From Hamadaea tsunoensis DSM 44101 (GTDB lineage: Bacteria > Actinomycetota > Actinomycetes > Mycobacteriales > Micromonosporaceae): 64,000 nt of DNA. Numbering within the stretch: the stretch's first letter is position 1; each line of letters begins with the position of its first letter. The DNA lies in contig NZ_AUAX01000016.1 in assembly GCF_000428945.1 (NCBI RefSeq), positions 62,001-126,000 on the forward strand, written 5' to 3'. The position numbers and the translations under genes were made by a program. Below, piece after piece: positions 1-64,000 of the stretch. A model generated the notes under the pieces. It worked only from the letters and a program-made list of their open reading frames with translations. It ran no database searches and was not told the DNA's origin.

Positions 1-243
1 CGTTTCTGGCCCTCTCTCGCTCAAGGCTTAAACGGGCGACTCCCCGAGAGATAACCCGCTGTCGCGGAGATGGTCATCGGCCTGGGCGCACCGACCCACG
101 TAATCCGACTTGAGGCCCGTATCCCGATTCCATCTCGCGGGACGGAAACCGGAAAACGGGGCAGGTATCTCCGTCTGGCCATCGATCGACCGGCGGGCCG
201 AGAAGAATCATCTGTCTGCCTGCCGGGCGTTGGGAGGAAACCC

Positions 244-1731
244 ATGGACACCACGACACAGGCCACTGCGGCCGGCGTACCACTGTCGGAGTATCCGCGT
301 CGCTGGCTGGCGCTGGCGGTGATCGCCATGGCGCAGCTCATGGTCATCCTCGACGCCACGATCGTCAATGTCGCGCTGCCGCAGGCCCAGGCCGACCTGG
401 GGATCAGCGACCCGGACCGGCAGTGGGTGGTGACCGCCTACACATTGACCTTCGGCGGGTTCCTGCTGCTCGGCGGGCGCATCGCGGACTACTGGGGCCG
501 CAAGCGGACCTTCATGGCCGGCGCGCTGGGCTTCGCCCTGGCGTCCGGCCTCGGCGGTCTGGCGCAGCACGGCGCCACCCTCTTCGCCGCGCGCGCCCTG
601 CAGGGTGCGTTCGGCGCGCTGCTCGCGCCGGCCAGCCTCGCCCTGCTCACCGTGCTCTTCACCGAGGTACGCGAGCGGGCGAAGGCGTTCGCCGTCTACG
701 GCGCCATCGCCGGCGGCGGGGCGGCGGTGGGCCTGCTGCTCGGCGGCATCCTGACCGAGTACGCGAACTGGCGCTGGTGCCTGCTCGTCAACATCCCGAT
801 CGCGCTGATCGCCATGTTCGCGGCCGTGAGCCTGGTACCGGAGAGCAAGGCGCACGGCAACACGAGCTTCGACGTCCCCGGGGCGATCGTCGTGACGCTC
901 GGCCTCGCCTCGGTCGTCTACGGCTTCACGAAGGCCGCCACCGACGGCTGGCATGCCCCGGTGACGCTCGGCTTCCTCCTCGGCGGTCTGCTCCTCGTGG
1001 CCGTCTTCGTCCTGTTGCAGACACGCGTACGCAATCCGTTGCTGCCGCTGCGGATCGTCCTGGACCGCAACCGCGGTGGGGCGTACCTCGGCAGCCTGCT
1101 CACCGGGGCCGGACTCTTCGGCTCGTTCCTGTTCATGACCTTCTACTTCCAGCGCACCCTGGGCTACTCGCCGATGCGGGCGGGCCTGTCGGCGCTGCCG
1201 GTGAGCGGCGGCGTCTTCATAGCCGCCGCCGCGGCGAGCCAGCTCGTGCCGAAGATCGGCCCGAAGCCCATCATGGTGACCGGAGGCGTCCTCGCGACCG
1301 GCGCGCTGCTGTGGCTGACCCAGATCGGCCTGTACACCAGCTACTGGACACACGTCCTGCCCGCGCAGATCGTGCTCGGCATCGGCCTCGGGGCGATCTT
1401 CGTGCCGCTGTCGAGCCTCGCGCTCATCGGTGTCGCCGACCACGACGCGGGCGCGGCGAGCGCCACCCTCAACGCGACCCAGCAGGTCGGCGGCTCGCTC
1501 GGCACCGCTCTGCTCAATACGCTCTTCATCTCGGCGGTCACCGCGTACGCGACGTCGCACGCGCGCAGCATGCCCGATCCGCGCCAGCTGCAGGCCGAGG
1601 CGGCCGTGCACGGTTACACGGTCGCCTTCTTCTGGTCCGCCGTCCTGCTCGCGGTCGCAACAGTGATCATGGCCGTGCTGGTGAAGGCCCACAAACGCGA
1701 CCTGCCCGCCCAAGGCGCCGGTCCGACGTGA
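244..1731 (+). CDS. MFS drug exporter, DHA2 (EmrB/QacA) family
   Basis: 495-residue integral membrane protein, probably a 14-helix proton-coupled exporter of hydrophobic compounds. The first helix ends with the DHA2 hallmark LDATIVNVALP (about residues 37-47), and the loop between helices 2 and 3 holds the motif A variant GGRIADYWGRKR (about 75-86). Length is normal for the family. The ATG at 244 was chosen because GGGAGGAAA lies 5 bases upstream; the reading frame stays open further upstream without a good ribosome site. It is convergent with the ArsR gene that follows. The substrate cannot be told from sequence. Confidence 0.9.
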   Translation: MDTTTQATAAGVPLSEYPRRWLALAVIAMAQLMVILDATIVNVALPQAQADLGISDPDRQWVVTAYTLTFGGFLLLGGRIADYWGRKRTFMAGALGFALASGLGGLAQHGATLFAARALQGAFGALLAPASLALLTVLFTEVRERAKAFAVYGAIAGGGAAVGLLLGGILTEYANWRWCLLVNIPIALIAMFAAVSLVPESKAHGNTSFDVPGAIVVTLGLASVVYGFTKAATDGWHAPVTLGFLLGGLLLVAVFVLLQTRVRNPLLPLRIVLDRNRGGAYLGSLLTGAGLFGSFLFMTFYFQRTLGYSPMRAGLSALPVSGGVFIAAAAASQLVPKIGPKPIMVTGGVLATGALLWLTQIGLYTSYWTHVLPAQIVLGIGLGAIFVPLSSLALIGVADHDAGAASATLNATQQVGGSLGTALLNTLFISAVTAYATSHARSMPDPRQLQAEAAVHGYTVAFFWSAVLLAVATVIMAVLVKAHKRDLPAQGAGPT

Positions 1732-1766
1732 TGTCCGGCTGTATGCGGGCTTGGGGGCACTCTGCG

Positions 1767-2120
1767 TCATGCAGTTGAGGCGGACGCTTTCTCGGCGGCA
1801 CGGGCAGGTTCGCGTTCGCGGAGCATGTTCAGCAATCCGGGAAAGCGCTGATCCACGTCGCCGTAACGCAGCGTCATCAGCCGGCGGATGCCGTCGACGC
1901 GCGTACGGATCAGGCCGGCGTCGCGCAGCACCTTGATGTGGTGCGACAGCGTCGACTTCCCGATGGTGACGCCGGTGTTCTTGAGGATGTCGCTGCCGCA
2001 CGTCCAGTCCCCGGCGGTGTCGAGGGCGCGCACGAGCGTGAGCCGCACCGGGTCGGCGAGCGCGCTGAGGACGACGTCGATCGTCACGGTCTCGATGGCG
2101 GGTTCGATCACCTCGGTCAC
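1767..2120 (-). CDS. ArsR-family winged-helix repressor
   Basis: 117 residues. The protein opens with the typical ALADPVRLTLVRAL helix (about 20-33), followed by a recognition segment GKSTLSHHIKVLRDAGLI (about 54-71) and the wing RTRVDGIRR. It lacks the ELCVCDL metal-binding motif of arsenic and cadmium sensors and has a single Cys (C41), so it is more likely a redox or ligand sensor than a metal sensor. It is divergent from the quinone oxidoreductase 98 bp away, with repeated operator-like sequence in the shared promoter, so it probably represses both genes. Relatives often sit beside oxidoreductases or MFS pumps, and both neighbour it here. Confidence 0.9.
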   Translation of the reverse strand: MTEVIEPAIETVTIDVVLSALADPVRLTLVRALDTAGDWTCGSDILKNTGVTIGKSTLSHHIKVLRDAGLIRTRVDGIRRLMTLRYGDVDQRFPGLLNMLREREPARAAEKASASTA

Positions 2121-2162
2121 GAGACGAAGCCTAGCCGGATCTTGCGAAAAGTTCGACTCTCG

Positions 2163-2207
2163 TCGTACTGTACGACACAGCTCGAACAGTACGATACAGA
2201 TCGAACA
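2163..2207. promoter_or_regulatory. Operator-like palindrome plus tandem 19-bp repeats in ArsR/oxidoreductase divergon
   Basis: TCGTAC-T-GTACGA (2163-2175) is a perfect 13-bp palindrome. Overlapping it, a 19-bp sequence of the form GTACGAyACAGmTCGAACA occurs twice head to tail (2170-2188 and 2189-2207) with 17 of 19 matches. Both lie between the divergent ArsR gene and the oxidoreductase start at 2219. Two sites 19 bp apart, about two helical turns, would place dimers on one face of the DNA. Binding by the adjacent ArsR protein is inference. Confidence 0.6.
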
Positions 2208-2218
2208 TTGGACGGATC

Positions 2219-3238
2219 ATGAAGGCGATCATCTACCGCGACAACGGCGGCCCCGATGTACTCCAGCTCGTCGAGCGGGACCGGCCGGAGCCCGGACCCG
2301 GCGAAGTCCGCGTCAGGGTTGCCGTGTCCGGGGTCAACCCGACCGACTGGCAGGCCCGCTCCGGCAGAGCCCACCGCAAGCTGTTCGCGGAGATCACCCC
2401 GCACCTCGACGGCGCCGGCGTGGTCGACGCCGTCGGTGACGGGGTCGACCCGGGTCGGATCGGTCAGCGTGTGTGGGTGTTCATGGCCGCCGCCGGGCGG
2501 CCCACCGGCACCGCCGCCGAGTTCACCGTCGTGCCCGCCGATCAGGCTGTACCACTCCCCGACGATGCCGGTTTCGACGTCGGCGCGTCGCTCGGCGTCC
2601 CCGCGCTCACCGCACACCGCGCACTCACCGTTGCCGAGGACGGGCCACGCCGCCTGTCCCCCGGCGTACTCGACGGCAAGGTGGTGCTCGCCGCCGGCGG
2701 GGCCGGCGCGGTCGGCCACGCGGTGATCCAGCTCGCCCGATGGGCCGGTGCCACCGTCATCGGCACGGTCAGCAGCCCGGAGAAGGCGAAGCTGGCCGCC
2801 GCAGCCGGTGCCCACCACACGATCAACTACCGCGAGGGCGACCCGGCCGCCGCCATCCGTGCGGTCGCCCCGGACGGTGTCGACATCATCGCCGAGGTGG
2901 CACTGGGCGCGAACCTGACCCTGGACCTGGCCGTGCTGCGTACGCGCGGCACGATCGCGACGTACGCCAACGAGGGCGGACAGGCGGTCGAGCTGAACGT
3001 CGGGCAGAACATGGTGCTGAACAGCCGCTTGCAGTTCCTGGTGCTCTACACGGCCGGCCCGCAGGCGCGCGCCGCAGCCGTCGAGGACGTCGCCGCCGCG
3101 GTCCGCGACGGTGCCCTGCCGGTCGGCGAGCAGCACGGCCTGCCACTACATCGATTCCCGCTGCACCGCACCGCCGACGCCCACCGAGCGGTGGAGACCG
3201 GCGTGGTCGGCAAGGTCCTGGTGGACATCACATCCTGA
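2219..3238 (+). CDS. NADPH:quinone oxidoreductase, MDR superfamily
   Basis: 339-residue soluble medium-chain dehydrogenase/reductase of the zinc-free quinone reductase branch. The N-terminal GroES-like domain has VAVSGVNPTDWQ (about 34-45). The Rossmann domain has AAGGAGAVGHAVIQLA (about 159-174), fitting NADPH binding. The catalytic and structural zinc cysteines of alcohol dehydrogenases are absent. The expected reaction is NADPH-dependent reduction of quinones or enones. The start is an ATG at 2219 just after the repeated operator; no strong ribosome site is visible, so translation may be leaderless. Likely regulated by the divergent ArsR protein. Confidence 0.9.
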   Translation: MKAIIYRDNGGPDVLQLVERDRPEPGPGEVRVRVAVSGVNPTDWQARSGRAHRKLFAEITPHLDGAGVVDAVGDGVDPGRIGQRVWVFMAAAGRPTGTAAEFTVVPADQAVPLPDDAGFDVGASLGVPALTAHRALTVAEDGPRRLSPGVLDGKVVLAAGGAGAVGHAVIQLARWAGATVIGTVSSPEKAKLAAAAGAHHTINYREGDPAAAIRAVAPDGVDIIAEVALGANLTLDLAVLRTRGTIATYANEGGQAVELNVGQNMVLNSRLQFLVLYTAGPQARAAAVEDVAAAVRDGALPVGEQHGLPLHRFPLHRTADAHRAVETGVVGKVLVDITS

Positions 3239-3404
3239 AGCTGGTGCAGGCGATGACCAAGGAGCCGACGATCGCCGAAGCGTCGCTCCGTCACCTCGTC
3301 GTGCGACTCGGCGTCCGCGCCGGAGAAGCACGGCCGAGGCACGGCGCATGACCCACGGGGGACGGTGCAGCGCCCTCCCTCGACCGGTGCCGGCGAGACG
3401 TTCG

Positions 3405-3695
3405 TCAGAGCGGCTTGAACCGATCCTCAACCATCCATTCTGGACCGAGTTCGACCCGCAGCCGCTCCAGCAGCGCCCTGGCGTCCGCGTTGAACCGCGC
3501 ACACTCCGCCCGGCTCCACGGACCGGGGTCGGGCGGATAGTCCCAGTTCAGCGATGTGTCGAAGCGGGCAACGAGAGTATCGACGGCCCGCCGCAGATCT
3601 TCGCTCACCGGTAGGTCGCCGGTTTCCCACGGGCCGTCCTCGCCCCACAGCAGGCACCCCGAACCGGCGTCGAAGAAGAAGCGCGCCTCGATCAC
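3405..3695 (-). CDS. Hypothetical protein, 96 aa
   Basis: Small acidic protein starting with GTG. It begins with a beta-like stretch IEARFFFDAGSGCLLWGED, then helices rich in charged residues. No signal peptide, membrane segment or catalytic motif is seen. Codon usage, with third positions nearly all G or C, supports a real gene. It is convergent with the oxidoreductase and has its start 52 bp from the divergent HD-domain gene. Such small proteins of unknown role are common beside housekeeping genes in actinobacteria; I assign no function. Confidence 0.6.
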   Translation of the reverse strand: MIEARFFFDAGSGCLLWGEDGPWETGDLPVSEDLRRAVDTLVARFDTSLNWDYPPDPGPWSRAECARFNADARALLERLRVELGPEWMVEDRFKPL

Positions 3696-3747
3696 CTCGA
3701 CAGTGTCTCTCCGAGGTCAACCGCGATACGCGGCTACCCTGGGGCGC

Positions 3748-4335
3748 GTGGCTCAAGATCTGCTCGACCGGGCGCTCACCGACGAGGTCCCCCTGCGGTC
3801 ATTGCCGTCCGACGTCGCCGATCTGCTGCGTCGGGTGGGCGCCCCGCCGCGGCTGGCGGCCCACCTGCGGGCCGTGCACGATGTCGCCGGGCAGCTCACG
3901 GATGCGATCGCAGTGATGTACCCGGCGCTGCCGTTCGACCGGGACGAGGTGCTGTTCGGCGCGGCCACGCACGACGTCGGCAAGACGATCCACACCGCCG
4001 AACTGTCGGCGCCCGGCCACCAGCACGAGCAGGCGGGCTACCGGCTTCTGGTCGAGCAGGGCGTCAGCGGCTGGCTGGCGAGGTTCGCGGCCAGTCACAG
4101 TTCGTGGACGGCCCCCGACATCAGCACGGAGGAGTTGCTCGTCAGCCTCGCCGACAAGATCTGGAAGGCCCAGCGGGTGCCGGACCTCGAAGACCGGATC
4201 AGCCAGCACATCCGGGCGTACTCCGACGAGCTGCCCTGGGAGGTCTTCATGAAGCTCGACGACCTCCTCACCCGGATCGCCCAGGACGCGGACGCGAGGC
4301 TCGCCTTCCAGAACCGCCACCCTGTCAATGCCTGA
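3748..4335 (+). CDS. HD-domain phosphohydrolase
   Basis: 195 residues. The HD metal site can be read in order: His in RAVHDVAG (about 43), the adjacent His-Asp in THDVGK (about 74-79), and the distal Asp in LADKIWK (about 138). The spacing fits metal-dependent phosphohydrolases of the HD superfamily that act on nucleotides or phosphoesters; the substrate is unknown. The GTG at 3748 is chosen because conserved sequence starts there, although the frame remains open upstream into the antisense gene at 3405-3695. The stop is followed within 13 bp by the dispersed element at 4348. Confidence 0.8.
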   Translation: MAQDLLDRALTDEVPLRSLPSDVADLLRRVGAPPRLAAHLRAVHDVAGQLTDAIAVMYPALPFDRDEVLFGAATHDVGKTIHTAELSAPGHQHEQAGYRLLVEQGVSGWLARFAASHSSWTAPDISTEELLVSLADKIWKAQRVPDLEDRISQHIRAYSDELPWEVFMKLDDLLTRIAQDADARLAFQNRHPVNA

Positions 4336-4347
4336 TCCCCTAAAGTC

Positions 4348-4523
4348 AAGATCGTTTTGTCCCGGGTTCGTCGATCTCACCTCCGCTCCTCCCGCGGGAG
4401 ACCGTTCCGCCCCTATCGCTGCGCTCCGGGGACTCCACTGCCAGCACAGTGGGGCGACGCATCGTTCACCGTCATTCGGTCACGGTTTCGCCCTTCACCC
4501 CCAGCCTTTGTCGCGACTGTCCG
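4348..4523 (+). repeat. Dispersed structured element (CCCGGGTTCG family), copy A
   Basis: One of four copies in this window (with 5067-5230, 49533-49673, 55744-55890). The order is: AAGATC leader, CCCGGGTTCGTCGATCTC, ACCTCCGCTCCT, the palindrome CTCCCGCGGGAG, a short hairpin with CCCC/GGGG stem, CTCCACTGCCA, a GGGCGACGCATC box, then a GGTCACGGTTTCGCCC region. No open frame is conserved between copies. This copy lies just downstream of the HD-domain gene in the same orientation and faces copy B. Confidence 0.7.
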
Positions 4524-4544
4524 GTATGCGCACGGGTGCATCGG

Positions 4545-4705
4545 CGACGAGGTGATCGTTTGCGGCTGGGGTGTGAATATCGCCGCCCAGTGCATGATCG
4601 TTTACGGTTCCCGGGCGCGTTGACCGGCTCCGGCTGCACCTGACGCGTCATCGATCATGCAGATCGGGCGGGATTTACACCCCAGCCGCGAACGATCACC
4701 TCGTC
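4545..4705. repeat. Imperfect inverted repeat in gene-free island
   Basis: The left arm (4545-4600) and right arm (4652-4705) are imperfect inverted copies. Key matching blocks are GACGAGGTGATCGTT, GCGGCTGGGGTGT and GCATGATCG. A shorter related stretch recurs at 4898-4931 (ATTACATCCCC, AACGATCA). Together with copies A and B these make up most of the 4336-5251 gap. No credible coding frame is present in that 916-bp stretch. Confidence 0.65.
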
Positions 4706-4967
4706 AGCGACCTCGCTCCCACCAGACGGAAGAGCGTTCCCGCATCACGGACTCCGGCCGCAGACCGGACGGCTCGGGCGTGATCCACAGCGATACTGAT
4801 GCCAAACAAGCCCCACGCCCATGATCCAAAACGGTTCGGATGCAGGAAACCGGCCCCAGTGACATCTCGGCCGCGATGGATCAAGGGAGCGGCCCCGAAA
4901 TTACATCCCCATCGCAAACGATCATCGGCAGCCCGACCCGGCGCCGCCATACCGGCCAGGCGGTCGA

Positions 4968-5035
4968 CGATCTTGCGCGAATGTCCGGGCGCTTAGGGCA
5001 TACCGGACGAAATTCGGGGCATTCGCGCAAGATCG
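4968..5035. repeat. 16-bp perfect inverted repeat with nested arms
   Basis: CGATCTTGCGCGAATG (4968-4983) is mirrored exactly by CATTCGCGCAAGATCG (5020-5035). Inside the loop, TCCGG (4984-4988) pairs with CCGGA. It could form a long cruciform or hairpin. It sits between the two facing copies of the dispersed element, in sequence with no gene. Confidence 0.65.
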
Positions 5036-5066
5036 CCGGAGGCGGGCCGTACCCCCGCCCACAAGT

Positions 5067-5230
5067 CGGACAGTCGCGACAAAGGTCGGGGGGCGAAGGG
5101 CGAAACCGTGACCGAACGACGGTGAACGATGCGTCGCCCCACTCAGGTGGCAGTGGAGGCGCCCCGCGCCGGAACGGTCTCCCGCGCGAGGAGCGGAGGT
5201 GAGATCGACGAACCCGGGAAATAAAGATCT
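5067..5230 (-). repeat. Dispersed structured element (CCCGGGTTCG family), copy B
   Basis: Reverse-orientation copy that matches copy A over its whole length, including the distal GTCGCGACTGTCCG block that copies C and D lack. Its internal hairpin is GGCGC-GGG-GCGCC, different in sequence from copy A but still paired. It begins 21 bp after the stop of the VWA gene and in the same direction as that gene. Confidence 0.7.
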
Positions 5231-5251
5231 AAAAAGATCTTGAAGTGAGGA

Positions 5252-7180
5252 CTACCTCCCCCGCCGTGCCCGGATGTAGTCGGAGATGACGTACCGCCCG
5301 AGATCCTCCGCCGATGGAGTGAACACTCGTCCCCCGCTGCGCCGGGCGATCGCGTCGACGAAGCGCCGCAGCCCCGGATCCTCCCCCAGCATGAAGAGGT
5401 TGAGCGACGCCCCGTACCGGGTCAGGTGGTCGACCTCGACGACGGTGGCCTCGATCGTCTCGCGTACCGGCGGCCAGGAGAAGTACGGGCCGTCGGGCGT
5501 GTTGTGCGAGGTCGGCTCGCCGTCGGTGACCACCAGGACGACCGGTTCCCCGTCGGAGTGCTTGCGCAGGTGGCGGCCGGCGAGCTGGAGGGCGTGCTGG
5601 AGGTTGGTGCCCTTGTCCCAGTCGGGTTCGGCGCCCGCGAGTTCGACGTCGGTCATGGTGGCGGCGCTGCGGCCGAAGCCGATGATCTGCAGTGCGTCCT
5701 GCGGGTAGCGGGTGGCGATGAGGTGGGCGAGGGCGAGCGCGGTCTGCTTCATCGGGCCCCACCGGTCTTCGAGGACCATCGAGACCGACAGGTCGACGCA
5801 CAGGGCCACCGCCGCGGAGGTGCGTCGTTCGGTTTCGACGACCTCGAAGTCATCGACCTCCAGGCGTACGGGGGTGTGCGGGCCGTTGCGCAGGACCGCG
5901 CGCGAGACCGTGCGGACGACGTCGAGCGGCTGCGTGTCACCGAACTGCCACGGCCGCGAAGCGCCCGTGATCTCCCCCGCGGCCCCGGCCATCGCCAGGT
6001 CGTGCTGTCCCTGCCGGCCGCGGCCCAGGTCTGCGAAGATCGAGTTCAATGCCGTGCCGCCGAGCCTGCGCAAGGCCTTGGGGCTCAACGTCAGCCCTTC
6101 GCCGGTACGCGTCACCCAGCCCTGCCGCCGCAGTTCCCGTTCGAGTTCCTGGAGCCGGCGGACGTCTTCGGCGGCCTGATTCCCGAGCGTACGCTCGACG
6201 GCCTCGACGTCGACGTCGTCGAGTGTCGCACCTGGACGGTCCTGGCCGAGCTGGTCGAGGAGGGCGTCGAGGTCGCTGATCTCTTCGAGGGCGCCGGTCG
6301 CCTGCCCGTAGCCGAGTTCGGCGTTGCCCCGGGTCTGCACGGCGCCGCCCCAGGACAGGCCCGGTCGCAGGGCGCGCAGGTTGTCGCCGAGTTCGGCCAT
6401 CTCCGAGCCGAGCGGCCCCTGGAAGGCCTGGTCCATGAGGTCGGCGAGTTCCTGGCGCTGGCGTTCGGACAGCGAGCGCATCAGCCGCTCGCCGGCCGCG
6501 AACCGGCGGCCGAGGACGTCGATGAGTTCGTCGACGTTCTGCGGGTTCTCCGGGAAGTAGTCGCCGTGCTTGTTCATGAAGTCGGCGAACCGGTCGGTGA
6601 CGTCCTCGTTGCGGGCGTGCCGGGCCAGCAGGTCGTTGAGGTCGTGCATCATGCCGGCCATCGCCTCGCGGGCGGCCGGGTCCGACGCGGCTTCCTTCAT
6701 CCCCCGGAACCGCTGTTCCATCACGTCCTGGCGCAGGCCGTCGAGGATCTGGTTGTACAGGGCGGCTGCCTCGGGGCTCTCCCACCGGTAGCCTTCGAGC
6801 TCGCGTACGGCTTGGGCGGTGGAGCGGGGCAGGTTGTCCAGCATCGACCGGGCGAAGTCCGCGTCCATGTCCGTACGCGGCGCCAGCGCGTCCCGTTCCG
6901 TCGCGACGGCCTGGTCGAGCAGGTGCTGCGCGCGGGTCACGGCACCGCCGAGGTTGCCCCGGCGCAGGGCTTCGCGGCGGGCCCGCATCGCCCGGGCGGT
7001 CAGCTCGTCGAGGCCCCGCCGGCCGTCCGGGCCCCGGCGGAGCAGATCGTTGAGCGCGTCGCGTACGCCGCGGCCGGCCAGCACGTCCCGGCCGACCTGG
7101 TCGACGGCGGCCCGGACGTCGTAGGGGGCGGCCAGCGGATCGGGGCCGCCGTCCCAGGCGCCGTAACGGTTGCGGCTCAC
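5252..7180 (-). CDS. VWA-domain protein, partner of a MoxR-type ATPase
   Basis: 642 residues. The C-terminal third is a von Willebrand A domain with the metal-site motif CVDLSVSM (D-x-S-x-S, about residue 450) and later TDGEPT. The N-terminal two thirds are helical and charged with no membrane segment. The start GTG overlaps the stop of the upstream ATPase gene by four bases (GTGA), so the two are translationally coupled. MoxR-type AAA plus VWA pairs act as chaperone or metal-insertion machines; the client here is unknown. The last codons run up to the dispersed element copy B. Confidence 0.85.
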   Translation of the reverse strand: MSRNRYGAWDGGPDPLAAPYDVRAAVDQVGRDVLAGRGVRDALNDLLRRGPDGRRGLDELTARAMRARREALRRGNLGGAVTRAQHLLDQAVATERDALAPRTDMDADFARSMLDNLPRSTAQAVRELEGYRWESPEAAALYNQILDGLRQDVMEQRFRGMKEAASDPAAREAMAGMMHDLNDLLARHARNEDVTDRFADFMNKHGDYFPENPQNVDELIDVLGRRFAAGERLMRSLSERQRQELADLMDQAFQGPLGSEMAELGDNLRALRPGLSWGGAVQTRGNAELGYGQATGALEEISDLDALLDQLGQDRPGATLDDVDVEAVERTLGNQAAEDVRRLQELERELRRQGWVTRTGEGLTLSPKALRRLGGTALNSIFADLGRGRQGQHDLAMAGAAGEITGASRPWQFGDTQPLDVVRTVSRAVLRNGPHTPVRLEVDDFEVVETERRTSAAVALCVDLSVSMVLEDRWGPMKQTALALAHLIATRYPQDALQIIGFGRSAATMTDVELAGAEPDWDKGTNLQHALQLAGRHLRKHSDGEPVVLVVTDGEPTSHNTPDGPYFSWPPVRETIEATVVEVDHLTRYGASLNLFMLGEDPGLRRFVDAIARRSGGRVFTPSAEDLGRYVISDYIRARRGR

Positions 7181-8583
7181 TCCCGGCTCCCGTAGAGGGT
7201 GCGGCCCTCGTCGGTGGTGGCCTTCGACATGCGGCGGGTCAGATGCAGCCCTTCGAGCACGAACTCGACCCCGGAGGCGGCCTCGCCCGGCGTGGGCGCG
7301 TCGCCGATGCCGAGCCGGTCGAGCACCTTGGCCAGGCCGGGGACGGTGCCGATCTGGCGCAGCACGTCGGCGGCCGGGACCAGTTCGCCGGTCTCGATGA
7401 TGTCGCCTTCGGCGACCCGGTCCACGAAACCGGACAGGTCCAGGCCCGCCAGGCGGGCGCGGAAGGTCTCGGCGGTCGCGACCCGCAGCAGGTGGCCGAG
7501 GATCTCGATCTCGCGGCCCTCCTCGCCGCTCTCGAACTCGACCTTGCCGCGCAGGGTGCTGGTCACGGACACGGTGTCCCCGATCCGCGCGACCGGGTCG
7601 GCCTCGTTGAGCAGGCCGGACCGGCGCAGCGCGGCGGCGGCGACCGTCTCGGCGGCGGCGATGGCGAACCGGGCCGAGACGCCGCTGCGCGAGTCGACCG
7701 ACGGGGACTCGCGTACGCCGCGGGCGAACCGGGCCAGCACCTCGATCAGGTGTCCGGGCAGGGCGGCGACGAGGTCGGCCTCCTGCTGGATCAGGTCCAT
7801 CTCGAGTTCGAGGTCCAGCGGGTAGTGGGTGCGGATCTCGGCGCCGAAGCGGTCCTTGAGCGGGGTGATGATCCGGCCCCGGTTGGTGTAGTCCTCCGGG
7901 TTGGCGCTGGCCACCAGCAGGATGTCCAGCGGCAGCCGCAGCCGGTAGCCGCGTACCTGGATGTCGCGCTCCTCCAGCACGTTGAGCAGGCTGACCTGGA
8001 TCCGCTCGGCCAGGTCGGGCAGCTCGTTGACGGCGAAGACCCCGCGGTTGGCCCGCGGCACGAGTCCGAAGTGGATGGTCTCCGGGTCGCCGAGCGTACG
8101 CCCCTGGGCGACCTTGATCGGGTCCACGTCGCCGATGAGGTCGCCGACGCTCGTGTCCGGGGTGGCGAGCTTCTCGGCGTACCGCTCGTCGCGGTGCAGC
8201 CACGAGATGGGCTGCAGGTCGCCGGCCTCGGCGGCCGCGCGGCGGGCGGCGGGCGTGATGGGGTGCAGCGGGTGCTCGTTGAGCTCGGAGCCGGGCAGGA
8301 CCGGGGTCCACTCGTCGAGCAGGCCGACCAGGGTGCGGATCAGGCGGGTCTTGCCCTGGCCGCGCTCGCCCAGCAGCACCATGTCGTGGCCGGCCAGGAT
8401 GGCCCGCTCGACCTCGGGCAGCACGGTGTCGTCGTAGCCGACCACACCGGGGAATCGGGGCTCGCCCGTACGCATCCGGGCCAGCAGGTTCTCGCGCAGC
8501 TCTACCTTGACCGGCCGGTACCGGTGCCCGGCCGCCCGCAGTTCGCCGACCGTCGCGGGTCGGCCTTCCGGCGTGATCGTCAC
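7177..8583 (-). CDS. MoxR/ChlI-like AAA+ ATPase
   Basis: 468 residues. The Walker A motif is LLGERGQGKTRLIRTL (about 70-85). The Walker B and lid region includes GVFAVNELPDLAERIQ and VLEERDIQVRGYRLRLPLDILLVASANPEDYTNRGRI, typical of magnesium-chelatase-like and MoxR ATPases, where the ring insert and sensor Asn are well kept. It is the first gene of a two-gene operon with the VWA protein. It probably remodels or loads a target protein with help from its VWA partner. Confidence 0.85.
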   Translation of the reverse strand: MTITPEGRPATVGELRAAGHRYRPVKVELRENLLARMRTGEPRFPGVVGYDDTVLPEVERAILAGHDMVLLGERGQGKTRLIRTLVGLLDEWTPVLPGSELNEHPLHPITPAARRAAAEAGDLQPISWLHRDERYAEKLATPDTSVGDLIGDVDPIKVAQGRTLGDPETIHFGLVPRANRGVFAVNELPDLAERIQVSLLNVLEERDIQVRGYRLRLPLDILLVASANPEDYTNRGRIITPLKDRFGAEIRTHYPLDLELEMDLIQQEADLVAALPGHLIEVLARFARGVRESPSVDSRSGVSARFAIAAAETVAAAALRRSGLLNEADPVARIGDTVSVTSTLRGKVEFESGEEGREIEILGHLLRVATAETFRARLAGLDLSGFVDRVAEGDIIETGELVPAADVLRQIGTVPGLAKVLDRLGIGDAPTPGEAASGVEFVLEGLHLTRRMSKATTDEGRTLYGSRE

Positions 8584-8697
8584 CCTCGCACGCTAACTCG
8601 GTTCAGCGGCCTGCGGCACCTCTGATGAGCAGTTGTGTGAGCAGTTGTGCTGAGAGCGTCAATCGTTCATCCCCTGAGAATTCGCTCGACACCGCCC

Positions 8698-8778
8698 CAA
8701 GATCCCGCTTGGATCAGGAAAACCACCCGGATCATGGGCCATGATCACGTGGCGATCCCTGATCCGAGCGGGATCTTG
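8698..8778 (+). repeat. 81-bp palindromic element, copy 1
   Basis: Outer arms of about 21 bp (one mismatch) enclose an inner stem GATCATGG-G-CCATGATC. Compared with the other copies both sides of the inner stem changed together (A to G and T to C), so pairing is kept. It lies between the MoxR gene start and the 3' end of the CBM gene. A 14-bp tandem duplication GGCTCGATCTTGAC (8781-8808) abuts its right end. Confidence 0.75.
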
Positions 8779-8822
8779 AGGGCTCGATCTTGACGGCTCG
8801 ATCTTGACGGCCGGACCGCGGG

Positions 8823-9995
8823 TCAGCCGCAGATGGACTCGCGGTTGAGCGTCGCCGTGGTCCAGCCGGTGATGTGCCCCTCGCCCACCTGCGGCGCGCC
8901 GGCCTGGCCCGGGTCGTACGCGACGAACCGCACCAGCCCGATGTTCTTGCCGTAGTAGTAGTCCTCCCAGTGCACCCACGTGCCGCCCTGGTTGACCTGC
9001 GACTGGAGCTGGATGACGTTGGAGATCGTGAACGACGTCCCCGGACTGGTCCACGACGCGTTGAACCCGATCACCACGATGCGCGTACCGGCCACGCCGG
9101 AGTGCGCCGTGTCGGCCGCACATGTCGTCTTCGACAGGTACGCCCGCACGTACGGCGACCGGCTGAACGTCGTGCCGACCGCCACCGAGCGCTGGATCCA
9201 GTCGTCGCCGAGCGCCGTGTTGGCCGTGTTGTACAGCGCGTACCAGGTGCCGCCCCCGGAGGAGGTGTCACGGTAGCGGCGGATCCGGTCGGCCGTGTAG
9301 GCGATCTCCTCCCACTGGGAGTTCTTCACCTGGTAGTAGCGCCCCAGCGAGGAGTTGTACTGGATCTGCATGGTCTCGCCGCTGGAGAAGCTGTAGACCG
9401 GGCCGTTCTGCCCGTCGGTCCGCGTGAGGTAGGTCGCCAGGTCGTACGGCGACGTCTCACCGCCGCCCCCGCCGCCGGACACCGAGATGTCGTCGAACGC
9501 GATCCAGCCCCACGCCTGCGGCGACAGGTTCAGCGCCGCGAACGCCACGTGCGTCGTCGCCCCGGCGGGCACCGTGAAGCTGCAGCTGTAGAGGGTCCAG
9601 GCCGTCGTGTTGGTCGCCGTGGTCTGGCACCAGCGCTGATCGAACAGGCCGTTGTCCACCTGCAGGAACGCCGACTGTACGCCGCCCGAGGTCCGGATCC
9701 GGCCGGACAGCGTGAACGTCCCGGCCGGCAGCGTGATGTTCTGCCACGTCACGATGTACGACGTCAGCCCCGATCCGTAACCGGTGTTGTCCGGATGGGC
9801 GTACCCCTCGGGGTAGCCGTTGGGGGCGCCGGCGCAGCAGGACTCGGCGCCGCCGTTGGTCGGCGCGTTCCAGCCGGAGATCCCGGCGCTGAAGGTGCCG
9901 TTGGTGACGTACTCGACGGCATGGGCGGCCGTCGGTCCTATCAAGACGGTTGCGGCGAGGGCCACCGCCGTGACCAGGGCGAGACGAAGACGCAT
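8823..9995 (-). CDS. Secreted protein with CBM4/9-like jelly-roll module
   Basis: 390 residues. A signal peptide (about 1-28, ending PTAAHA) is followed by a beta-sandwich typical of CBM4/9 or carbohydrate-binding families: VTNGTFSAGISGW at the start and WIAFDDISVSG at the end (about 30-160). A hexaglycine linker leads to a C-terminal region of about 220 residues rich in Tyr, Trp and Thr that I do not recognise. The ATG at 9995 starts a clean signal peptide with GAAGGA upstream; the open frame extends further but lacks one. Likely binds or acts on an extracellular polysaccharide. Confidence 0.75.
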   Translation of the reverse strand: MRLRLALVTAVALAATVLIGPTAAHAVEYVTNGTFSAGISGWNAPTNGGAESCCAGAPNGYPEGYAHPDNTGYGSGLTSYIVTWQNITLPAGTFTLSGRIRTSGGVQSAFLQVDNGLFDQRWCQTTATNTTAWTLYSCSFTVPAGATTHVAFAALNLSPQAWGWIAFDDISVSGGGGGGETSPYDLATYLTRTDGQNGPVYSFSSGETMQIQYNSSLGRYYQVKNSQWEEIAYTADRIRRYRDTSSGGGTWYALYNTANTALGDDWIQRSVAVGTTFSRSPYVRAYLSKTTCAADTAHSGVAGTRIVVIGFNASWTSPGTSFTISNVIQLQSQVNQGGTWVHWEDYYYGKNIGLVRFVAYDPGQAGAPQVGEGHITGWTTATLNRESICG

Positions 9996-10223
9996 GGAGG
10001 ATCCTTCCGTTCGGGGCCAGAACATCCACGAAGGTAGATCGCACAGCCCTCGGCGGCGGGCTTTCTTGCGTACGCGCGGCGGCCGCGCAAGAACGACGCC
10101 GGGTTCGAGTGCCGACCACCCCAACGGGGGACGATGATCCGGCCGTCGGGTACCGCCGGACGGCAGCGGAATCCCGCCGTTCGCGATCCTGACTACACTC
10201 AGGACGGTCCATAGCATCGACTC

Positions 10224-11228
10224 ATGCAGTGTCGCCAGTGTCATCTGCGCAATCGCGCCGACGCGCGTACGTGTACGCGGTGTGGTGCGCCCCTGGACAC
10301 CGCGGACCTCGACGGCGCCACGACGAGCCGCCCGGCCGCCCCACCCACAGCCGCCCCGCCCACGGCCGTGCCGCCCACCGCAACGCCGCCGATCGCAGTG
10401 CCCTCGGCCCCTACGCCTTCGACCGCTGGGCCGACGAGTGCAGGGCCGACGACCGCCGACCGGTCGGCGGTGCCGGAGTCCGCCACCCCTGGGTCCACGG
10501 GCCCGCGCGAGACGGCGATCGGCGAATACGTCATGGGAGCCGGCGCCGCTACCACCTCGGCTCAGGCGCCGCCCCGGGCCGACGCGACCGCGCGGATCGT
10601 GGTCGCCTTGGGCATCGTGGCCGTGCTGGTGCTGGCCGGCGGGGCGTACCTGGTGTGGCTGCGGCCCACGTCGAGCACGAGCGCGCAGCCGCCGGCGTCC
10701 TCGGCGTCCCCGTCACCGGGCGACGTCTCCCCGGCGCCGGCCGAGAGCACGGCCGAGCCGTCGCCGTCGCCGGATCTCGACAGCCAGCGGCAGGCGGCCC
10801 GCTCCCTCGACGCCGTCGTGGTGCGCAGCAGCCAGTCCCGGGCCAAGCTGCACCAGGCGCTGGGGTTCATCGACGCCTGCCGCGTACCGAGCGCTCAGGG
10901 GCTGTTCAACCAGGTGGTCCTCGAACGCCAGGGCGAGCTGTCCACACTCGACACCCTTGTCCTCGACAGCCTGCCCGAAGGCGAGGCTCTGCGCCGCCAG
11001 CTCGCCGAGGCGATCGGCCAGGCGCTCAACGCCGACCGCGCGTACCAGCGCTGGGCCGTCTACCTCGCCGGGCACGGCTGCCGCGCGGGACACAACGGCG
11101 ACTGGACGCAGGCGCAGGCGTACGACGACCAGGCCGGGACCGCCAAGGTCGCGTTCGCGACGGCCTGGAACGCGATGGCCGCCCGGGTCGGTGGCGGGCT
11201 GCTGCCGCACTCCCGGGAAGACTTCTGA
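10224..11228 (+). CDS. Zinc-ribbon, single-pass membrane protein
   Basis: 334 residues. The N terminus carries two CxxC knuckles (CRQC at 3-6 and CTRC at 17-20), forming a short zinc ribbon on the cytoplasmic side. A Pro/Thr/Ala linker with PPTA-type repeats (about 38-75) precedes one membrane helix (about 124-146) and a Ser/Pro-rich outer stalk. The outer domain (about 190-334) is helical with two Cys that could form a disulfide. This zinc ribbon, linker, helix, outer domain layout is common in actinobacteria, but the role is unknown. Divergent from the CBM gene. Confidence 0.65.
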   Translation: MQCRQCHLRNRADARTCTRCGAPLDTADLDGATTSRPAAPPTAAPPTAVPPTATPPIAVPSAPTPSTAGPTSAGPTTADRSAVPESATPGSTGPRETAIGEYVMGAGAATTSAQAPPRADATARIVVALGIVAVLVLAGGAYLVWLRPTSSTSAQPPASSASPSPGDVSPAPAESTAEPSPSPDLDSQRQAARSLDAVVVRSSQSRAKLHQALGFIDACRVPSAQGLFNQVVLERQGELSTLDTLVLDSLPEGEALRRQLAEAIGQALNADRAYQRWAVYLAGHGCRAGHNGDWTQAQAYDDQAGTAKVAFATAWNAMAARVGGGLLPHSREDF

Positions 11229-11241
11229 GGCAGCGGGCCGC

Positions 11242-11586
11242 TCAGGGGGCCAGGTGGCGGACGACCAGGACCGCCGCCTGGGAGATGAGGGCCGCGACCT
11301 GCGTACCGTCGGCGAGCCGCCCGAGGTAGGTGAAGGCGCGCTCCAGCTTGCCCTTGTCCCGCGGCTGCTCGGCCAGCAGGAGGGCGATCGCCTGCAATGC
11401 CTGCCGGGCCTGCTCGCGGTTGTCCGCCGCGAACTCGTCGAGCCGGCCCTCGATCTCGGCCAGCAGCGCGGCGGAGTCGGTCGCCTGCACGTTGGTCTGG
11501 TGGAACTCCGAGTCCTTCGCGTTGAACACGGGCTGGCTGCTGTGGAACGTCATGTCGCCGTGGAAGTTGAAGGTCGAGTCGTCCAT
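11242..11586 (-). CDS. Small helical protein with N-terminal FHGD...FHQ motif
   Basis: 114 residues. The first 30 residues contain NFHGDMTFHSSQ and then F-x(7)-FHQ, a beta-type pattern with regularly spaced Phe-His pairs. The remaining 80 residues are predicted helices ending in a hydrophobic stretch VAALISQAAVLVVRHL. The same FHGD motif ends the protein encoded immediately upstream in the same direction (11648-13396, gap 61 bp). A motif shared between neighbours, N-terminal in one and C-terminal in the other, suggests that the two proteins meet through it. No enzyme motif is seen. Confidence 0.7.
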   Translation of the reverse strand: MDDSTFNFHGDMTFHSSQPVFNAKDSEFHQTNVQATDSAALLAEIEGRLDEFAADNREQARQALQAIALLLAEQPRDKGKLERAFTYLGRLADGTQVAALISQAAVLVVRHLAP

Positions 11587-11647
11587 CGGGACTCCTCGCG
11601 CGAAGATTCGGACGTTCGGTGGGTCGGGCCGCCCGGTTCTGGTGGGC

Positions 11648-13396
11648 TCAGTTCTGGTGGAACGTCGACGTTCCGCCGAAGGCCTGCTGGCCGCCGTGGA
11701 ACGTCAGGTCGCCGTGGAAGTTCTGGATGTGGTTGACCCGCTGCGCGAACTCGGCGATGTCGTAGCCGCCGTCCTGCAGGAAGCGGAGAATCGACTCGCT
11801 CACCGCCCGCTCGATCAGCTTGACGTACTTCGCCGTGTCCAGCAGCTGCAGGTACTTCACGATGACGGGGTCGGCGGCGGCCGCGCGTACGCTCAGCCGG
11901 GCGCCGTAGTCGTGGACGCGCGACAGTTCGGTGTCGCGGCCCGACGCGGCCATCCGCAGCCCGGTACGCGCCATCCGGGCCAGGCCGGTCAGGATCCGCC
12001 AGCCGCTCGCGGCCGAGTCGGCGGGCATGGCGCGCAGCGCTTCGCGTACGGCCAGCCAGCCCGCGACGCGGGGGCGCATCGTGTCGACCAGTTCGAACCG
12101 CTCCCGCACCGGCGGCAGGACCCGCGACAGGAACTCCGTGTACAGCATGCCGCCCTCGACCGCGACGTGCACGAACACCGAGATGTCCACCCCGGCCACC
12201 CGCGGCGGGAGGACCTCGGTCCCCGCCCCGGTACGCACGGGGTTGCCCGGCCCCGAGACGACGATGCGCTCGTAGTACCGCAGGCCGCCCTGCGGACAGC
12301 GGCGGATCGCGTCGATCAGCTCGTCGGCCGCGTACGCGTACGGCATGCGCCGGTCCGGCGACAGCAGCGGATCGTCGACGTCCATCCGCCCGTCGGCGAC
12401 GAGATGCGGCAGGAACTCCAGGTTGGCGATGCGGGCGCCCTCGGGCAGGCCGGCGTCGCGCATGCCTTCGACCGCCGAGCGGATGCCGCCGTAGAGGCCG
12501 TCGGTGAGCTCGCCCAGCGGCAGCACCGGGCCGCCGCCGTCCTCGGCCGGGCGCAGCCGCAGCGCGAAGCTCCAGTCGTCGGAACCGTCGCTGACCGACA
12601 TCCCGCAGCCCAGGAACGGGTCGCGCTCGTGGACGACGATGTTGCCGTACTGGGCCGCGGCGATCTTCGCCAGCCGCCGGCGTACCCGGTCGCTGTGCGT
12701 CTCCGGCCGGAATCCGGGCCGGTCGGCGGCCAGTTCCGTGGCGAGGATCGCGTTCACCCGCAACCGGTAGGCCAGCAGGACACCGAACGTCAGGACCGCG
12801 AGCGCCAGCGGGATCAGAAGGGCGGCCAACGAACCCAGGTCAGGTGGCGCCTGATCGGCGCCCGAGCCGCCGGCCGAAGCGGACGTTCCGCTCACCCCGC
12901 CCGTCCCGCTCGTGCCCATCGCGCTCTGCACCTTCTGCAGGACGCCGAACAACGCGAACAGCAGCGAGCCGGCGATGCAGCACACCGCCGCCCCGACCGC
13001 GCCGAGCACGCCGAGGACCACCCATCGACGCGTACGCGGAGACAGCGCCCGCATCAGCGGCGTACGCCAGCCGGCCACCACGAAGCCGATGGCCAGCCAG
13101 CCGACGGTGAAGACCGGGGTGAACCGCAGGCCGACCAGCACGAGGACGGCGAGCGCGAAGGAGGTGGCCAACCGCAGCCGGCGGGCCCGCAGGGCGTGCC
13201 GGACGACCGGCTCGACGTCGAAGCCGAACGAGGGGGCGACCGCACGGCGCTCGTCCTCGACGAGTTCGCGGATGACCGTCTCGCCGAACCCGGGCTCCAG
13301 GTACGCGCCCGCGCACAGCTGCCGCGTGGTGGTCTGGAACCGGTCGAGCGCGCGGTAGACCGGGAAACCCAGCAGCCGCAGATCCGGTGACGTCAT
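11648..13396 (-). CDS. Four-helix membrane protein with C-terminal FHGD...FHQ motif
   Basis: 582 residues. About residues 70-105 hold two membrane helices, 115-145 a third (with a Cys-Cys pair) and 180-210 a fourth, separated by a Gly/Ser-rich loop. The remaining 370 residues are cytoplasmic and of no family I recognise. The very C terminus reads NFHGDLTFHGGQ and ends in FHQN, matching the N terminus of the next gene's product. The ATG at 13396 has GAGG upstream; the open frame runs further but without ribosome site. Probably forms one unit with the 114-residue gene. Confidence 0.7.
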   Translation of the reverse strand: MTSPDLRLLGFPVYRALDRFQTTTRQLCAGAYLEPGFGETVIRELVEDERRAVAPSFGFDVEPVVRHALRARRLRLATSFALAVLVLVGLRFTPVFTVGWLAIGFVVAGWRTPLMRALSPRTRRWVVLGVLGAVGAAVCCIAGSLLFALFGVLQKVQSAMGTSGTGGVSGTSASAGGSGADQAPPDLGSLAALLIPLALAVLTFGVLLAYRLRVNAILATELAADRPGFRPETHSDRVRRRLAKIAAAQYGNIVVHERDPFLGCGMSVSDGSDDWSFALRLRPAEDGGGPVLPLGELTDGLYGGIRSAVEGMRDAGLPEGARIANLEFLPHLVADGRMDVDDPLLSPDRRMPYAYAADELIDAIRRCPQGGLRYYERIVVSGPGNPVRTGAGTEVLPPRVAGVDISVFVHVAVEGGMLYTEFLSRVLPPVRERFELVDTMRPRVAGWLAVREALRAMPADSAASGWRILTGLARMARTGLRMAASGRDTELSRVHDYGARLSVRAAAADPVIVKYLQLLDTAKYVKLIERAVSESILRFLQDGGYDIAEFAQRVNHIQNFHGDLTFHGGQQAFGGTSTFHQN

Positions 13397-13653
13397 CGGG
13401 CCTCGTTTCGCCGGTGGCGGGACACACTCCCTGACGCCACCGTGGACCGTCGCCCGGCCACCCGGCCAGACCCTTGCGGGACAGCAAAAGTCGGCCGGGT
13501 GGCCGATGCCGGGCCGGAGCGGGCCGATCGTCCAGGTCGGACGGTGCGGCCCCGGCGGCCCGGCCGGTACGCGTCGCCGGGCGGGGTACGCCACCCGCCC
13601 GGAATCAGCCTCCCGGCCGGAGGAGACGGGGTCGCCTGATCCGGCCGGGTGAC

Positions 13654-13687
13654 CGGGGCGGGCCGGCGCGTACGCCCGCCCGCCCCG
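13654..13687 (-). terminator. GC-rich hairpin after the GH48 gene
   Basis: CGGGGCGGGC (13654-13663) pairs perfectly with GCCCGCCCCG (13678-13687). It lies 9 bp past the stop of the GH48 gene. No U-run follows, which is usual for actinobacterial terminators. The rest of the 299-bp gap (13397-13695) shows no gene. Confidence 0.6.
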
Positions 13688-13695
13688 TTGCCGCG

Positions 13696-16600
13696 TCAGC
13701 CGTTCGGGAACAGGCTGCCGTAGTCGGCGGCGGCCATCGCGATGTCCGCCTGCGCCCAGAACCGGTGGTAGGTGAACGTCGGGGCGGGGCCGGTGCCGGC
13801 CATGTACGCCGCGACGGGTCCCCACGCCGGGTCCTGCGCGTAGAACGGGCGGATGCTCATGAACGTGGAGCTGGAGTTGATCTGAGCACCGCTGGGCATC
13901 GTGCCGCTGAACCCGGACGGGATGTACAGACCGGTCTGCGAGGTGGAGTTCCACTGGTCGTCGAACCGGTTGTAGTCCGTACGCGTCTCAGGCACCGCGA
14001 CACCCTTCGTGTCGGCGTGCGTGTAGATGCCGTCGACCAGGCACTTCGCCATCGCCTTCGCGGTGGTGCTGCCCGACTTCTGCGCGTACCAGGCCAGCGT
14101 CCGCGCGTACGCGGCGGCGACACCGACATCGTTCGTCGTGTTGCTGACCGCCACGTGCAGGCCGGTGTTGGCCGCCGGGCCCGACGTGCTGCCGGAGTAG
14201 CTGGCCGCCGGGGCGCCCGACCACGTCATGTCCGACGGGAAGGAGTACGCCGACGACGTGCAGGTGGTCTGGCCGATCGCCCAGGGCACCCACTTGTCGA
14301 GGATCTGCTTGGCCTTCGCGTCGTTGCTGACGTTGTAGTACTCCGCGACGCGCTCCAGCGACCACGCCTGGAACCCGAACCACTGGTTCGACGGCGGGTC
14401 GTGGAACACCGGCTGGTAGTCGTACGCCCAGCCGTAGAAGGTCGGCGTGCCGGCCGGCGGCGCCGAGTAGTTGCCGTTCCAGCTGTTGGTCGCGCCGCCG
14501 GCGATACCGCCCTCGGCCGACTGCAGCCAGAGGTAGGAGTCGAGCTGCCGGCCGAGGCTGGTCTGCCAGTCCGCCGAGCCGGTCGACGACTGCGGCCGCA
14601 GGGCCGACGGGCCCGACGGCGACAGCGCCCACGCGGCCAGCGGGTTCTGGTAACCCTGGTGCCACGACGACGAGCCGATCCGCCACGCCCACGAGCCCTG
14701 CATGTCGCCACCCCAGGCGTAGTACCAGGTCAGCATGTAGGAGCTGCTGCTCTTGCCGCTGCCGGGGGTGCACGACGGGCTGGTGCAGCCCGGGTTCTTG
14801 AAGTACTTGTCGTACATCGCGTAGCGCAGGTAGTCGCCGAGCTTGCCGGCCTTGGTCACCGTCGAGGCGATCTGCGACTGGTTGCCCTGCGCGGTGGCCC
14901 ACGTCAGCGCCCAGTACGCGGCCTGCACTGCCCGCGCGTCGGCGTCCGGCGCATCGGTGTAGCGCCACTGCCCGGTGGTGGAACCGGCGACGAACAGCGA
15001 CGGGTAGTTGGCGAACCGGCCCGTGTCACAGGACGGGTGCGCCACCGTCTCCCACACCGACTCCTGCGGGCCGCGCTGGTAGGTGTTGATGTAGGTCGAC
15101 TTCTGCCCGACCGCCTGGCCGCACTCCGCCGACGTACGCCCGCTGGCGTACCCGTAGGTGTTGTCGACGTCCAGCAGCCAGTGCATGCCGTAGACCAGCT
15201 TGTTGCCGTAGGTGCTCTGCAGCTCGGCCGAGAGCGGGTCGGCACCGGGGGTCACTCCGGAGTCCAAAGCGGACGGGTAGCCGCTGGGCTGGTCGTGCTC
15301 CGGCGCGTACGTGGCGGGCTTGCTGGCGTCGTAGGAGCTGGAGCCGCCCGGCTGGCCGGCCGACGTGGGGATGATGTAGGTCTCCATCGTCGTCCACGCG
15401 TTGTTGAACGGCGTCCAGTTGCCCGAGACCCGGCCGTACTGCGCCTCCAGCCACAGCCAGAAGCTGAACGCCTCCGACGTGGTCTCGTGGCCCCAGTCCG
15501 GCGCCTCGACGAGCAGCGTCTCCACCGAGTGGTACGGGACGCCCTCGGACGAGAAGTAGCCGTTCGCCGGGTTCTTGATCTTGTTGTACTGGGTCATGAA
15601 CTGCGTGATGTACGCGTTCTGCGGCGCGTCGTCGTCCGCCTCCGTCGCCGTCACGCTCACCGACGTCAGACCGGTCGAGGAGACCGTGATGGTACGCGTA
15701 CCGTTGGCCGTGTCCGCGTCTTGCGCCGCGGCGAGGGTGACGTTCTGGTTGGTGCTCCAGTTGCTGGACGTGAACGTCAGCGTCGCTCCACTGGAGACGG
15801 TGATGTCGGTGTCACCGGTACCCGCGACGGAGCCGACGGTGACCGTGCCGCTGGGCTGCGCGGCGAGGTGCACGGCGTAGACGGCGGTGGAGCCCTCGGG
15901 GACAGTGACCGCGGTGGGCGTGACCACCAGCGCCTGGGTGCTGGTGTCGTTGTCGGCCTCGGTGGCGGTCACGGTGACCGACGTGAGTCCGGACGAGGCG
16001 ACGGTGATCGGGCGCGTCCCGTTGGTGCTGTCGGTGTCCTCCGCCGCGGCCAGCGTGACCGTCTGGTTGACGTTCCAGTTGCTGGTGGTGAAGGTCAGGC
16101 TGCCGCCCGCGCTCACCGTCAGGTCCGTGTCTCCGGAGCCCGCGGTGTTCGTCACGGTCACGTTGCCGGTCGGCTGCGACTGCAGGTGGACCGTGTAGCT
16201 CGCCGTGCCGCCTTCGGGAACGCTGACGGCCGTCGACGAGACGACCAGCGCCTGCGCGGTGTCGTTGTCGGCCTCCGTCGCGGTGACGGTCACCGACGTC
16301 AGGCCGGACGAGGCCACAGTGAACGTACGCGTCCCGTTGGTGGTGTCGGTGTCCTCGGCCGCGCGCAGCGTCACGTTCTGGTTCGTGTTCCAGTTGCTGG
16401 ACGTGAACGTCAGGCTGCCGCCCGCGCTCACCGTCAGATCCGTGTCACCGGAGCCCGCCGTGCTCGTCACGGTCACGTTCGCCGACGGCTGCGTGGCGAG
16501 GTGGACCGCGTACGTGGCGGTGCCGCCCTCGGGCACGCTCACCGCCGTCGGCGACACGACCAGCGCCTGCGCGGTGCTGTCGTTGTCCGCCTCGGTCGCC

Positions 16601-17364
16601 GTCACGTTCACGGTGGTCAGCCCGGAGGCCGCGACCGCGATCGTACGCGTGCCGTTGGTGGTGTCGGTGTCCTCCGCCGCGGCGACTGTGACGTTCTGGG
16701 CCGTGCTCCAGTTGCTCGACGTGAACGTCAGGCTGCCGCCCGCGCTCACCGTCAGGTCCGTGTCACCGGAGCCCGCCGTGCTGGTCACCGTCACGTTGCC
16801 CGACGGCGCGCTGGACAGCTTGACGGCGTAGGTCGTCATGCCACCCTCGGGTACGCTCACCGCCGTCGGCGTGACGACCAGCTGCGGCGTGGTGGTCCCG
16901 CCGTTGCAGGCGACGCCGTTGACCGTGAACGCGGTCGGGTCGGTGTTGGTGCCGCTGTAGCTGCCGTTGAACCCGATGCCGGTCGACGCCCCGGTGCCGA
17001 GACTGCCGTTCCACGACAGGCTCGTCACGCTCACCTGCTTGCTGCCCGACGCCTGCGTCCAGTTGCCCGACCAGCCCTGGTCCACATGCTGGTTGCCCGG
17101 GAAGGCGAAGCCCAGCGTCCAGCTGGAGATCGCGTCGCCGGTGTTGGTGATCGTGATGTTGCCGCCGAACCCGCTGCCGTTGTCCCAGGCCTTGCTGTAG
17201 GCGACCTGGCAGGAGGCGGCGGCCTGGGCGGAGCTGGGCAGCCCCACCAGACCGGCGACGGCCAGACCGGCGGCCAGCAGACCGGCGACCCGTCGTCTGC
17301 GCCGGGAGGCGCCTGCGCGAGCGGCCAGAAGTGCGGCCGGATTCCATCGTTTGCCGAATAGCAT
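13696..17364 (-). CDS. Secreted GH48 cellobiohydrolase with CBM2 and four Calx-beta-like repeats
   Basis: 1222 residues. A long signal peptide (1-48, RRRRR then a hydrophobic core) leads to a CBM2 (about 49-155, with W in SSWTLGF, GWSGNW and SLSWNG). Four near-identical repeats of about 105 residues follow (160-578), each with VPEGG near the start and ATEADND at the end, resembling Calx-beta modules. The rest (580-1222) is a complete GH48 catalytic domain; HETTSEAFSFWLWLEA contains the expected acid Glu. GH48 enzymes cut cellulose processively from reducing ends. The ATG at 17364 follows GAGGAGA. A CelR-like operator lies 137 bp upstream. Confidence 0.95.
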   Translation of the reverse strand: MLFGKRWNPAALLAARAGASRRRRRVAGLLAAGLAVAGLVGLPSSAQAAASCQVAYSKAWDNGSGFGGNITITNTGDAISSWTLGFAFPGNQHVDQGWSGNWTQASGSKQVSVTSLSWNGSLGTGASTGIGFNGSYSGTNTDPTAFTVNGVACNGGTTTPQLVVTPTAVSVPEGGMTTYAVKLSSAPSGNVTVTSTAGSGDTDLTVSAGGSLTFTSSNWSTAQNVTVAAAEDTDTTNGTRTIAVAASGLTTVNVTATEADNDSTAQALVVSPTAVSVPEGGTATYAVHLATQPSANVTVTSTAGSGDTDLTVSAGGSLTFTSSNWNTNQNVTLRAAEDTDTTNGTRTFTVASSGLTSVTVTATEADNDTAQALVVSSTAVSVPEGGTASYTVHLQSQPTGNVTVTNTAGSGDTDLTVSAGGSLTFTTSNWNVNQTVTLAAAEDTDSTNGTRPITVASSGLTSVTVTATEADNDTSTQALVVTPTAVTVPEGSTAVYAVHLAAQPSGTVTVGSVAGTGDTDITVSSGATLTFTSSNWSTNQNVTLAAAQDADTANGTRTITVSSTGLTSVSVTATEADDDAPQNAYITQFMTQYNKIKNPANGYFSSEGVPYHSVETLLVEAPDWGHETTSEAFSFWLWLEAQYGRVSGNWTPFNNAWTTMETYIIPTSAGQPGGSSSYDASKPATYAPEHDQPSGYPSALDSGVTPGADPLSAELQSTYGNKLVYGMHWLLDVDNTYGYASGRTSAECGQAVGQKSTYINTYQRGPQESVWETVAHPSCDTGRFANYPSLFVAGSTTGQWRYTDAPDADARAVQAAYWALTWATAQGNQSQIASTVTKAGKLGDYLRYAMYDKYFKNPGCTSPSCTPGSGKSSSSYMLTWYYAWGGDMQGSWAWRIGSSSWHQGYQNPLAAWALSPSGPSALRPQSSTGSADWQTSLGRQLDSYLWLQSAEGGIAGGATNSWNGNYSAPPAGTPTFYGWAYDYQPVFHDPPSNQWFGFQAWSLERVAEYYNVSNDAKAKQILDKWVPWAIGQTTCTSSAYSFPSDMTWSGAPAASYSGSTSGPAANTGLHVAVSNTTNDVGVAAAYARTLAWYAQKSGSTTAKAMAKCLVDGIYTHADTKGVAVPETRTDYNRFDDQWNSTSQTGLYIPSGFSGTMPSGAQINSSSTFMSIRPFYAQDPAWGPVAAYMAGTGPAPTFTYHRFWAQADIAMAAADYGSLFPNG
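15640..16900 (-). repeat. Four in-frame ~315-bp coding repeats in the GH48 gene
   Basis: The VPEGG codons recur near 16850, 16530, 16220 and 15900, a period of roughly 315 bp. Long identical stretches at DNA level (the GSGDTDLTVSAGGSLTF and ATEADND blocks) indicate recent or homogenised duplication. The number of linker modules could change by recombination, altering the reach between CBM2 and the catalytic domain. Confidence 0.8.
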
Positions 17365-17500
17365 GCTGCGTCTCCTCGCGATGCGTGAAGATCGCCGGCG
17401 CCCGGAGACAGGCGAGGATATGCGAATCGGGTCCACCATCACGATCGCGAGATCGTGCTGCCTGAGGCGACCACAGTTCGGCTCGGACCTGAGTGTTACA

Positions 17501-17514
17501 TGGGAGCGCTCCCG
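17501..17514. promoter_or_regulatory. CelR/CebR-type cellulose operator
   Basis: TGGGAGCGCTCCCG matches 13 of 14 positions of the palindromic actinobacterial cellulase operator TGGGAGCGCTCCCA bound by LacI-family CelR/CebR repressors, which are released by cello-oligosaccharides. It is 137 bp upstream of the GH48 start. A separate inverted repeat CACGATC-GCGA-GATCGTG (17440-17457) lies between. The regulator gene is not in the window. Confidence 0.85.
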
Positions 17515-17610
17515 CATTCAAGAGTCTCGTTGTATGCTCCCGCCCTCGCCGTGCGCCGCACTCCCAAGATCCCACCCGCCGCGTACGCCAAGATCCCGCT
17601 TGGCGTACGC

Positions 17611-17691
17611 CAAGATCCCGTTTGGATCAGGGAAATCACCCGAATCATGGGCCATGATTACGTGGCGATCCCTGATCCAAACGGGATCTTG
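17611..17691 (+). repeat. 81-bp palindromic element, copy 2
   Basis: The most perfect copy: 22-bp outer arms match exactly and the inner stem AATCATGG-G-CCATGATT is intact. Its left end is part of a 22-bp tandem duplication (17581-17602 and 17603-17624, one mismatch) starting GCGTACGCCAAGATCCCG. It lies between the GH48 promoter and the 3' end of the aldo/keto reductase gene; with the operator it fills the 17365-17726 gap, where I see no gene. Confidence 0.8.
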
Positions 17692-17726
17692 GGAGCGGGA
17701 ACCTGCCCGCGGAGCTTGGGTTCGGC

Positions 17727-18587
17727 TCAGGCGCGGGACAGGGCGGCGACGTCCTCGGCCGACAGCTCGACGGCCACCGCGCCGACGTTGCCTTCGAGGT
17801 GCCCGATCGAGCCGGTCCCCGGGATCGGCAGGATCGACGGCGAGCGGGCCAGCAGCCAGGCCAGCACGACCTGCCGCTCCGTCGCGCCGTGCTTCGCGGC
17901 GATCTCCGCCAGGACGGTATTGTCGGCGAGGTTCTGGATCGGCGCCCACGGCAGGAAGACCATGCTCTCCTGCTCGCACAGGTCCACCATGGACTCCGAA
18001 CCGCGATCGTCGACATTGTACCGATTCTGGATCGACACGATCGGCGTGAGCGCCTGGGCCTGGCGTACCTGGGCCTCGGTCACGTTGGACAGGCCGATGT
18101 GGCGGATCTTGCCCTGCTCCTTCAGCCGGATCAGGGCACCCAGCGACTCCTCCAGCGGCACCTTCGGGTCCGGCCGGTGGAACTGGTACAGCTGGATCTG
18201 CTCCAGCTTCAACCGCTTCAGGCTGCCTTCGCACGCCTCGACCAGATGCTCCGGCCGGCCGTCGGGAACCCAGCGGTTGGGGCCGGGGCGTACCAGGCCG
18301 CCCTTCGTGGCGATCACAAGATCCTCGGGGTACGGGTGCAGCGCCTCGGCGAGCAGTTCCTCGCTCACGTCCGGCCCGTACGAGTCGGCCGTGTCAATGA
18401 AGTTGACGCCCAGCTCCACGACCCGGCGCAGCACGGCCTTGGCCTGCTCACGGTCCGGCGGGTCGCCCCAGATGCCGCTTCCGGTCACGCGCATGGCGCC
18501 GAAGCCGAGACGGTTGACGGTCAGGTCGCCGCCGAAGTCGATGGTGCCCGCCCGGCCGGCGTTCGTTTCCGTGGTCACGACCGCCAT
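17727..18587 (-). CDS. Aldo/keto reductase
   Basis: 286-residue soluble (beta/alpha)8 oxidoreductase. The catalytic tetrad is visible: Asp and Tyr in FIDTADSYG (about 66-74), Lys in VIATKGG (about 94-100) and His in YQFHRPD (about 135-141). NADPH-dependent reduction of aldehydes or sugar-like carbonyls is expected. The ATG at 18587 starts the conserved part; the open frame runs further upstream over the promoter. A CelR-like box (18685-18698) lies about 100 bp upstream, so it may belong to the cellulose-induced set together with the GH48 gene. Confidence 0.9.
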   Translation of the reverse strand: MAVVTTETNAGRAGTIDFGGDLTVNRLGFGAMRVTGSGIWGDPPDREQAKAVLRRVVELGVNFIDTADSYGPDVSEELLAEALHPYPEDLVIATKGGLVRPGPNRWVPDGRPEHLVEACEGSLKRLKLEQIQLYQFHRPDPKVPLEESLGALIRLKEQGKIRHIGLSNVTEAQVRQAQALTPIVSIQNRYNVDDRGSESMVDLCEQESMVFLPWAPIQNLADNTVLAEIAAKHGATERQVVLAWLLARSPSILPIPGTGSIGHLEGNVGAVAVELSAEDVAALSRA

Positions 18588-18684
18588 CGTAGATCGTCGC
18601 CGGGACGGCAGCAGGATATTGATCTTAATGAAGGTCTTCCCGGGAACTCCGGTCGCGACTACTCTCCGGACCAGTACCACCGTT

Positions 18685-18698
18685 TGGAAGCGCTCCCA
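18685..18698. promoter_or_regulatory. Second CelR/CebR-type operator
   Basis: TGGAAGCGCTCCCA matches 13 of 14 positions of the cellulase operator palindrome. It lies in the 352-bp gap between the aldo/keto reductase (98 bp to its start) and the divergent hydrolase (start 18940). It is close enough to control the reductase and perhaps the hydrolase. No gene is seen in the rest of the gap. Confidence 0.75.
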
Positions 18699-18939
18699 CC
18701 GCAGATGTCTCCCCTCCGGCCGGAGTACGGACCCAAGCCCGGACACCGCCCACCGGCCGTCGCTCACCAGCTCGGAAGGAGGTGGAGCCCGCACAGTCGC
18801 GCACGGCTCCGGCCGGACGACCCATCCGGCCAACGTGGGGACGGGGTCTGCCTGCCCTGTCCCCACGCCCCCACGGACGGACATCGACCAGGTTTTGTCT
18901 GCCACCGCAACCGGTCCCGTGCGGAGGTAGGCTGCCGGC

Positions 18940-19539
18940 GTGCAGAAACTGGAACCGCCGCGGGGCGCGCCCACCCGCTGGCCGGGCGATCCCGACCGGC
19001 TGGCCCTGGTGATCGCCGGCGGGGCGTACGCGCCGGCGCGACCGCTGCTGCACTTCTCCCGCAAGGTGTTGCAGACGCACGGCTGGACCGTGCAGGAGCT
19101 GTGGTGGCAGCCGCCGATGACGACCGACTTCCGGTCCAACCGGGGCTGGGTGGTCGATCAGATCACCGCCGCCCTGGCCGACGAGACCGCCGCGCAGATC
19201 CTGCTGTGCGGCAAGTCCCTGGCGTCACTCGCGGCGCCCATCGCGGCGGACCGGAGCCTGCCGGCGATCTGGCTGACCCCGATCCTCTCCGACCCCGCCA
19301 ACGCCGCGGCGGTCGCCCGGTCCACCGCCCCGACGCTGCTGATCGGCGGCGACGCCGATCCACTGTGGAACGGCGGAGGCGACCGGACCGCCGGGCACGA
19401 GATCGTCGAACTGCCCGGCGAGGACCACTCGCTCGAAGTCGCCGACCCTCTTGCGGCTTTGGCGACGCTGCGCCAGGTGGTCACCGCCGTCGACGACTTC
19501 GTCGGCCGTCGCTGCCCGCCACGCGCCGCCAGATCCTGA
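18940..19539 (+). CDS. Small alpha/beta-hydrolase
   Basis: 199 residues. An alpha/beta-hydrolase triad can be placed: Ser in LLCGKSLAS (nucleophile elbow G-K-S-L-A, about 88-96), Asp in GGDADPLW (about 140) and His in EDHSLE (about 164). The fold is shortened, with no lid. The GTG start has GGAGG about 12 bases upstream. Ester hydrolysis is likely; the substrate is unknown. Divergent from the aldo/keto reductase across the CelR-like box. Confidence 0.75.
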   Translation: MQKLEPPRGAPTRWPGDPDRLALVIAGGAYAPARPLLHFSRKVLQTHGWTVQELWWQPPMTTDFRSNRGWVVDQITAALADETAAQILLCGKSLASLAAPIAADRSLPAIWLTPILSDPANAAAVARSTAPTLLIGGDADPLWNGGGDRTAGHEIVELPGEDHSLEVADPLAALATLRQVVTAVDDFVGRRCPPRAARS

Positions 19540-19686
19540 GGCCACCCGACCCGAAACCCACCTTGATCATGGAAGCTGTGCAGCTGTGAGCGCCGACCCT
19601 CCCGTGCCGGTGTGCCCCGCCTGGACGGTCTCGTGCCGATCAATAATGCGGACGCCCTCCTGCGGAGATGTTGGTAGCGTCGGCGC

Positions 19687-20208
19687 GTGGAACCCTTCAC
19701 CGAAGCCCAGATCCGGGCCGCCTTCATCAACTGCTCGCAGGGCGACGCCTCCCGGATCAAGCTCCCCGCCGACTTCGCCGCCACCCCGTGGAGTGATCTC
19801 GACTACTTCGGCTGGGTCGATCCGTCCGCTCCGCTGCGGGCCGCGATGGTGGTCGCGGACGAGGACGGGCTGCGGGCGATCATGCTGCGCAAGGCCGATC
19901 GTGTGTCCGGCCGTGGCGCGATGCGGGCCAGCCTCTGCCAGGCCTGCCTGACCAGTCACCCGGCCGGCGGGGTCAGCCTCTTCACCGCCGCGTACGCGGG
20001 GCCGTCGGGTCGCAACGGCAACTCGGTCGGCGAATTGTTCTGCTCGGACCTGGCCTGCTCGTTGTACCTGCGCGGGCTGCGCCGGCCCAGATCCGGCGGC
20101 GTACGCGTGGAGGAGACGCTGTCGCTCCAGGAGCGGGTCGACCGGGAGCTGCGCAAGATCCACGGCTTCGTACGCCGGGTCGCCGAGCCGAGCACCGCGG
20201 GACGTTAG
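19687..20208 (+). CDS. FBP (EF-G-binding, FusB-like) treble-clef protein
   Basis: 173 residues. The C-terminal half has a four-Cys zinc site, CQAC (about 77-80) and CSDLAC (about 118-123), in the arrangement of the FBP treble-clef domain of EF-G-binding FusB-type proteins. The N-terminal part is a short helical region. FusB proteins rescue ribosomes stalled by fusidic acid; actinobacterial FBP-domain proteins have not been shown to do this, so the role here is inferred from the fold only. GTG start. Its stop overlaps the 3' end of the convergent PP2C-like gene by four bases. Confidence 0.7.
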   Translation: MEPFTEAQIRAAFINCSQGDASRIKLPADFAATPWSDLDYFGWVDPSAPLRAAMVVADEDGLRAIMLRKADRVSGRGAMRASLCQACLTSHPAGGVSLFTAAYAGPSGRNGNSVGELFCSDLACSLYLRGLRRPRSGGVRVEETLSLQERVDRELRKIHGFVRRVAEPSTAGR

Positions 20209-20996
20209 AGGCCGGGCCGCCAACGGCAGACGATCACGGTGGCGTCGTCGCTCACCTTGGCCCGCTGCCAACGGACCCGGTCGGGGTCGCCGGCCTCGGC
20301 CCGCCGGGTCTCGTCGATGATGGCCTGCGGGCCGTCGGCGTACCCGGTCTGGAGGAACTGTTCCCAGCTCCAGAGACCGAAGTCGGTGACCAGGAGCGCC
20401 GCGCCGTCCGAGGCCAGGATCGCCCCCTGCGCGTCGTCGACCGTGCCGCGCAGCGCGTGATAGCCCGCTGCCGGGTCGAGTTGGGCCACCCAGTAGCCGC
20501 CGTCGACGTTGCGGAAGCTCTGCTGCCGCTGGATGAACGCTTTCAACTCTTCGGGCGTCGCGTTCGGCGGCCGGCCGATCGGGGCCGAGACCGCCTTCTC
20601 CGACTCGTCGATGAAGACCGTGGGCGTACCGCCGAGGTCCAGCACCAACGGGGAGTCGGCGAGGACGAGGTAGTCGGTGTGGCGGCCGCGGCGACGGATC
20701 ATCGTCACCGTCGTGCACGGCGTACCGGGGTGCGCGAGATCGCAGGTGTCCTCGTGCAGGCGGCCGACGTCGGTGATCGCCGCCGCCAGGCAGTCGGCCA
20801 GGTCCTGCCCCGTGCCCGCGTACGCGAGGAGGCGCGCTCCCAGCTGGCCGACGTACCAGGCCGTGCCGTGGCGGCAGCCGGTCGCCGGCCCCTCGGTGAG
20901 CCCGTCGAGGACGACCGCGACGGTCGGCGTCGCGCCCGCCCAGTCGAGGTTGTCCCGATCCGGGGCGATCGGTTCGCTCGCCAGTTCGACACGCAT
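20205..20996 (-). CDS. PP2C-like phosphatase-fold protein
   Basis: 263 residues. Motifs in PP2C order: RDNLDW (about 14-19), VAVVLDGLTEG (about 27-37, in place of the usual V-x-D-G-h-G-G), ILASDGAALLV near 192-202 and the terminal DDATVIV. Metal-binding Asp residues are mostly present but the DGHGG motif is degenerate. It may be a divergent Ser/Thr phosphatase or an inactive relative. It is the last gene before an NmrA/MarR pair and convergent with the FBP gene. Confidence 0.7.
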   Translation of the reverse strand: MRVELASEPIAPDRDNLDWAGATPTVAVVLDGLTEGPATGCRHGTAWYVGQLGARLLAYAGTGQDLADCLAAAITDVGRLHEDTCDLAHPGTPCTTVTMIRRRGRHTDYLVLADSPLVLDLGGTPTVFIDESEKAVSAPIGRPPNATPEELKAFIQRQQSFRNVDGGYWVAQLDPAAGYHALRGTVDDAQGAILASDGAALLVTDFGLWSWEQFLQTGYADGPQAIIDETRRAEAGDPDRVRWQRAKVSDDATVIVCRWRPGL

Positions 20997-21053
20997 CCGG
21001 CCAGCCTATGCGCCCCCGCTGTCACCGGGTACGCAGCTCACCAGGTACGCAGC

Positions 21054-21902
21054 TCACCAGGTACGCGTGGCCAGCCAGTCGGCGAACGTGTGCCAGCCGA
21101 CCTCGGGGTACTCCCGGCGCAGGGCCGTGACGTCGACGTCGAGTCCCACGGTGTCGAAGTAGCGGAACATCTTGTAGAGGTCTTCGCCCCAGGCCCGGGA
21201 CTGCTCGGCCGGGGTGGCCTGGAACGTCACCTCATGCCCGACCGCGGCGGTGAACGCCTCCGCCATCCGCAGCGGCGTCGTCTCCTCCCCCGCGATGTCG
21301 ATGCGCTTGCCGGACAGGCGTTCCGGCTCGGTCAGCGCCAGGGCGGCCAGGCCGGCGATGTCGGCGGCGCAGATCAGCGCGATGGACCGGTCGGCGGCCA
21401 GCGGGAGGGCGAAGTCGCCGGCGGCGAGCATGCGGGCGGCGTACCCGGTGGTGAAGTTGTCCATGAATTTGGCCGGGCCGAGGATCGTCCAGTCGAGACC
21501 GCTGGCGACGAGGTGGCGCTCGACGGCGTACTTGCTGTCGAAGTGCGGTACGCCGGTCGCGCGGTCGGCGTGGGCGACCGAGCTGAAGACGATGTGCCCG
21601 ACGCCGGCGCGGGCGGCCGCGTCGATGGTCGCGCTGCCGTGGCGGATCTCGGTCTCGACGTCGGTGCCGAAGGGCGTGGTCATCAGGAAGACGGAGTCGA
21701 CCCCCTGGAACGCGGTCGTGAGCGAGGCCGGGTCGGCGAAGTCCGCGTACGCGATCTCGGCACCTCGGGCTTTCAGAGCCTGCGCGGCGGGGGCGTCGAC
21801 GGAGCGGGTCAGGGCGCGGACGGGGTGGCCGCGGTCGAGCAGGAGGTGGGCGAGCGTGCCGCCCTGGGTGCCGGTGGCCCCGGTGATGGCGAATGTTTTC
21901 AC
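21054..21902 (-). CDS. NmrA-like NAD(P)-binding reductase
   Basis: 282 residues. The N-terminal Rossmann motif ITGATGTQGGTLA and the following dinucleotide-binding region mark an atypical short-chain dehydrogenase of the NmrA/QOR2 group. These proteins sense or use NAD(P)H and often reduce quinones. I start at GTG 21902, with AGGAG upstream, rather than at a TTG further out (21938), because the longer version would overlap the promoter and leave only 16 bp to the divergent MarR gene. Likely repressed by that MarR protein. Confidence 0.85.
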   Translation of the reverse strand: MKTFAITGATGTQGGTLAHLLLDRGHPVRALTRSVDAPAAQALKARGAEIAYADFADPASLTTAFQGVDSVFLMTTPFGTDVETEIRHGSATIDAAARAGVGHIVFSSVAHADRATGVPHFDSKYAVERHLVASGLDWTILGPAKFMDNFTTGYAARMLAAGDFALPLAADRSIALICAADIAGLAALALTEPERLSGKRIDIAGEETTPLRMAEAFTAAVGHEVTFQATPAEQSRAWGEDLYKMFRYFDTVGLDVDVTALRREYPEVGWHTFADWLATRTW

Positions 21903-21917
21903 GAGCAAAGTTTGCTC
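21903..21917. promoter_or_regulatory. 15-bp palindrome between NmrA-like and MarR genes
   Basis: GAGCAAA-G-TTTGCTC is a perfect palindrome that abuts the GTG start of the NmrA-like gene and lies 37 bp from the MarR start. It is the obvious candidate MarR operator, and would block translation start as well as transcription. A second weaker palindrome, GAAAACGTTTC, follows at 21920-21930. Confidence 0.6.
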
Positions 21918-21954
21918 CTGAAAACGTTTCTCCGTCAAGTGTAAGCTTCGCCAT

Positions 21955-22473
21955 ATGGAGAACTGGCCGGAGATCGACGTACCCGACAGCCACCCTCAGG
22001 TGCTGAGTTCCTGGCTGCACATCCATCAGGCCGTCGAGACCGTCGAGAACGCGATGACCGGCCGGATGGAGCAGGGCGCCCAGACCTCGCTGATCGAGCA
22101 CCAGGCGCTGTTCCGGCTGGCGATCGCGCCCGGGCGGCGGCTGTCCATGCTGCGCCTGGCGGACCTGCTGAACACCAGCCCGAGCGGCGTCACCCGGCTC
22201 GTCGACCGACTGGTACGCCGAGGCTGGGTGTCGCGGGAGGTCCCGCCGGAGAACCGGCGGCAGACCGACGCCGTCCTCACGCCGGACGGGCTGCACGCGT
22301 TGACGGCGACGACCCGGCCGGCGTACCACGCGGCGCTGGAGGAATGCTTCGGCTCGCTGCTCGACGAGGAGGACCTGGCGGACCTTCAGCGCATCGGGCG
22401 CAAACTCCTCGAAGGGCACCACCGGTTCGACGCGAAGAAGTTCGCCTCGACCCCGTTCACCCACGAGCAGTGA
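21955..22473 (+). CDS. MarR-family transcriptional regulator
   Basis: 172 residues. The winged-helix core is clear: LSMLRLADLLNTSPSGVTRLVDRLVRRGWVSRE (helix-turn-helix, about 61-93), then the wing ENRRQTDAVLTPDG. Flanking helices form the dimer interface. MarR proteins respond to phenolic or oxidising compounds; the divergent NmrA-like gene is the likely target through the palindrome at 21903. No strong ribosome site upstream of the ATG. Confidence 0.92.
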   Translation: MENWPEIDVPDSHPQVLSSWLHIHQAVETVENAMTGRMEQGAQTSLIEHQALFRLAIAPGRRLSMLRLADLLNTSPSGVTRLVDRLVRRGWVSREVPPENRRQTDAVLTPDGLHALTATTRPAYHAALEECFGSLLDEEDLADLQRIGRKLLEGHHRFDAKKFASTPFTHEQ

Positions 22474-22498
22474 TCCGGCTCCCGTCTCGATCCCCCGT

Positions 22499-22579
22499 CT
22501 TGATCCCGTTTGGATCAGGGAAATCACCCGAATCATGGGCCATGATTACGTGCGAAACCCTGATCCAAACGGGATCAAG
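22499..22579 (+). repeat. 81-bp palindromic element, copy 3
   Basis: The outer 22-bp arms are perfect but begin CTTGATC and end GATCAAG, where copies 1 and 2 have CAAGATC and GATCTTG; both sides changed together. The inner stem is intact; the right internal loop is the variant ACGTGCGAAA. The right end is inside a perfect 22-bp tandem duplication (22571-22592 and 22593-22614). It lies between convergent genes. Confidence 0.8.
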
Positions 22580-22632
22580 GAGCGACCGTCACGGGATCAA
22601 GGAGCGACCGTCACGGGAGCGGCGGAACGGGC

Positions 22633-23403
22633 CTACGAAGCCAGGTGGCGGGCGAGGAAGCGGGCGGCGCTGTCCGACTCGAAGCGGGGCAGTTCCTTGT
22701 GCCGCCCCGTGTTCGCGTGCAGCGTCTTCTCCGTCGAGCCGAACGCGTCGAACAGCGCCAGCCCCGCCTCGCGCGGGATGTGCTCGTCGTCCCACTGCAT
22801 CGCGTACTCGATGGGGATCGTGATCCGCTTCGCCGTCTCGGCGAGGGCGTCCGGCCAGTGCAGGCCGAAGACCGCGGCGGTGATGCGGGGATCGTCGGCC
22901 ACGAACGGCACGCCGATCGCGGTGGCCATGTTCAGCCCGTAGAAGCCGACCGGGCCGCCGACCCCGATCTCGGGAAGCTCCTGGAGAGCGTCCAATGTGG
23001 CCCGCCATTCGGGGACGGCCCGCCGGGCGATCTCGGCGTTGTAGCGGACGACGACCGGGCCCTCGGGCTCGCCGGCGTCACGGGCGGCGAACAGGGCGGC
23101 GACCTCCTGCTCGTCGTACGCCGTGCGCGGCCGGTCGCCGTGGCCGGGTGCGTCCACCACGGCGACGTGGAAGCCGCACTGGCTCACGAGGAGGTTCGCG
23201 CGGCCGGTCATGGCCGGCCACCGCTTGTGCGTACCGCCGCCGTGTCCCATGAAGACCAGGGGCGCGCGGCCGGTGTCATCGGCGGGCGACCACAGCACAC
23301 CGGGAATGCCGGAGACGAGAAAATCGCGCTCGCGTACGCCGTTGGAGGACGTGTCGGTGAGGAAGCGCAACGTGTTCGAGGAAGCGTTCAGGGCAGCGTT
23401 CAT
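22633..23403 (-). CDS. Alpha/beta-hydrolase with Asn at the nucleophile position
   Basis: 256 residues. The fold is like dienelactone-hydrolase relatives: the oxyanion loop is FMGHGGGTHK (about 51-60), an acid Asp or Glu occurs in WDDEHIP (about 205), and a His in NTGRHKELP (about 233). At the nucleophile elbow relatives have G-L-S-M-G-T, but here it reads FYGLNMAT, with Asn (codon AAC) replacing the Ser. It is therefore likely inactive as a classic serine hydrolase, or uses another mechanism. ATG start. It follows the antiporter gene on the same strand after 168 bp containing two TCGATACCA repeats (23490-23498, 23506-23514). Confidence 0.8.
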   Translation of the reverse strand: MNAALNASSNTLRFLTDTSSNGVRERDFLVSGIPGVLWSPADDTGRAPLVFMGHGGGTHKRWPAMTGRANLLVSQCGFHVAVVDAPGHGDRPRTAYDEQEVAALFAARDAGEPEGPVVVRYNAEIARRAVPEWRATLDALQELPEIGVGGPVGFYGLNMATAIGVPFVADDPRITAAVFGLHWPDALAETAKRITIPIEYAMQWDDEHIPREAGLALFDAFGSTEKTLHANTGRHKELPRFESDSAARFLARHLAS

Positions 23404-23571
23404 GGCAGTGCCTTTCGGGAGCCTGCGGCGCTCCCGGCGACGCCTACGCGTCTATCGCCCGACCGTGGCGAGGGGTGGGAGCACCCACGTCGATACCAAC
23501 TTCTGTCGATACCAGGTTCACGGGGGCTCACCTCCTCATGCCGATCACGGTCGAGGGGAGGCTATCAGAGA

Positions 23572-25284
23572 TCACGCGGACTCGGTCAGCCGTGTGAGGC
23601 GGGCCTCCTCCGCGTCCAGCGCCTCCCCGGCCCGCTGGATGATCTGCGAGCGGTAGGTCCCGATCGTCCGGGCGTCGAGCAGCGTCCGCCGCTCCGTCGC
23701 CAGGACCTCGCTGCGCAACTGCATGTACTGCTCGCGGTACTCCACATTGGGCACCGCCTGGCTGCGGCCGGGGGCGACGCGTACGGAGACCTCCTGGCGG
23801 GCGCGGTCGAGGACGTCGGGGGCGTACGGGGTGCCGTCGGGCTGGGCCAGGGCCGGGTCGTCGAGGCGGTCGAGGGCGTCCTGGGACAGCCGGGTGAGCA
23901 GGTCGCGGTACTCGTCGCGGAACTCCTCCGGGTCGTCGGCCGGCACCTTGACCGTCCGGATCACCCAGGGCAGCGTCAGCCCCTGCAGCAGCAACGTCGT
24001 GATCGCCACGATGAAGGCGATGAGCAGCAGCTGCGGCCGGTAGGGCGTGTCGGCGGGCAGGGTCTGGGCGGCGGCGACGGTGACCGCGCCGCGCATGCCC
24101 GACCAGGCCAGCACGACCCCGCCGCGCCAGCCGAAGTTCTGCGCCACCTGGAACCGCACGTCGCTCTTGCGCTGCAGGATCCGCTTGGTGAAGCGGTCGA
24201 GCCGCCGCTCGCTCATCGTCTCCTGCTGCTTCGCGTCGTCCAGCGTGGCCTCGATCTGGCTGAGCCGGTCCAGGTTCGCCTCGGCCCGCGCCGCGTCCCG
24301 GCGCAGCCCGGAGACGAGGGGCGCCGTGTAGAGCATGCGCAGGAGGATGGCGACCAGCGACGCGAGCAGGCCGACCCACACCGCGGTCGCGACGCTGAGG
24401 CCCGCCGAGCGCGCGGCGTCCAGCTCGGTCTTCAGCTGCAGCCCCATCAGCAGGAACAGCCCGCTCTCCAGCATGAACGACGCCGTGCTCCAGTTCACCG
24501 ACTCGGTCACCCGGTCGACCGCCCGCAGGTGGCGCGGGCTCTCATGCCCGGTGACCAGCCCGGTCACCACCACCGCGAGGACACCGGACGCGTGGATCGC
24601 CTCCGCCGGCACGAACGCGACGAACGGCACCACGAACGAGATGGCCGTGTTGAGCACCGTGTCCTTCAGCAGCGCGCGTACGCGCACGTTGATCTCGCCG
24701 ATGAGGACGCCGACGACGACGGCCGCGATGACCGCGTACACGAAATCCCAGGTGATGGACAGGAAGCTGACCGCGGCGGTGGTGGCGGCGACGGCGGAGC
24801 CGAGCAGGACGAGCGAGGAGGCGTCGTTGACCAGGCCCTCGCCTTCCAGGATGGTGAGCAGCCGGGCGGGCAGGCCGAGCCGGCGGCCGACGGAGGTGGC
24901 CGCCACGGCGTCGGTCGGGCTGATGATCGCCCCGAGCGCGAACGCGGACGCGAGCCCGAGTCCCGGCAGGACGGAGTGGAACAGGTAGCCCGCGGCGGCG
25001 GTGGTGAGCACCACCAGGACGACCGCGAGACCGGCGATGGACTTGAAGTCGCGCCGGAAGTCGTGGGCGGGCATGCGGACGGCGGCCGCGTAGAGCAGCG
25101 GCGGCAGGACGCCGGCGAGCACCCATTCGGGCTCGATCACGATGTGCGGTACGCCCGGCAGGAAGCTCAGCACGGTACCGACGACGACCTGGCTGAGCGG
25201 CGCGGCGACGCCGATCCGGTTCGAGAAGGCCGCCACCGCCACGATGCTGACCACGCCGACCACGGCGATCAGGGTGAGTTCCAT
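23572..25284 (-). CDS. Na+/H+ antiporter, CPA1 (NhaP) family
   Basis: 570 residues. About 12 membrane helices fill residues 1-440, with the family's ion-site region GAIISPTDAVAATSVGRRLGL (Asp in SPTDAVA) and EGEGLVNDASSLVLL (Asn-Asp). A cytoplasmic tail of about 110 residues is rich in acidic residues and helices. A charged segment between late helices (about 335-390) is longer than in short NhaP members. Exchanges Na+ or K+ for protons across the cell membrane. Divergent from the LtrA-like gene. Confidence 0.93.
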   Translation of the reverse strand: MELTLIAVVGVVSIVAVAAFSNRIGVAAPLSQVVVGTVLSFLPGVPHIVIEPEWVLAGVLPPLLYAAAVRMPAHDFRRDFKSIAGLAVVLVVLTTAAAGYLFHSVLPGLGLASAFALGAIISPTDAVAATSVGRRLGLPARLLTILEGEGLVNDASSLVLLGSAVAATTAAVSFLSITWDFVYAVIAAVVVGVLIGEINVRVRALLKDTVLNTAISFVVPFVAFVPAEAIHASGVLAVVVTGLVTGHESPRHLRAVDRVTESVNWSTASFMLESGLFLLMGLQLKTELDAARSAGLSVATAVWVGLLASLVAILLRMLYTAPLVSGLRRDAARAEANLDRLSQIEATLDDAKQQETMSERRLDRFTKRILQRKSDVRFQVAQNFGWRGGVVLAWSGMRGAVTVAAAQTLPADTPYRPQLLLIAFIVAITTLLLQGLTLPWVIRTVKVPADDPEEFRDEYRDLLTRLSQDALDRLDDPALAQPDGTPYAPDVLDRARQEVSVRVAPGRSQAVPNVEYREQYMQLRSEVLATERRTLLDARTIGTYRSQIIQRAGEALDAEEARLTRLTESA

Positions 25285-25381
25285 CGGTCCCTGATTGTGC
25301 CCGGTGCTGCCCGGCCGTCCCCCGGCACGACACGCTACCGTTTCTCCGCACGCGTCAGGGAAGTGCCGGGGGAGGACGCTG

Positions 25382-26605
25382 GTGGCGGGCAGGCTGCGGT
25401 TCGGAGTGGAACGCGACGCCGAGGAGCGGCACGGCTCCTGGCTCGAACTGTTCTTCGACCTCATCTTCGTCGTCGCGGTCGCCGAGCTCGCCGGCACCCT
25501 CGAACACCACCCCACCCCGCACGGCTTCCTGCGCTACGCCGCCCTGTTCCTGCCCGTCTGCTGGGCCTGGATCGGCTACACCTTCTTCGCCGACCGCTGG
25601 CAGAACGAGGACGCGCCGCATCGCGTACTCATGATCGTGTCGATGCTCGGCGTCGCCTTCCTCGCCATCGCGATCCCGCACGCCTTCGACGGCGGCACCG
25701 GCTCCGTGCGCTTCGCGATCAGCTACGGCGCCGTCCGGCTGCTGCTCATCGTCCTGTACGCGCGGGCGTACACGACCGATCCGGCGGCCCGCCCGCTCAC
25801 CGGGCGCTACGTCACCGGCTTCACGATCGGCGCGCTGCTCTGGTTCTCCTCCGCCGCCGTACCCCTCCCCCAACGGCACTGGCTCTGGGCCGTCGGGTTC
25901 GCCGTCGAACTGGCCACGCCGCTGCTGTCCGCCCGGGCGATCGCGCGCGTACCCTTCCACCGCTCGCACATCCCCGAACGGTTCGGCCTGTTCGTCATCA
26001 TCGTACTCGGCGAGGCGGTCGCGCTCGGCGTCACCGGGATCGAAGGCGGATCGCTCGGCCTGCCGACCCTGCTGGCCGCGGCGGTCGGCTTCCTCGGCGC
26101 GGGCGCCCTGTGGTGGCACTATTTCGACCACGTCGACGGGTCCGCGCTGCAACGCTGGCTGGTCTCCGGCCAGACCTACGTCTACGGGCACATGCCCCTG
26201 TACGCCGGGATCACCGCGTACGGGGTGGGGGTGCTGCTGGGCAGCCGGGCGATGACGGACGCGGCGCTCGCCGGCGCGGCGCGGTGGTGCCTGTGCGCGG
26301 GGGCCGCCGCCTACTTCCTGGTGGTCGCGGCCATCCAGTGGACGATGACCATGCCGGTCGGCGACGCTCGCATGTGGACGCGACTGGGGACCGCCGTCCT
26401 CCTGACGGTTCTCGCGACGGTGAGCGGGCTGCCACCCCTCGCCGTCGCCGTCCTGGTTCTCGCGGCGGTACTGGCGGCCCTCGTCGCCGAGCATCTCCTC
26501 ACCGCCCGCACCCCGGCTCCCGCCGCCCCTGCCCCCGCTCCCGCCCTCGCCCCTGCCCCAAGATCTGGTTTGGATCAGGGAAATCACCCGAATCTTGGGC
26601 CATGA
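25382..26605 (+). CDS. LtrA-like (low temperature requirement A) membrane protein
   Basis: 407 residues. The family signature WLELFFDLIFVVAVAELA occurs early (about 17-34), followed by about ten membrane helices, with RSHIPERFGLFVIIVLGEAV in the middle. LtrA was named in Listeria for growth at low temperature; its biochemical role is unknown. GTG start with GGGGGAGGA upstream. The last 16 codons, after an Ala/Pro tail, are encoded by the dispersed 81-bp element (26559-26639), which also supplies the stop codon. Confidence 0.85.
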   Translation: MAGRLRFGVERDAEERHGSWLELFFDLIFVVAVAELAGTLEHHPTPHGFLRYAALFLPVCWAWIGYTFFADRWQNEDAPHRVLMIVSMLGVAFLAIAIPHAFDGGTGSVRFAISYGAVRLLLIVLYARAYTTDPAARPLTGRYVTGFTIGALLWFSSAAVPLPQRHWLWAVGFAVELATPLLSARAIARVPFHRSHIPERFGLFVIIVLGEAVALGVTGIEGGSLGLPTLLAAAVGFLGAGALWWHYFDHVDGSALQRWLVSGQTYVYGHMPLYAGITAYGVGVLLGSRAMTDAALAGAARWCLCAGAAAYFLVVAAIQWTMTMPVGDARMWTRLGTAVLLTVLATVSGLPPLAVAVLVLAAVLAALVAEHLLTARTPAPAAPAPAPALAPAPRSGLDQGNHPNLGP

Positions 26606-26639
26606 TCACGTGCGAAACCCTGATCCACACGGGATCTTC
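26559..26639 (+). repeat. 81-bp palindromic element, copy 4 (inside the LtrA-like gene end)
   Basis: Slightly decayed copy: left arm starts CAAGATCTGG, inner stem has one-sided change (AATCTTGG with CCATGATC), right loop of the ACGTGCGAAA type as in copy 3. It overlaps the last 47 bases of the LtrA-like gene, so part of the repeat is translated. Confidence 0.75.
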
Positions 26640-26678
26640 CACCGGCGTCCGTTGACTCACGGTCATCGACGTTGTTAA

Positions 26679-27470
26679 GTGTTTCGAATGATCCTTCGCT
26701 TCACCAGCCGAGCCACCCTCGTCTGCCTGGCGGCCGCGGTCCTCACCGCCGGACCCGCCCTGCCCGCCCTGGCCGCCTCCGCCCCCGTCGTGGACGTCGA
26801 CCTCGCCACCGTTCACCAGGACGCCGACGACGTGCTGACCAGCGACACGTTCTCCACCCAGTCGGCCAACGAACTGCTCGTCGCCCTGTTCTCCGCGGAC
26901 GGACCCGGCACCGGCAGCGGAGTCCAGACCGTCTCCAACGTGACCGGTTGCGGCCTCACCTGGACGGAGGTCGGCACCGCGAACGACTACCCCGGCGTCG
27001 CGGCCGTCTTCAGCGCGTACGCCACGTCGACCGTGACCGACTGCCAGGTGTCCGGCGACCTCGGCTACTCCTTCGACGGCCTGATCCACATCCTGTCGTT
27101 CACGGGCGCGGCGTCGACGATCACCGAACACCACGCGCTGTCGACCTACTGGGGATCGGCCGGATTCTCGGCTGTCCGCGTACCGGCCGACAATTCCCGC
27201 GTCTACCAGGTCGGGCACAACTGGGGCGCCGCCGAGGAGCCCACGGCCGTCGGCGGGGACACGCAGCGGCCGCAGGAAGCCGTGGACGCGTCCCTCCGCA
27301 GCCTCTACCTCAGCGAATGGGGCGACACGAGCTACGTGGCGCAGATCGACGACCCGCTGGCGGCGACGCCCACCGGGACGGACCAGTACTCCGGACTGGC
27401 GGTGTGGTTCCCCGGCGAGGCGCCGGGCGGGATCAACACGGTCGGATTCGCGGTGGCCCCCGCCAGCTGA
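26679..27470 (+). CDS. Secreted protein of unknown function
   Basis: 263 residues including a signal peptide of about 33 residues (LVCLAAAVLTAGPALPALAA). The mature part is beta-rich with many Thr, Ser and Gly, and two Cys (in VTGCGLTW and VTDCQVSG) placed to form a disulfide. No enzyme motif seen. The start is GTG at 26679, with ATG 26688 as an alternative that keeps the signal peptide. It begins 39 bp after the dispersed element copy 4. Confidence 0.7.
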   Translation: MFRMILRFTSRATLVCLAAAVLTAGPALPALAASAPVVDVDLATVHQDADDVLTSDTFSTQSANELLVALFSADGPGTGSGVQTVSNVTGCGLTWTEVGTANDYPGVAAVFSAYATSTVTDCQVSGDLGYSFDGLIHILSFTGAASTITEHHALSTYWGSAGFSAVRVPADNSRVYQVGHNWGAAEEPTAVGGDTQRPQEAVDASLRSLYLSEWGDTSYVAQIDDPLAATPTGTDQYSGLAVWFPGEAPGGINTVGFAVAPAS

Positions 27471-27491
27471 GAACTCATCCACGGGAGATCG

Positions 27492-27528
27492 ACGGCGGAG
27501 CGGGCGGCATCGAGACCCGTTCCGCCGT
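27492..27528. terminator. Hairpin between convergent genes
   Basis: ACGGCGGAGCGGG (27492-27504) pairs with CCCGTTCCGCCGT (27516-27528), 13 pairs with one G-U type position and an 11-base loop. It lies between the secreted-protein gene and the convergent DUF2550-like gene and can serve both. Confidence 0.65.
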
Positions 27529-27584
27529 GACAGGCCATGCACAAGATTGGTGATCCCGGCTCGACGGGTTGGCCTCGCGCCCGC

Positions 27585-28019
27585 CTAGACCGGGCGGACG
27601 GGGAACCGATGGCTTCCGCGGTGGTCGAGCAGGATCGTCGTCGCCGGCGACGGCAGCGACACCTCGTACCGCTCTCCGGTACGTCCGCTGCGCAGCGGGT
27701 AGATGTTGCTGCCGGGGGCCAGCCCCAGGTTCTCCATCAGCCGCAGCGGCCGCGGCGGCCCGGCGACGAAGGCGGGGACGCCGACGGTGTCCGCCCAGAA
27801 CCGGAATCGCGGCTCGAAGGTCAGGTCCTCGCCGTCGAGGGTGACGAAGCCGTGCTTCCAGCGGCCGGTGGGGCCGGACGGGCCGCAGGGGCGCAGCGCC
27901 GCGGGCACGATGAGGAGATCCCTGCCGCGACGGCGGCGCGCGATCCGGAACCACACGACGAACGAGGTCGTCACCGCGCCGACGGACACGGAAGCGAGCC
28001 AGGCCAGCACGGTACGCAT
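27585..28019 (-). CDS. Membrane-anchored protein, DUF2550-like
   Basis: 144 residues. One N-terminal helix (about 5-25) is followed by Arg-rich sequence RIARRRRGRD and a small beta domain with GRWKHGFVTLDGEDLTFEPRF. The layout of one helix, a basic stretch and a PH-like beta domain with a W-x-x-G-x(3)-L-x-G-x-x-L pattern resembles DUF2550-type actinobacterial proteins, but the match is from memory of the pattern only. Function unknown. Confidence 0.55.
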   Translation of the reverse strand: MRTVLAWLASVSVGAVTTSFVVWFRIARRRRGRDLLIVPAALRPCGPSGPTGRWKHGFVTLDGEDLTFEPRFRFWADTVGVPAFVAGPPRPLRLMENLGLAPGSNIYPLRSGRTGERYEVSLPSPATTILLDHRGSHRFPVRPV

Positions 28020-28182
28020 ACGACCTCAAGGGGTTTGACGTGCGGAAACAGTCTCGGCACTGTACCCGGCGCCGGCTGTGTCGGGCCCAGCCGGCCGCGT
28101 ACCGGCCTGGGCTTTGTGGCCGGGGTCACGACGGGCATCCGGTCATCGGAGAGCCCGCAGCCGTTCGGCCACCGCGCGCGAT

Positions 28183-28216
28183 CGACCGCTCCCGGGGATG
28201 TCTCCGGGAGCGGTCG
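28183..28216 (-). terminator. Strong hairpin after the penicillin-binding protein gene
   Basis: CGACCGCTCCCGG (28183-28195) pairs perfectly over 13 bp with CCGGGAGCGGTCG (28204-28216), loop of 8. It is 28 bp past the stop of the class A penicillin-binding protein gene on its strand. Confidence 0.75.
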
Positions 28217-28243
28217 GGGTCGGCTACGCGTACGGCCGAGAGC

Positions 28244-30892
28244 TCAGGGTTTCTTGGTTCCTGACGGGCCGGGTTTGGGTGAGGACGACGCCTTGGGGCT
28301 GGCGCTCGGGCTGGCGCCCCCGCCGCCGGTACCGGCGCTGGGGCTCGTGCTAGGGCAGTTCACCAGCGGGTCGCAGGGCTGCCCGGACGGCGACGCCGGC
28401 GGCGCGCTCGGCGAGGGCGAGACGCCGTTGGCTCCGGCGAAGTCGTCGTCCCCGATGCCCGACTCGTTCGCGAGCTTCTCCTTGGGCATGCCCGAGCTGT
28501 ACTTGGACAGGATGTCCCGCCAGATGCGGTAGGGCGTCGTGCCCGAGGTGACCGAGTCGCCGGTCACCGGGTCGATGACCGGGGCCTGCGAGACGGCGTT
28601 GCCCGTCCACACGGCCAGCGCGACCTGCTTGGTGAAGCCCACCACCCAGGCGTGCGCGTTCTCCTTGGTGGGCGTCGACGTGCCGTTCTTGACGATCGAG
28701 CCTTCCCACGTTCCGGTCTTGCTCGCCACGTCGCGGTTGTCCTGGGCACCCGCCCAGCCCGTGTGGTCGTGGAAGACCTTCTCCATCGCCGAGGTCACGT
28801 CGTTGACGACCTCGGGCCGGATCGCCTGCTTCGGCTCCAGCTTCTCCTTCTTGTCGACGTCCTCTTTGTACGTCCCCGTGACCGGGTCCTTCTTCTCGAC
28901 CTTCAGCACGAAGTGGGGCTTGTTGTACATCCCGCCGTTGGCGAAGGTCGACAGGCCGGACGCGTGGTCGAGGACCGTGATGCCGTACTGGCCGTAGCCG
29001 ACCTGCCGGTCGAACGGCGCCCGTTCGGTGTCGCCCTGGATGTCCTTGGTCAGGTCGTGGGCCTTGCCGTTGTTGTCCCACATCATGTTGACCCCGGCGG
29101 CGTGCGCCATCTCGACGACCTTGCCGGGGCCGATCTGCCGCGCCACCCAGTAGAACGGGACGTTGTACGACTTCATCAGGCTGTATTCGAGCGTGCAGTA
29201 GTCCTTGCAGCCGGTGTTCGGCGCGTCGGCGTTGCCGATCTTCAGATGGTCGTCGGTGGTGAACGGCATCGCCTTCCACCGCGACTGCAGCGAGGCCCCG
29301 GCCTGCAGCGCCGCCGCGAGCGTGTAGACCTTCATCGACGAGCCTGGTTCGTGACCGCCGTAGAACCCGCCGCTGCCGGAGTTCACCCCGGCGTAGTCGT
29401 TGCCCGTGCCGTCGATCCCACCGTAGTACGCGATCACCCGGCCGTTCTTCGGGTCGATCATCACCGCGGCGGACTCCAGGTCACGCGGGTTGCCGTACTT
29501 GTCCTTGTCGATCTTACGGCCGAAGATCGCCGAGCCCTTGATGTCGGGCCGGGCGGCCGCCTCGACGATCTTCTGCGCCCGCGGGTCGATCGTCGTGGTG
29601 ATCCGGTACCCGCCGGTCCGCAGGTCCTTCGGTTCGATGTCCTTGGCCTTGAGTTCCTGGTACACGTAGTTCACGACGTTGCCGGTGGCCTTGCCGAGGT
29701 TCGTCCCCTCTTTGATCTTGATACCCCACTCGGCGCTCGTCACCACGTCCTTCGACGGCCGGGTCTTCGGCATCTGCATCGCGTTCTTGTCGGACTGCGA
29801 GAGCCAGCCCTTCTCGACCATGTTCTTGAGGACGTAGTTCCAGCGGTCCTGCGCGGTGTCCGGGTGCGCCTCGGGGTCGTAGATGCTCAGCGCGCCGTTC
29901 TCGGCGTACGGGTCGCGGATCACGGCGCCGAGGACGGCCGCCTCCTGCACCGTCAGCTTGCTCGCCCCGTGCCCGAAGTACGCCTGGGCGGCCTTCTCCA
30001 CCCCGATCGCCCCGCGTCCGAAGTCGACGGTGTTGAGGTAGAAGCCCATGATCGCCAGCTTGGAGTACTTGTCCTCGAGCTTGCGGGCGAGCACCGCCTC
30101 GCGCAGCTTCCGGGCATAGCTGATCTGCGACTGCTCGGTGGCCAGCTTCACGTACTGCTGCGTGATCGTCGAGGCGCCCTGCGTCTGGCCGCCGCTGACG
30201 TTGTTCCACGCGGCCCGCAGGATGCCCGTGTACGAGATGCCGTGGTGCTCGTAGAAGCCCTTGTCCTCGCCCGCGATCAGGGCATTGCGGACCTGCTCGG
30301 GGATCGACTCGATCGGGATGTTCACCCGGTTGTCGGTGCCCAGCTGCGCGAGCTGCGTCGTCCCGTCGGATGCCATGATCATCGTCGTCTGCGCCGTGAC
30401 GATCTTGTCGGGCAGGATGTCCTCGACGCTGTCGAAGTAGTACGTGAGGCCGATGGCACCGACGCCGAACAGGATGAGAACGCTGGCGAACGAGGCGATC
30501 AGGATCTTCCGCAGACGTCGCCGCCTGGGTTTGGCGACCTTGGCGGCCTTGGCGCCCCGGGCATCCCGGCCGGGGCCGCGTCCGCGCGACCGGTCCGGAT
30601 CATCCGCGCCGTCGCCGTCGTCGAGCCCCGGTGGACGCACGCTCGCCCGACCCGGCACGCTCGCGCGTCCTGGCACAGGCGCCCGGCCCGGCACCGCGCC
30701 CGGCACACTCGCCCGGCCGGCACTGCCCGGCACGGAAGCCCGCCCGGCGCCGGGATGGTCGGCGCCATGCGGCGGACCGTCCTGGCCGTCGGACCATGGG
30801 ACCTCACGCGGAATCCGCGCCCGGCCGTAGCCGTCGCCTGCCGGCTCGTCCGGACCGCCGAAGCCGTTGTCGTGTTCACCGTATGGACCCAT
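28244..30892 (-). CDS. Class A penicillin-binding protein (transglycosylase/transpeptidase)
   Basis: 882 residues. The cytoplasmic N terminus (1-128) is disordered with several GRASVPG-type heptapeptide repeats and an Arg/Lys patch. One membrane anchor spans about 129-153. The GT51 glycosyltransferase domain has EDKGFYEHHG (catalytic Glu, about 210) and QGASTITQQYVK. The transpeptidase domain has the active Ser in PGSSMK (about 517), SYN, and KTGT (about 725). A Ser/Pro/Gly tail follows. It polymerises and cross-links peptidoglycan at the outer face of the membrane. The ATG at 30892 was chosen; GTG 30898 is possible. Confidence 0.95.
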   Translation of the reverse strand: MGPYGEHDNGFGGPDEPAGDGYGRARIPREVPWSDGQDGPPHGADHPGAGRASVPGSAGRASVPGAVPGRAPVPGRASVPGRASVRPPGLDDGDGADDPDRSRGRGPGRDARGAKAAKVAKPRRRRLRKILIASFASVLILFGVGAIGLTYYFDSVEDILPDKIVTAQTTMIMASDGTTQLAQLGTDNRVNIPIESIPEQVRNALIAGEDKGFYEHHGISYTGILRAAWNNVSGGQTQGASTITQQYVKLATEQSQISYARKLREAVLARKLEDKYSKLAIMGFYLNTVDFGRGAIGVEKAAQAYFGHGASKLTVQEAAVLGAVIRDPYAENGALSIYDPEAHPDTAQDRWNYVLKNMVEKGWLSQSDKNAMQMPKTRPSKDVVTSAEWGIKIKEGTNLGKATGNVVNYVYQELKAKDIEPKDLRTGGYRITTTIDPRAQKIVEAAARPDIKGSAIFGRKIDKDKYGNPRDLESAAVMIDPKNGRVIAYYGGIDGTGNDYAGVNSGSGGFYGGHEPGSSMKVYTLAAALQAGASLQSRWKAMPFTTDDHLKIGNADAPNTGCKDYCTLEYSLMKSYNVPFYWVARQIGPGKVVEMAHAAGVNMMWDNNGKAHDLTKDIQGDTERAPFDRQVGYGQYGITVLDHASGLSTFANGGMYNKPHFVLKVEKKDPVTGTYKEDVDKKEKLEPKQAIRPEVVNDVTSAMEKVFHDHTGWAGAQDNRDVASKTGTWEGSIVKNGTSTPTKENAHAWVVGFTKQVALAVWTGNAVSQAPVIDPVTGDSVTSGTTPYRIWRDILSKYSSGMPKEKLANESGIGDDDFAGANGVSPSPSAPPASPSGQPCDPLVNCPSTSPSAGTGGGGASPSASPKASSSPKPGPSGTKKP

Positions 30893-31085
30893 TTCCACCT
30901 GTTCCGGTCATGGCAGCCCAGCCGCCTGGTCGGATAAGGCGCCCACGGGCGCGCCCTCACCATAGATGAAGTCGACGGCCTTCGCCGACCTCCCGACTCC
31001 TTACCCACGACCATGACGTCGCATGACATGTCAGGGGTTGCTGGGTCGAGCCGGAATTCTGGTCGCTCCGGCTACCGTGGCTCTC

Positions 31086-31895
31086 ATGATCAGTGATGCG
31101 GAGCTGGCGGTACGCGCGGCCGAACTCGGCGCCGACGTCGTGCGTACGCGGTTCGGGACGGTGCTCGACCGGATCGCGAAAGGCCCCGGCGACTTCGCGA
31201 CGGCCGCCGACCTGGAAGCCGAGCAGCGCATCCGCGACCTGATCCGGGCCGAGCGGCCGGGCGACGCCGTGCTGGGCGAGGAGCACGGCCTGACCGGTTC
31301 CGGCGAGCGGACGTGGCTGGTCGATCCGCTGTGCGGCACCGCCAATTTCGCGGCGCGTACGCACCTGGTCGCAGTCAACGTGGCGCTGCGGATCGGGGCC
31401 GAGGTCACCGCCGCCGCGGCGGCCGACCCGTTCACCGGCGAGGTGTTCTGGACCGACGGCGCGGCGGCCCGCGTACGCGCCGGTGGCGAGGACCGGCCGC
31501 TCGTCCCGTCGGCCGGGTCGCGGATCGTCGACCTGAACCTCGATCCGCCGTTTCCCAACGCGGCGGCGTTCCGCGCGACCCGGCTGCTCGGCCACGACCG
31601 TTTCGTCGAGCGGTTCCGGCCCCGCGTGGTGTCGTCCACCGTGGCCGTGGCCTGGGTGGCGACCGGTCAGCGGGCCGCGTACGTCACGGACGGGGACCTG
31701 CGCGACAGCGTCCACTTCGCGGCCGGGCTGGCCCTGTGCCGGGCGGCGGGATGCGTGGTCACCGGGCTGGCGGGACAGCCGCTGCACACCGGCATCGGCG
31801 GCCTGGTCGCCGCGGCCGACGAGGCGACCCACGCGGCCCTGCTGGAGCTGATCCGCGACCAGCTCGACGGGAACGGGCCCTCGAAACCGGCGTGA
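31086..31895 (+). CDS. Inositol-monophosphatase-family protein with altered metal ligands
   Basis: 269 residues. Overall fold and motif order match the IMPase/HisN family: GEEHG (about 62-66, metal Glu), then WLVDPLCGTANF (77-88) and DSVHFAAG (207-214). In active enzymes these read DPLDGTxNF and WDxAAG. Here the second Asp of the first motif is Cys83 and the Asp of the second is His210, so two metal or catalytic ligands are replaced. The gene may encode a pseudoenzyme or a protein with changed metal use. Divergent from the penicillin-binding protein gene; the next gene starts 118 bp downstream. Confidence 0.85.
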   Translation: MISDAELAVRAAELGADVVRTRFGTVLDRIAKGPGDFATAADLEAEQRIRDLIRAERPGDAVLGEEHGLTGSGERTWLVDPLCGTANFAARTHLVAVNVALRIGAEVTAAAAADPFTGEVFWTDGAAARVRAGGEDRPLVPSAGSRIVDLNLDPPFPNAAAFRATRLLGHDRFVERFRPRVVSSTVAVAWVATGQRAAYVTDGDLRDSVHFAAGLALCRAAGCVVTGLAGQPLHTGIGGLVAAADEATHAALLELIRDQLDGNGPSKPA

Positions 31896-32013
31896 CGCCC
31901 GTCGGTGGTGACGCACTACTGACAGCGGCTCCGGGACGGCGGCCCGCCCGTCATCCGCTATTGTCCACTCGGTCCGCGGTCGCAACGGGCGTACGCGGCT
32001 GGGAGGAGTGGTC

Positions 32014-34305
32014 GTGACGGACTTGGCTACGCCGGTCGCGGTGCTGGACGGGACGAAAGGGACCATCACGATCGGCCGCGATCCCGGCAACGACATCGTC
32101 CTGCCCGACCTGTGGGTGTCGGCGAAGCACGCGGAGATCCGGCGCGGTTCCGGCGGACAGCAGCTGGTGGACCTCGGCAGCACCAACGGCGTACACCACA
32201 ACGGTGCCCGGATCCGGCGGGGCGACCTCAAGGCGGGCGACCGGTTCACGGTGGGCCGCCACGAGTTCCTCTTCGACGGCACGAACATCTACCAGCATGA
32301 CGACCAAGGGCCGACCTCTTTCGTCGCCGACGACATCACTGTGGACATCGGCAAGGCGAACCTGCTCGACGACGTCAGCTTCGCGCTGCGGCAGGGCACC
32401 CTGCTCGGCATCATCGGGCCCAGCGGCTGCGGCAAGTCGACGCTGGTGAAGGCCATGACGGGCTTCCAGAAGCCGACCCGGGGCGAGCTGCTCTACGACG
32501 GCCGCGACCTGTACGCGCACTACTCGGAGCTGCGCCACCGGATCGGCATGGTGCCGCAGGACGACGTGCTGCACCGGCAGCTGACGGTCCAGCGGGCGCT
32601 GCGGTTCTCGGCCGCGCTGCGGTTCGCCGACGACGTGCCGCGCAAGCAGCGCAAGGAGCGCGTGACCGAGGTCGTCGACCTGCTCGGGCTCGCCGAACGT
32701 TCGAAGCAGCGCATCGACACGCTGTCGGGCGGGCAGCGCAAGCGCACGTCGGTGGCGCTGGAGCTGCTCACCGAGCCGTCGCTGCTGGCCCTGGACGAGC
32801 CGACCTCGGGTCTCGACCCGGCGCTCGACAAGGAGGTCATGCGGGAGCTGCGGCTGCTGGCCGACCGCGGCCGCACGGTCGTCGTCGTCACCCACAGCGT
32901 GCTGCATCTCGACATCTGCGACCGGGTGCTGGTCATGTGCATGGGCGGGCGGATGGGCTTCTTCGGGCCGCCGGACGAGCTGCTCGCCTTCTTCGGCTCC
33001 GAGGACTACGCCGACGTCTTCCACAAGGTCACCAACGACCCGCGCCGGTGGTCGCAGGAGTTCCGCAACTCCGAGGTGTACCGCCGGTACATCGGCGAGA
33101 TGGCCCAGGAGCTCAACCAGCTCGCGCTGGACGCGAAGCGCGAGACGGTCAAGGCGACCGGCCCGGCGGACCACGCCGAACCCGAGGCCGAGGACGCCGC
33201 CGCGGCGAGCCCGGTCGAGGACGCGGCCGCCGCCCCGGAAACCGCCGTCGAGACCGCGACCGCCGAGGCCGGCCCGGCGGCTCCGGCCGCACCCGCGACC
33301 GCCACGGCGACCGCGACCCGGCCGGTCATCCCCGCGCAGCAGAGCCCCGAGCAACAGAGCCCCGCGCAACAGAGCCCCGAGAAGCAAGGCCCCGAGCAAC
33401 AGGGCACCAAGCGGTTCGCCGACGCCGCGCGGGCGGGCGCGCCGGCGGCGGCCGGCGTACAGGATCTGTCCATCAAGGACAGAGCGCTGCATCCCCTCGC
33501 CCCCGTACGCGCCTTCTTCACGCTGTGCCTGCGGATGCTGTCGGTCATCGCCTCCGACCGCGGGTACGCGGCGTTCCTGGTCGGCCTGCCGCTGGCGCTC
33601 GCGCTGCTGTCGCGGGCCGTGCCGGGCGACATGGGACTGGGCCCGGACCCGCTGGGCTACAGCCTCGAAGCGCAGCGCCTGCTCGTCGTGTTCATCATCG
33701 GCGCGGCCTTCATGGGCGTGGCGGTCTCGATCCGGGAGATCGTCAACGAGCAGTCCATCTACCGGCGCGAACGGGCGATCGGGCTGTCGCCGACGGCGTA
33801 CCTGCTGTCGAAGGTGATCGTCTTCCTGGTGATCGACGCCATGCAGAGCTACATCTTCGTCTACCTGGCGATGTGGGGCCGGCCGAAGGCCGTCGAGAGC
33901 CTGGTCCTGCCGAGCCCGACGGCCGAGATCGTGGTCGTGGTGACCCTGGTCGCCCTGGCGTCGACCTCGGTCGGCCTGCTGGCCAGCGCGCTCGTGCGGA
34001 CCACGGAGCAGACCACGCCGATCCTCGTCGTCAGCGTCATGGCGCAGCTCGTCCTGTCCGGCGGCCTGTTCGCCATCGAGGGCCAGCGCACCCTGGAGAT
34101 CATCTCCACTGTGGACCCCTCACGCTGGGGGTTCGCCGCGACGGCCGCGACCACGAACCTGCTCGCCTTCCCGTTCCCCGACCCGCTCTGGGACCACGTG
34201 GCGTCCAACTGGTGGCGCGGGGTCGGCATCCTGGCCCTGCAGATCGTCGTCCTGCTGGTCGCCGCCCGGATCGCCCTGCGGCGCTACGAGCCCGGCCGCG
34301 GCTGA
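32014..34305 (+). CDS. FHA-domain ABC transporter (ATPase and permease fused)
   Basis: 763 residues. The N-terminal FHA domain (about 10-90) has GRDPGNDIVL, SAKHAEI and DLGSTNGVHHNG. The ABC ATPase (about 100-330) has GPSGCGKST (138), LSGGQRKRTSVALELL (236) and LALDEPTSGLDP. An Ala/Glu/Pro linker with repeated QQSPE/QQSPA units (about 440-470) precedes a six-helix ABC2/ABCG-type permease (500-763). The FHA domain should bind phosphothreonine, linking transport to Ser/Thr kinase signalling. The GTG at 32014 has GGAGG 7 bases upstream. Substrate unknown. Confidence 0.93.
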   Translation: MTDLATPVAVLDGTKGTITIGRDPGNDIVLPDLWVSAKHAEIRRGSGGQQLVDLGSTNGVHHNGARIRRGDLKAGDRFTVGRHEFLFDGTNIYQHDDQGPTSFVADDITVDIGKANLLDDVSFALRQGTLLGIIGPSGCGKSTLVKAMTGFQKPTRGELLYDGRDLYAHYSELRHRIGMVPQDDVLHRQLTVQRALRFSAALRFADDVPRKQRKERVTEVVDLLGLAERSKQRIDTLSGGQRKRTSVALELLTEPSLLALDEPTSGLDPALDKEVMRELRLLADRGRTVVVVTHSVLHLDICDRVLVMCMGGRMGFFGPPDELLAFFGSEDYADVFHKVTNDPRRWSQEFRNSEVYRRYIGEMAQELNQLALDAKRETVKATGPADHAEPEAEDAAAASPVEDAAAAPETAVETATAEAGPAAPAAPATATATATRPVIPAQQSPEQQSPAQQSPEKQGPEQQGTKRFADAARAGAPAAAGVQDLSIKDRALHPLAPVRAFFTLCLRMLSVIASDRGYAAFLVGLPLALALLSRAVPGDMGLGPDPLGYSLEAQRLLVVFIIGAAFMGVAVSIREIVNEQSIYRRERAIGLSPTAYLLSKVIVFLVIDAMQSYIFVYLAMWGRPKAVESLVLPSPTAEIVVVVTLVALASTSVGLLASALVRTTEQTTPILVVSVMAQLVLSGGLFAIEGQRTLEIISTVDPSRWGFAATAATTNLLAFPFPDPLWDHVASNWWRGVGILALQIVVLLVAARIALRRYEPGRG

Positions 34306-34323
34306 CGCCCGGCGAAGCGGCAT

Positions 34324-34355
34324 GAGGGGCGGGCGGAGCTTTCCGTCCGCCCCTC
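34324..34355. terminator. Bidirectional terminator hairpin
   Basis: GAGGGGCGGGCGGA (34324-34337) pairs with TCCGTCCGCCCCTC (34342-34355) over 14 positions, one G-U like. It separates the FHA-ABC gene from the convergent TIM-barrel gene and covers that gene's stop. Confidence 0.7.
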
Positions 34356-35373
34356 ACCCGTTGCCGGCCTGCCGGCCTTCGTAGTACGCGGCGACCGCGT
34401 GGAACGCGGCCTTGGGCTCCCAGGCTCCGTCCTCCCGCAGCCGCACGATGCTGTAGCTGGCCAGGTCGAGGTCGTCGCGCGGATCGCCGTCCGGCCGGTG
34501 CGGGTACGAGCTGAGCGCGAAGGTGAAGACGAAGGCGCTGTCCACCCCGGCGGCGTCGAAGATCTCCAGCAGTTCCCGCACGTACGCGGCCTGTCCCGGC
34601 TCGTCGCGCTCGTACACGCCGGACAGCCGGACGGGCGCGCGGGTGACCGGATCGTGCTCGACGACTTCGAGGCCGCGGGCTCCGAGATCACCGGCGCCGC
34701 GGAAGGTCGCCGATCCGAACTCGGTGACCGCCACCGGCTTGCCCTGCGCGACGAGCGTACGCACGCCGGCGGCGAACTGGTCGGCGACGCCGGAGTTGCG
34801 GTACAGGTCCATGGACAGGATGTCGAACGGCGTCCAGTCGACGCGCTCGAACTGGATCGCGGCGTACGTGACGGGGCCGGCGAAGCGCTCGCGCACCACC
34901 GTCAGCGCCCGGCCGAGGAAATCGTTGATCCGTACGGCGACCCGCGGGATCAGCTCCCGGACCGCCGCCGGCCCGGCGAACAGGCCGGCCAGCCGTTCCT
35001 CGGTCGTGCCGCCGGGCAGGAAGCCGGGGTTCATCAGGCTGTGCTCGGCCCCGGCCACGAAGACGACCTCCGCTCCCCCGGCGCGCAGCTTCTCGGCCCG
35101 CTCGGCACAGTCGGCGAACAGGGCCAGCATCTCGTCCTCGGTGGCCTCCAGCGGGTAGGGCGAGAACCAGACGGCCAGGCCGAGGTCGGCGGCCCGCGCC
35201 GCGGCGTACGCGATGCGGTCGGGGTCGCCGCCCATCACGCGTACGGCGGTGCAGTGCAGGTCGTCGCGGATGGCCCGCAGGTCGCGGTCGACCGCCGCCG
35301 GGTCGAACTGGGGCCGGGAGTTCGCGCCGTGCACGACGAAACCCGTGTCGTAGCTGATGCCCAAGCCGCGCAT
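34354..35373 (-). CDS. TIM-barrel, glycoside-hydrolase-like protein
   Basis: 339 residues. Alternating strands and helices fit a (beta/alpha)8 barrel: GISYDTGF at the start, AVRVMGGDPDRI, LAVWFSPYPLEATEDEM, VVFVAGAEHSLMN, DILSMDLYRN and PVAVTEFGSATFRG, where the Glu in TEFG resembles the nucleophile of clan A glycosidases. No signal peptide, so cytoplasmic. Some relatives carry the label abortive infection protein; nothing here supports a phage-defence role. The ATG at 35373 has AAGGTGGG five bases upstream. Controlled by the divergent TetR regulator, judging by two shared palindromes. Confidence 0.65.
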   Translation of the reverse strand: MRGLGISYDTGFVVHGANSRPQFDPAAVDRDLRAIRDDLHCTAVRVMGGDPDRIAYAAARAADLGLAVWFSPYPLEATEDEMLALFADCAERAEKLRAGGAEVVFVAGAEHSLMNPGFLPGGTTEERLAGLFAGPAAVRELIPRVAVRINDFLGRALTVVRERFAGPVTYAAIQFERVDWTPFDILSMDLYRNSGVADQFAAGVRTLVAQGKPVAVTEFGSATFRGAGDLGARGLEVVEHDPVTRAPVRLSGVYERDEPGQAAYVRELLEIFDAAGVDSAFVFTFALSSYPHRPDGDPRDDLDLASYSIVRLREDGAWEPKAAFHAVAAYYEGRQAGNG

Positions 35374-35391
35374 GTTCCCACCTTTCATTAA

Positions 35392-35406
35392 GGTACTGCC
35401 AGTACC
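35392..35406. promoter_or_regulatory. TetR operator, site 1
   Basis: GGTACTG-C-CAGTACC is a perfect 15-bp palindrome 19 bp upstream of the TIM-barrel gene start. It shares GGTAC-N5-GTACC with a second site at 35436-35450, strongly suggesting a pair of operators for the divergent TetR protein. Confidence 0.7.
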
Positions 35407-35435
35407 CTAACACCACGTCGCGGTGATCGCGATAC

Positions 35436-35450
35436 GGTACGCTGCGTACC
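35436..35450. promoter_or_regulatory. TetR operator, site 2, abutting the tetR start codon
   Basis: GGTACGC-T-GCGTACC is a perfect 15-bp palindrome that ends one base before the ATG of the TetR gene. There is no room for a ribosome site, so the mRNA is probably leaderless and the repressor would cover the transcription start. Confidence 0.7.
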
Positions 35451-36035
35451 ATGGCGGACACTCGACGGCGGGGCGCCGAACTCGAACGGGCGATCCTGCG
35501 CGCCGCGGTCGAGGAGCTGACCGAGAACGGCTACGCCGGGCTCACCATGGACCGGGTCGCCCGCCGGGCGGGGACCAACAAGAACGCCATCTACCGCCGG
35601 TGGAGCAGCCGAGCCGCGCTGGGACTCTCGGCGTACCGTGAATTGATCAAGGCGGACCGGGAGCCGGCGGACACCGGGACCTTGCGCGGCGACGTGCTGG
35701 AGCTGCTGCGCGGCGCGAACCGACAGCAGTCGGCGAACCCGGTGCTCGGCGGGGTGATCCGCGGCCTGCTCGCGGCGGCCGCCGAGGACCCGGAACTGGC
35801 CGCTCAGCTGCGGGAGAACGTGCTGGACGCGGGGTCGGGCCTGTGGCTGACGGTGCTCGGCCGGGCGGTGGCGCGCGGGGAGATCCGGCCCGAGGCGCTG
35901 CATCCGCGGGTCGCGACGGTGGGGATCGTGTTGCTGCGCAACGAGTACGTCGCCCGCGGCACGACGGCGGTGAGCGACGAGGTCATCGAGGAGATCGTCG
36001 ACGAGGTCTACCTGCCACTGGTGCGCGGCCGGTGA
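35451..36035 (+). CDS. TetR-family repressor
   Basis: 194 residues. The N-terminal helix-turn-helix is clear: LERAILRAAVEELTENGYAG, then MDRVARRAGTNKNAIYRRW (about 34-52). The C-terminal ligand domain is variable; a TetR_C-like region around 80-190 is likely. The start codon follows directly after operator site 2, consistent with leaderless translation and autoregulation. Its target is probably the divergent TIM-barrel gene. Confidence 0.9.
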   Translation: MADTRRRGAELERAILRAAVEELTENGYAGLTMDRVARRAGTNKNAIYRRWSSRAALGLSAYRELIKADREPADTGTLRGDVLELLRGANRQQSANPVLGGVIRGLLAAAAEDPELAAQLRENVLDAGSGLWLTVLGRAVARGEIRPEALHPRVATVGIVLLRNEYVARGTTAVSDEVIEEIVDEVYLPLVRGR

Positions 36036-36121
36036 TCGCCGAGGCGGACCGGCATGATGCTCGCCCGCGGCCGGTCGACCTCATGGGATCATGACGGGAG
36101 CACCGACCGGGAGGCAGCGTC

Positions 36122-36787
36122 ATGACCGAAGTGCACGTCCTGCGGGTTTTCCGCGGCCCCGGCGGCACCGCCGGCAACACCCTCGGCGTCGTTCTGGACG
36201 GTCCCGGCGTCCCCGAAGACGACGAACGCCTCGCGATCGCCGAACGGCTCGGCTTCGCCGAGACCGTCTTCGTCGACGACGTGACAGGCGGTGTCCTCGA
36301 CATCTTCACCCCCGTCGGCCGGATCCCGTTCGCCGGGCAGCCGCTGGTCGGCTCCGCCTGGCTCCTTCACCGCGAGGCCGGCGTGACAGTGCTGCGCCCG
36401 CCGGTCGGCGAGGTCGCGGCCCGGGTCGACGACGAGTTCAGCTGGGTCGTCTGCCGGCCCGAATGGGGCGCCGGCCGGCGTACGCAGGAGTTCGGCAGCG
36501 CGGCCGAGGTCGACGCGCTGCCCGGACCGCCACCCGGCGAGGGCTTCCTGTACGCCTGGGCGTGGCAGTCCGAGGACGTCGTGCGCGCCCGCGCGTTCCC
36601 CCGCCGGGGCGGCCCGATCACCGAGGACGAGGCGACCGGTTCGGCGGCGGTCGTCCTCACCGCCGAGCTCGGCCGGGATCTCGACATCCGGCAGGGAGTC
36701 GGGTCGCAGATCCTCACCAGGCTGCTCGGCGACGGCAGCGTGGAACTGGGCGGCCGCGTCCTCACGCAGGAGATCCGGCGGCTGTAG
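36122..36787 (+). CDS. PhzF-family isomerase-like protein, short
   Basis: 221 residues. PhzF features are present: GNTLGVVLDG near the start, the catalytic Glu in GFAETVFV (about 41-48), TPVGRIPFAGQPLVGSAW and the late DEATGSAAVVL. At 221 residues it is shorter than typical 260-280-residue members, with part of the second half missing. PhzF enzymes catalyse isomerisation (trans-2,3-dihydro-3-hydroxyanthranilate in phenazine synthesis) but most relatives outside phenazine clusters have unknown substrates. The 3' end overlaps the convergent TetR gene by 26 bp. Confidence 0.85.
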   Translation: MTEVHVLRVFRGPGGTAGNTLGVVLDGPGVPEDDERLAIAERLGFAETVFVDDVTGGVLDIFTPVGRIPFAGQPLVGSAWLLHREAGVTVLRPPVGEVAARVDDEFSWVVCRPEWGAGRRTQEFGSAAEVDALPGPPPGEGFLYAWAWQSEDVVRARAFPRRGGPITEDEATGSAAVVLTAELGRDLDIRQGVGSQILTRLLGDGSVELGGRVLTQEIRRL

Positions 36788-37427
36788 CCGGCTCGGCCAG
36801 GATGGCGGCCGCGACCGTGTCGACGTACCAGCCCTGGAACTCCTCGGCCGACCAGCCCTGCTCGCGGACGAGATAGTCGTAGTTACGGACGTCCATGGCG
36901 AGCCAGAGGACGTCGACGACCCGGTCGGCACTGAGCTCGGGCCGTAGCCCGCCGGTGGCGGCGAGGTCGGCGGCGAACATCGACATGCCGTTCCGGCGCT
37001 CCTCCTGGTTCTTCCGCCAGATCACGGCCGCCTCGGGATCGGCGGTCGCGGCGCCGGCCAGCGCCACCATCACCGCCGCCTGCCGGGCCTGGACCTCGGT
37101 CAGGTGCCGGGCGTACCGCTCCAGCATCGCCCGGGGATCGGTCAGCGCCCGGATGTCGTCGACGAACTGCCGTCGCGCAAGGGGAACCTGCTCGTCGTCC
37201 CCGGCGATGGTCACGTCGATCAGATCGGACAGCAGCGCCTTCTTGGTGCCGAACACCTTGTACACGGTCTGCACCGCCACACCCGCCTCCGCGGCGACCG
37301 CCGTCAGCGGGGTCGCGGCGTACCCGGGGTCGACGAAGAGCCTGGCGGCCGCGGCAAGGATCGCCCCCCGCGTCATCCGGGCCTGCTCCTGTCGGTGGAC
37401 CGAGTCGTACCGGCGCTTGACAACCAC
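36762..37427 (-). CDS. TetR-family regulator
   Basis: 221 residues. Helix-turn-helix: MTRGAILAAAARLFVDPGYA then LTAVAAEAGVAVQTVYKVFGTKKALL (about 40-65). GTG 37427 taken as start; the frame is open further upstream over the next gene, but sequence there is not TetR-like. It is divergent from the methyltransferase gene and probably represses it through a palindrome at 37443. Confidence 0.85.
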   Translation of the reverse strand: MVVKRRYDSVHRQEQARMTRGAILAAAARLFVDPGYAATPLTAVAAEAGVAVQTVYKVFGTKKALLSDLIDVTIAGDDEQVPLARRQFVDDIRALTDPRAMLERYARHLTEVQARQAAVMVALAGAATADPEAAVIWRKNQEERRNGMSMFAADLAATGGLRPELSADRVVDVLWLAMDVRNYDYLVREQGWSAEEFQGWYVDTVAAAILAEPATAAGSPA

Positions 37428-37442
37428 CCGCTGAGTGTAGTC

Positions 37443-37457
37443 CTCTATTGGATAGAG
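37443..37457. promoter_or_regulatory. Candidate TetR operator
   Basis: CTCTAT-TGG-ATAGAG is a perfect 6-bp-arm palindrome, extended by TAGTC on the left and ACTA on the right with a one-base offset. It lies between the TetR gene and the divergent methyltransferase gene, in an AT-rich patch that stands out from its surroundings. Confidence 0.55.
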
Positions 37458-37493
37458 ACTAGCTCTACTCAAGTTAACGGGAAGGTGAGTCCG

Positions 37494-37973
37494 ATGGTCG
37501 GTCAGCAGACGGCGGCACGCGGCGCCCAGGTGATCTTCATTCCGCCCCCGGCCTACTATGCGGCCGGTCTGGTCGGCGGGGTCCTGCTCGACATGGTGGT
37601 CCCGCTCGCGGTAGGCGGCCGACCCGCGACCGCCGTCGCCGGCGCGGTGGTGGGCGCCGCAGGGGTGGCACTCACCGTCGCCGGAGTGTCGGCCGTTATC
37701 CGCCACCGCACGACGATCGTCCCCCACCACGCCGTCTCGAACCTGATCACCACCGGCCCCTACCGGCTGTCCCGCAACCCGATGTACACCGGGCTCGCGG
37801 TGCTCTACATCGGACTGGCGCTCGTATTCGGCTCCTGGTGGCCGATCCTGCTCGGACCGGTCGTGCTCTGGGCGATATACAGGCTGGTCATCCGGCCCGA
37901 GGAGGAATACCTCGGCGAGCGGTTCGGGCCGGCGTACGCGCGCTACCGTGCCCGCGTACGCCGATGGCTCTGA
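37494..37973 (+). CDS. Isoprenylcysteine carboxyl methyltransferase-family membrane protein
   Basis: 159 residues with four hydrophobic helices. The C-terminal half has the ICMT/PEMT-like signature LITTGPYRLSRNPMYTGLAVLYIGLAL, then RPEEEYLGERFGPAYARYRARVRRWL, which form the SAM and substrate sites. Bacterial members methylate membrane-associated small molecules; the substrate is unknown. The ATG at 37494 follows GGAAGGTGA. Under control of the divergent TetR protein by inference. Confidence 0.85.
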   Translation: MVGQQTAARGAQVIFIPPPAYYAAGLVGGVLLDMVVPLAVGGRPATAVAGAVVGAAGVALTVAGVSAVIRHRTTIVPHHAVSNLITTGPYRLSRNPMYTGLAVLYIGLALVFGSWWPILLGPVVLWAIYRLVIRPEEEYLGERFGPAYARYRARVRRWL

Positions 37974-37976
37974 GGG

Positions 37977-38513
37977 TCAGAGTGCCTTGAGCAGTTTCAG
38001 GAGGGTGTTCCAGTTGCGGCCGGTCCCGAGTACCGGCGCCTTCCGCCCGACGAAGTAGTCCCCGAGCTTCGAGTCCGCGATCCCGCCGGGCAGCCACAGG
38101 TACACCTCGGACCTGCCCACCCGGAACTCGTCAGGCCGGTACGCGTCCGCGTCCAACTCCTCGCCCAGTCCCTTCGGCGCGGCTTCGGCGAGGAACACCA
38201 CGAGATATCGGGACGGGTTGTCGGCGACCTCCGCCAGCGGATTCTCCTCGACGATCGCCTGCAGTTCGTCGCGCGTACGCAGAATGCAGCGCACGGTGGT
38301 CCCGAACCGCTCGGCGACGGCCGCCTCGATCGTGGCGATCACCTTGTCACGGGCGGGGTTCCCGGCCACCGTGAAGACGGCGTTGCCGCTCTGCAGCAGG
38401 GTCGCGACCTCGGTGTAGCCGCAGCCCGCGAGCAGGTCGCGGAGTTCCGCCATCGCGATCTTCTTGTTGCCGCCGACGTTGACGCCGCGCAGCAGGAGTG
38501 CGTACCTCGCCAT
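37977..38513 (-). CDS. DUF1697 protein
   Basis: 178 residues. Starts with RYALLLRGVNVGGNKKIAMAELR, the hallmark of DUF1697, and ends VGRKAPVLGTGRNWNTLLKLL, also typical. Small cytoplasmic proteins of this family are widespread in actinobacteria and have no established function. The stop is 3 bp from the convergent methyltransferase gene stop. Upstream lies copy 5 of the 81-bp element. Confidence 0.9.
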   Translation of the reverse strand: MARYALLLRGVNVGGNKKIAMAELRDLLAGCGYTEVATLLQSGNAVFTVAGNPARDKVIATIEAAVAERFGTTVRCILRTRDELQAIVEENPLAEVADNPSRYLVVFLAEAAPKGLGEELDADAYRPDEFRVGRSEVYLWLPGGIADSKLGDYFVGRKAPVLGTGRNWNTLLKLLKAL

Positions 38514-38572
38514 GAAGCCAGCTTGGCACACCGCCCACCGGCCCGGGCGCCGCCCGGCCGCCCGCCCGCTCC

Positions 38573-38653
38573 GTGATCGCGTTTGGATCAGGGATCGCCA
38601 CGTAATCTTGGCCCAAGATTCGGGTGATTTCCGTGATCCAAACCCGATCCGGG
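38573..38653 (-). repeat. 81-bp palindromic element, copy 5 (reverse orientation)
   Basis: The asymmetric internal loops show that this copy is inverted relative to the other four. Its inner stem is AATCTTGG-C-CCAAGATT where others have AATCATGG/CCATGATT: both sides changed together, so the stem is kept. The outer arms are partly decayed at the tips. It lies in the gap between the DUF1697 gene and the lipoprotein gene. Confidence 0.75.
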
Positions 38654-38764
38654 AGCGGGCGCCACGTTGCCGTCTGCGGTTGTCGGGTAGGCGATGCCCG
38701 CGGCGGCAACTCCGGCCGCCGGAGCGTACGTCTTCGGGAGCGTCACCACGTTGAAGGAGCTTCC

Positions 38765-39400
38765 GTGAACCGCACACTCGCCACCGCCGCACTCGCCGCC
38801 CTCGCCGTCGCGGGCCTGGCCGCGTGCTCCCCCAAGGCCGCCCCCACCGCCGCACCGGCGACCACCGCCGCATCGCCCAGCGCCGCCGCACCGTCGGCAA
38901 GCGCCAGTCCCTCCGCGCCGCCGTCGGCCGGCACCTCCCCCGTCCCGTCGCCGCCTCCGCCGCCGGCGAAGCCCGTGGCCCTCGGCCCGACCGGTTACGG
39001 TCCGCTGAAGATCGGCCTCACCCCCGCGCAGGCGTACGCGACGGGCATCATCACGAAGCCGACGGCCGGCAACGGCGCCTCGCCGGGATGCGACCAGTCG
39101 GCCGGGCTGGCCGGCTCGGGCTACAAGGTCGGCGGCGACAGCGTGGCCGGCTGGGTCCTGTTCGGACCGCACGGCGTCGCGGCGATCTACGCGTACGGGA
39201 AGATGGCCACGCCGGAGGGCATCCGCCTGGGCAGTACGACGGCGCAGGTGACCCGGGCCTACCCGAAGGGCGTCATCGCCGAGGGCCGGATGAACGTCGC
39301 GGCCGACGCGACGGGGAAGACGGAGTACCGGATCGCGCTGTCCGGGGGCAAGGTCATCCAGCTCGCGCTGCAGAACCGCCCGAACGGCTGCTACGAGTAG
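38765..39400 (+). CDS. Lipoprotein of unknown function
   Basis: 211 residues. A lipobox VAGLAAC (Cys21) ends the signal peptide, so it is anchored to the outer face of the membrane. A Ser/Pro/Ala stretch (about 22-70) leads to a compact domain beginning GPTGYGPLKIGLTPAQAYATG, with Cys in SPGCDQSA and near the end (NGCYE). Such a GPL-IG-L--A-A pattern is common in actinobacterial secreted proteins of unknown role. GTG start with AAGGAG 6 bases upstream. Confidence 0.8.
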   Translation: MNRTLATAALAALAVAGLAACSPKAAPTAAPATTAASPSAAAPSASASPSAPPSAGTSPVPSPPPPPAKPVALGPTGYGPLKIGLTPAQAYATGIITKPTAGNGASPGCDQSAGLAGSGYKVGGDSVAGWVLFGPHGVAAIYAYGKMATPEGIRLGSTTAQVTRAYPKGVIAEGRMNVAADATGKTEYRIALSGGKVIQLALQNRPNGCYE

Positions 39401-39413
39401 GCGTCACGCGGAC

Positions 39414-39441
39414 GCGCGCCCGGGTTCGCACCCGGGCGCGC
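39414..39441. terminator. 12-bp perfect terminator hairpin
   Basis: GCGCGCCCGGGT (39414-39425) pairs exactly with ACCCGGGCGCGC (39430-39441) around a TCGC loop. It lies between the convergent lipoprotein and SGNH genes and probably stops both. Confidence 0.8.
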
Positions 39442-39478
39442 GCATTCCGCGTCCGACTCCAATATGGACCGACTGTCG

Positions 39479-40738
39479 CTACGCCGCCGACACCACGATC
39501 GTTCCGTTGGGTTGGCGTACGCATTTCACCGAGTGCACCCCCGCCGCGTACGCGCCCGCGAGGCACTGGCCCAGCACGGCGTGTCCGGCCACGTTGGGAT
39601 GCCACGACTCCTGGCACGTCTGGAAGTAGGTGATGCAGGTGTCGGCGTACCGCTTGATGTCGAGTTTGTCCTTGCCGGACAGGCTTGTGAGCGGCACACC
39701 GGTCGGCCCGTCCTGTACGCGTACCGGGGTGGCCAGGGCGGTGGCCGGGTTGGTCGACGCCTCGCACAGCCGGGCGCCGTCGAAGGCCTGCTGGACGTTG
39801 AGGTAGACCAGGTCGTCGGCGGGGAACTCGGCCGACAGCGTCGTGTACGCCGACTTCACGATGTTGCCGAGGTTCGCCGAGAACTGGTGGCCCGGGCCCA
39901 TGCTCGCGCGGTGGATCGGGCAGCCGGCCGCGTACCGGGCGGCGCCGAGGTCGCGGAACTTGTCCCGGTCGTCCTCCCGGCCGTCCGCGCTGACCAGCGA
40001 CGGCAGCACGTCGAACGGCAGCGGATTGGTGTAGTCCTGCAGCACGATGCGGTGCTGGTGGTCGGCGTCGACCTGGTCGAGCACGGTCAGCAGCTGGCGC
40101 AGCGCCACGATGGTCTCGTTGGTGGCCGTGTTCACCTGGGCGGCCGTGGCGAGGTCGTCGGACGTGCACGGGTCCTGCTCGACCGGCCCGTTGATGTACG
40201 CCCAGAACTCCCACCACCCCGTCCACGCGTCGGCGATGAACCGGTTGGCGCACTTGCTCGCGACGTCGCCGAAGCTGAACGAGCTGTTGTTCGACCCGAG
40301 CCCGATCAGGACGAGGTCGATGTCGTTGGTCTGGGCGACGGCGCGTACCTGATCGATCTGGGACGCGACGGAGCGGCCTTTGTCGCGGGTGGACGACGCG
40401 GCGGTGATGTCGTAGGGGCGCCCGCCCGAGCAGGCGAGGTTGAACCGGTTCTGGATGCCCGGCAGGTTCGCCTGGAAGAGCGAGGCGTGCGGGGACCGGT
40501 GGCAGAAGTACGCGTTCGAGTTCGCGGCGGACCAGCCGGGGAAGCCCTGGGCCACACCGTTGACGTCGGTGACGGGCGCGTAGTCGCCGGCGCCCTCGCC
40601 GCTGACGAAGCTGTCGCCGAGCACGACGGCGGCGGTGGGCAGGGCGTCGAGTTCGAGGGCCGGCGCGGCCGCGGCCCGGACCGGGAGCGCGGCCAGGACG
40701 AGGACGGCCGCGAGGGCCGCTCGGCGGAGCGTGGACAC
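39479..40738 (-). CDS. Secreted SGNH/GDSL hydrolase
   Basis: 419 residues with a signal peptide (about 1-25). Motifs in order: block I LGDSFVSGEG (nucleophile Ser, about 37-46), block III GLGSNNSS (about 148), and block V WHPNVAGH (His, near 382). Several Cys fit disulfides of a secreted esterase of the group that deacylates lipids or glycans. GTG 40738 is chosen because TAGGAG lies 9 bases upstream. The longer open frame starts in promoter sequence. Divergent from the methyltransferase gene over 236 bp with no other gene. Confidence 0.88.
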   Translation of the reverse strand: MSTLRRAALAAVLVLAALPVRAAAAPALELDALPTAAVVLGDSFVSGEGAGDYAPVTDVNGVAQGFPGWSAANSNAYFCHRSPHASLFQANLPGIQNRFNLACSGGRPYDITAASSTRDKGRSVASQIDQVRAVAQTNDIDLVLIGLGSNNSSFSFGDVASKCANRFIADAWTGWWEFWAYINGPVEQDPCTSDDLATAAQVNTATNETIVALRQLLTVLDQVDADHQHRIVLQDYTNPLPFDVLPSLVSADGREDDRDKFRDLGAARYAAGCPIHRASMGPGHQFSANLGNIVKSAYTTLSAEFPADDLVYLNVQQAFDGARLCEASTNPATALATPVRVQDGPTGVPLTSLSGKDKLDIKRYADTCITYFQTCQESWHPNVAGHAVLGQCLAGAYAAGVHSVKCVRQPNGTIVVSAA

Positions 40739-40974
40739 GGATGCATCTCCTACGAGGTGTCGGGACAGGTCCACATCAGAGCATGAATAATTCTCACCGT
40801 CAATATCCTACCGATCCAGTGGGATATCGGCCGGAAACCCGTTGGACTCCGGACGGACCAGGCCGATAGCCTCCCGCTCGTGACGATCTGAGCGAACGAC
40901 TCCCGCTCCGGCCGCGCCGAGGGAAGGCGGCGGCCGGCCCGTCCGCGCGTCTGCTCTATCCACAAAGGATTGTC

Positions 40975-41868
40975 ATGGAGATCTACCAGCACCCGCTCGC
41001 GTACCTGCTCGGCTTGGAGGGGGTCGCGCTGCTGCGGGCCTTCGCCGGCGAGCACGACCGCGACTTCACCGCCGCCCGCTTCGCCGAGATCCGGGCCCTG
41101 CTCGATCGCGCCGACGAGTTCGGTCCCGGCAGCGACGTCCCGCTCATGCCGACCGCACGCGGATACGACGGCTGGGCCCGCACCTACGACATCGAGGACA
41201 ACGGCTCCTTCCCGTTGCAGGACGAGGTACTCCTGCCCCTGCTCGACCGACTTCCGCCCGGCGAGGTCATCGACGTCGCCTGCGGCACCGGCCGGATCAC
41301 CCGCGAGCTCGTCCGGCGCGGCCACCGCGTACGCGGATTCGACCAGTCGCCGGGGATGTTGGAGAAGGCCCGGAAAGCGTTGCCGGAGGCGGAGTTCGCC
41401 GAGGCGTCGATGACCGCCCTGCCGGTGCCCGACGGCAGCGCCGACCACGTGGTCTGCACGCTCGCCCTCGGCCACCTGCCCGACCTCGAACCGTTCTTCG
41501 CCGAGGCCGCCCGCGTCCTGCGCCCCGGCGGCCACCTGGTCGTCTCCGACACCCGCGGGCACTACACCGGCTCCTGGCTCTACCCGCTCGTCAAGGAGGA
41601 CACCGAGGGCAACGTCGGCTACGTCCGCAACTGGAGCCACCCGACCGGCGCGTACCTGCGGGCGGCTCTGCGGCACGGATTCGGCGTACGCGCCTGCGAG
41701 GAGCCCCTCCGTCCGCACCCGACCGTCGATCCGGACGAGGCCGCCGAGCCGCTCGATCTGACCGAGCCGCCGGACGTGTGGACGCTGCACCCGTGGATCC
41801 CCGAAGCGGCGAACGCGGCCCGGGCGGGCCTGCCCGCCCTCATCATCTGGGACTTCCAGCTGGCCTGA
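40975..41868 (+). CDS. SAM-dependent class I methyltransferase
   Basis: 297 residues. Motif I VIDVACGTGRI (about 98-108), the acidic end of strand 2 in VRGFDQSPGML, and post-motif LPDGS/DHVVCTLALGHL identify a Methyltransf_11/25 type enzyme. An N-terminal helical extension of about 60 residues precedes the SAM domain, and a C-terminal region after 230 is Trp/Pro-rich. Small-molecule methylation is likely; the substrate is unknown. ATG start after CAAAGGATTGTC. Confidence 0.9.
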   Translation: MEIYQHPLAYLLGLEGVALLRAFAGEHDRDFTAARFAEIRALLDRADEFGPGSDVPLMPTARGYDGWARTYDIEDNGSFPLQDEVLLPLLDRLPPGEVIDVACGTGRITRELVRRGHRVRGFDQSPGMLEKARKALPEAEFAEASMTALPVPDGSADHVVCTLALGHLPDLEPFFAEAARVLRPGGHLVVSDTRGHYTGSWLYPLVKEDTEGNVGYVRNWSHPTGAYLRAALRHGFGVRACEEPLRPHPTVDPDEAAEPLDLTEPPDVWTLHPWIPEAANAARAGLPALIIWDFQLA

Positions 41869-41908
41869 CCGGATCGAAGGGAATGCGCGACCTTGGTACC
41901 GTGCGCCC

Positions 41909-43000
41909 ATGGGACGGGGGTCGCGCATTCTGCTCGGGCTGTTCGCGTTCAACGGACTGCTGGTCTCGTACATCATCACGGCCGGGCTGCCCGGGCCGCC
42001 CAAGGCGATGCCGGTCGCGTCCGGCGCCGCCACCGCCTACGACGCCTCGATCGGCGGCTGCGCCGACGCCTGCGCCCGCGCCCGGCTGGACGGCAACGCC
42101 GCCGCCCTCCGACGGCGTGCCGACGTGACCCGCCGGGCGACGTGGGCCTGCTTCGGCGCCGGCTTCGGCTGCCCCGGGCACCACCTCGAAGACCGGACGG
42201 CGGTGGGCCCGTGGGAGGTCCTCGGCCTCGTCGACGGTCTGCGTACCGGCGTCGCCAACGAATTCGGGCCGGTGTTCCGGGAGACCCGGTTCAGTGTGCA
42301 GTGCGGCTCGGTGGACCTCGAATGGGCGCTGACGCCGTCAGTGACGCCCGGGATCAGGACCGTCTACCCGGCCGCCGTTCTGGGCTATCGCTGGACACGG
42401 CACGAATACGTCATGGTCTCGGACTCGTCGGTCACGCCTCGGCCGCGTACGCCGGTGGCTACGAGCTGGGAACTGGAGCGGGCCGTCATCGCCGTGGCGA
42501 TGATGCCCGGATCACTGGACGTGCCGCCCGCGGACGCGCGTGATCTGCGGCGGTTCCTGGACAGCCGGCTGGGCCTGCCGGCCGTGCCCTCGTTCACCGA
42601 CATCAACGGTGCCTTCATCGGTGAGCCGGGCGTCGAAGCCGGACCACCCTGCAACGCCACCGTGCGCGGCGTCCCACCGATGATCACCGGTGCCCGGTCG
42701 CTGAACCAGCCGGGTGAACGGCAGCCCCGCGTCCTCGAACCCGCCGCCGGGACGGCCCTGATGATCCTCGTCGGCTGCCCTGGGGCGCACGGCTCGACGG
42801 TCACCCTGACCGTGCGAGCCGGGAACGGTGCGGAACAGGGGCACGCCGAAGTCCGTTGCACCGGCGAACTAGCGGTCGGCGCGGTGTTCCCGGTCGCCGA
42901 GCCCACGGCCGTCGGACCATACACGGTGGATGCGCAGGGATCACCCGACTGGGTGGCGTACGCGTACGCCGTGCCGATCGTCCACGCCCAAGGCACGTGA
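41909..43000 (+). CDS. Hypothetical membrane-anchored protein
   Basis: 363 residues. An uncleaved N-terminal helix (about 6-25) anchors the protein; the rest appears extracytoplasmic, with paired Cys (GGCADACARA and WACFGAGFGCPGHH) probably in disulfides. No enzyme motif or known domain is recognised. It starts 40 bp after the methyltransferase gene in the same direction, so the two may be co-transcribed. Convergent with the next membrane-protein gene (9-bp gap). Confidence 0.6.
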   Translation: MGRGSRILLGLFAFNGLLVSYIITAGLPGPPKAMPVASGAATAYDASIGGCADACARARLDGNAAALRRRADVTRRATWACFGAGFGCPGHHLEDRTAVGPWEVLGLVDGLRTGVANEFGPVFRETRFSVQCGSVDLEWALTPSVTPGIRTVYPAAVLGYRWTRHEYVMVSDSSVTPRPRTPVATSWELERAVIAVAMMPGSLDVPPADARDLRRFLDSRLGLPAVPSFTDINGAFIGEPGVEAGPPCNATVRGVPPMITGARSLNQPGERQPRVLEPAAGTALMILVGCPGAHGSTVTLTVRAGNGAEQGHAEVRCTGELAVGAVFPVAEPTAVGPYTVDAQGSPDWVAYAYAVPIVHAQGT

Positions 43001-43009
43001 GGACGGCTT

Positions 43010-44347
43010 TCAGCTCGATACGACCGGTGCTCGGTAAGCCCAGTACACGTAGGCGTCGTCGTCGCGGACGAGCAGCAGCACCGGAACGAACTCGTCCGCG
43101 CCGACGCGTACCTCCCGCGGCCACCGGGCGGTGAACCACATCGGCGCGGATCCGTTACGCGGGAACGATACCGCTTCCGCATCGGTGGTCACGCCGCCGG
43201 CCACCGGGCGGTCGGCCACACCGGACAGCCACGGATAGCGGCGCGGCAGATCGACGCCCCAGGAACCCATCCAGCCGGAACCGTCCGGGCCGGAGATGGA
43301 TCCCACGACGTCGCCCGAGCCCACCCGGATCGCCAGCACCTCGTAGTGGCTGCCGGCCGGGGCGGCCCGGCCCGCGTCCAGCCGGCCTATCACCGCCCGC
43401 TCGCCGTCGAACGGGCCCGCCGTGTTGATGCCCCGCAGGTCCAGGTCGGCGAGCGCGGCCGCCATGGTGTCCCGGTCGACGACACGGACGCGGACGACCG
43501 CGCGGCTGTCCTCGGGTGTGATCGGCGGCTGTGCCCGGACGTACTGGGGCAGCGCCCACACCAGCGGTAGCACGACAAGCAGCGCGGTCGCCCCGGCCGC
43601 CACCGCCAGCACCCGCCGCCGCGGCGGGGAGAGCACCGGGCCGGTGTTGCTGAGCAGCGAGCCGACCAGAAGCACCACGGCCAGCGCCGTCAGGTTCCGG
43701 AACTCCAGCCCGTCGTCCGGGCCGGGTAGGGCGGCGAACCACATCTGGCCCAGGCAGGCCAGTGACAGCACCGCCCCGCCCGCGGTGATGCCGCGCGCGG
43801 CGTCCGTGCCCGGTTCGGCCAGGCCACGCAGGCCGTGATGAGTGGCGAAGCGGATCGCCCCGGCCGTGACCAGCGCAGCCACGACCGCCCCCGCGCCCCA
43901 GGCCGCGACGACCTCACGGTCGGTGCCCTCGCTGCGGACGGCCAGGGCCGCCGGCAGCGAGATCGCCGTCAGCACGAGCAGCGCCCACGGCACCACCTGC
44001 CGCCAGCGGCCCACCGCCGGCACCTGGCGGTCCGGACCGCGCAGCACCACCTCCGCCAGCGCCGCCCCGATCAGCCAGCCGGCCAGCAGCGCCGTCGCGG
44101 GCAGCACGATCCGGTGCTGCGGCAGCGTCACGACCAAGGTCACGATCACAGCCACGAGTACGCCGAGAGTCCGCATTCGCCGCCGCGCCAGCAGATACCG
44201 TCGCAGCTGTTCGCGTACGGCGGGTTCGTCGGGCAGGCCGTCCGCCGTGAGCAGCCAGGACAGGCGCTGCTCACGGACCGGGAGGACGAAGCCGAGGCAC
44301 AGGACAGCCAGCGTGATGATCAGAAACTCGACCGCTTGATCCGGCAC
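43010..44347 (-). CDS. Polytopic membrane protein of unknown function
   Basis: 445 residues. About eight membrane helices cover residues 5-290. The last 150 residues form a soluble, probably extracellular domain, beginning after the last helix with VRAQPPITPEDSRAVVRVRVV. Basic residues lie between helices 1 and 2 (RRYLLARRRMRT). No transport or enzyme signature is seen. GTG 44347 is preferred since GGGGGAG lies 6 bases upstream. Overall layout suggests a sensory or scaffold membrane protein, but this is a guess. Confidence 0.55.
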   Translation of the reverse strand: MPDQAVEFLIITLAVLCLGFVLPVREQRLSWLLTADGLPDEPAVREQLRRYLLARRRMRTLGVLVAVIVTLVVTLPQHRIVLPATALLAGWLIGAALAEVVLRGPDRQVPAVGRWRQVVPWALLVLTAISLPAALAVRSEGTDREVVAAWGAGAVVAALVTAGAIRFATHHGLRGLAEPGTDAARGITAGGAVLSLACLGQMWFAALPGPDDGLEFRNLTALAVVLLVGSLLSNTGPVLSPPRRRVLAVAAGATALLVVLPLVWALPQYVRAQPPITPEDSRAVVRVRVVDRDTMAAALADLDLRGINTAGPFDGERAVIGRLDAGRAAPAGSHYEVLAIRVGSGDVVGSISGPDGSGWMGSWGVDLPRRYPWLSGVADRPVAGGVTTDAEAVSFPRNGSAPMWFTARWPREVRVGADEFVPVLLLVRDDDAYVYWAYRAPVVSS

Positions 44348-44460
44348 GACCACTCCCCCGACGTGTGTGCACGGCACTGTATTCGAAGGCGGCTATACGC
44401 GTACTCCCGTGTGGGGTGGCGGCTTGCCTCCCGCCGATGACCTCTGGCATCGTCGGCGGG

Positions 44461-45702
44461 ATGTCCGTGTCGCCGCTGCTCGAAACGTCACCGCGCGCCA
44501 CGACGGACGAGGGCTGGCGGCGCGATTTCCATTGGCGGTGGGCGGCGCAGGCGGCCGGCGAGCTCGGTACCGCGGTGGGCTACTCGGCGCTGCCGATGGT
44601 CGCGGTGCTGGTGCTCGGCGCGTCCGACTTCCAGGTGTCCTTCCTGAGCGTGCTGTCCTCGGTCGTCGGCATGGCGCTGGCGCTGCCGCTGGGACCGTGG
44701 ATCGAGTTCCACCGCAAGCGGCCGGTGATGATCGGCGCCGACCTGCTGCGCTTCGCGTCGACCGCCTCCGTCCCGGTCGCGGCCTATCTCGGCCAGCTCA
44801 CGTACGCGCACCTCTGCGTGGTCGCGATCGTCCGCATGGTCGCCACCCTGGCGTTCAACGCGGCCAGTACCGCCGACCTGAAGCGGCTCGTCCCGGCGTC
44901 GCACCGGGCGGAGGCCAACAGTCGCTTCGAGACAACACTGTGGACCGCCAACACGGTCGGCCCGCCGGTGGGCGGCGTCCTGGTGTCGTGGCTCGGCGCG
45001 ACGGCGTCGCTGGCGGTCGACGCCGTCAGCTTCCTCGCCTCCGCGTTCGCCATCCGGCGCCTGCGCACCGCCGAACCGCCCCGGCCGCAGCGCTCCGCCG
45101 ACCACCACTGGGCAGGCGAGTTCCTCGCCGGCTGGCGGCACATCCTCGCCCACCGCGGGCTCGCGAAGCTGTTCTTCAACGCCCTGGTGTTCGGCGGCTG
45201 CATCATGGCGTCGGCGCCGCTGACCACCGTCTTCATGCTCCGCGACCGCGGCTTCTCCGCCTGGCAGTACGGCCTGTCGTTCGGCCTGTCCGCGGTCGCC
45301 GGCATCGCCGGATCGCTCCTGGTCAAGCCGTTGCTGCGGCGCTTCGGCCAGCGGCGTACGCTGCTCGCCTCGGGAGCCGGGCGCAACCTGTGGCTCGCCT
45401 TCACCCCGCTGGCCGCGGCCGGTACGCCGGGACTGGTGCTCATCACGGTCTCGCAGTTGCTGCTGCTGTTGTTCGTCGGGGTGTTCAACCCGCTGTTCGC
45501 GACCTACCGGATGACGGCCAGCGACGACGCGTACATGTCCCGGGTCATGATGGCCTGGTCGATCAGCACCAAGACGGTGCAGCCGATGTTCATCGCGGCC
45601 GCCGGGGCGCTCGCGGCGGCGACCAGCGCCCGGACGGCACTGCTGGTGCTGTCGGGGACACTTCTGCTGTCGACGGCCCTCCTTCCCTGGCGAGACGCCT
45701 GA
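44461..45702 (+). CDS. MFS transporter, MefA/Tet-like 12-helix exporter
   Basis: 413 residues, 12 hydrophobic helices. The loop after helix 2 has LGPWIEFHRKRPVMIGADLLR, a motif A variant. The central loop RTAEPPRPQRSADHHW separates the two six-helix halves. The sequence resembles MFS proteins of the MefA/EntS type in actinobacteria that export macrolides or siderophores; the actual substrate cannot be told. The start is either ATG 44437 or 44461; neither has a strong ribosome site. Confidence 0.85.
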   Translation: MSVSPLLETSPRATTDEGWRRDFHWRWAAQAAGELGTAVGYSALPMVAVLVLGASDFQVSFLSVLSSVVGMALALPLGPWIEFHRKRPVMIGADLLRFASTASVPVAAYLGQLTYAHLCVVAIVRMVATLAFNAASTADLKRLVPASHRAEANSRFETTLWTANTVGPPVGGVLVSWLGATASLAVDAVSFLASAFAIRRLRTAEPPRPQRSADHHWAGEFLAGWRHILAHRGLAKLFFNALVFGGCIMASAPLTTVFMLRDRGFSAWQYGLSFGLSAVAGIAGSLLVKPLLRRFGQRRTLLASGAGRNLWLAFTPLAAAGTPGLVLITVSQLLLLLFVGVFNPLFATYRMTASDDAYMSRVMMAWSISTKTVQPMFIAAAGALAAATSARTALLVLSGTLLLSTALLPWRDA

Positions 45703-45733
45703 ATTCGTCGTACGCCGGTGGGACCATCTCCTC

Positions 45734-46072
45734 ATGGCGTATGACGAAGAACTCGCCGAGCGCGTACGCGGACTCGTCGCCGGTGAGCGGGGCGTCTCCG
45801 AGAAGCGCATGTTCGGCGGCCTGGCGATGCTGATCGACGGCAACATGGCCGTCGCCGTCCGGGGTCAGGGCGGTCTGCTCGTCCGGCTGCTGCCCGACGA
45901 CCCCGCGTACGAGAAGATCCTCGCCGAGAAGGGCGCGGACGAGGCCGTCATGCGCGACCGGCCGATGCGCGGCTGGATCGCGGTCGAGGAGTCGGCCTGC
46001 ACGAAGGCCGCGGACCTGAAGAAGTGGGTGGGCCGCGGGGTCGCCTCCGCGCGGGCGCTGCCGAAGAAGTAG
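45734..46072 (+). CDS. TfoX N-terminal domain protein
   Basis: 112 residues. Motifs of the TfoX/Sxy N-terminal domain: EKRMFGGLAMLIDGNMAVAVRG (about 23-44) and later MRDRPMRGWIAVEE and KKWVGRGVASARALPKK. In gammaproteobacteria TfoX regulates competence, but single-domain actinobacterial relatives have no known role. Starts 31 bp downstream of the MFS gene and may be translated from the same message. Confidence 0.9.
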   Translation: MAYDEELAERVRGLVAGERGVSEKRMFGGLAMLIDGNMAVAVRGQGGLLVRLLPDDPAYEKILAEKGADEAVMRDRPMRGWIAVEESACTKAADLKKWVGRGVASARALPKK

Positions 46073-46138
46073 CCGGGACTGTCCACATAAAACGGAGGCA
46101 GTGGGCAACCAGCAGGTGCCTTCCGCCGTGGAAGGACC

Positions 46139-49100
46139 ATGACATCCCTCCGTGGCACGCCCACGAACACCCCGGCGACAGCCTGGCCCCGGGTCGCGTA
46201 CGCGGCCGCCGGGCTGGCGCTGCTCGCCGCGCTGACCGCCGCCGCACCGGGCGGCGGGGCGGCTCCGCCCGCGTCACCCGGACAGCCGGCCGGACCGGCG
46301 ACGGCAGCAAGGACGACAGCCGGGACGAGGATCACCCTCGTCACCGGCGACGTCGTGACCCTGGACGGCGACAACGCCGACGTCCAGGCCGGTCCGGGCC
46401 GGGCGGGCATGACCTTCGAGGTCACCCGGTCCGGCGGGCATGTGCGGGTGATCCCCGCCGACGCCGGGCCGCTGATCGCCCGGTCGGCCGTCGACCCGCG
46501 GCTGTTCGACGTGACCGCGCTGGTACGCGACGGCTACGACCGCCTGCCGGGCCTGCCCCTCATCATCGGCTCGGCCGCCAGCCCGACGACGACCGCCGAC
46601 GCGCCGCTGCTGCGGGACGTGCCGGGGCTGACCGGCCGCCAGGCCCTGCCCGCCGCGAAGGCGACCGCCGTCCGCCAGGACCGCGCCCACGCCGCCGACT
46701 CGTGGCGCGCCTGGGAGAGCCGCCTCGGTACGCAGCACGCCCCGGCCGTCAGCCTGGACGCGCTGCGGCACACCACCTCCGGAACGGGCGTCGACCAGGT
46801 CGGCGCGCCGGCCGCGTGGGCGGCGGGCTACACCGGCACCGGCGTCACCGTGGCGGTCCTCGACTCGGGCATCGACGGCAACCATCCGGATCTGGCCGGG
46901 CAGGTCGCCGAGCACGTGAACTTCACCGAGGGCGAGGAGGCCGACGGTGACTTCGCCGGCCACGGTACGCACGTCGCGGCGACCATCGCCGGCACCGGGG
47001 CCGCGTCGAACGGCACCTACAAGGGTGTGGCGCCGGGCGCGAAACTGCTCGACGGCAAAGTGTGCACCCAGTACGGCTGCCTGGAATCGTGGATCGTCGC
47101 CGGGATGACCTGGGCGGCGACCCGGGCGAAGATCGTCAACCTGAGCCTCGGCGGCATGGACACCGACGGGCTCGACCCGGTCGAGACCGCCGTGCAGACC
47201 CTCAGCGCCCAGTACGGCACGCTCTTCGTGGTCGCCGCCGGCAACGGCGACGGTCCGACCGAGGGGGCCATCTCCTCCCCGGGCACCGCGCCCGCCGCGC
47301 TCACCGTCGGCGCCGTCGACGGCACCGACGCCCTCGCCTACTTCTCCCGCCGCGGTCCCGGGCCCGACGGCACGATCAAACCCGAGATCACCGCCCCCGG
47401 CGTCGCCATCACCTCCGCGCGCAGCGCCGACTCCGGCCTGCCGGGGGACGCGTACACGCAGCTGAGCGGGACGTCCATGGCCACGCCGCACGTCGCCGGC
47501 GGCGCCGCGCTGCTCGCCCAGCAACACCCGACGTGGTCCGGGCAGGCGCTGAAGGCCGCGCTCATGTCCGCAGCCCTTCCCAATTCCACCCTCTCCGTGT
47601 ACGCGCAGGGCGGCGGCCGGCTCGACGTCGCCCGGGCGGTACGCCAGAACGTCACGAGCACCACGCCCGGCGTCTCCTTCGGTTTCCGGCCCTGGCCGCA
47701 CACCGCCGACCCGGTGACGAGCGCGAGCGTGGCGTACCACAACGACGGCGCGCAGCCGGTGACGCTGACGCTGGCGATGACGGGCGCCCCGGCGGGACTG
47801 TTCACCCTGGGCACGTCGACGGTGACCGTCCCCGCCGGCGGCGACGCCACGGTGGCGGTCACGGCGGACACGCGTACCGGTCCGGACGGCCACCTCGGCG
47901 GCTGGCTGACGGCCACGGCCGGCGACACCGTCGTGCGTACGCCGGTGGCCGTCGACAAGGAGGTCGAGAGCTACACCGTGACACTGGTGCACCACGACCG
48001 CTCCGGCGGCACGCCGTCCTTCTACGGCACCCAGATGGCCTTGCGGAACAGCGACGTCGAGGCACCCGGCGTGTGGGGACCGGACCCCGGCGACACCGAG
48101 ACCCTGCGGCTGCCGCGTGGTCACTACTCGCTGACCAGCTACATGGGCCACAGCGGCGACGGCCCGAAGGGCGACCAGACCGGCGCCTACTCGGTCCTGA
48201 TGGGACAGCCCGACATCGACGTCAGCCACGACCAGACCATCGTCCTCGACGCGCGTACCGCCCAGCCGGTCTCGGTCACCGTTCCCCGGGCCGATGCCGC
48301 GCAGGCGTACGGGGCGGTCGCGGCCTACGACCGGCGGCCGCACGGCACCGCGGGATCGGCGGTCATCTCGAACTCGTTCGCGTCCGTCTACACCGGACAG
48401 ATCGCCCCGGCCCCGCTCGACAACGGCTTCATCTCCATCCTCTACGGCCAGTGGGCCCGCCCCGGCGCCGACAGCCCCTACGTGTACGCCCTGACCTTCC
48501 CCGAACCCGGCCGGCTGGTGACGGGATACCAGCGCGCCGTGACCGACGCCGGGCTGGCCCGGGTGGACGCCGACTTCACCCGCGTCCGACCGGGCACCAC
48601 CGGCTGGAAGCGGATCCGCCCGTCCGTACCCGCGTGGGGCGTCGGCGCGTTCGGCCCGGACCTCGCCTTCGACCTGCCGTTCACCCGGACCGAGTACTAC
48701 AGCCCCGACCCGGACACCGCGTTCGCGGGCGACTTCATCGAAGCCGCGTCCGACACCGGCGACGCCACCCGCGTCACCCAGGGCGACTACGGCACGTACG
48801 CGGCCGGGCACGCGTACCGGGAACACTGGAACCGGCCCGTCTTCGGTCCCGGGCTCGGCGCCGGGACGGGCCAGGGCGTGGTCCGCGAAGGCGACACTCT
48901 CACCGTCGACGTGCCCCTGTACGCCGACGGTGACGGGCGGCCGGGCTCGGCGGTGACGAGCACGCTGACGGCCACGCTGACCCGAGATGGCACACCCGTC
49001 GCCATCACTCCGGGCGAGACCGGGTTCACCGCGGCCCTGCCGCCGGGCTCGGCCGCGTACCAGGTGCAGCTGGCGACCGAGAGCGAAGGGCCGCTGTCGA

Positions 49101-49465
49101 CGCGTACGACGGTGTCCTGGTCCTTCCGGTCCGCGACGACCAGCGGCGCGGTACCGCTGCCGCTGTGGTGGATCAAAGCCGCACCGGCCGCGGACCTGTA
49201 CGCGACGGTGCCCGCGAACGCGACGCACACGCTGACGGTGAGCGCGGTGCCGCAGGCGGGGTCGACGCCGGGCCGGCTGCTCGCGACGGTGACCGAGGTG
49301 TCGTTCGACGACGGGCGCACCTGGCGCGCGGCGGCGCTGTCCGGCGGCTGCGCCCAGGTACGCACACCGGCCGGCACCGGCTTCGTCTCGGTACGCGTGA
49401 CGGCAGCCGACAGCGCGGGCAACACGGTCCGGGAGACGGTCGTCCGCGCCTACCGCTTCGCCTGA
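46139..49465 (+). CDS. Large secreted subtilisin-like (S8) serine protease
   Basis: 1108 residues. A signal peptide (about 1-50) precedes a pro-region with ITLVTGDVVTLDGD (about 60). The S8 catalytic triad is complete: Asp in VAVLDSGIDGNHPDL (about 242), His in GHGTHVAATIAG (about 276), Ser in GTSMATPHVAGGAALL (about 446). About 600 further residues form beta-sandwich domains including one that ends WSFR. Likely secreted and involved in nutrient scavenging or wall turnover. The ATG at 46139 follows GGAAGGA. A strong terminator follows. Confidence 0.95.
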   Translation: MTSLRGTPTNTPATAWPRVAYAAAGLALLAALTAAAPGGGAAPPASPGQPAGPATAARTTAGTRITLVTGDVVTLDGDNADVQAGPGRAGMTFEVTRSGGHVRVIPADAGPLIARSAVDPRLFDVTALVRDGYDRLPGLPLIIGSAASPTTTADAPLLRDVPGLTGRQALPAAKATAVRQDRAHAADSWRAWESRLGTQHAPAVSLDALRHTTSGTGVDQVGAPAAWAAGYTGTGVTVAVLDSGIDGNHPDLAGQVAEHVNFTEGEEADGDFAGHGTHVAATIAGTGAASNGTYKGVAPGAKLLDGKVCTQYGCLESWIVAGMTWAATRAKIVNLSLGGMDTDGLDPVETAVQTLSAQYGTLFVVAAGNGDGPTEGAISSPGTAPAALTVGAVDGTDALAYFSRRGPGPDGTIKPEITAPGVAITSARSADSGLPGDAYTQLSGTSMATPHVAGGAALLAQQHPTWSGQALKAALMSAALPNSTLSVYAQGGGRLDVARAVRQNVTSTTPGVSFGFRPWPHTADPVTSASVAYHNDGAQPVTLTLAMTGAPAGLFTLGTSTVTVPAGGDATVAVTADTRTGPDGHLGGWLTATAGDTVVRTPVAVDKEVESYTVTLVHHDRSGGTPSFYGTQMALRNSDVEAPGVWGPDPGDTETLRLPRGHYSLTSYMGHSGDGPKGDQTGAYSVLMGQPDIDVSHDQTIVLDARTAQPVSVTVPRADAAQAYGAVAAYDRRPHGTAGSAVISNSFASVYTGQIAPAPLDNGFISILYGQWARPGADSPYVYALTFPEPGRLVTGYQRAVTDAGLARVDADFTRVRPGTTGWKRIRPSVPAWGVGAFGPDLAFDLPFTRTEYYSPDPDTAFAGDFIEAASDTGDATRVTQGDYGTYAAGHAYREHWNRPVFGPGLGAGTGQGVVREGDTLTVDVPLYADGDGRPGSAVTSTLTATLTRDGTPVAITPGETGFTAALPPGSAAYQVQLATESEGPLSTRTTVSWSFRSATTSGAVPLPLWWIKAAPAADLYATVPANATHTLTVSAVPQAGSTPGRLLATVTEVSFDDGRTWRAAALSGGCAQVRTPAGTGFVSVRVTAADSAGNTVRETVVRAYRFA

Positions 49466-49474
49466 CCAAGTACA

Positions 49475-49519
49475 CCGACCTGCCTGAGCATATGTACACG
49501 CGTTGCTCAGGCAGGTCGG
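49475..49519 (+). terminator. 16-bp perfect terminator hairpin after the S8 protease gene
   Basis: CCGACCTGCCTGAGCA (49475-49490) pairs exactly with TGCTCAGGCAGGTCGG (49504-49519) around a 13-base loop, followed by a short T-rich patch (CTCTTTT at 49526-49532). It is 10 bp past the protease stop. Confidence 0.85.
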
Positions 49520-49532
49520 CGGCACTCTTTTC

Positions 49533-49673
49533 GGGTGACCGAACCGCGGTGAAGGATGCTTCGCCCGACCAACCTGGCAGTGGAGTCCCCGGAGCGCAGC
49601 GATAGGGGCGGAACGGTCTCCCGCGGGAGGAGCGGAGGTGAGATCGACGAACCCGGGACATGAATGTGATCTT
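49533..49673 (-). repeat. Dispersed structured element (CCCGGGTTCG family), copy C
   Basis: Reverse-orientation copy. The central part (CCCGGGTTCG to CTCCACTGCCA) is almost identical to copy A, including the same CCCC/GGGG hairpin. The distal third is shorter and diverged. It lies between the S8 terminator and the cyclase-family gene, in the opposite orientation to both neighbours. Confidence 0.7.
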
Positions 49674-49753
49674 GAATTTGAGCTTTACCCGGTGTTGTCT
49701 CGAACCGTGGCGAGGTTCTTGATCGGCTATGGCCTGGTCCGCACAATACGCGG

Positions 49754-50422
49754 ATGACCGACTCCCGCCTCGTCGAGCTGAGCCATGTCCTCGTCCCCGG
49801 CATGACGACCTATCCGGGGCTGCCCGGTCCGGAGATCCGGCCGTACCTCTCCCGCGAGGACTCCCGGTCGCACTACGCCGCCGGCACCGAGTTCACCATC
49901 GACTGGCTGACGATGCTGAGCAACAGCGGCACCTATGTGGACAGTCCGTTCCACCGGTACGCCGACGGCGCCGACCTGGCCGACCTGCCGCTGTCCAAGT
50001 TCGCCGACCTGCCGGTGGTGGTCGTCGACGCGACGGCGGCGACGGAGCGTGGCATCCCGGCGGCGGCCCTGGCCGGTCTCGGCGTACGCGACGCGGCCGT
50101 TCTCCTGCACACCGGCTGGGACCGGCACTTCGGCACGCCCGCGTACGGGGTGGACGCCCCGTTCCTGACGGCGGAGGCGGCCGAGCTGCTGGTGGCCGAG
50201 GGCGCGAGGCTCGTCGGCATCGACGCGGTCAACATCGACGACACGACCCCGGGCGGCGAGCGGCCCTGCCACTCGGCGCTGCTGGCGGCCGGCATCCCGA
50301 TCGTGGAGCACCTGACCGGGCTCGCGCGGCTGCCCGCGACGGGGGCCCGGCTGCACGCGGCTCCGCTGCGCGTCCGGGGACTCGGGACCGTGGCCGTCCG
50401 CGCGTACGCGATCCTGCCCTGA
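49754..50422 (+). CDS. Cyclase-family hydrolase (kynurenine-formamidase-like)
   Basis: 222 residues. Overall match to the cyclase/formamidase family: the VELSHVLVPGMTTYPGLPGP start, the central metal-site region, and AVLLHTGWDRHF. The canonical metal motif HxGTHxDxPxH reads NSGTYVDSPFH here (about 56-66): two of the His ligands are Asn and Tyr, while the Asp and last His remain. Metal binding may therefore be altered. It could hydrolyse a cyclic amide or ester. ATG start; no strong ribosome site. Confidence 0.85.
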   Translation: MTDSRLVELSHVLVPGMTTYPGLPGPEIRPYLSREDSRSHYAAGTEFTIDWLTMLSNSGTYVDSPFHRYADGADLADLPLSKFADLPVVVVDATAATERGIPAAALAGLGVRDAAVLLHTGWDRHFGTPAYGVDAPFLTAEAAELLVAEGARLVGIDAVNIDDTTPGGERPCHSALLAAGIPIVEHLTGLARLPATGARLHAAPLRVRGLGTVAVRAYAILP

Positions 50423-50424
50423 GC

Positions 50425-51285
50425 TCAGGCGAGGTGGGCCGCCGCCGCGAGGATCAGGTTCTCCGGCGGCGCGCCCTCGCCGCGCAGCGGCAGGGCGACG
50501 AGCGTGCCGTCGCGCAGCCTGCAGTGGACGCCGCCCTTGACGTGCGGCGTCGCCGCGCTCGGGCCCACCAGCCCGATGTCCTCGACGTCCGCCCACGCCA
50601 CCGGCGGATTCCCGTCGAAGCTGATGCCCGCCGGCATGATGTCCGCGCGTCGCAGCTCGGCGGCCTGGGGTACGCGCAGCCGGCGCCAGAAGCCGACGAG
50701 GACCAGGCTGCCGGCCACCCCGAAGAGATTGAGCCAGCCCTTGGGCCGGTCGAGTTGCGTGTGCAGCGGCAGTCCGGATCGCCGGAAGATGAACGCCGCG
50801 ACCGCGACGGACCCCACCGCCATCGCCAGCAAGGTCAGGTAACGCGGCCGCGACCGGGACGGCTCCTCGTCCCCCGTCGGGCCGGCCTGCGGTGACGACA
50901 GGAACGACAGGATGTTCGGCACCTCCGCCCAGGCCGGTACGCCTTTGCGGGCCGTCCAGCGCCCGGCGGCGATGACAAGAGCGGCGCCGCCCAGGATCGG
51001 GCCGGCCCAGAGAAGGTTGGCGAGGCCGTGGGTCTGGACCGTGCCGCCGACCGCGATGAGGGCGAGGGCCATGCCGAGGAACAGGGAGGTTCCCGCGATC
51101 AGCATGAGGTTGCGCCACCACGGCCACGGCTGCTCGTAGCGCAGCCAGCCGACCACGACCGCCGCCACGGCCGGATCCGGATGCCCCTGATCGGCCTCGC
51201 CCAGCCGCCGGGCCTCGGCGCGTACTTCCTCGGGGAGGGCGTACCAGGCGTCGTGGGCCGCGGGGCCGACCGGGATCGTCACCAT
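50425..51285 (-). CDS. Membrane protein with PH-like C-terminal domain
   Basis: 286 residues. A soluble N-terminal region of about 55 residues precedes two helices (about 58-105) and, after a linker, two more (about 145-200). The C-terminal 80 residues (RADIMPAGISFDGNPPVAWADVEDIGLV and later CRLRDGTLVALPLRG) have the strand pattern of bacterial PH-like domains. No enzyme motif. Convergent with the cyclase gene (2-bp gap). Confidence 0.6.
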   Translation of the reverse strand: MVTIPVGPAAHDAWYALPEEVRAEARRLGEADQGHPDPAVAAVVVGWLRYEQPWPWWRNLMLIAGTSLFLGMALALIAVGGTVQTHGLANLLWAGPILGGAALVIAAGRWTARKGVPAWAEVPNILSFLSSPQAGPTGDEEPSRSRPRYLTLLAMAVGSVAVAAFIFRRSGLPLHTQLDRPKGWLNLFGVAGSLVLVGFWRRLRVPQAAELRRADIMPAGISFDGNPPVAWADVEDIGLVGPSAATPHVKGGVHCRLRDGTLVALPLRGEGAPPENLILAAAAHLA

Positions 51286-51348
51286 GAGCCGATGGTAGAC
51301 GCGAGACGCATGCGTATGGTCCGGCCGGATATGGGGTAACGCCGATGC

Positions 51349-51654
51349 GTGGACTTCTTCGGCTACTTCGCACTGGCGTGGACGCTGGTCTACCTCGGCG
51401 TCCGGTACGCCGGCGCGCGGCGACCGGGCCCGGCTCCGAACCTTGCCGCCGCCGCACCCGGTCCGGCATCGGTTTCCATGCCGGTGTCCATGTCACTGTC
51501 CGTGGAGGGCCGCAGCCCCGCATCGGTGGTCACGACCCAGTCCCCCACGCGGGCCGACCGTCGGCGGCGCCCGCTGTGGCCGGCCATCGCCCTGGGCGCT
51601 GTGGGAGCGGTCGCCGCCACTGCGTGGATCCTGCGCCGCCGCAGCACCGGCTGA
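51349..51654 (+). CDS. Small two-helix membrane protein
   Basis: 101 residues with hydrophobic helices near both ends (about 4-20 and 77-94) and an Ala/Ser/Pro-rich middle. GTG start. Codon bias and the clean two-helix layout favour a real gene, but nothing else identifies it. Divergent from the PH-like membrane-protein gene. Confidence 0.45.
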   Translation: MDFFGYFALAWTLVYLGVRYAGARRPGPAPNLAAAAPGPASVSMPVSMSLSVEGRSPASVVTTQSPTRADRRRRPLWPAIALGAVGAVAATAWILRRRSTG

Positions 51655-51796
51655 TCAGCCGCGGCACCACCTGATCAGCCGCGGTGCCGCCCGATCGACG
51701 GGCGACGGTCCGGCTGCCGGACGGTTGGACATCCGCCACCGAACAGCCGTGGAAGTCCGTCCGCACGGAACGGGAAAACACCCCTACCCTGTGCCG

Positions 51797-52390
51797 ATGA
51801 TCATGCCCGATTCCCTGGTCGTCACCGGCACCGGCCTGCCGGACGTCTGCGTACGCCACGGTTCTCCTGCCCTCGCCAAGCAGGACTTCAAGGTCTTCAC
51901 GCGGATGCCCTGGTGGCCGTTCCTCTTCGTGCCCGTCATGGCCGTCGTCTCGCTCTTCTTCGCGACGCATTGGCTGGCCGCCGCCGGCGCGGTCCCGTAT
52001 CTGGCCGTACGCGTACGCCGGGACTCCCTGGACGTGCGCGCCTGGGCGTTCTGCCGCGCCTGCGTGAAGACCCACGTCGTGCGGCTGCTGATCACGATGG
52101 CGATCTTCCTCGCCGGAGTGGCCGCCACAGTGTGGATCTTCGCCGCGGTCACCGACGAGGAGCAGCACCCCGAGCTGTGGCTGCTCGGCGTGCTCGTGCT
52201 CGTGGTCGCCGGGTTCGCGTTCTATCCGCTGTCGACGTGGCGGTTCATCGCCCGGGCCCACGTGGTGGGCGGCGGATCCGCCGTCAAGGTACGCGACCCG
52301 CACCCCGGGTACGCGGCCGCGGCGGAGCAGCGCCTGGCCGCGAGCGGCTACCGCCCGGACGGCTCGCACCTCCCCGTCGCCGTCGCCTGA
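51797..52390 (+). CDS. Membrane protein of unknown function
   Basis: 197 residues. Four hydrophobic helices in two pairs (about 43-75 and 103-150), with short loops RVRRDSLDVRAWAFCRACVKTH between them and a soluble C-terminal tail. A CxxC in CRAC could bind metal or form a disulfide. ATG 51797 (or GTG 51791) lies close to a TACCCT box, so the message may be leaderless. No family assigned. Confidence 0.6.
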   Translation: MIMPDSLVVTGTGLPDVCVRHGSPALAKQDFKVFTRMPWWPFLFVPVMAVVSLFFATHWLAAAGAVPYLAVRVRRDSLDVRAWAFCRACVKTHVVRLLITMAIFLAGVAATVWIFAAVTDEEQHPELWLLGVLVLVVAGFAFYPLSTWRFIARAHVVGGGSAVKVRDPHPGYAAAAEQRLAASGYRPDGSHLPVAVA

Positions 52391-52397
52391 ACCGGAG

Positions 52398-52429
52398 TCC
52401 GGCCCGGCCGCCGAAGCAGCCGGGCCGGA
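52398..52429. terminator. 11-bp perfect terminator hairpin
   Basis: TCCGGCCCGGC (52398-52408) pairs exactly with GCCGGGCCGGA (52419-52429). Located between convergent genes ending at 52390 and 52441. Confidence 0.75.
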
Positions 52430-52440
52430 TCACCGCCGGA

Positions 52441-52884
52441 TCAGGCGTCACGGATCCAGTCGAAGGTGACCGTGTCGCCGCTGCGCTGGTTGAGCGTGGC
52501 GTTGGTGAGCCGGTACATGTCGGTGTGCACGCCGAACAGCTTGGCCTTCATCAGCTCCACGTACATGACGTCGCTGAGCAGGAACGTCATGCACGTCGTG
52601 CCGTGGTTGGCGTTCTGGGTGTACACGCCCTGGAGCTTGCCGTTGTTCCAGCCCCGCGCCTCGATGCCCTTCCACCAGGTCACGTCGACCGCCGTGTGCA
52701 GGCAGACCTGCACCGAGCCCGGCGCGACGTTCTGGATCTGCGTGACGCGGATCGAGTCCTCCGACGACACGGTCGGGAAGTTGGACCAGGACAGCGACGT
52801 GTCGGCGTTCGCCGGGCCGGCGAGCGCGACGACGGCCAGCACCGCGAGTCCGACCGCCACCGCGGCCCGCTGCATCATCTTCAT
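52441..52884 (-). CDS. Small secreted protein of unknown function
   Basis: 147 residues. Signal peptide of about 28 residues (MKMMQRAA followed by a hydrophobic core, ending PANA). The mature 120 residues are beta-rich with two Cys (VCLHT and TTCMTF) that could form a disulfide. ATG 52884 is chosen because AAGGGGGAAA lies 5 bases upstream; the longer open frame covers promoter sequence. Divergent from the histidine kinase gene. Confidence 0.75.
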   Translation of the reverse strand: MKMMQRAAVAVGLAVLAVVALAGPANADTSLSWSNFPTVSSEDSIRVTQIQNVAPGSVQVCLHTAVDVTWWKGIEARGWNNGKLQGVYTQNANHGTTCMTFLLSDVMYVELMKAKLFGVHTDMYRLTNATLNQRSGDTVTFDWIRDA

Positions 52885-53066
52885 CGGTTTCCCCCTTGTC
52901 CAGTGCGTCGCGTCCGTCTGATCGCGACGGTCAGCGTCGTGCTGACGAGTACCGACGGTAGGAACCGGGGCCCGGGCGGACATCCGTGCCAGCACGTAAT
53001 CGGCGGCGATCGTCGGATGGCCGACGATCACGCTCGCCGGGCGCCGCGGCTGCGCACCATGTGGTC

Positions 53067-54701
53067 ATGGCGATCGGACGAGCGGCGGTACGGTCGGCCG
53101 CGCTGCTCCTGGCCGCCGCGGCGACCACGGCCGCGGTGTGCGTACGCGGTGCGCCCGGCGCGGCCGACCTGATGCCCTTCCTCGGCGTCGGCCTGCTGCA
53201 CGTCGAGGTCGGCCTGCGGCTGCGGTCCCGCCGCCCGGAGAGCCGGATGGGCCTGCTCATGATCATCGCTGGGGGGATCTGGCTGGCCGACGAGATCGGC
53301 CGGCAGCTCACCCCGGGCCGGTTCGCCGACAACATGCTGCTCAGCGTCGTGTACGGCCCGATCATGCTGCACTGCGCGCTCATCATCCCGGTCGGCCGCC
53401 TCACCGGTACGCTCGACCGCCGGGTCGCCTGGGCCGGCTACCTGTTCTGGCCGGTCCTGGTCGGCGGCCACCGCCTGCTCGGGCTGCGGCCGGCGGGCCT
53501 GGCGGAGCTGCGCTCGGCGTACTATCCGCTGGTCGGCGCGGCGCTGGTGGTGTTCTTCGTGGTGCGCTACCACCTGGCGAGCCCGCTGTACCGCAGATCC
53601 TTCACGCCCTTCTGGACGGCGATGGTCGCCAACACGGTGATGACCGCGGTCGCGGGCGTCCTGTTCGACGCCGAGCCGACGTGGTCGCAGCTGGCGCTGT
53701 GCGCGGGCGCGGTCGCGGTCCCGCTCGGCGCGGCCGGCAGCCTGGCCCGCAGCCGCCCGCCCGGCACGACCCTCGCACTGGTGGCGGAGCTGGGCCGGAC
53801 CGAGACGGATCGCGCGGCCCTGCGGGCTTCCGCGGCCCGCGCGCTCTCGGATCCCACCGCCCGGATCCTGCTCCCCGATGCCGCGGGGATCCTCGTCGAC
53901 GCCGAGACCGGCGCGGCGCCGGCCGCCGGGAGCGCCCGTACCGTCCTGTATGGAGGCAGCCGGGTCGTCGGCGCCATCGCCCACGACCCCGCCGTCGCCG
54001 CCTCCCCCGACGTGCTCGCCGCCGTCCAGCGGATGGTCGCGCTCGTGCTGGCCAACCAGCTCCTGCTCGCCGAGGTCGAGGCGCAGCTGCGCGACGTGCG
54101 CGACTCCCGCCGCCGCATCGTCGAGGCCGGTGACGCCGAGCGCCGCCGGGTCGAGCGCAACGTGCACGACGGCGTACAGCAGCGGCTCATCGCCGCCTCC
54201 CTGCTGCTGCACCGGGGCCAGCGCGGCACCGGCGATCCGGCGCTGGTCCGCCAGGGCGCCGCCGAGCTCGACACCGCCATCGGCGAGCTGCGCGAGATCG
54301 TCCGCGGCCTGAACCCCTCGGTCCTCGCCCAGCACGGCCTGCTCGGCGCCGTCGAATCGATCGCCGAGCGGTCCGCGGTCGCGGTCACCGTCGAGGACAC
54401 CCTCGAACGTGAGGTGCCGGCCGATCTGGCGGTCACCGCGTACTACGTCACCCTGGAAGCCGTGGCCAACGCCGAGAAGCACGCAGCGGCCTCCGTCATC
54501 AGCGTGCGGCTCGCGAACACCGGCTCCGCGATCAGGCTGACGGTACGCGACGACGGCGCCGGCCGGGCCGGCTTCGTGGCCGGCGGCGGCCTGATCGGCG
54601 TACGCGACCGGGTCGAGGCCTGCGGCGGCACCCTGGACCTGTGCAGCCCGCCCGGCTCGGGCACCACGCTGACGGCTGTGCTGCCCCTGGCGGCGGCATG
54701 A
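53067..54701 (+). CDS. NarL-type sensor histidine kinase
   Basis: 544 residues. Membrane helices fill about residues 5-245 (six or seven), followed by a GAF-like stretch and then the HisKA_3 dimerisation domain with the phospho-accepting His in ERRRVERNVHDGVQQRLIAA (about 369). The ATPase domain has EAVANAEKHAAAS (N box) and DDGAGRAGFVAGGGLIGVRDRVEACGG (G boxes). It is the sensor of a two-component system with the overlapping response regulator gene. Signal unknown; the many-helix sensor suggests an envelope or membrane signal. Confidence 0.95.
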   Translation: MAIGRAAVRSAALLLAAAATTAAVCVRGAPGAADLMPFLGVGLLHVEVGLRLRSRRPESRMGLLMIIAGGIWLADEIGRQLTPGRFADNMLLSVVYGPIMLHCALIIPVGRLTGTLDRRVAWAGYLFWPVLVGGHRLLGLRPAGLAELRSAYYPLVGAALVVFFVVRYHLASPLYRRSFTPFWTAMVANTVMTAVAGVLFDAEPTWSQLALCAGAVAVPLGAAGSLARSRPPGTTLALVAELGRTETDRAALRASAARALSDPTARILLPDAAGILVDAETGAAPAAGSARTVLYGGSRVVGAIAHDPAVAASPDVLAAVQRMVALVLANQLLLAEVEAQLRDVRDSRRRIVEAGDAERRRVERNVHDGVQQRLIAASLLLHRGQRGTGDPALVRQGAAELDTAIGELREIVRGLNPSVLAQHGLLGAVESIAERSAVAVTVEDTLEREVPADLAVTAYYVTLEAVANAEKHAAASVISVRLANTGSAIRLTVRDDGAGRAGFVAGGGLIGVRDRVEACGGTLDLCSPPGSGTTLTAVLPLAAA

Positions 54702-55348
54702 CCGGTGTCGTCCTGGCCGACGATTCGGTGCTGCTGCGCGCGGGTCTCGAACGCCTGCTCGCCGCCGAGGGCTTCACCGTCCTGGCGTCGCTGCCCGACA
54801 CCGGCGTACTTCTCTCCACTGTGGAGGCAACCCGGCCGGACATCGTCGTGCTCGACATCCGGATGCCCCCCGCGTACGCCGACGAAGGCCTGCGAGCCGC
54901 GCAAGCGTTGCGGCGCGACCATCCGACGCTGGCGATCCTGCTGCTCTCGCAGTACGTCGAGACCCGGGACGTGCTGGCCCTGCTGCGCCAGCGCGGCGGC
55001 GGGATCGGCTACCTGCTCAAGGACCGCATCACCGACATCGACCGCTTCCTCGACGACGTACGCCGGGTCGCCGCCGGCGGCACGGCCGTCGACCCGCTCG
55101 TCGTGGCCCGGGCGCTGGACCGCCCCCGGCCGCCCGGGCACGACCTGGACGCGCTGTCGGACCGCGAACGGGAGATCCTCGGCCGGATGGCGGCCGGGCA
55201 TTCCAACGCCGGGATCGCGGCGCTGCTGTTCCTCGGCGAGCGGACGGTCGAGGCGCACATCCGCAGCATCTTCGCCAAGCTCGGCATCCCGGCGGAACGC
55301 GACGTCAACCGGCGCGTCCTCGCGGTGCTCTCCTACCTGCGCACCTGA
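54698..55348 (+). CDS. NarL/FixJ response regulator
   Basis: 216 residues. Receiver domain with the acidic pair in LADDS (about 6-10), the phospho-acceptor Asp in VVLDIRMPP (about 50) and Lys in YLLKDR (about 105). LuxR-type helix-turn-helix LSDREREILGRMAAGHSNAGIA and TVEAHIRSIFAKLGI at the C terminus. The start ATG overlaps the kinase stop (ATGA), so they are translationally coupled. Confidence 0.95.
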   Translation: MTGVVLADDSVLLRAGLERLLAAEGFTVLASLPDTGVLLSTVEATRPDIVVLDIRMPPAYADEGLRAAQALRRDHPTLAILLLSQYVETRDVLALLRQRGGGIGYLLKDRITDIDRFLDDVRRVAAGGTAVDPLVVARALDRPRPPGHDLDALSDREREILGRMAAGHSNAGIAALLFLGERTVEAHIRSIFAKLGIPAERDVNRRVLAVLSYLRT

Positions 55349-55351
55349 ATC

Positions 55352-55738
55352 TCACTCGGCGGCCGGTGCATGGATCTCGCTCAGCAGGCGGGCCCGCAGC
55401 CGCTTCGCCAGCGGGCCGCGGTAGTACGCCAGCACGTCGGCCAGCGCCTCGCGTACATCGGGATCCTCATGCTCCGCCAGGTACGCGAGCTCCTCCGCGC
55501 CGCCGCGGCTGCGCCCGCCGAGCCCCCACAGGGCGTCCACAATAGACTCCGGGTCGGCGGCGGCCAGCAGCGCGGCCATGAGCTCCGGCTTCGACGGATC
55601 GGGCTCGTCACGGTCGAACCGCGCGCGGATCCGGGCAGCCTTCGGTGTGCCCCGCGACAGGCACGCCGGGCAGGCACAAGGCCGGCGGCCATGCGCGTCC
55701 GGCAGGTACCGCCCATTGTTCTCCGGGCCGGTTCGCAA
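55352..55738 (-). CDS. Small protein, HEAT-like helices and Cys-rich N terminus
   Basis: 128 residues if started at TTG 55738, the only available start before about residue 54. The N-terminal CACPACLSRG could bind zinc or act as a small ribbon. The rest is helical with repeats of acidic helices (ELAYLAEHEDPDVREALADVL) resembling a HEAT-like pair. The weak start and the closeness of repeat copy D to the 5' end suggest that the true N terminus may have been disturbed. Function unknown. Confidence 0.5.
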   Translation of the reverse strand: MRTGPENNGRYLPDAHGRRPCACPACLSRGTPKAARIRARFDRDEPDPSKPELMAALLAAADPESIVDALWGLGGRSRGGAEELAYLAEHEDPDVREALADVLAYYRGPLAKRLRARLLSEIHAPAAE

Positions 55739-55743
55739 GCGAC

Positions 55744-55890
55744 AAGATCAAAATAAAGATCACATCCATGTCCCGGGTTCGCCGATCTCACCTCCGCTCC
55801 TCACGCGGGAGACCGTTCCGGCCCGTCGCTCACGCGACGGGCCTCCACTGCCAGGTGAGTGGGGCGAAGCATCGTTCGCCGCGGATCGGG
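55744..55890 (+). repeat. Dispersed structured element (CCCGGGTTCG family), copy D
   Basis: Forward copy. Its internal hairpin is GGCCCGTCGC-TCAC-GCGACGGGCC (55820-55843), a perfect 10-bp stem with sequence unrelated to the hairpins of copies A to C at the same place. The flanking conserved blocks are nearly unchanged. Lies just upstream of the small HEAT-like gene and before the TTGATCAA array. Confidence 0.75.
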
Positions 55891-56014
55891 CACCCCTCCA
55901 CCGCGCAGACGTCGGCGATCACGATCGTGCGCGCCGGGCGCGGAAGCCGGCTCGATCATGGCGGCCGGCCGGGTGATCGAGTACCCGGATGCTGCAGAAG
56001 TGGATCTCCATGGC

Positions 56015-56273
56015 TTGATCAAGTACCGGGGAGCTGCACAATCGGACGGTTTTCTGCAGGATGCGGGAACTTGATCAAGCCGGCACCCCACGAACGAGCA
56101 ATCCCGTCAAGCCGGCCCGGGACGGTTGATCGCTTACCGCTATTTCGGCAAGCCGGGCCTGAATGCCTTGATCAAATACCGTCTATCCGGCAAGACGGCC
56201 CTCCCGTGCCGACATAGAGGTATTTGATCAAGGGAATCAGGGTCACGGTGCCGTAATAGCGGTATTTGATCAA
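56015..56273. repeat. Array of TTGATCAAATACCGCTAT repeats, direct pair facing inverted pair
   Basis: The 18-bp unit occurs at 56126 (variant) and 56168 in forward orientation and at 56214-56231 and 56256-56273 inverted. The two spacings are both 42 bp, giving a symmetric layout. Shorter TTGATCAAG cores lie at 56015 and 56081. The unit contains the palindrome TTGATCAA. With copy D this makes up the 55739-56449 gap; I see no gene there. Confidence 0.7.
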
Positions 56274-56449
56274 GGTGATGCACGTCGGCGGGTGAGGCGG
56301 GAAGCGGCCACCGCCCATGGATCCCACACCCGCGACGCGCGCCACGAACTTGATGACCGCGGGGGAACCGCTCACCCATGTGGCCGGAGCCCGCTTTGTC
56401 GCCAAGATCGGCCGCCTCGATATCGGACGGACGAGGCGCCCTTCGTTGG

Positions 56450-58810
56450 CTATTGCCGGGTGACGGCCACCTTGAGCCGGTCCTCCCCGCTGATCATGTG
56501 CGAGTGGTCGTCGTCGCCGACGCTGATGCGGACCCAGTTGACCACCCCGGTGAACTTGCTGTCTTGCGGCGTGTACTCGTCGCTGACCGGTGACGCGTTG
56601 TCGATGCCCACGTCGACGGTCTCGTCCGTGGAGAAGATCATCGGTACGGTGCCGTCGACCCGGCCCTCGCCGTCGAGTTTGCTGTTGATGAGCAGGGCCA
56701 CCTCGCCGCCCTTGCCGACGCCGCCGCCGTCGTAGGTGAACTCCATGCGTACCTGGTGGGTGCCGGCCGGGACCTCGGCGGTGCCGCCGACGTAGAAGCG
56801 GCTGACACCGAACAGGTTGTAGCAGTAACGGAGTTTGCGTTCGTGCACGTAGAGGCACCAGCCGCCGAACTCGCCGCCCTGGACGACGATCACGCCGCGC
56901 GCCCCGCCCTCGGGGACGACGATCTCCGCGATGACCGTGTGGGACTTGTTCTTGATGTTGATCACCGAGTTCTCGGTGAGCCGCCGCATCCCGCCGAACA
57001 GCGTCTGGGTGTCGCCGCGGATGAGCACCGGGCGGCCGGCGAGGTCGGAGTTGAAGCGTTCGACCCGGCGGTCGTCGAGCGGGAAGACGTTGTACTGGCG
57101 GGCCTCCAGCAGGAAGAGCCGCTGCAGGTCGGCCAGCCTGTCCGGCTGGTCGGCGGCGAGGTCGCGGGCCTGCGTCCAGTCGCTGTTCGTGTCGTACAGC
57201 TCCCAGACGTCCTCGGCGAAGGGGCCGCCGTCCTTCGGGTCCCAGGGTGTGGAGTGCTTGGTCACCGCGGTCCAGCCCTTGTGGTAGATCCCCCGGTTGC
57301 AGACCATCTCGAAGTACTGCGTCTCGTGCCGCTCGCCGGCCGCCGCGTCGTCGAAGGCGTACGCCATGCTCACCCCTTCGTACGGCTTCTGCTGTACGCC
57401 GTTGACGAACTGCGGCTCGGGCAGCCCGGCGGCTTCCAGCACGGTCGGGGCGACGTCGATGACGTGGTGGAACTGGTCGCGTACCTCGCCGCGGGAGCGC
57501 ATGCCGTTGGGCCAGTGCACGATCGTGCCGTTGCGCGTACCGCCGAAGTGGGAGGCGACCTGCTTCGTCCACTGGTAGGGCGTGCACATCGCGTGCGCCC
57601 AGCCGACCGCGTAGTGGTTGTAGGCCCTCGGCGTACCGAAGTCGTCGATGCGGGCGGCCATGAACTCGGTGGTCTGCAGGTCGTTGGCGCCGTTGAGGTT
57701 GATCAGCTCGTTGAAGCTGCCGTGGAGGTCCCCTTCGGCGCTCGCCCCGTTGTCGCCGATGATGTAGTAGATCAGCGTGTCGTCGAGGACGCCCAGGTCG
57801 GCGAGCGTGTCCACGAGCCGGCCGACGTGATGGTCGGTGTGTTCGAGGAAGCCCGCGTACACCTCCATCTGGCGGGCGAGGATCGGCTGGAGGTCGTCGG
57901 GGATCTCGTCCCAGGCCGGGATCTCGTCGTGCCGGCGGGTCAGTTCGGCGTCGCGCGGGACGACGCCGAGTTCCTTCTGCCGTTGCAGGGTCTGCGCGCG
58001 CAGCACGTCCCAGCCCTGGTCGAACGCGCCCCGGTACCTGTCCGACCATTCCTTCGGCACGTGGTGCGGGGCGTGCGTCGCGCCGGGCGCGTAGTACAGG
58101 AAGAACGGCTTGTCGGCGGCGAGCGCGCGCTGCCGGCGTACCCAGGCTATGGCCTTGTCGGTCATGTCCTCGGTGAAGTGGTAGCCCTCCTCGGGCGTGC
58201 GGTCGGGCTCGACCGGGGTGGTGCCCTCGTAGATGGCGGGGTAGTACTGGTTGGTCTCGCCGCCGATGAAGCCGTAGAAGTGCTCGAACCCGCCGCCGGG
58301 CGACGGCCAGTGGTCGAAGGGGCCCATCGGGCTCGCTTCCCAGACCGGGACCTCGTGGCACTTGCCGAACTGGGCGGTGGAGTACCCGTTGAGCCGCAAG
58401 GTTTCCGCGAGCGGCGCGCAGGTGTTGGGGCGCAGGGAGTTGTAGCCCGGCGCGGCGGTGGCGATCTCGGTGATGCCGCCCATGCCGACGGTGTGGTGGT
58501 TGCGCCCCGACAGCAGGGCCGCGCGGGTGGGCGAGCAGAGCGCGGTGGTGTGGAAGCGGGAGTACCTGAGCCCGTGCGCGGCGAGCCGCTCGGCGGTCGG
58601 GGTCCGGCATGGGCCGCCGAACGCCGAGGACGCGCCGAAGCCGGTGTCGTCGATGAGGATCACCAGCACGTTCGGCGCCCCTGCCGGTGGCCGGACGAGC
58701 CGGATGGGCGGGTGGACCGCCTCCGGGTCGCGGGCGTCGTACACCGCCGTCGCCGGTCGCTGGACGTCCGGGATGGGCAGAACGGTACGAGGCAGATCCT
58801 GATCCGGCAC
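56450..58810 (-). CDS. Type I arylsulfatase
   Basis: 786 residues, the length of the mycobacterial AtsA type. The metal Asp pair in VILIDDTGFG (about 52) and the sulfatase signature ALCSPTRAALLSGRN, where the Cys of C-S-P-T-R is converted to formylglycine, are intact. Later IGDNGASAEGD supplies further metal ligands. A C-terminal beta domain follows (about 620-786). No signal peptide. It should hydrolyse sulfate esters. The needed formylglycine-generating enzyme is encoded about 500 bp away. GTG 58810 is chosen over a longer open frame because CGGGGG lies 5 bases upstream. Confidence 0.93.
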   Translation of the reverse strand: MPDQDLPRTVLPIPDVQRPATAVYDARDPEAVHPPIRLVRPPAGAPNVLVILIDDTGFGASSAFGGPCRTPTAERLAAHGLRYSRFHTTALCSPTRAALLSGRNHHTVGMGGITEIATAAPGYNSLRPNTCAPLAETLRLNGYSTAQFGKCHEVPVWEASPMGPFDHWPSPGGGFEHFYGFIGGETNQYYPAIYEGTTPVEPDRTPEEGYHFTEDMTDKAIAWVRRQRALAADKPFFLYYAPGATHAPHHVPKEWSDRYRGAFDQGWDVLRAQTLQRQKELGVVPRDAELTRRHDEIPAWDEIPDDLQPILARQMEVYAGFLEHTDHHVGRLVDTLADLGVLDDTLIYYIIGDNGASAEGDLHGSFNELINLNGANDLQTTEFMAARIDDFGTPRAYNHYAVGWAHAMCTPYQWTKQVASHFGGTRNGTIVHWPNGMRSRGEVRDQFHHVIDVAPTVLEAAGLPEPQFVNGVQQKPYEGVSMAYAFDDAAAGERHETQYFEMVCNRGIYHKGWTAVTKHSTPWDPKDGGPFAEDVWELYDTNSDWTQARDLAADQPDRLADLQRLFLLEARQYNVFPLDDRRVERFNSDLAGRPVLIRGDTQTLFGGMRRLTENSVINIKNKSHTVIAEIVVPEGGARGVIVVQGGEFGGWCLYVHERKLRYCYNLFGVSRFYVGGTAEVPAGTHQVRMEFTYDGGGVGKGGEVALLINSKLDGEGRVDGTVPMIFSTDETVDVGIDNASPVSDEYTPQDSKFTGVVNWVRISVGDDDHSHMISGEDRLKVAVTRQ

Positions 58811-58885
58811 GGTGACCCCCGAGGGTGAGCACGATTCGGATCCCACGCTATCAGCGCATAAGCCATCTCACCGTACTAATACGGA

Positions 58886-59158
58886 CTATCCGAACACTCG
58901 GCCGCGCAGGTCTCCGCCCTGCAGGGCCAGCTCACCGATCTCCCAGAGGAAGTCCGGTACGCGCGGGTCCACCCCCGACGGCAGCCGGTAGCCCTCCTGA
59001 CGGACGCCGACGGCCAGGTCGAAGAGGCGCACGAGCAGGTCGGTGCCGGCCTCCTGCAGGTCGCGGCCGTTGCCGTAGGTGATGCCCTCCAGATGCAGGC
59101 GGCAGTGCCCGGTGCGGGTCTCCAGGGTCAGAGTGGGGGTCCAGGGGGTGTGGTCCAC
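58886..59158 (-). CDS. Small hypothetical protein between sulfatase and FGE genes
   Basis: 90 residues starting at GTG 59158. Contains THTLE-like strands (LTLETRTGHCRLHLEGITYG) and a helical middle (LQEAGTDLLVRLFDLAVGVR). It lies 75 bp upstream of the sulfatase gene in the same direction, so the two are probably co-transcribed. No known family; a role in sulfatase regulation or sulfate-ester handling would be a guess. Confidence 0.55.
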   Translation of the reverse strand: MDHTPWTPTLTLETRTGHCRLHLEGITYGNGRDLQEAGTDLLVRLFDLAVGVRQEGYRLPSGVDPRVPDFLWEIGELALQGGDLRGRVFG

Positions 59159-59333
59159 AATCCGAGTCTGCCCGGTGAGCTGCTCGTCCCACAACCGGGT
59201 GACCCGTCACGGCACGCCCGCAATTCATCGATCACGTATTCCGATCACGATCGCGGTGACGCGAGGGGCAGGACGCCTTGACGGCACGGTGGACGAGACC
59301 ACGTCGGCACGATATCCGGCATACTGGCTAGTC

Positions 59334-60263
59334 ATGGTGGAAATCGGGACGATCGTCCAGCTGCCCGGTGGCGAGTTCACCATGGGCTCCGACCGGCACT
59401 ACCCGGAGGAAGCACCGGCGCACCGCGTACGCGTCGACGCGTTCGGCATCGACGCCCACCCGGTCACCAACCGCCAGTACGCCGCCTTCGTCGCCGCGAC
59501 CGGCTACGTGACGCTGGCCGAGACCGCCCCCGACCCGGGCGACTATCCGGGCGCCGATCCGGCCCTGCTCGTCCCCGCCTCCGCGGTCTTCGTCGCGCCG
59601 GCCGGGCCGGTGTCGCTGGCGGACGCGTACCGGTGGTGGATCAGCGTCGCCGGGGCGGACTGGCGCCACCCGCAGGGCCCCGGCAGCGATCTGTCCGGAC
59701 TGGACGATCATCCCGTGGTCCACGTCGCGTACGCCGATGCGGAAGCGTACGCGGCCTGGGCCGGAAAGGCCCTGCCGACCGAGGCCCAATGGGAGTACGC
59801 GGCCCGCGCCGGCAGCTGTTCGTCCTACGCCTGGGGCGAGGAGCTCACGCCCGGCGGCCGGCATCTCGCCAACGTGTGGCAGGGCGATTTCCCCGTCGCC
59901 AACTCGCAGGACGACGGGTACTACTACACGTCGCCGGTGGGATCCTTTCCGCCCAACGATTTCGGCCTCTACGACGCCATCGGCAACGTCTGGGAGTGGA
60001 CGTCCTCGTGGTGGTCGTCCTTCAAGGCACCGGCCGCTTCCTGTTGCGGCCCAGCGGTTCGCGTCAACCCGTCCGGCGGGCGCGAGGCGCTGTCCGTCGA
60101 TCCCGAAGTGCCGATGGCGGCGCGCATCGGGCGGCGCGTCATGAAGGGCGGCTCGTACCTCTGCGCGCCCAATTACTGCCGGCGGTACCGGCCGGCGGCG
60201 AGGCTGCCGCAAGCGATCGACACCACCACGGGCCATCTCGGCTTCCGCTGCGTCTCACCATAA
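59334..60263 (+). CDS. Formylglycine-generating enzyme (SUMF1/FGE family)
   Basis: 309 residues. The FGE-sulfatase fold is recognised by GGEFTMGSDRHYPEEAPAHRVRVDAF at the start, LPTEAQWEYAARAG in the middle, NVWEWTSSWW, and above all GGSYLCAPNYCRRYRPAAR near 270-288, which carries both catalytic Cys of true FGEs. It oxidises the active-site Cys of type I sulfatases to formylglycine in a copper-dependent reaction; the sulfatase next door is the evident substrate. Divergent from the small hypothetical gene; ATG 59334 or GTG 59337. Confidence 0.95.
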   Translation: MVEIGTIVQLPGGEFTMGSDRHYPEEAPAHRVRVDAFGIDAHPVTNRQYAAFVAATGYVTLAETAPDPGDYPGADPALLVPASAVFVAPAGPVSLADAYRWWISVAGADWRHPQGPGSDLSGLDDHPVVHVAYADAEAYAAWAGKALPTEAQWEYAARAGSCSSYAWGEELTPGGRHLANVWQGDFPVANSQDDGYYYTSPVGSFPPNDFGLYDAIGNVWEWTSSWWSSFKAPAASCCGPAVRVNPSGGREALSVDPEVPMAARIGRRVMKGGSYLCAPNYCRRYRPAARLPQAIDTTTGHLGFRCVSP

Positions 60264-60309
60264 GCGCGATCGGTGTGCGGCGGCGCGTCGCGTTGCCCGC
60301 TTATTGAAA

Positions 60310-61377
60310 ATGGAATTCAATATCGGTGTGAAAGTTGCCTTCGTCGGGAAGGGCGGCAGCGGCAAGACCACCCTGGCCGCCCTCTTCGCCCGCACCCTGA
60401 CCACCGATACCCGCGCCCTGACCGCCGACCGCACCAGGACAGAGCAATCCACCAGGGCAGAGCAAGTCACCAGGGCAGGGCACGTCACCAGGACAGGGCA
60501 CGTTCTCGCCTTCGACGCCGACATCAACCAGCACCTCGCCGCCGCCCTCGGCGCCACCGACGAGGAAGCCCTGCTCCTGCCCGCCATGGGCGATCATCTG
60601 CCCGCGATCAAGGAGTACCTGCGCGGCGACAACCCGCGCATCTCCTCGGCCGCCGCGATGGTCAAGACCACGCCGCCGGGCCGCGGGTCGCGGCTGCTGT
60701 CCGTGGCGGGTCCGAGCCCGCTGCACGATCTTCTGGTACGCGAGGTCGGCGGAGTCCGGATCGCCGTCACGGGACCGTTCGCGACCGAGGATCTCGGCGT
60801 GGCCTGCTACCACTCGAAGGTCGGCGCGGTGGAGCTGTTCCTCAACCACCTCTACGACGGCCCCGGCGAGTACGCGATCGTCGACATGACGGCCGGCGCG
60901 GACGCGTTCGCCTCGGGGCTGTTCACCCGGTTCGATCTGACCTTCCTGGTGTGCGAGCCGACCGTGCGCAGCGTCGGGGTCTACCGCCAGTACGCGGGCT
61001 ACGCGGCGGAGTACGGCGTACCGATCGCGGTGGTGGGCAACAAGGTCGACGACGAGTCCGATGTGGAGTTCCTGCGGGAGCACACCGGCACGGCCCTGCT
61101 GGCCTGGATCGGCCGGTCGGCGTACGTGAAGGCGGCCGAGCGCGGCCACGTCGGCCCGATCGGCGGTCTCGAACCGGCGAACGCCGCCGCGCTGGCCGCG
61201 ATGCGTACCGCCCTCGACGCCCGCCCCAAGGACTGGCGCCGGTACGCCGAGCAGGCCGCCCTGTTCCACCGGCGCAACGCGACCGGCTGGGCGAACGACA
61301 AGGTCGGCGAGGACCTGAGCGCGCAGATCGACCACGGCTTCGTCCTCGGACGGCCGGGCGACGTCATCACCGCATAG
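60310..61377 (+). CDS. Deviant-Walker (CooC/ParA-like) ATPase with in-frame minisatellite
   Basis: 355 residues. The N-terminal P-loop is VAFVGKGGSGKTTLAALFAR, the deviant Walker A type of the MinD/ParA/CooC/NifH class. DADINQHL follows the second strand and DMTAGADAFASG resembles the switch region. Between them residues 42-65 are four six-residue repeats (T-R-x-E/G-Q/H-x) encoded by an 18-bp tandem repeat. With the next gene it matches the SCO5388-SCO5389 pair of streptomycetes, whose role is unknown. Start is ATG 60310 (TTG 60304 possible); no ribosome site. Confidence 0.85.
   Translation: MEFNIGVKVAFVGKGGSGKTTLAALFARTLTTDTRALTADRTRTEQSTRAEQVTRAGHVTRTGHVLAFDADINQHLAAALGATDEEALLLPAMGDHLPAIKEYLRGDNPRISSAAAMVKTTPPGRGSRLLSVAGPSPLHDLLVREVGGVRIAVTGPFATEDLGVACYHSKVGAVELFLNHLYDGPGEYAIVDMTAGADAFASGLFTRFDLTFLVCEPTVRSVGVYRQYAGYAAEYGVPIAVVGNKVDDESDVEFLREHTGTALLAWIGRSAYVKAAERGHVGPIGGLEPANAAALAAMRTALDARPKDWRRYAEQAALFHRRNATGWANDKVGEDLSAQIDHGFVLGRPGDVITA
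60433..60504 (+). repeat. 18-bp coding tandem repeat, four units
   Basis: Four head-to-tail 18-bp units starting ACCAGG occur in frame; they encode TRTEQS, TRAEQV, TRAGHV and TRTGHV. They use AGG, ACA, CAA and GCA codons that are rare in the rest of the gene. The run sits between the first strand-loop (P-loop) and the second strand, a place where loops usually are short. Confidence 0.85.
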
Positions 61378-61431
61378 AGACCACCGCACAGGGATCACCG
61401 CCAGAGATCACCGCACAGAGATCACCGCACA
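61363..61431 (+). repeat. 14-bp tandem repeat crossing the 3' end of the ATPase gene
   Basis: Units related to GAGATCACCGCACA recur about five times: the last codons of the ATPase gene (GTCATCACCGCATA), then 61377-61390, a 13-bp variant at 61391-61403, and identical units at 61404-61417 and 61418-61431. The array ends at the ribosome site (GAGGAG) of the next gene. Confidence 0.75.
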
Positions 61432-61446
61432 GTGAGGAGAACCATC

Positions 61447-61839
61447 ATGTCCCTGAACGTACCCACCGCCGTGCTGGAACGGGCCGAGGCCGGAGCCGTC
61501 GGCGACGACGAGTTCATGGCCGTCGTCCGGGAGTCCCTGCCGTACGCCTGGAGCGTCGTCGGCCGGGCCGTCGCCGCCCAGCGGGTCAGCCCGGACCGGG
61601 TCGGCGAGCACGAGGTGCCGCCGCCGAGCGAGACCGAGCGCGGGCAACTGCTGCGCGCGCTGGCCAGCGATGCCATCCGCGGCGGCCTGGAGCGCCACTT
61701 CGGCGTCAAGCTCGCCTTCCAGAACTGCCACCGGGTCGCGGCCTTCGATCCGTCGCTGGTGGACGGTCCGGCGTACCGGGCGTTCGTGTCGCCGCGCGGG
61801 CAGCTGCTGAACCAGTCGCCGGAGCTGCGGGACTGCTGA
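61447..61839 (+). CDS. SCO5389-family protein
   Basis: 130 residues. Features of the family as I recall them: SLNVPTAVLERAEAG at the start, VVRESLPYAWSVVGRAV and FQNCHRVAAFDPSLVDGPAYRAFVSPRGQLLNQSPELRDC at the end. Cytoplasmic, helical, no enzyme motif. Always next to a CooC-like ATPase in this neighbourhood type, suggesting a functional pair. ATG 61447 with GAGGAGAA upstream; the upstream gap holds the 14-bp repeat array. Confidence 0.8.
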   Translation: MSLNVPTAVLERAEAGAVGDDEFMAVVRESLPYAWSVVGRAVAAQRVSPDRVGEHEVPPPSETERGQLLRALASDAIRGGLERHFGVKLAFQNCHRVAAFDPSLVDGPAYRAFVSPRGQLLNQSPELRDC

Positions 61840-61844
61840 CGGTA

Positions 61845-61879
61845 CGCGGGTGGCCGTCCGTCGGGGCGGCCACCCCGCG
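61845..61879 (+). terminator. Hairpin after the SCO5389-like gene
   Basis: CGCGGGTGGCCG (61845-61856) pairs with CGGCCACCCCGCG (61867-61879) with a single bulged G. It begins 6 bp past the stop codon. Confidence 0.7.
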
Positions 61880-61988
61880 GCGGTCCGCCGGCACGGACCG
61901 AGCGGCCAGGAAGGGCTGACCGTCCACGCGATCCCCGCCAGGCTATCGGCCCTACCGTCCGTCCACTCGTGACGGTCAGACTCGGGGC

Positions 61989-64000
61989 ATGATACGAGCG
62001 GCCGCCCGGTGGATCAGCACGCGCAGCGTACCGTTGGTCAGCGCCGGGACGGTGCTGGTGTGGTCGATCCTGTGGCTGCCCCCGATCCTCGACCTGGTGG
62101 CCGGCTGGTTCCCCGCCCGCGGGATGGGGCTCGCCCTGGACTGGGTACGCGGACTCGGCCCGGTCGGCCTCGCGACGGCCACCTTCACCTGGCTGGACGG
62201 CATGCGCCGGAAGTTCCTGCGGAGCCGGCTGCGGGCGGAGACCTCGGTGGACGGCTCCGACGTCGAACGGCCGGACGAGCTCGAAGCGGTGGTCGGGGCG
62301 CTGCTGGGGACCGGGGCCGCCCAGGGCGCGACCGTCGGCCTGACGACCGGCCTGCACGGGGCGGGCGGCTTCGGCAAGACGACGCTGGCCCGGATGGTGT
62401 CGGCCGATCCCCGGGTACGCCGCCGGTTCGCCGGCGACGTCATCTGGGTGACGCTGGGGCGCGACGTGATCGGCAACGGCGCCCTGGCCGCCAAGGTCAA
62501 CGAGGTCACGCTGCAGGCCGGGCCGCCGGACACGGTGGCCGCTTCGACGGACGCCCGGGAGGCCGGCAGGCAGCTGGCCTACGTGCTGGAGAACGGGCCG
62601 CCCCGGCTGATCGTCATCGACGACGTGTGGCTGCTGCGGCAGCTGGAACCGTTCCTGGCCGGCGGGCGGCACTGCGCCCGGCTGGTGACCACCCGCAATC
62701 CCGATCTGATGGTCGGCCGGGGCGCGGCCGTCGAGGTCGACCAGATGACCGAGGCCCAGGCCCGCCGGCTGCTGCTGAGCGGGCTCGGCGGGACGATCGA
62801 CCGGCCGGTCCAGGACACCCTGCTCGCGGCGACCGGCCGGTGGCCGCTGCTGCTGGGGCTGGTCAACAAGATCCTGGCCAGCGCGGAGCGCACCGGCGTC
62901 ACGGATCTGTCGGCGTACGCGGCGCAGTTGTGCGGGCGCATCGAGACGCGCGGACCGGGCGCGATCGACGCGGTCGGCGGTGGGACGGCCGCGGACCTCG
63001 ACGTCGGCGATCCACGGCAGCGCGCGGACGCGGTGCAGGCGACGGTCGCGGCGAGTACGGGCCTGCTGGGCCCCGACGAACTGGAGCGCCTGCGGGAGCT
63101 GGCGGTGTTCGCCGAGGACGAGTCCATCCCGGTCGACCTGATCGGGCGGCTCTGGGCGGCCACCGCCGACCTGGCCGAGATCGACACGCGCACGCTGCTG
63201 CGCCGGCTGGCCGAGCTCGGCCTGATCACGCTGAACGCCGAGCAGGGCGGCCGGGTCGCCCAGCACGACGTCCTGCGCGACTACCTGCGCGGCGAGCTCG
63301 CGCCCGAGGTGCTCGCCCGGCTGCACACCCGCCTGCTGGAGATCGTCGCCGCCGACCTGCCGCGGGCCGAGGACGGCGGGACGGCCTGGTGGCGGCTCGA
63401 TGCGCAGCACCGCTACCTGTGGGATCACGTCGTGGAGCACCTGCGCGACGCGGACGGCCCGGCGGCGGCCGAGCGGCTCGCCACCGACCTGCGCTGGGCG
63501 ATCCTGCGCCTGCTGCGCAACGGGCCGGAGGCTCCCCAGGCGGACCTGCTCACCGCGGGCACCGAGCGGTCGGTCCGCATGCGCCGCATCTGGACGCAGA
63601 GCGCCCACCTGCTCGGGCGTACGCGGTCGTTCTCCGGGCTGGCCGACATCACCGTCGCCGTGCTCGCGACCGATCCCGACTGGGCGCCGCAGGCCACGAC
63701 GATCAACATCGGCGCCCCGGACCGGCCGCGGCTGCGGCCCCGCGATCTCCTGCCCGCTCCGGCGCCCGCCGTCCGGATGGTCCACGCGAACTTCGCCAAC
63801 CTCGTGTACGCCGTCCGCATCGCACCCGACGGCGGCTGGCTCGCCGCGGCCGGGGACTGGCACGTACGCCTCTGGGATGCCGCGACGGGCGTCGACCGGG
63901 GCGTCCTGCACTACCCCGACGGCCGCGTACGCTCGATGCGGATCGCGCCCGACGGCACCTGGATCGCCACCGGCCACTCCGACGGATCCGCCCGCACCTG
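61989..64000 (+). CDS. STAND NTPase: membrane helices, NB-ARC, WD40 (cut by window end)
   Basis: Open from ATG 61989 to the window edge (670 codons, no stop), so the 3' end is missing. Two hydrophobic helices lie in the first 75 residues (LVSAGTVLVWSILWLPPILD and a second around 50-72). The NB-ARC ATPase follows: P-loop HGAGGFGKTTLARM (about 123-136), Walker B LIVIDDVW (about 206), ARLVTTRN sensor, then a winged-helix and helical region. WD40 repeats begin near residue 606 (VRIAPDGGWLAAAGDWHVRLWD). STAND proteins act as signalling switches that oligomerise on ligand binding; here the N-terminal helices would tie it to the membrane. Role unknown. Confidence 0.85.
   Translation, partial: MIRAAARWISTRSVPLVSAGTVLVWSILWLPPILDLVAGWFPARGMGLALDWVRGLGPVGLATATFTWLDGMRRKFLRSRLRAETSVDGSDVERPDELEAVVGALLGTGAAQGATVGLTTGLHGAGGFGKTTLARMVSADPRVRRRFAGDVIWVTLGRDVIGNGALAAKVNEVTLQAGPPDTVAASTDAREAGRQLAYVLENGPPRLIVIDDVWLLRQLEPFLAGGRHCARLVTTRNPDLMVGRGAAVEVDQMTEAQARRLLLSGLGGTIDRPVQDTLLAATGRWPLLLGLVNKILASAERTGVTDLSAYAAQLCGRIETRGPGAIDAVGGGTAADLDVGDPRQRADAVQATVAASTGLLGPDELERLRELAVFAEDESIPVDLIGRLWAATADLAEIDTRTLLRRLAELGLITLNAEQGGRVAQHDVLRDYLRGELAPEVLARLHTRLLEIVAADLPRAEDGGTAWWRLDAQHRYLWDHVVEHLRDADGPAAAERLATDLRWAILRLLRNGPEAPQADLLTAGTERSVRMRRIWTQSAHLLGRTRSFSGLADITVAVLATDPDWAPQATTINIGAPDRPRLRPRDLLPAPAPAVRMVHANFANLVYAVRIAPDGGWLAAAGDWHVRLWDAATGVDRGVLHYPDGRVRSMRIAPDGTWIATGHSDGSART

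What the first reader, a model, noticed from the sequence alone, without database searches (positions are those of the whole stretch)
11242..13396. Neighbouring genes share an FHGD...FHQ motif, N-terminal in one and C-terminal in the other
The 114-residue protein begins with NFHGDMTFHSSQ...FHQ and the 582-residue membrane protein ends with NFHGDLTFHGGQ...FHQN. Sharing is limited to this 25-residue segment; the rest of the two proteins is unrelated. Short motifs with alternating aromatic/polar residues that link adjacent genes are the hallmark of bacterial amyloid signalling (BASS-type) motifs and similar homotypic interaction tags. This could be a two-part membrane sensor and cytoplasmic partner not described before.
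Basis: partly seen in the sequence, partly recalled or inferred. Interest (0 to 1): 0.82.

Follow-up and report, generated by a model that had tools for sequence, protein, structure and literature searches.

The report
Matched protein tails pairing neighbouring genes
In many soil actinobacteria a membrane protein and the protein made from the next gene carry the same short tag, and when the tag changes in one it changes in the other, which suggests a lock-and-key link, possibly amyloid-like, between the cell membrane and cell-death-type enzymes or adaptors.

Summary
P0002 (582 aa, four predicted membrane helices) ends in NFHGDLTFHGGQQAFGGTSTFHQN. The next gene's protein P0001 (114 aa) begins with NFHGDMTFHSSQPVFNAKDSEFHQ. 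Nothing else is shared. In the 9.5-Mb genome the tail matches only these two places.

It is not local. P0002 relatives occur in 113 of 354 genomes of the same family and 40 of 296 class genomes, own genome included. In 98 of 111 members a downstream frame matches the member's own tail better than all 300 shuffles, against 4 of 471 control ORFs. Tail sequences differ almost completely between lineages, but partner tags differ with them. Paralogues of one genome fit their own partner better than each other's (25 of 25 tails).

Behind the tag the partner varies: a small helical domain (often DUF5955-like), bDLD3, EAD1, PNP_UDP or CHAT. One genus has triplets.

Best reading: an amyloid-signalling-type (BASS-like) tag system whose fixed component is a membrane protein, not an NLR. 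Pairing is well supported. Amyloid structure, signalling direction and immune role are inferred. No library searched names the membrane family.

The parts
11648..13396 (-). Gene of P0002, 582-aa membrane protein, constant component of the pair
   Evidence: relatives in 113 of 354 family genomes, own included; no NCBIfam, PADLOC or Pfam family beyond single stray hits in 62 members
12734..13216 (-). Four predicted membrane helices (residues about 61-221), with a low-confidence loop at residues about 160-186
   Evidence: AlphaFold2 helices 61-92, 94-111, 120-160, 187-221; hydrophobicity and positive-inside arrangement read by eye from the sequence, no topology program was run
11711..12691 (-). 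Soluble, probably cytosolic domain of P0002 (residues about 236-562), weakly resembling helix-grip (START/Bet v 1) or KA1 folds
   Evidence: AlphaFold2 mean pLDDT 89.9 for the whole model; Foldseek no hit at E <= 0.001; VIA Z 7.8 or less, within the noise range stated by the tool
11651..11722 (-). C-terminal tag of P0002, NFHGDLTFHGGQQAFGGTSTFHQN (residues 559-582)
   Evidence: pLDDT under 50 at 567-582; co-varies with the partner in the family
11242..11586 (-). Gene of P0001, 114-aa partner, downstream on the same strand
   Evidence: a matching downstream frame in 98 of 111 family members
11497..11568 (-). N-terminal tag of P0001, NFHGDMTFHSSQPVFNAKDSEFHQ (residues 7-30)
   Evidence: pLDDT under 50 at residues 7-31
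11251..11490 (-). Four-helix domain of P0001 (residues 33-112), at the place where relatives carry DUF5955-like, bDLD3 or EAD1 domains
   Evidence: AlphaFold2 helices 33-47, 54-73, 78-91, 95-112; Pfam on relatives
11587..11647 (.). 61-nt gap between the two genes; most relatives overlap or nearly touch
   Evidence: median partner start -1 nt from the stop, 109 of 116 within 20 nt, 61 nt the largest value (start codons chosen mechanically)

Best explanation
A two-gene, NLR-free tag-signalling system works like bacterial amyloid signalling. SHOWN BY COMPARISON: a constant membrane protein ends in a tail of about 25 residues that the model leaves unstructured; the adjacent gene's protein begins with the cognate tag; tail and tag change together between lineages and differ between paralogues of one genome; behind the tag the partner's domain is exchangeable (DUF5955-like helical, bDLD3, EAD1, PNP_UDP, PNP_UDP plus bDLD3, CHAT). 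INFERRED: the membrane protein perceives a disturbance at the membrane, through its transmembrane part or its cytosolic domain, and clusters; the clustered tails adopt a beta-arch or amyloid-like fold; this captures and templates the N-terminal tags of partners and concentrates them; proximity switches on the PNP_UDP or CHAT enzyme directly, or, for small partners such as P0001, displays an adaptor domain that recruits further effectors. The outcome is probably growth arrest or cell death in filamentous actinobacteria, for instance on phage infection. The lineage-specific tags act as address labels that prevent cross-talk between paralogous systems.
For: Pairing: 98 of 111 members against 4 of 471 control ORFs; 32 of 40 ORFs in other actinobacterial families. 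Co-variation: cognate beats swapped in 3713 of 3714 pairs of members under 35% body identity, 597 of 606 at 35-45%, 220 of 235 at 45-60%; own tail-partner score mean 76 against 26 for tail to orthologue's tail at under 30% identity; paralogues 25 of 25 tails in 12 genomes. The match is at protein level, not DNA copying: 928 identical codons against 884 expected among 1474 identical residues. Composition like amyloid motifs: tails 54% GNQSTH, 9% charged, 2% Pro, against 27%, 24% and 6% in the body. Tags low-confidence in models. Partner domains: PNP_UDP_1 in 32 of 38 large partners, CHAT in 2, bDLD3 in 2; DUF5955 in 30, EAD1 in 2 and bDLD3 in 1 of 78 small partners at E <= 0.01. E237 and D262 (numbered as in the L085 partner) kept in the 32 left after taking out six non-PNP rows. 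Triplets with an upstream PNP-type gene tagged at its C-terminus. Gene overlap typical of co-translation. Literature: fungal PNP_UDP effectors carry amyloid motifs matched to NLRs, and one such motif formed foci and behaved as a prion in Podospora (PMC9815663, passages); bDLD3 is fused to PNPase in predicted apoptosis-like systems (PMC8195603, passages).
Against: No experiment or amyloid predictor was run. Nothing shows which side is upstream: in the described systems the C-terminal tag sits on the effector and the N-terminal tag on the receptor (PMC7889193, PMC12261475), the reverse of the roles proposed here. Among near relatives (60-80% body identity) cognate beats swapped in only 79 of 172 pairs, and at 80% or more in 4 of 26, so specificity differs between lineages rather than strains. 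Own partner is strictly best among all partners in only 35 of 98 members and 21 of 32 in the second set; own partner beats the tail of every other member in 20 of 58. By raw score alone the control is less clean: 26 of 471 control ORFs reach 52, against 95 of 111 members. Defence links are indirect: PADLOC has no model for the membrane protein, and the PDC-M14B hits of small partners are weak (8 of 78 for the best model, best E 2.6e-07). DUF5955 itself was over its cut-off in 0 of 41 genomes searched. In the window pair all 14 identical residues that could be scored share a codon (expected 11.5), so a recent copy there is not excluded by that pair alone. 13 of 111 members gave no 0/300 downstream match.
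Confidence: 0.6

Rival explanations
1. Same anatomy, opposite direction: the membrane protein is the executioner (pore or membrane disruptor), like BELL, HET-S or MLKL, and the N-tagged partner is the trigger or adaptor that seeds it.
For: In described systems C-terminal tags sit on membrane-targeting effectors and N-terminal tags on receptors (PMC7889193, passages; PMC12261475, introduction). P0002 is itself a predicted membrane protein with the C-terminal tag.
Against: The N-tagged partners include PNP_UDP enzymes with E237/D262 kept (32 of 32) and CHAT proteases, which are effector-type rather than receptor-type domains. In one genus the PNP-type protein itself carries the tag at its C-terminus. 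The membrane protein has a large conserved soluble domain, unlike the small BELL domain described.
Confidence: 0.25
2. Non-amyloid docking: tail and N-terminus fold together into a defined beta-solenoid or strand-exchange heterodimer, a constitutive subunit complex rather than a templated switch.
For: Many tags show G-x-A-x-A spacing like beta-roll repeats (by eye), and one small partner hits a beta-solenoid Pfam model (B_solenoid_ydck, 1 of 78, E 7.4e-4). Co-variation needs only specific binding.
Against: Tag and tail resemble each other rather than being complementary in sequence, which favours like-with-like stacking. Low charge and proline and high G/N/Q suit amyloid signalling motifs. Four partners of 176-191 aa (L134, L148, L153, L163) carry two tag copies by eye.
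Confidence: 0.3
3. Concerted copying of DNA (gene conversion between the 3' end of one gene and the 5' start of the next) keeps the tags alike without functional pairing.
For: The window pair uses the same codon at 14 of 14 scored identical residues (expected 11.5); the repeat finder sees the two segments as a 42-nt repeat, 76% identical.
Against: Over 98 pairs identical codons are only 1.05 times expectation (928 against 884). Matched pairs differ at many residues. In eight loci a PNP-type protein encoded upstream also carries the tag, at its C-terminus.
Confidence: 0.05
4. The pair is a housekeeping scaffold (cell envelope or development), not a defence or death system.
For: Present in 113 of 354 family genomes; no phage records and only 3 records of the plasmid collection hold a P0002 match; no named defence gene among seven window neighbours scanned.
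Against: Partners carry PNP_UDP, CHAT, bDLD3 and EAD1 domains, the set described in predicted conflict and apoptosis systems (PMC7159879, PMC8195603, passages). Patchy distribution, several paralogues per genome and very diverse tags are unusual for housekeeping.
Confidence: 0.2

Closest known systems
BASS (bacterial amyloid signalling sequence) pairs of BELL and NLR proteins (Dyrka et al. 2020, JMB, not held; known here through passages and sections of PMC7889193, PMC8086366, PMC12261475, PMC9815663)
   Same: Short tags shared by two adjacent or overlapping genes, C-terminal in one and N-terminal in the other; many unrelated tag families; filamentous actinobacteria; CHAT among associated domains
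   Different: No NLR found in the pair and no BELL recognised: the C-terminal tag is on a 582-aa membrane protein with four predicted helices and the N-terminal tag on small helical adaptors, PNP_UDP or CHAT proteins. Tags were not compared with the BASS1-10 profiles.
Fungal PUASM: PNP_UDP effector with an amyloid motif plus NLR (PMC9815663, passages)
   Same: PNP_UDP domain linked to a neighbour through a G-rich tag; one genus here even has the tag at the C-terminus of the PNP-type protein
   Different: The neighbour is a membrane protein, not an NLR; the PNP partners found downstream carry the tag at the N-terminus
EAD / bacterial Death-like domain networks (PMC7159879, PMC8195603, passages)
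   Same: Same adaptor and effector vocabulary: bDLD3, EAD1, PNPase, caspase-like domains; homotypic coupling principle; multicellular bacteria
   Different: Coupling here is by a tag of about 25 residues, alone or in front of the folded adaptor; no STAND, MoxR-vWA or TRADD-N core listed in the membrane proteins or partners scanned; the constant component is the unnamed membrane protein
DUF5955 (PF19380)
   Same: 30 of 78 small partners match it at E <= 0.01 (best 2e-23)
   Different: P0001 itself has no DUF5955 hit at E <= 1; a search for DUF5955 in the held papers found none

Membership tests
Amyloid signalling motif pair (BASS-type) | Similar short motif in two adjacent genes, C-terminal in one and N-terminal in the other | tested here: met
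   98 of 111 members, 32 of 40 ORFs outside the family, controls 4 of 471
Amyloid signalling motif pair (BASS-type) | One protein of the pair is an NLR (NACHT/NB-ARC STAND NTPase) | tested here: not met
   No NLR domain in the Pfam results for 62 membrane proteins, 38 of 38 large partners and 78 of 96 small partners. So it is not filed as a BASS-NLR system. Genes further away were scanned only in the window (seven neighbours).
Amyloid signalling motif pair (BASS-type) | C-terminal motif follows a BELL/HeLo-like domain | tested here: inconclusive
   P0002 is a 582-aa protein with four predicted membrane helices and a soluble domain, no Pfam family; no BELL profile was available to test
Amyloid signalling motif pair (BASS-type) | Motif falls in one of the BASS1-10 sequence families | not testable with these tools
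   Profiles not held; source paper not held
Amyloid signalling motif pair (BASS-type) | Motif peptide forms seedable cross-beta fibrils | not testable with these tools
   Only composition and low model confidence are in line with it
EAD/bDLD conflict systems | Presence of named adaptor domains (EAD1, bDLD3) or effectors (PNPase, CHAT) in the operon | tested here: met
   For relatives, not for P0001: PNP_UDP_1 32, CHAT 2, bDLD3 2 of 38; EAD1 2, bDLD3 1 of 78
EAD/bDLD conflict systems | Known core component (STAND, MoxR-vWA-VMAP/iSTAND, TRADD-N, GAP1) | tested here: inconclusive
   No such domain listed in the membrane proteins or partners scanned. A MoxR-like plus vWA gene pair lies about 3 kb away in the window, but no link was tested, and the other loci were not scanned for cores.
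DUF5955 (for P0001) | Score over Pfam's cut-off of 27.1 bits | tested here: not met
   P0001 has no DUF5955 hit at E <= 1; in a 41-genome search, own included, 0 were over the cut-off. Relatives do match.
START / Bet v 1 helix-grip fold (P0002 soluble domain) | Clear structural match | tested here: inconclusive
   Best VIA Z 7.8 (KA1), up to 6.9 for START/Bet v 1, inside the stated noise range; Foldseek none at E <= 0.001

The most novel reading that the evidence does not exclude
A widespread, NLR-free, membrane-anchored amyloid-signalling system of actinobacteria: an unnamed membrane receptor uses barcode-like tails, differing by lineage and paralogue, to nucleate matched tags on nucleotide-cleaving (PNP_UDP), caspase-like (CHAT) or Death-like adaptor partners. 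It would be a bacterial counterpart of membrane-receptor-to-death-domain or RHIM signalling, with over a hundred natural matched tag pairs already in hand.
Probability: 0.42. Interest if true: 0.92.

Novelty: new variant of a known kind. Interest (0 to 1): 0.8.

Why it matters
Described bacterial amyloid signalling is centred on NLR receptors. Here the tag sits on a membrane protein family for which no library searched has a name, and it connects to effectors and Death-like adaptors known from predicted bacterial apoptosis systems. It also supplies a large natural data set of co-varying tag pairs (98 plus 32), so an open question, what sets the specificity of amyloid-type templating and prevents cross-seeding, becomes directly testable by swapping tags. 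The DUF5955-like helical domain becomes a candidate adaptor.

Tried and rejected
Gene conversion was tested and rejected as the general cause. A longer shared domain was rejected. Foldseek and VIA gave no reliable fold for the membrane protein and Foldseek none at E <= 0.001 for P0001. NCBIfam and Pfam on 62 membrane proteins gave only families hit by a single member each (3 and 4). A search for conserved neighbour genes was dominated by antisense reading frames and was not used; of the three window neighbours tried, the zinc-ribbon gene matched 1 locus and a piece of about 100 residues of the cellulase 3 loci, of 80. Phage records gave nothing and plasmid-collection records 3 hits; two of the three were opened and show no annotation there. 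DUF5955 searched in 41 genomes gave 1 weak hit. The first pairing scans counted 48 of 113 and 64 of 111 because an overlap filter removed downstream ORFs that extend upstream; one search replaces them. In the upstream test 11 of 111 members passed at 1 of 200 or better; L033 and L099 are probably chance. Searches of the held papers; no listed title or abstract opening describes this pair, but most subscription papers are not held.

Rows dropped: two frame pieces of N-masked locus L099; loci L001-L013 were not in the counts; A1 holds 62 rows (P0002 in place of L014; L018, L043, L059 and L069 of 66 representatives left out); A3 holds 78 of 96 small partners (near copies and a few short pieces left out), A2 all 38 large ones; one search counted starts for 116 of 134 partners; one search used 58 of 62; one search listed 20 genomes, of which 12 had two or more complete pairs; one search labelled 90 of 94 rows. 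One search counts 40 ORFs, one of which (L163, second frame) is an artefact counted as a miss; by eye L126, L135 and L150 among the other misses show similar tags.
Full report
WHAT IS THERE. Two genes on the minus strand: a 582-aa membrane protein (P0002, 11648-13396) and, 61 nt downstream, a 114-aa protein (P0001, 11242-11586). The end of P0002 and the start of P0001 share 14 of 24 residues (E 4e-07) and nothing else significant. In the six-frame genome only these two places match the tail at E <= 10. AlphaFold2 models P0002 with high confidence (mean pLDDT 89.9, pTM 0.87); low-confidence parts are the first residues, the loop at about 164-178 and the tail, 567-582. P0001 is modelled as four helices after a disordered tag (residues 7-31 under pLDDT 50).

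IT IS A CONSERVED PAIR. Relatives of P0002 occur in 113 of 354 genomes of the same family at E <= 1e-5 and in 40 of 296 genomes drawn from the class at E <= 0.001, the window's own genome counted in both. I took 30 loci and 80 more regions, found 113 family ORFs by profile search and scored 111 (two N-masked pieces dropped). In 98 of 111 a same-strand frame beginning close to the stop codon matches the member's last 45 residues better than all 300 shuffles. The same procedure on other ORFs of these loci gives 4 of 471; by raw score (52 or more) it is 95 of 111 against 26 of 471. The 13 others: L036, L037 and L041 have a visible but weak match (2, 2 and 5 of 300); L040 has a matching upstream gene; L066, one L069 copy and L095 have an upstream PNP-type gene with a matching C-terminus (1, 0 and 0 of 200); L110 and the second L069 copy have no partner found (that copy's tail matches its paralogue's); L059, L060, L116 and L118 end without a tail and show no match in the locus. 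In an independent set from other families (39 loci) 32 of 40 ORFs have the match.

TAIL AND TAG CHANGE TOGETHER. Between members under 35% identical in the body, the sum of cognate scores beats the swapped sum in 3713 of 3714 pairs; at 35-45%, 597 of 606; at 45-60%, 220 of 235; but at 60-80% only 79 of 172 and at 80% or more 4 of 26, where tags have hardly diverged. Own partner is strictly best among all 98 partners in 35 members, and among partners from members under 40% identical in 89 of 98; in the second set it is best in 21 of 32. A tail resembles its own partner (mean score 76) far more than the tail of an orthologue under 30% identical (26, the same as swapped pairs, 25.5); over all members it beats every other tail in only 20 of 58, because close relatives share tails. 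In 12 genomes with two or three complete pairs, own partner beats the paralogue's partner in 25 of 25 tails. This is not DNA copying in general: identical residues share codons 928 times against 884 expected from local usage; the window pair alone is at the high end (14 of 14, expected 11.5).

WHAT THE TAG CARRIES. Of 38 large partners, 32 match PNP_UDP_1, 2 CHAT and 2 bDLD3; in the L101 partner bDLD3 lies behind PNP_UDP_1. E237 and D262 (L085 numbering) are kept in the 32 rows left after taking out the two CHAT rows and four short partners. That these are the ribose-binding and catalytic positions of the superfamily is recalled, not tested. Of 78 small partners scanned (of 96), 30 match DUF5955, 2 EAD1 and 1 bDLD3 at E <= 0.01. 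On a tree of 94 members built without the tail, 90 of them labelled, the partner class (PNP, small, CHAT) needs at least 4 changes. In one genus (code g12) an upstream gene, PNP_UDP_1 by Pfam in the three tested and PNP-like by a short motif in eight loci, carries the tag at its C-terminus; in five of these eight a small N-tagged partner follows as well, giving three proteins with one tag. The upstream 253-aa gene of L040 looks like a nucleotide cyclase by eye but has no Pfam hit. Partner starts, chosen mechanically, lie at a median of -1 nt from the stop; 109 of 116 are within 20 nt.

THE TAG. Matched segments have a median length of 27; the tail sides hold 54% G/N/Q/S/T/H, 9% charged and 2% Pro, against 27%, 24% and 6% in the protein body. 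This make-up suits amyloid signalling motifs, but no amyloid predictor or experiment was available. Letters differ widely: NFHGD..TFH here, GGQQNFGG.NTN.QNN in one group, GNQAVG.GA.A in another, G.VAGRD in several PNP-type pairs.

HOW IT PROBABLY WORKS. Shown by comparison: adjacency, pairing, co-variation, separation of paralogues, exchangeable domains. Inferred: the membrane protein senses or anchors; its clustered tails template the partner's tag; effectors are activated by proximity, or adaptors recruit more. I favour membrane protein to partner because the partners include enzymes, but the described systems place the C-terminal tag on the effector, so the reverse direction stays open (0.25). 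The soluble domain of P0002 resembles helix-grip folds only within noise.

COMPARISON. It works like BASS signalling (PMC7889193 and PMC8086366: passages; PMC12261475: abstract, introduction and section 3.3) but is not filed as a BASS-NLR system, because the NLR feature was tested on the pair and not met. Fungal PNP_UDP effectors with amyloid motifs are the nearest experimentally tested case (PMC9815663, passages). bDLD3, EAD1, PNPase and caspase-like domains are the vocabulary of predicted bacterial apoptosis-like systems (PMC8195603, PMC7159879, passages). The primary BASS paper was not readable, so prior mention of this membrane family there cannot be excluded. In paper searches no listed title or abstract opening describes it.

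VERDICT. A real, strong and general feature; a new variant of a known kind. Confidence about 0.9 for specific tag pairing, 0.6 for the full mechanism as stated.

Noticed in passing
window 8701-8775, 17614-17688, 22502-22576, 26562-26636, 38575-38649: A 75-nt, largely palindromic element (GATCC...GGATC) in five copies, four of them 72-95% identical to the reference copy; looks like a mobile or REP-like repeat of this genome
   Followed up: partly
window 4358-4483, 5170-5225, 49535-49664, 55769-55824: A second repeat family, in both orientations, 56-126 nt, up to 95% identical
   Followed up: no
window 13696-17517 (-): GH48 cellulase with CBM2 and four direct repeats of about 315 nt (15625-16875) between them, like repeated Ig-type or Calx-beta linkers (by eye)
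   Followed up: partly
window 5252-8583 (-): MoxR-like AAA ATPase plus vWA protein gene pair about 3 kb downstream of the pair on the same strand; such pairs form the core of published conflict systems, but a link was not tested
   Followed up: no
L134, L148, L153, L163 (partners of 176-191 aa): Partners with two tag copies roughly 50 residues apart by eye, reminiscent of the HET-s double repeat
   Followed up: no
L059, L060, L116, L118: Members that end right after the last conserved helix, without a tail, and show no matching neighbour: possible decayed or differently coupled forms
   Followed up: partly
L064, L066, L068, L069, L095, L103, L104, L117: Upstream PNP-type gene with the tag at its C-terminus; L069 holds two adjacent membrane paralogues with nearly the same tail
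   Followed up: partly
L040:635-1393: Upstream 253-aa protein resembling a nucleotide cyclase by eye, with the matching tag at its C-terminus; no Pfam hit
   Followed up: partly
P0001 and other small partners: Weak hits to PADLOC phage-defence candidate PDC-M14B: P0001 E 5.6e-4, 8 of 78 small partners for the best model
   Followed up: no
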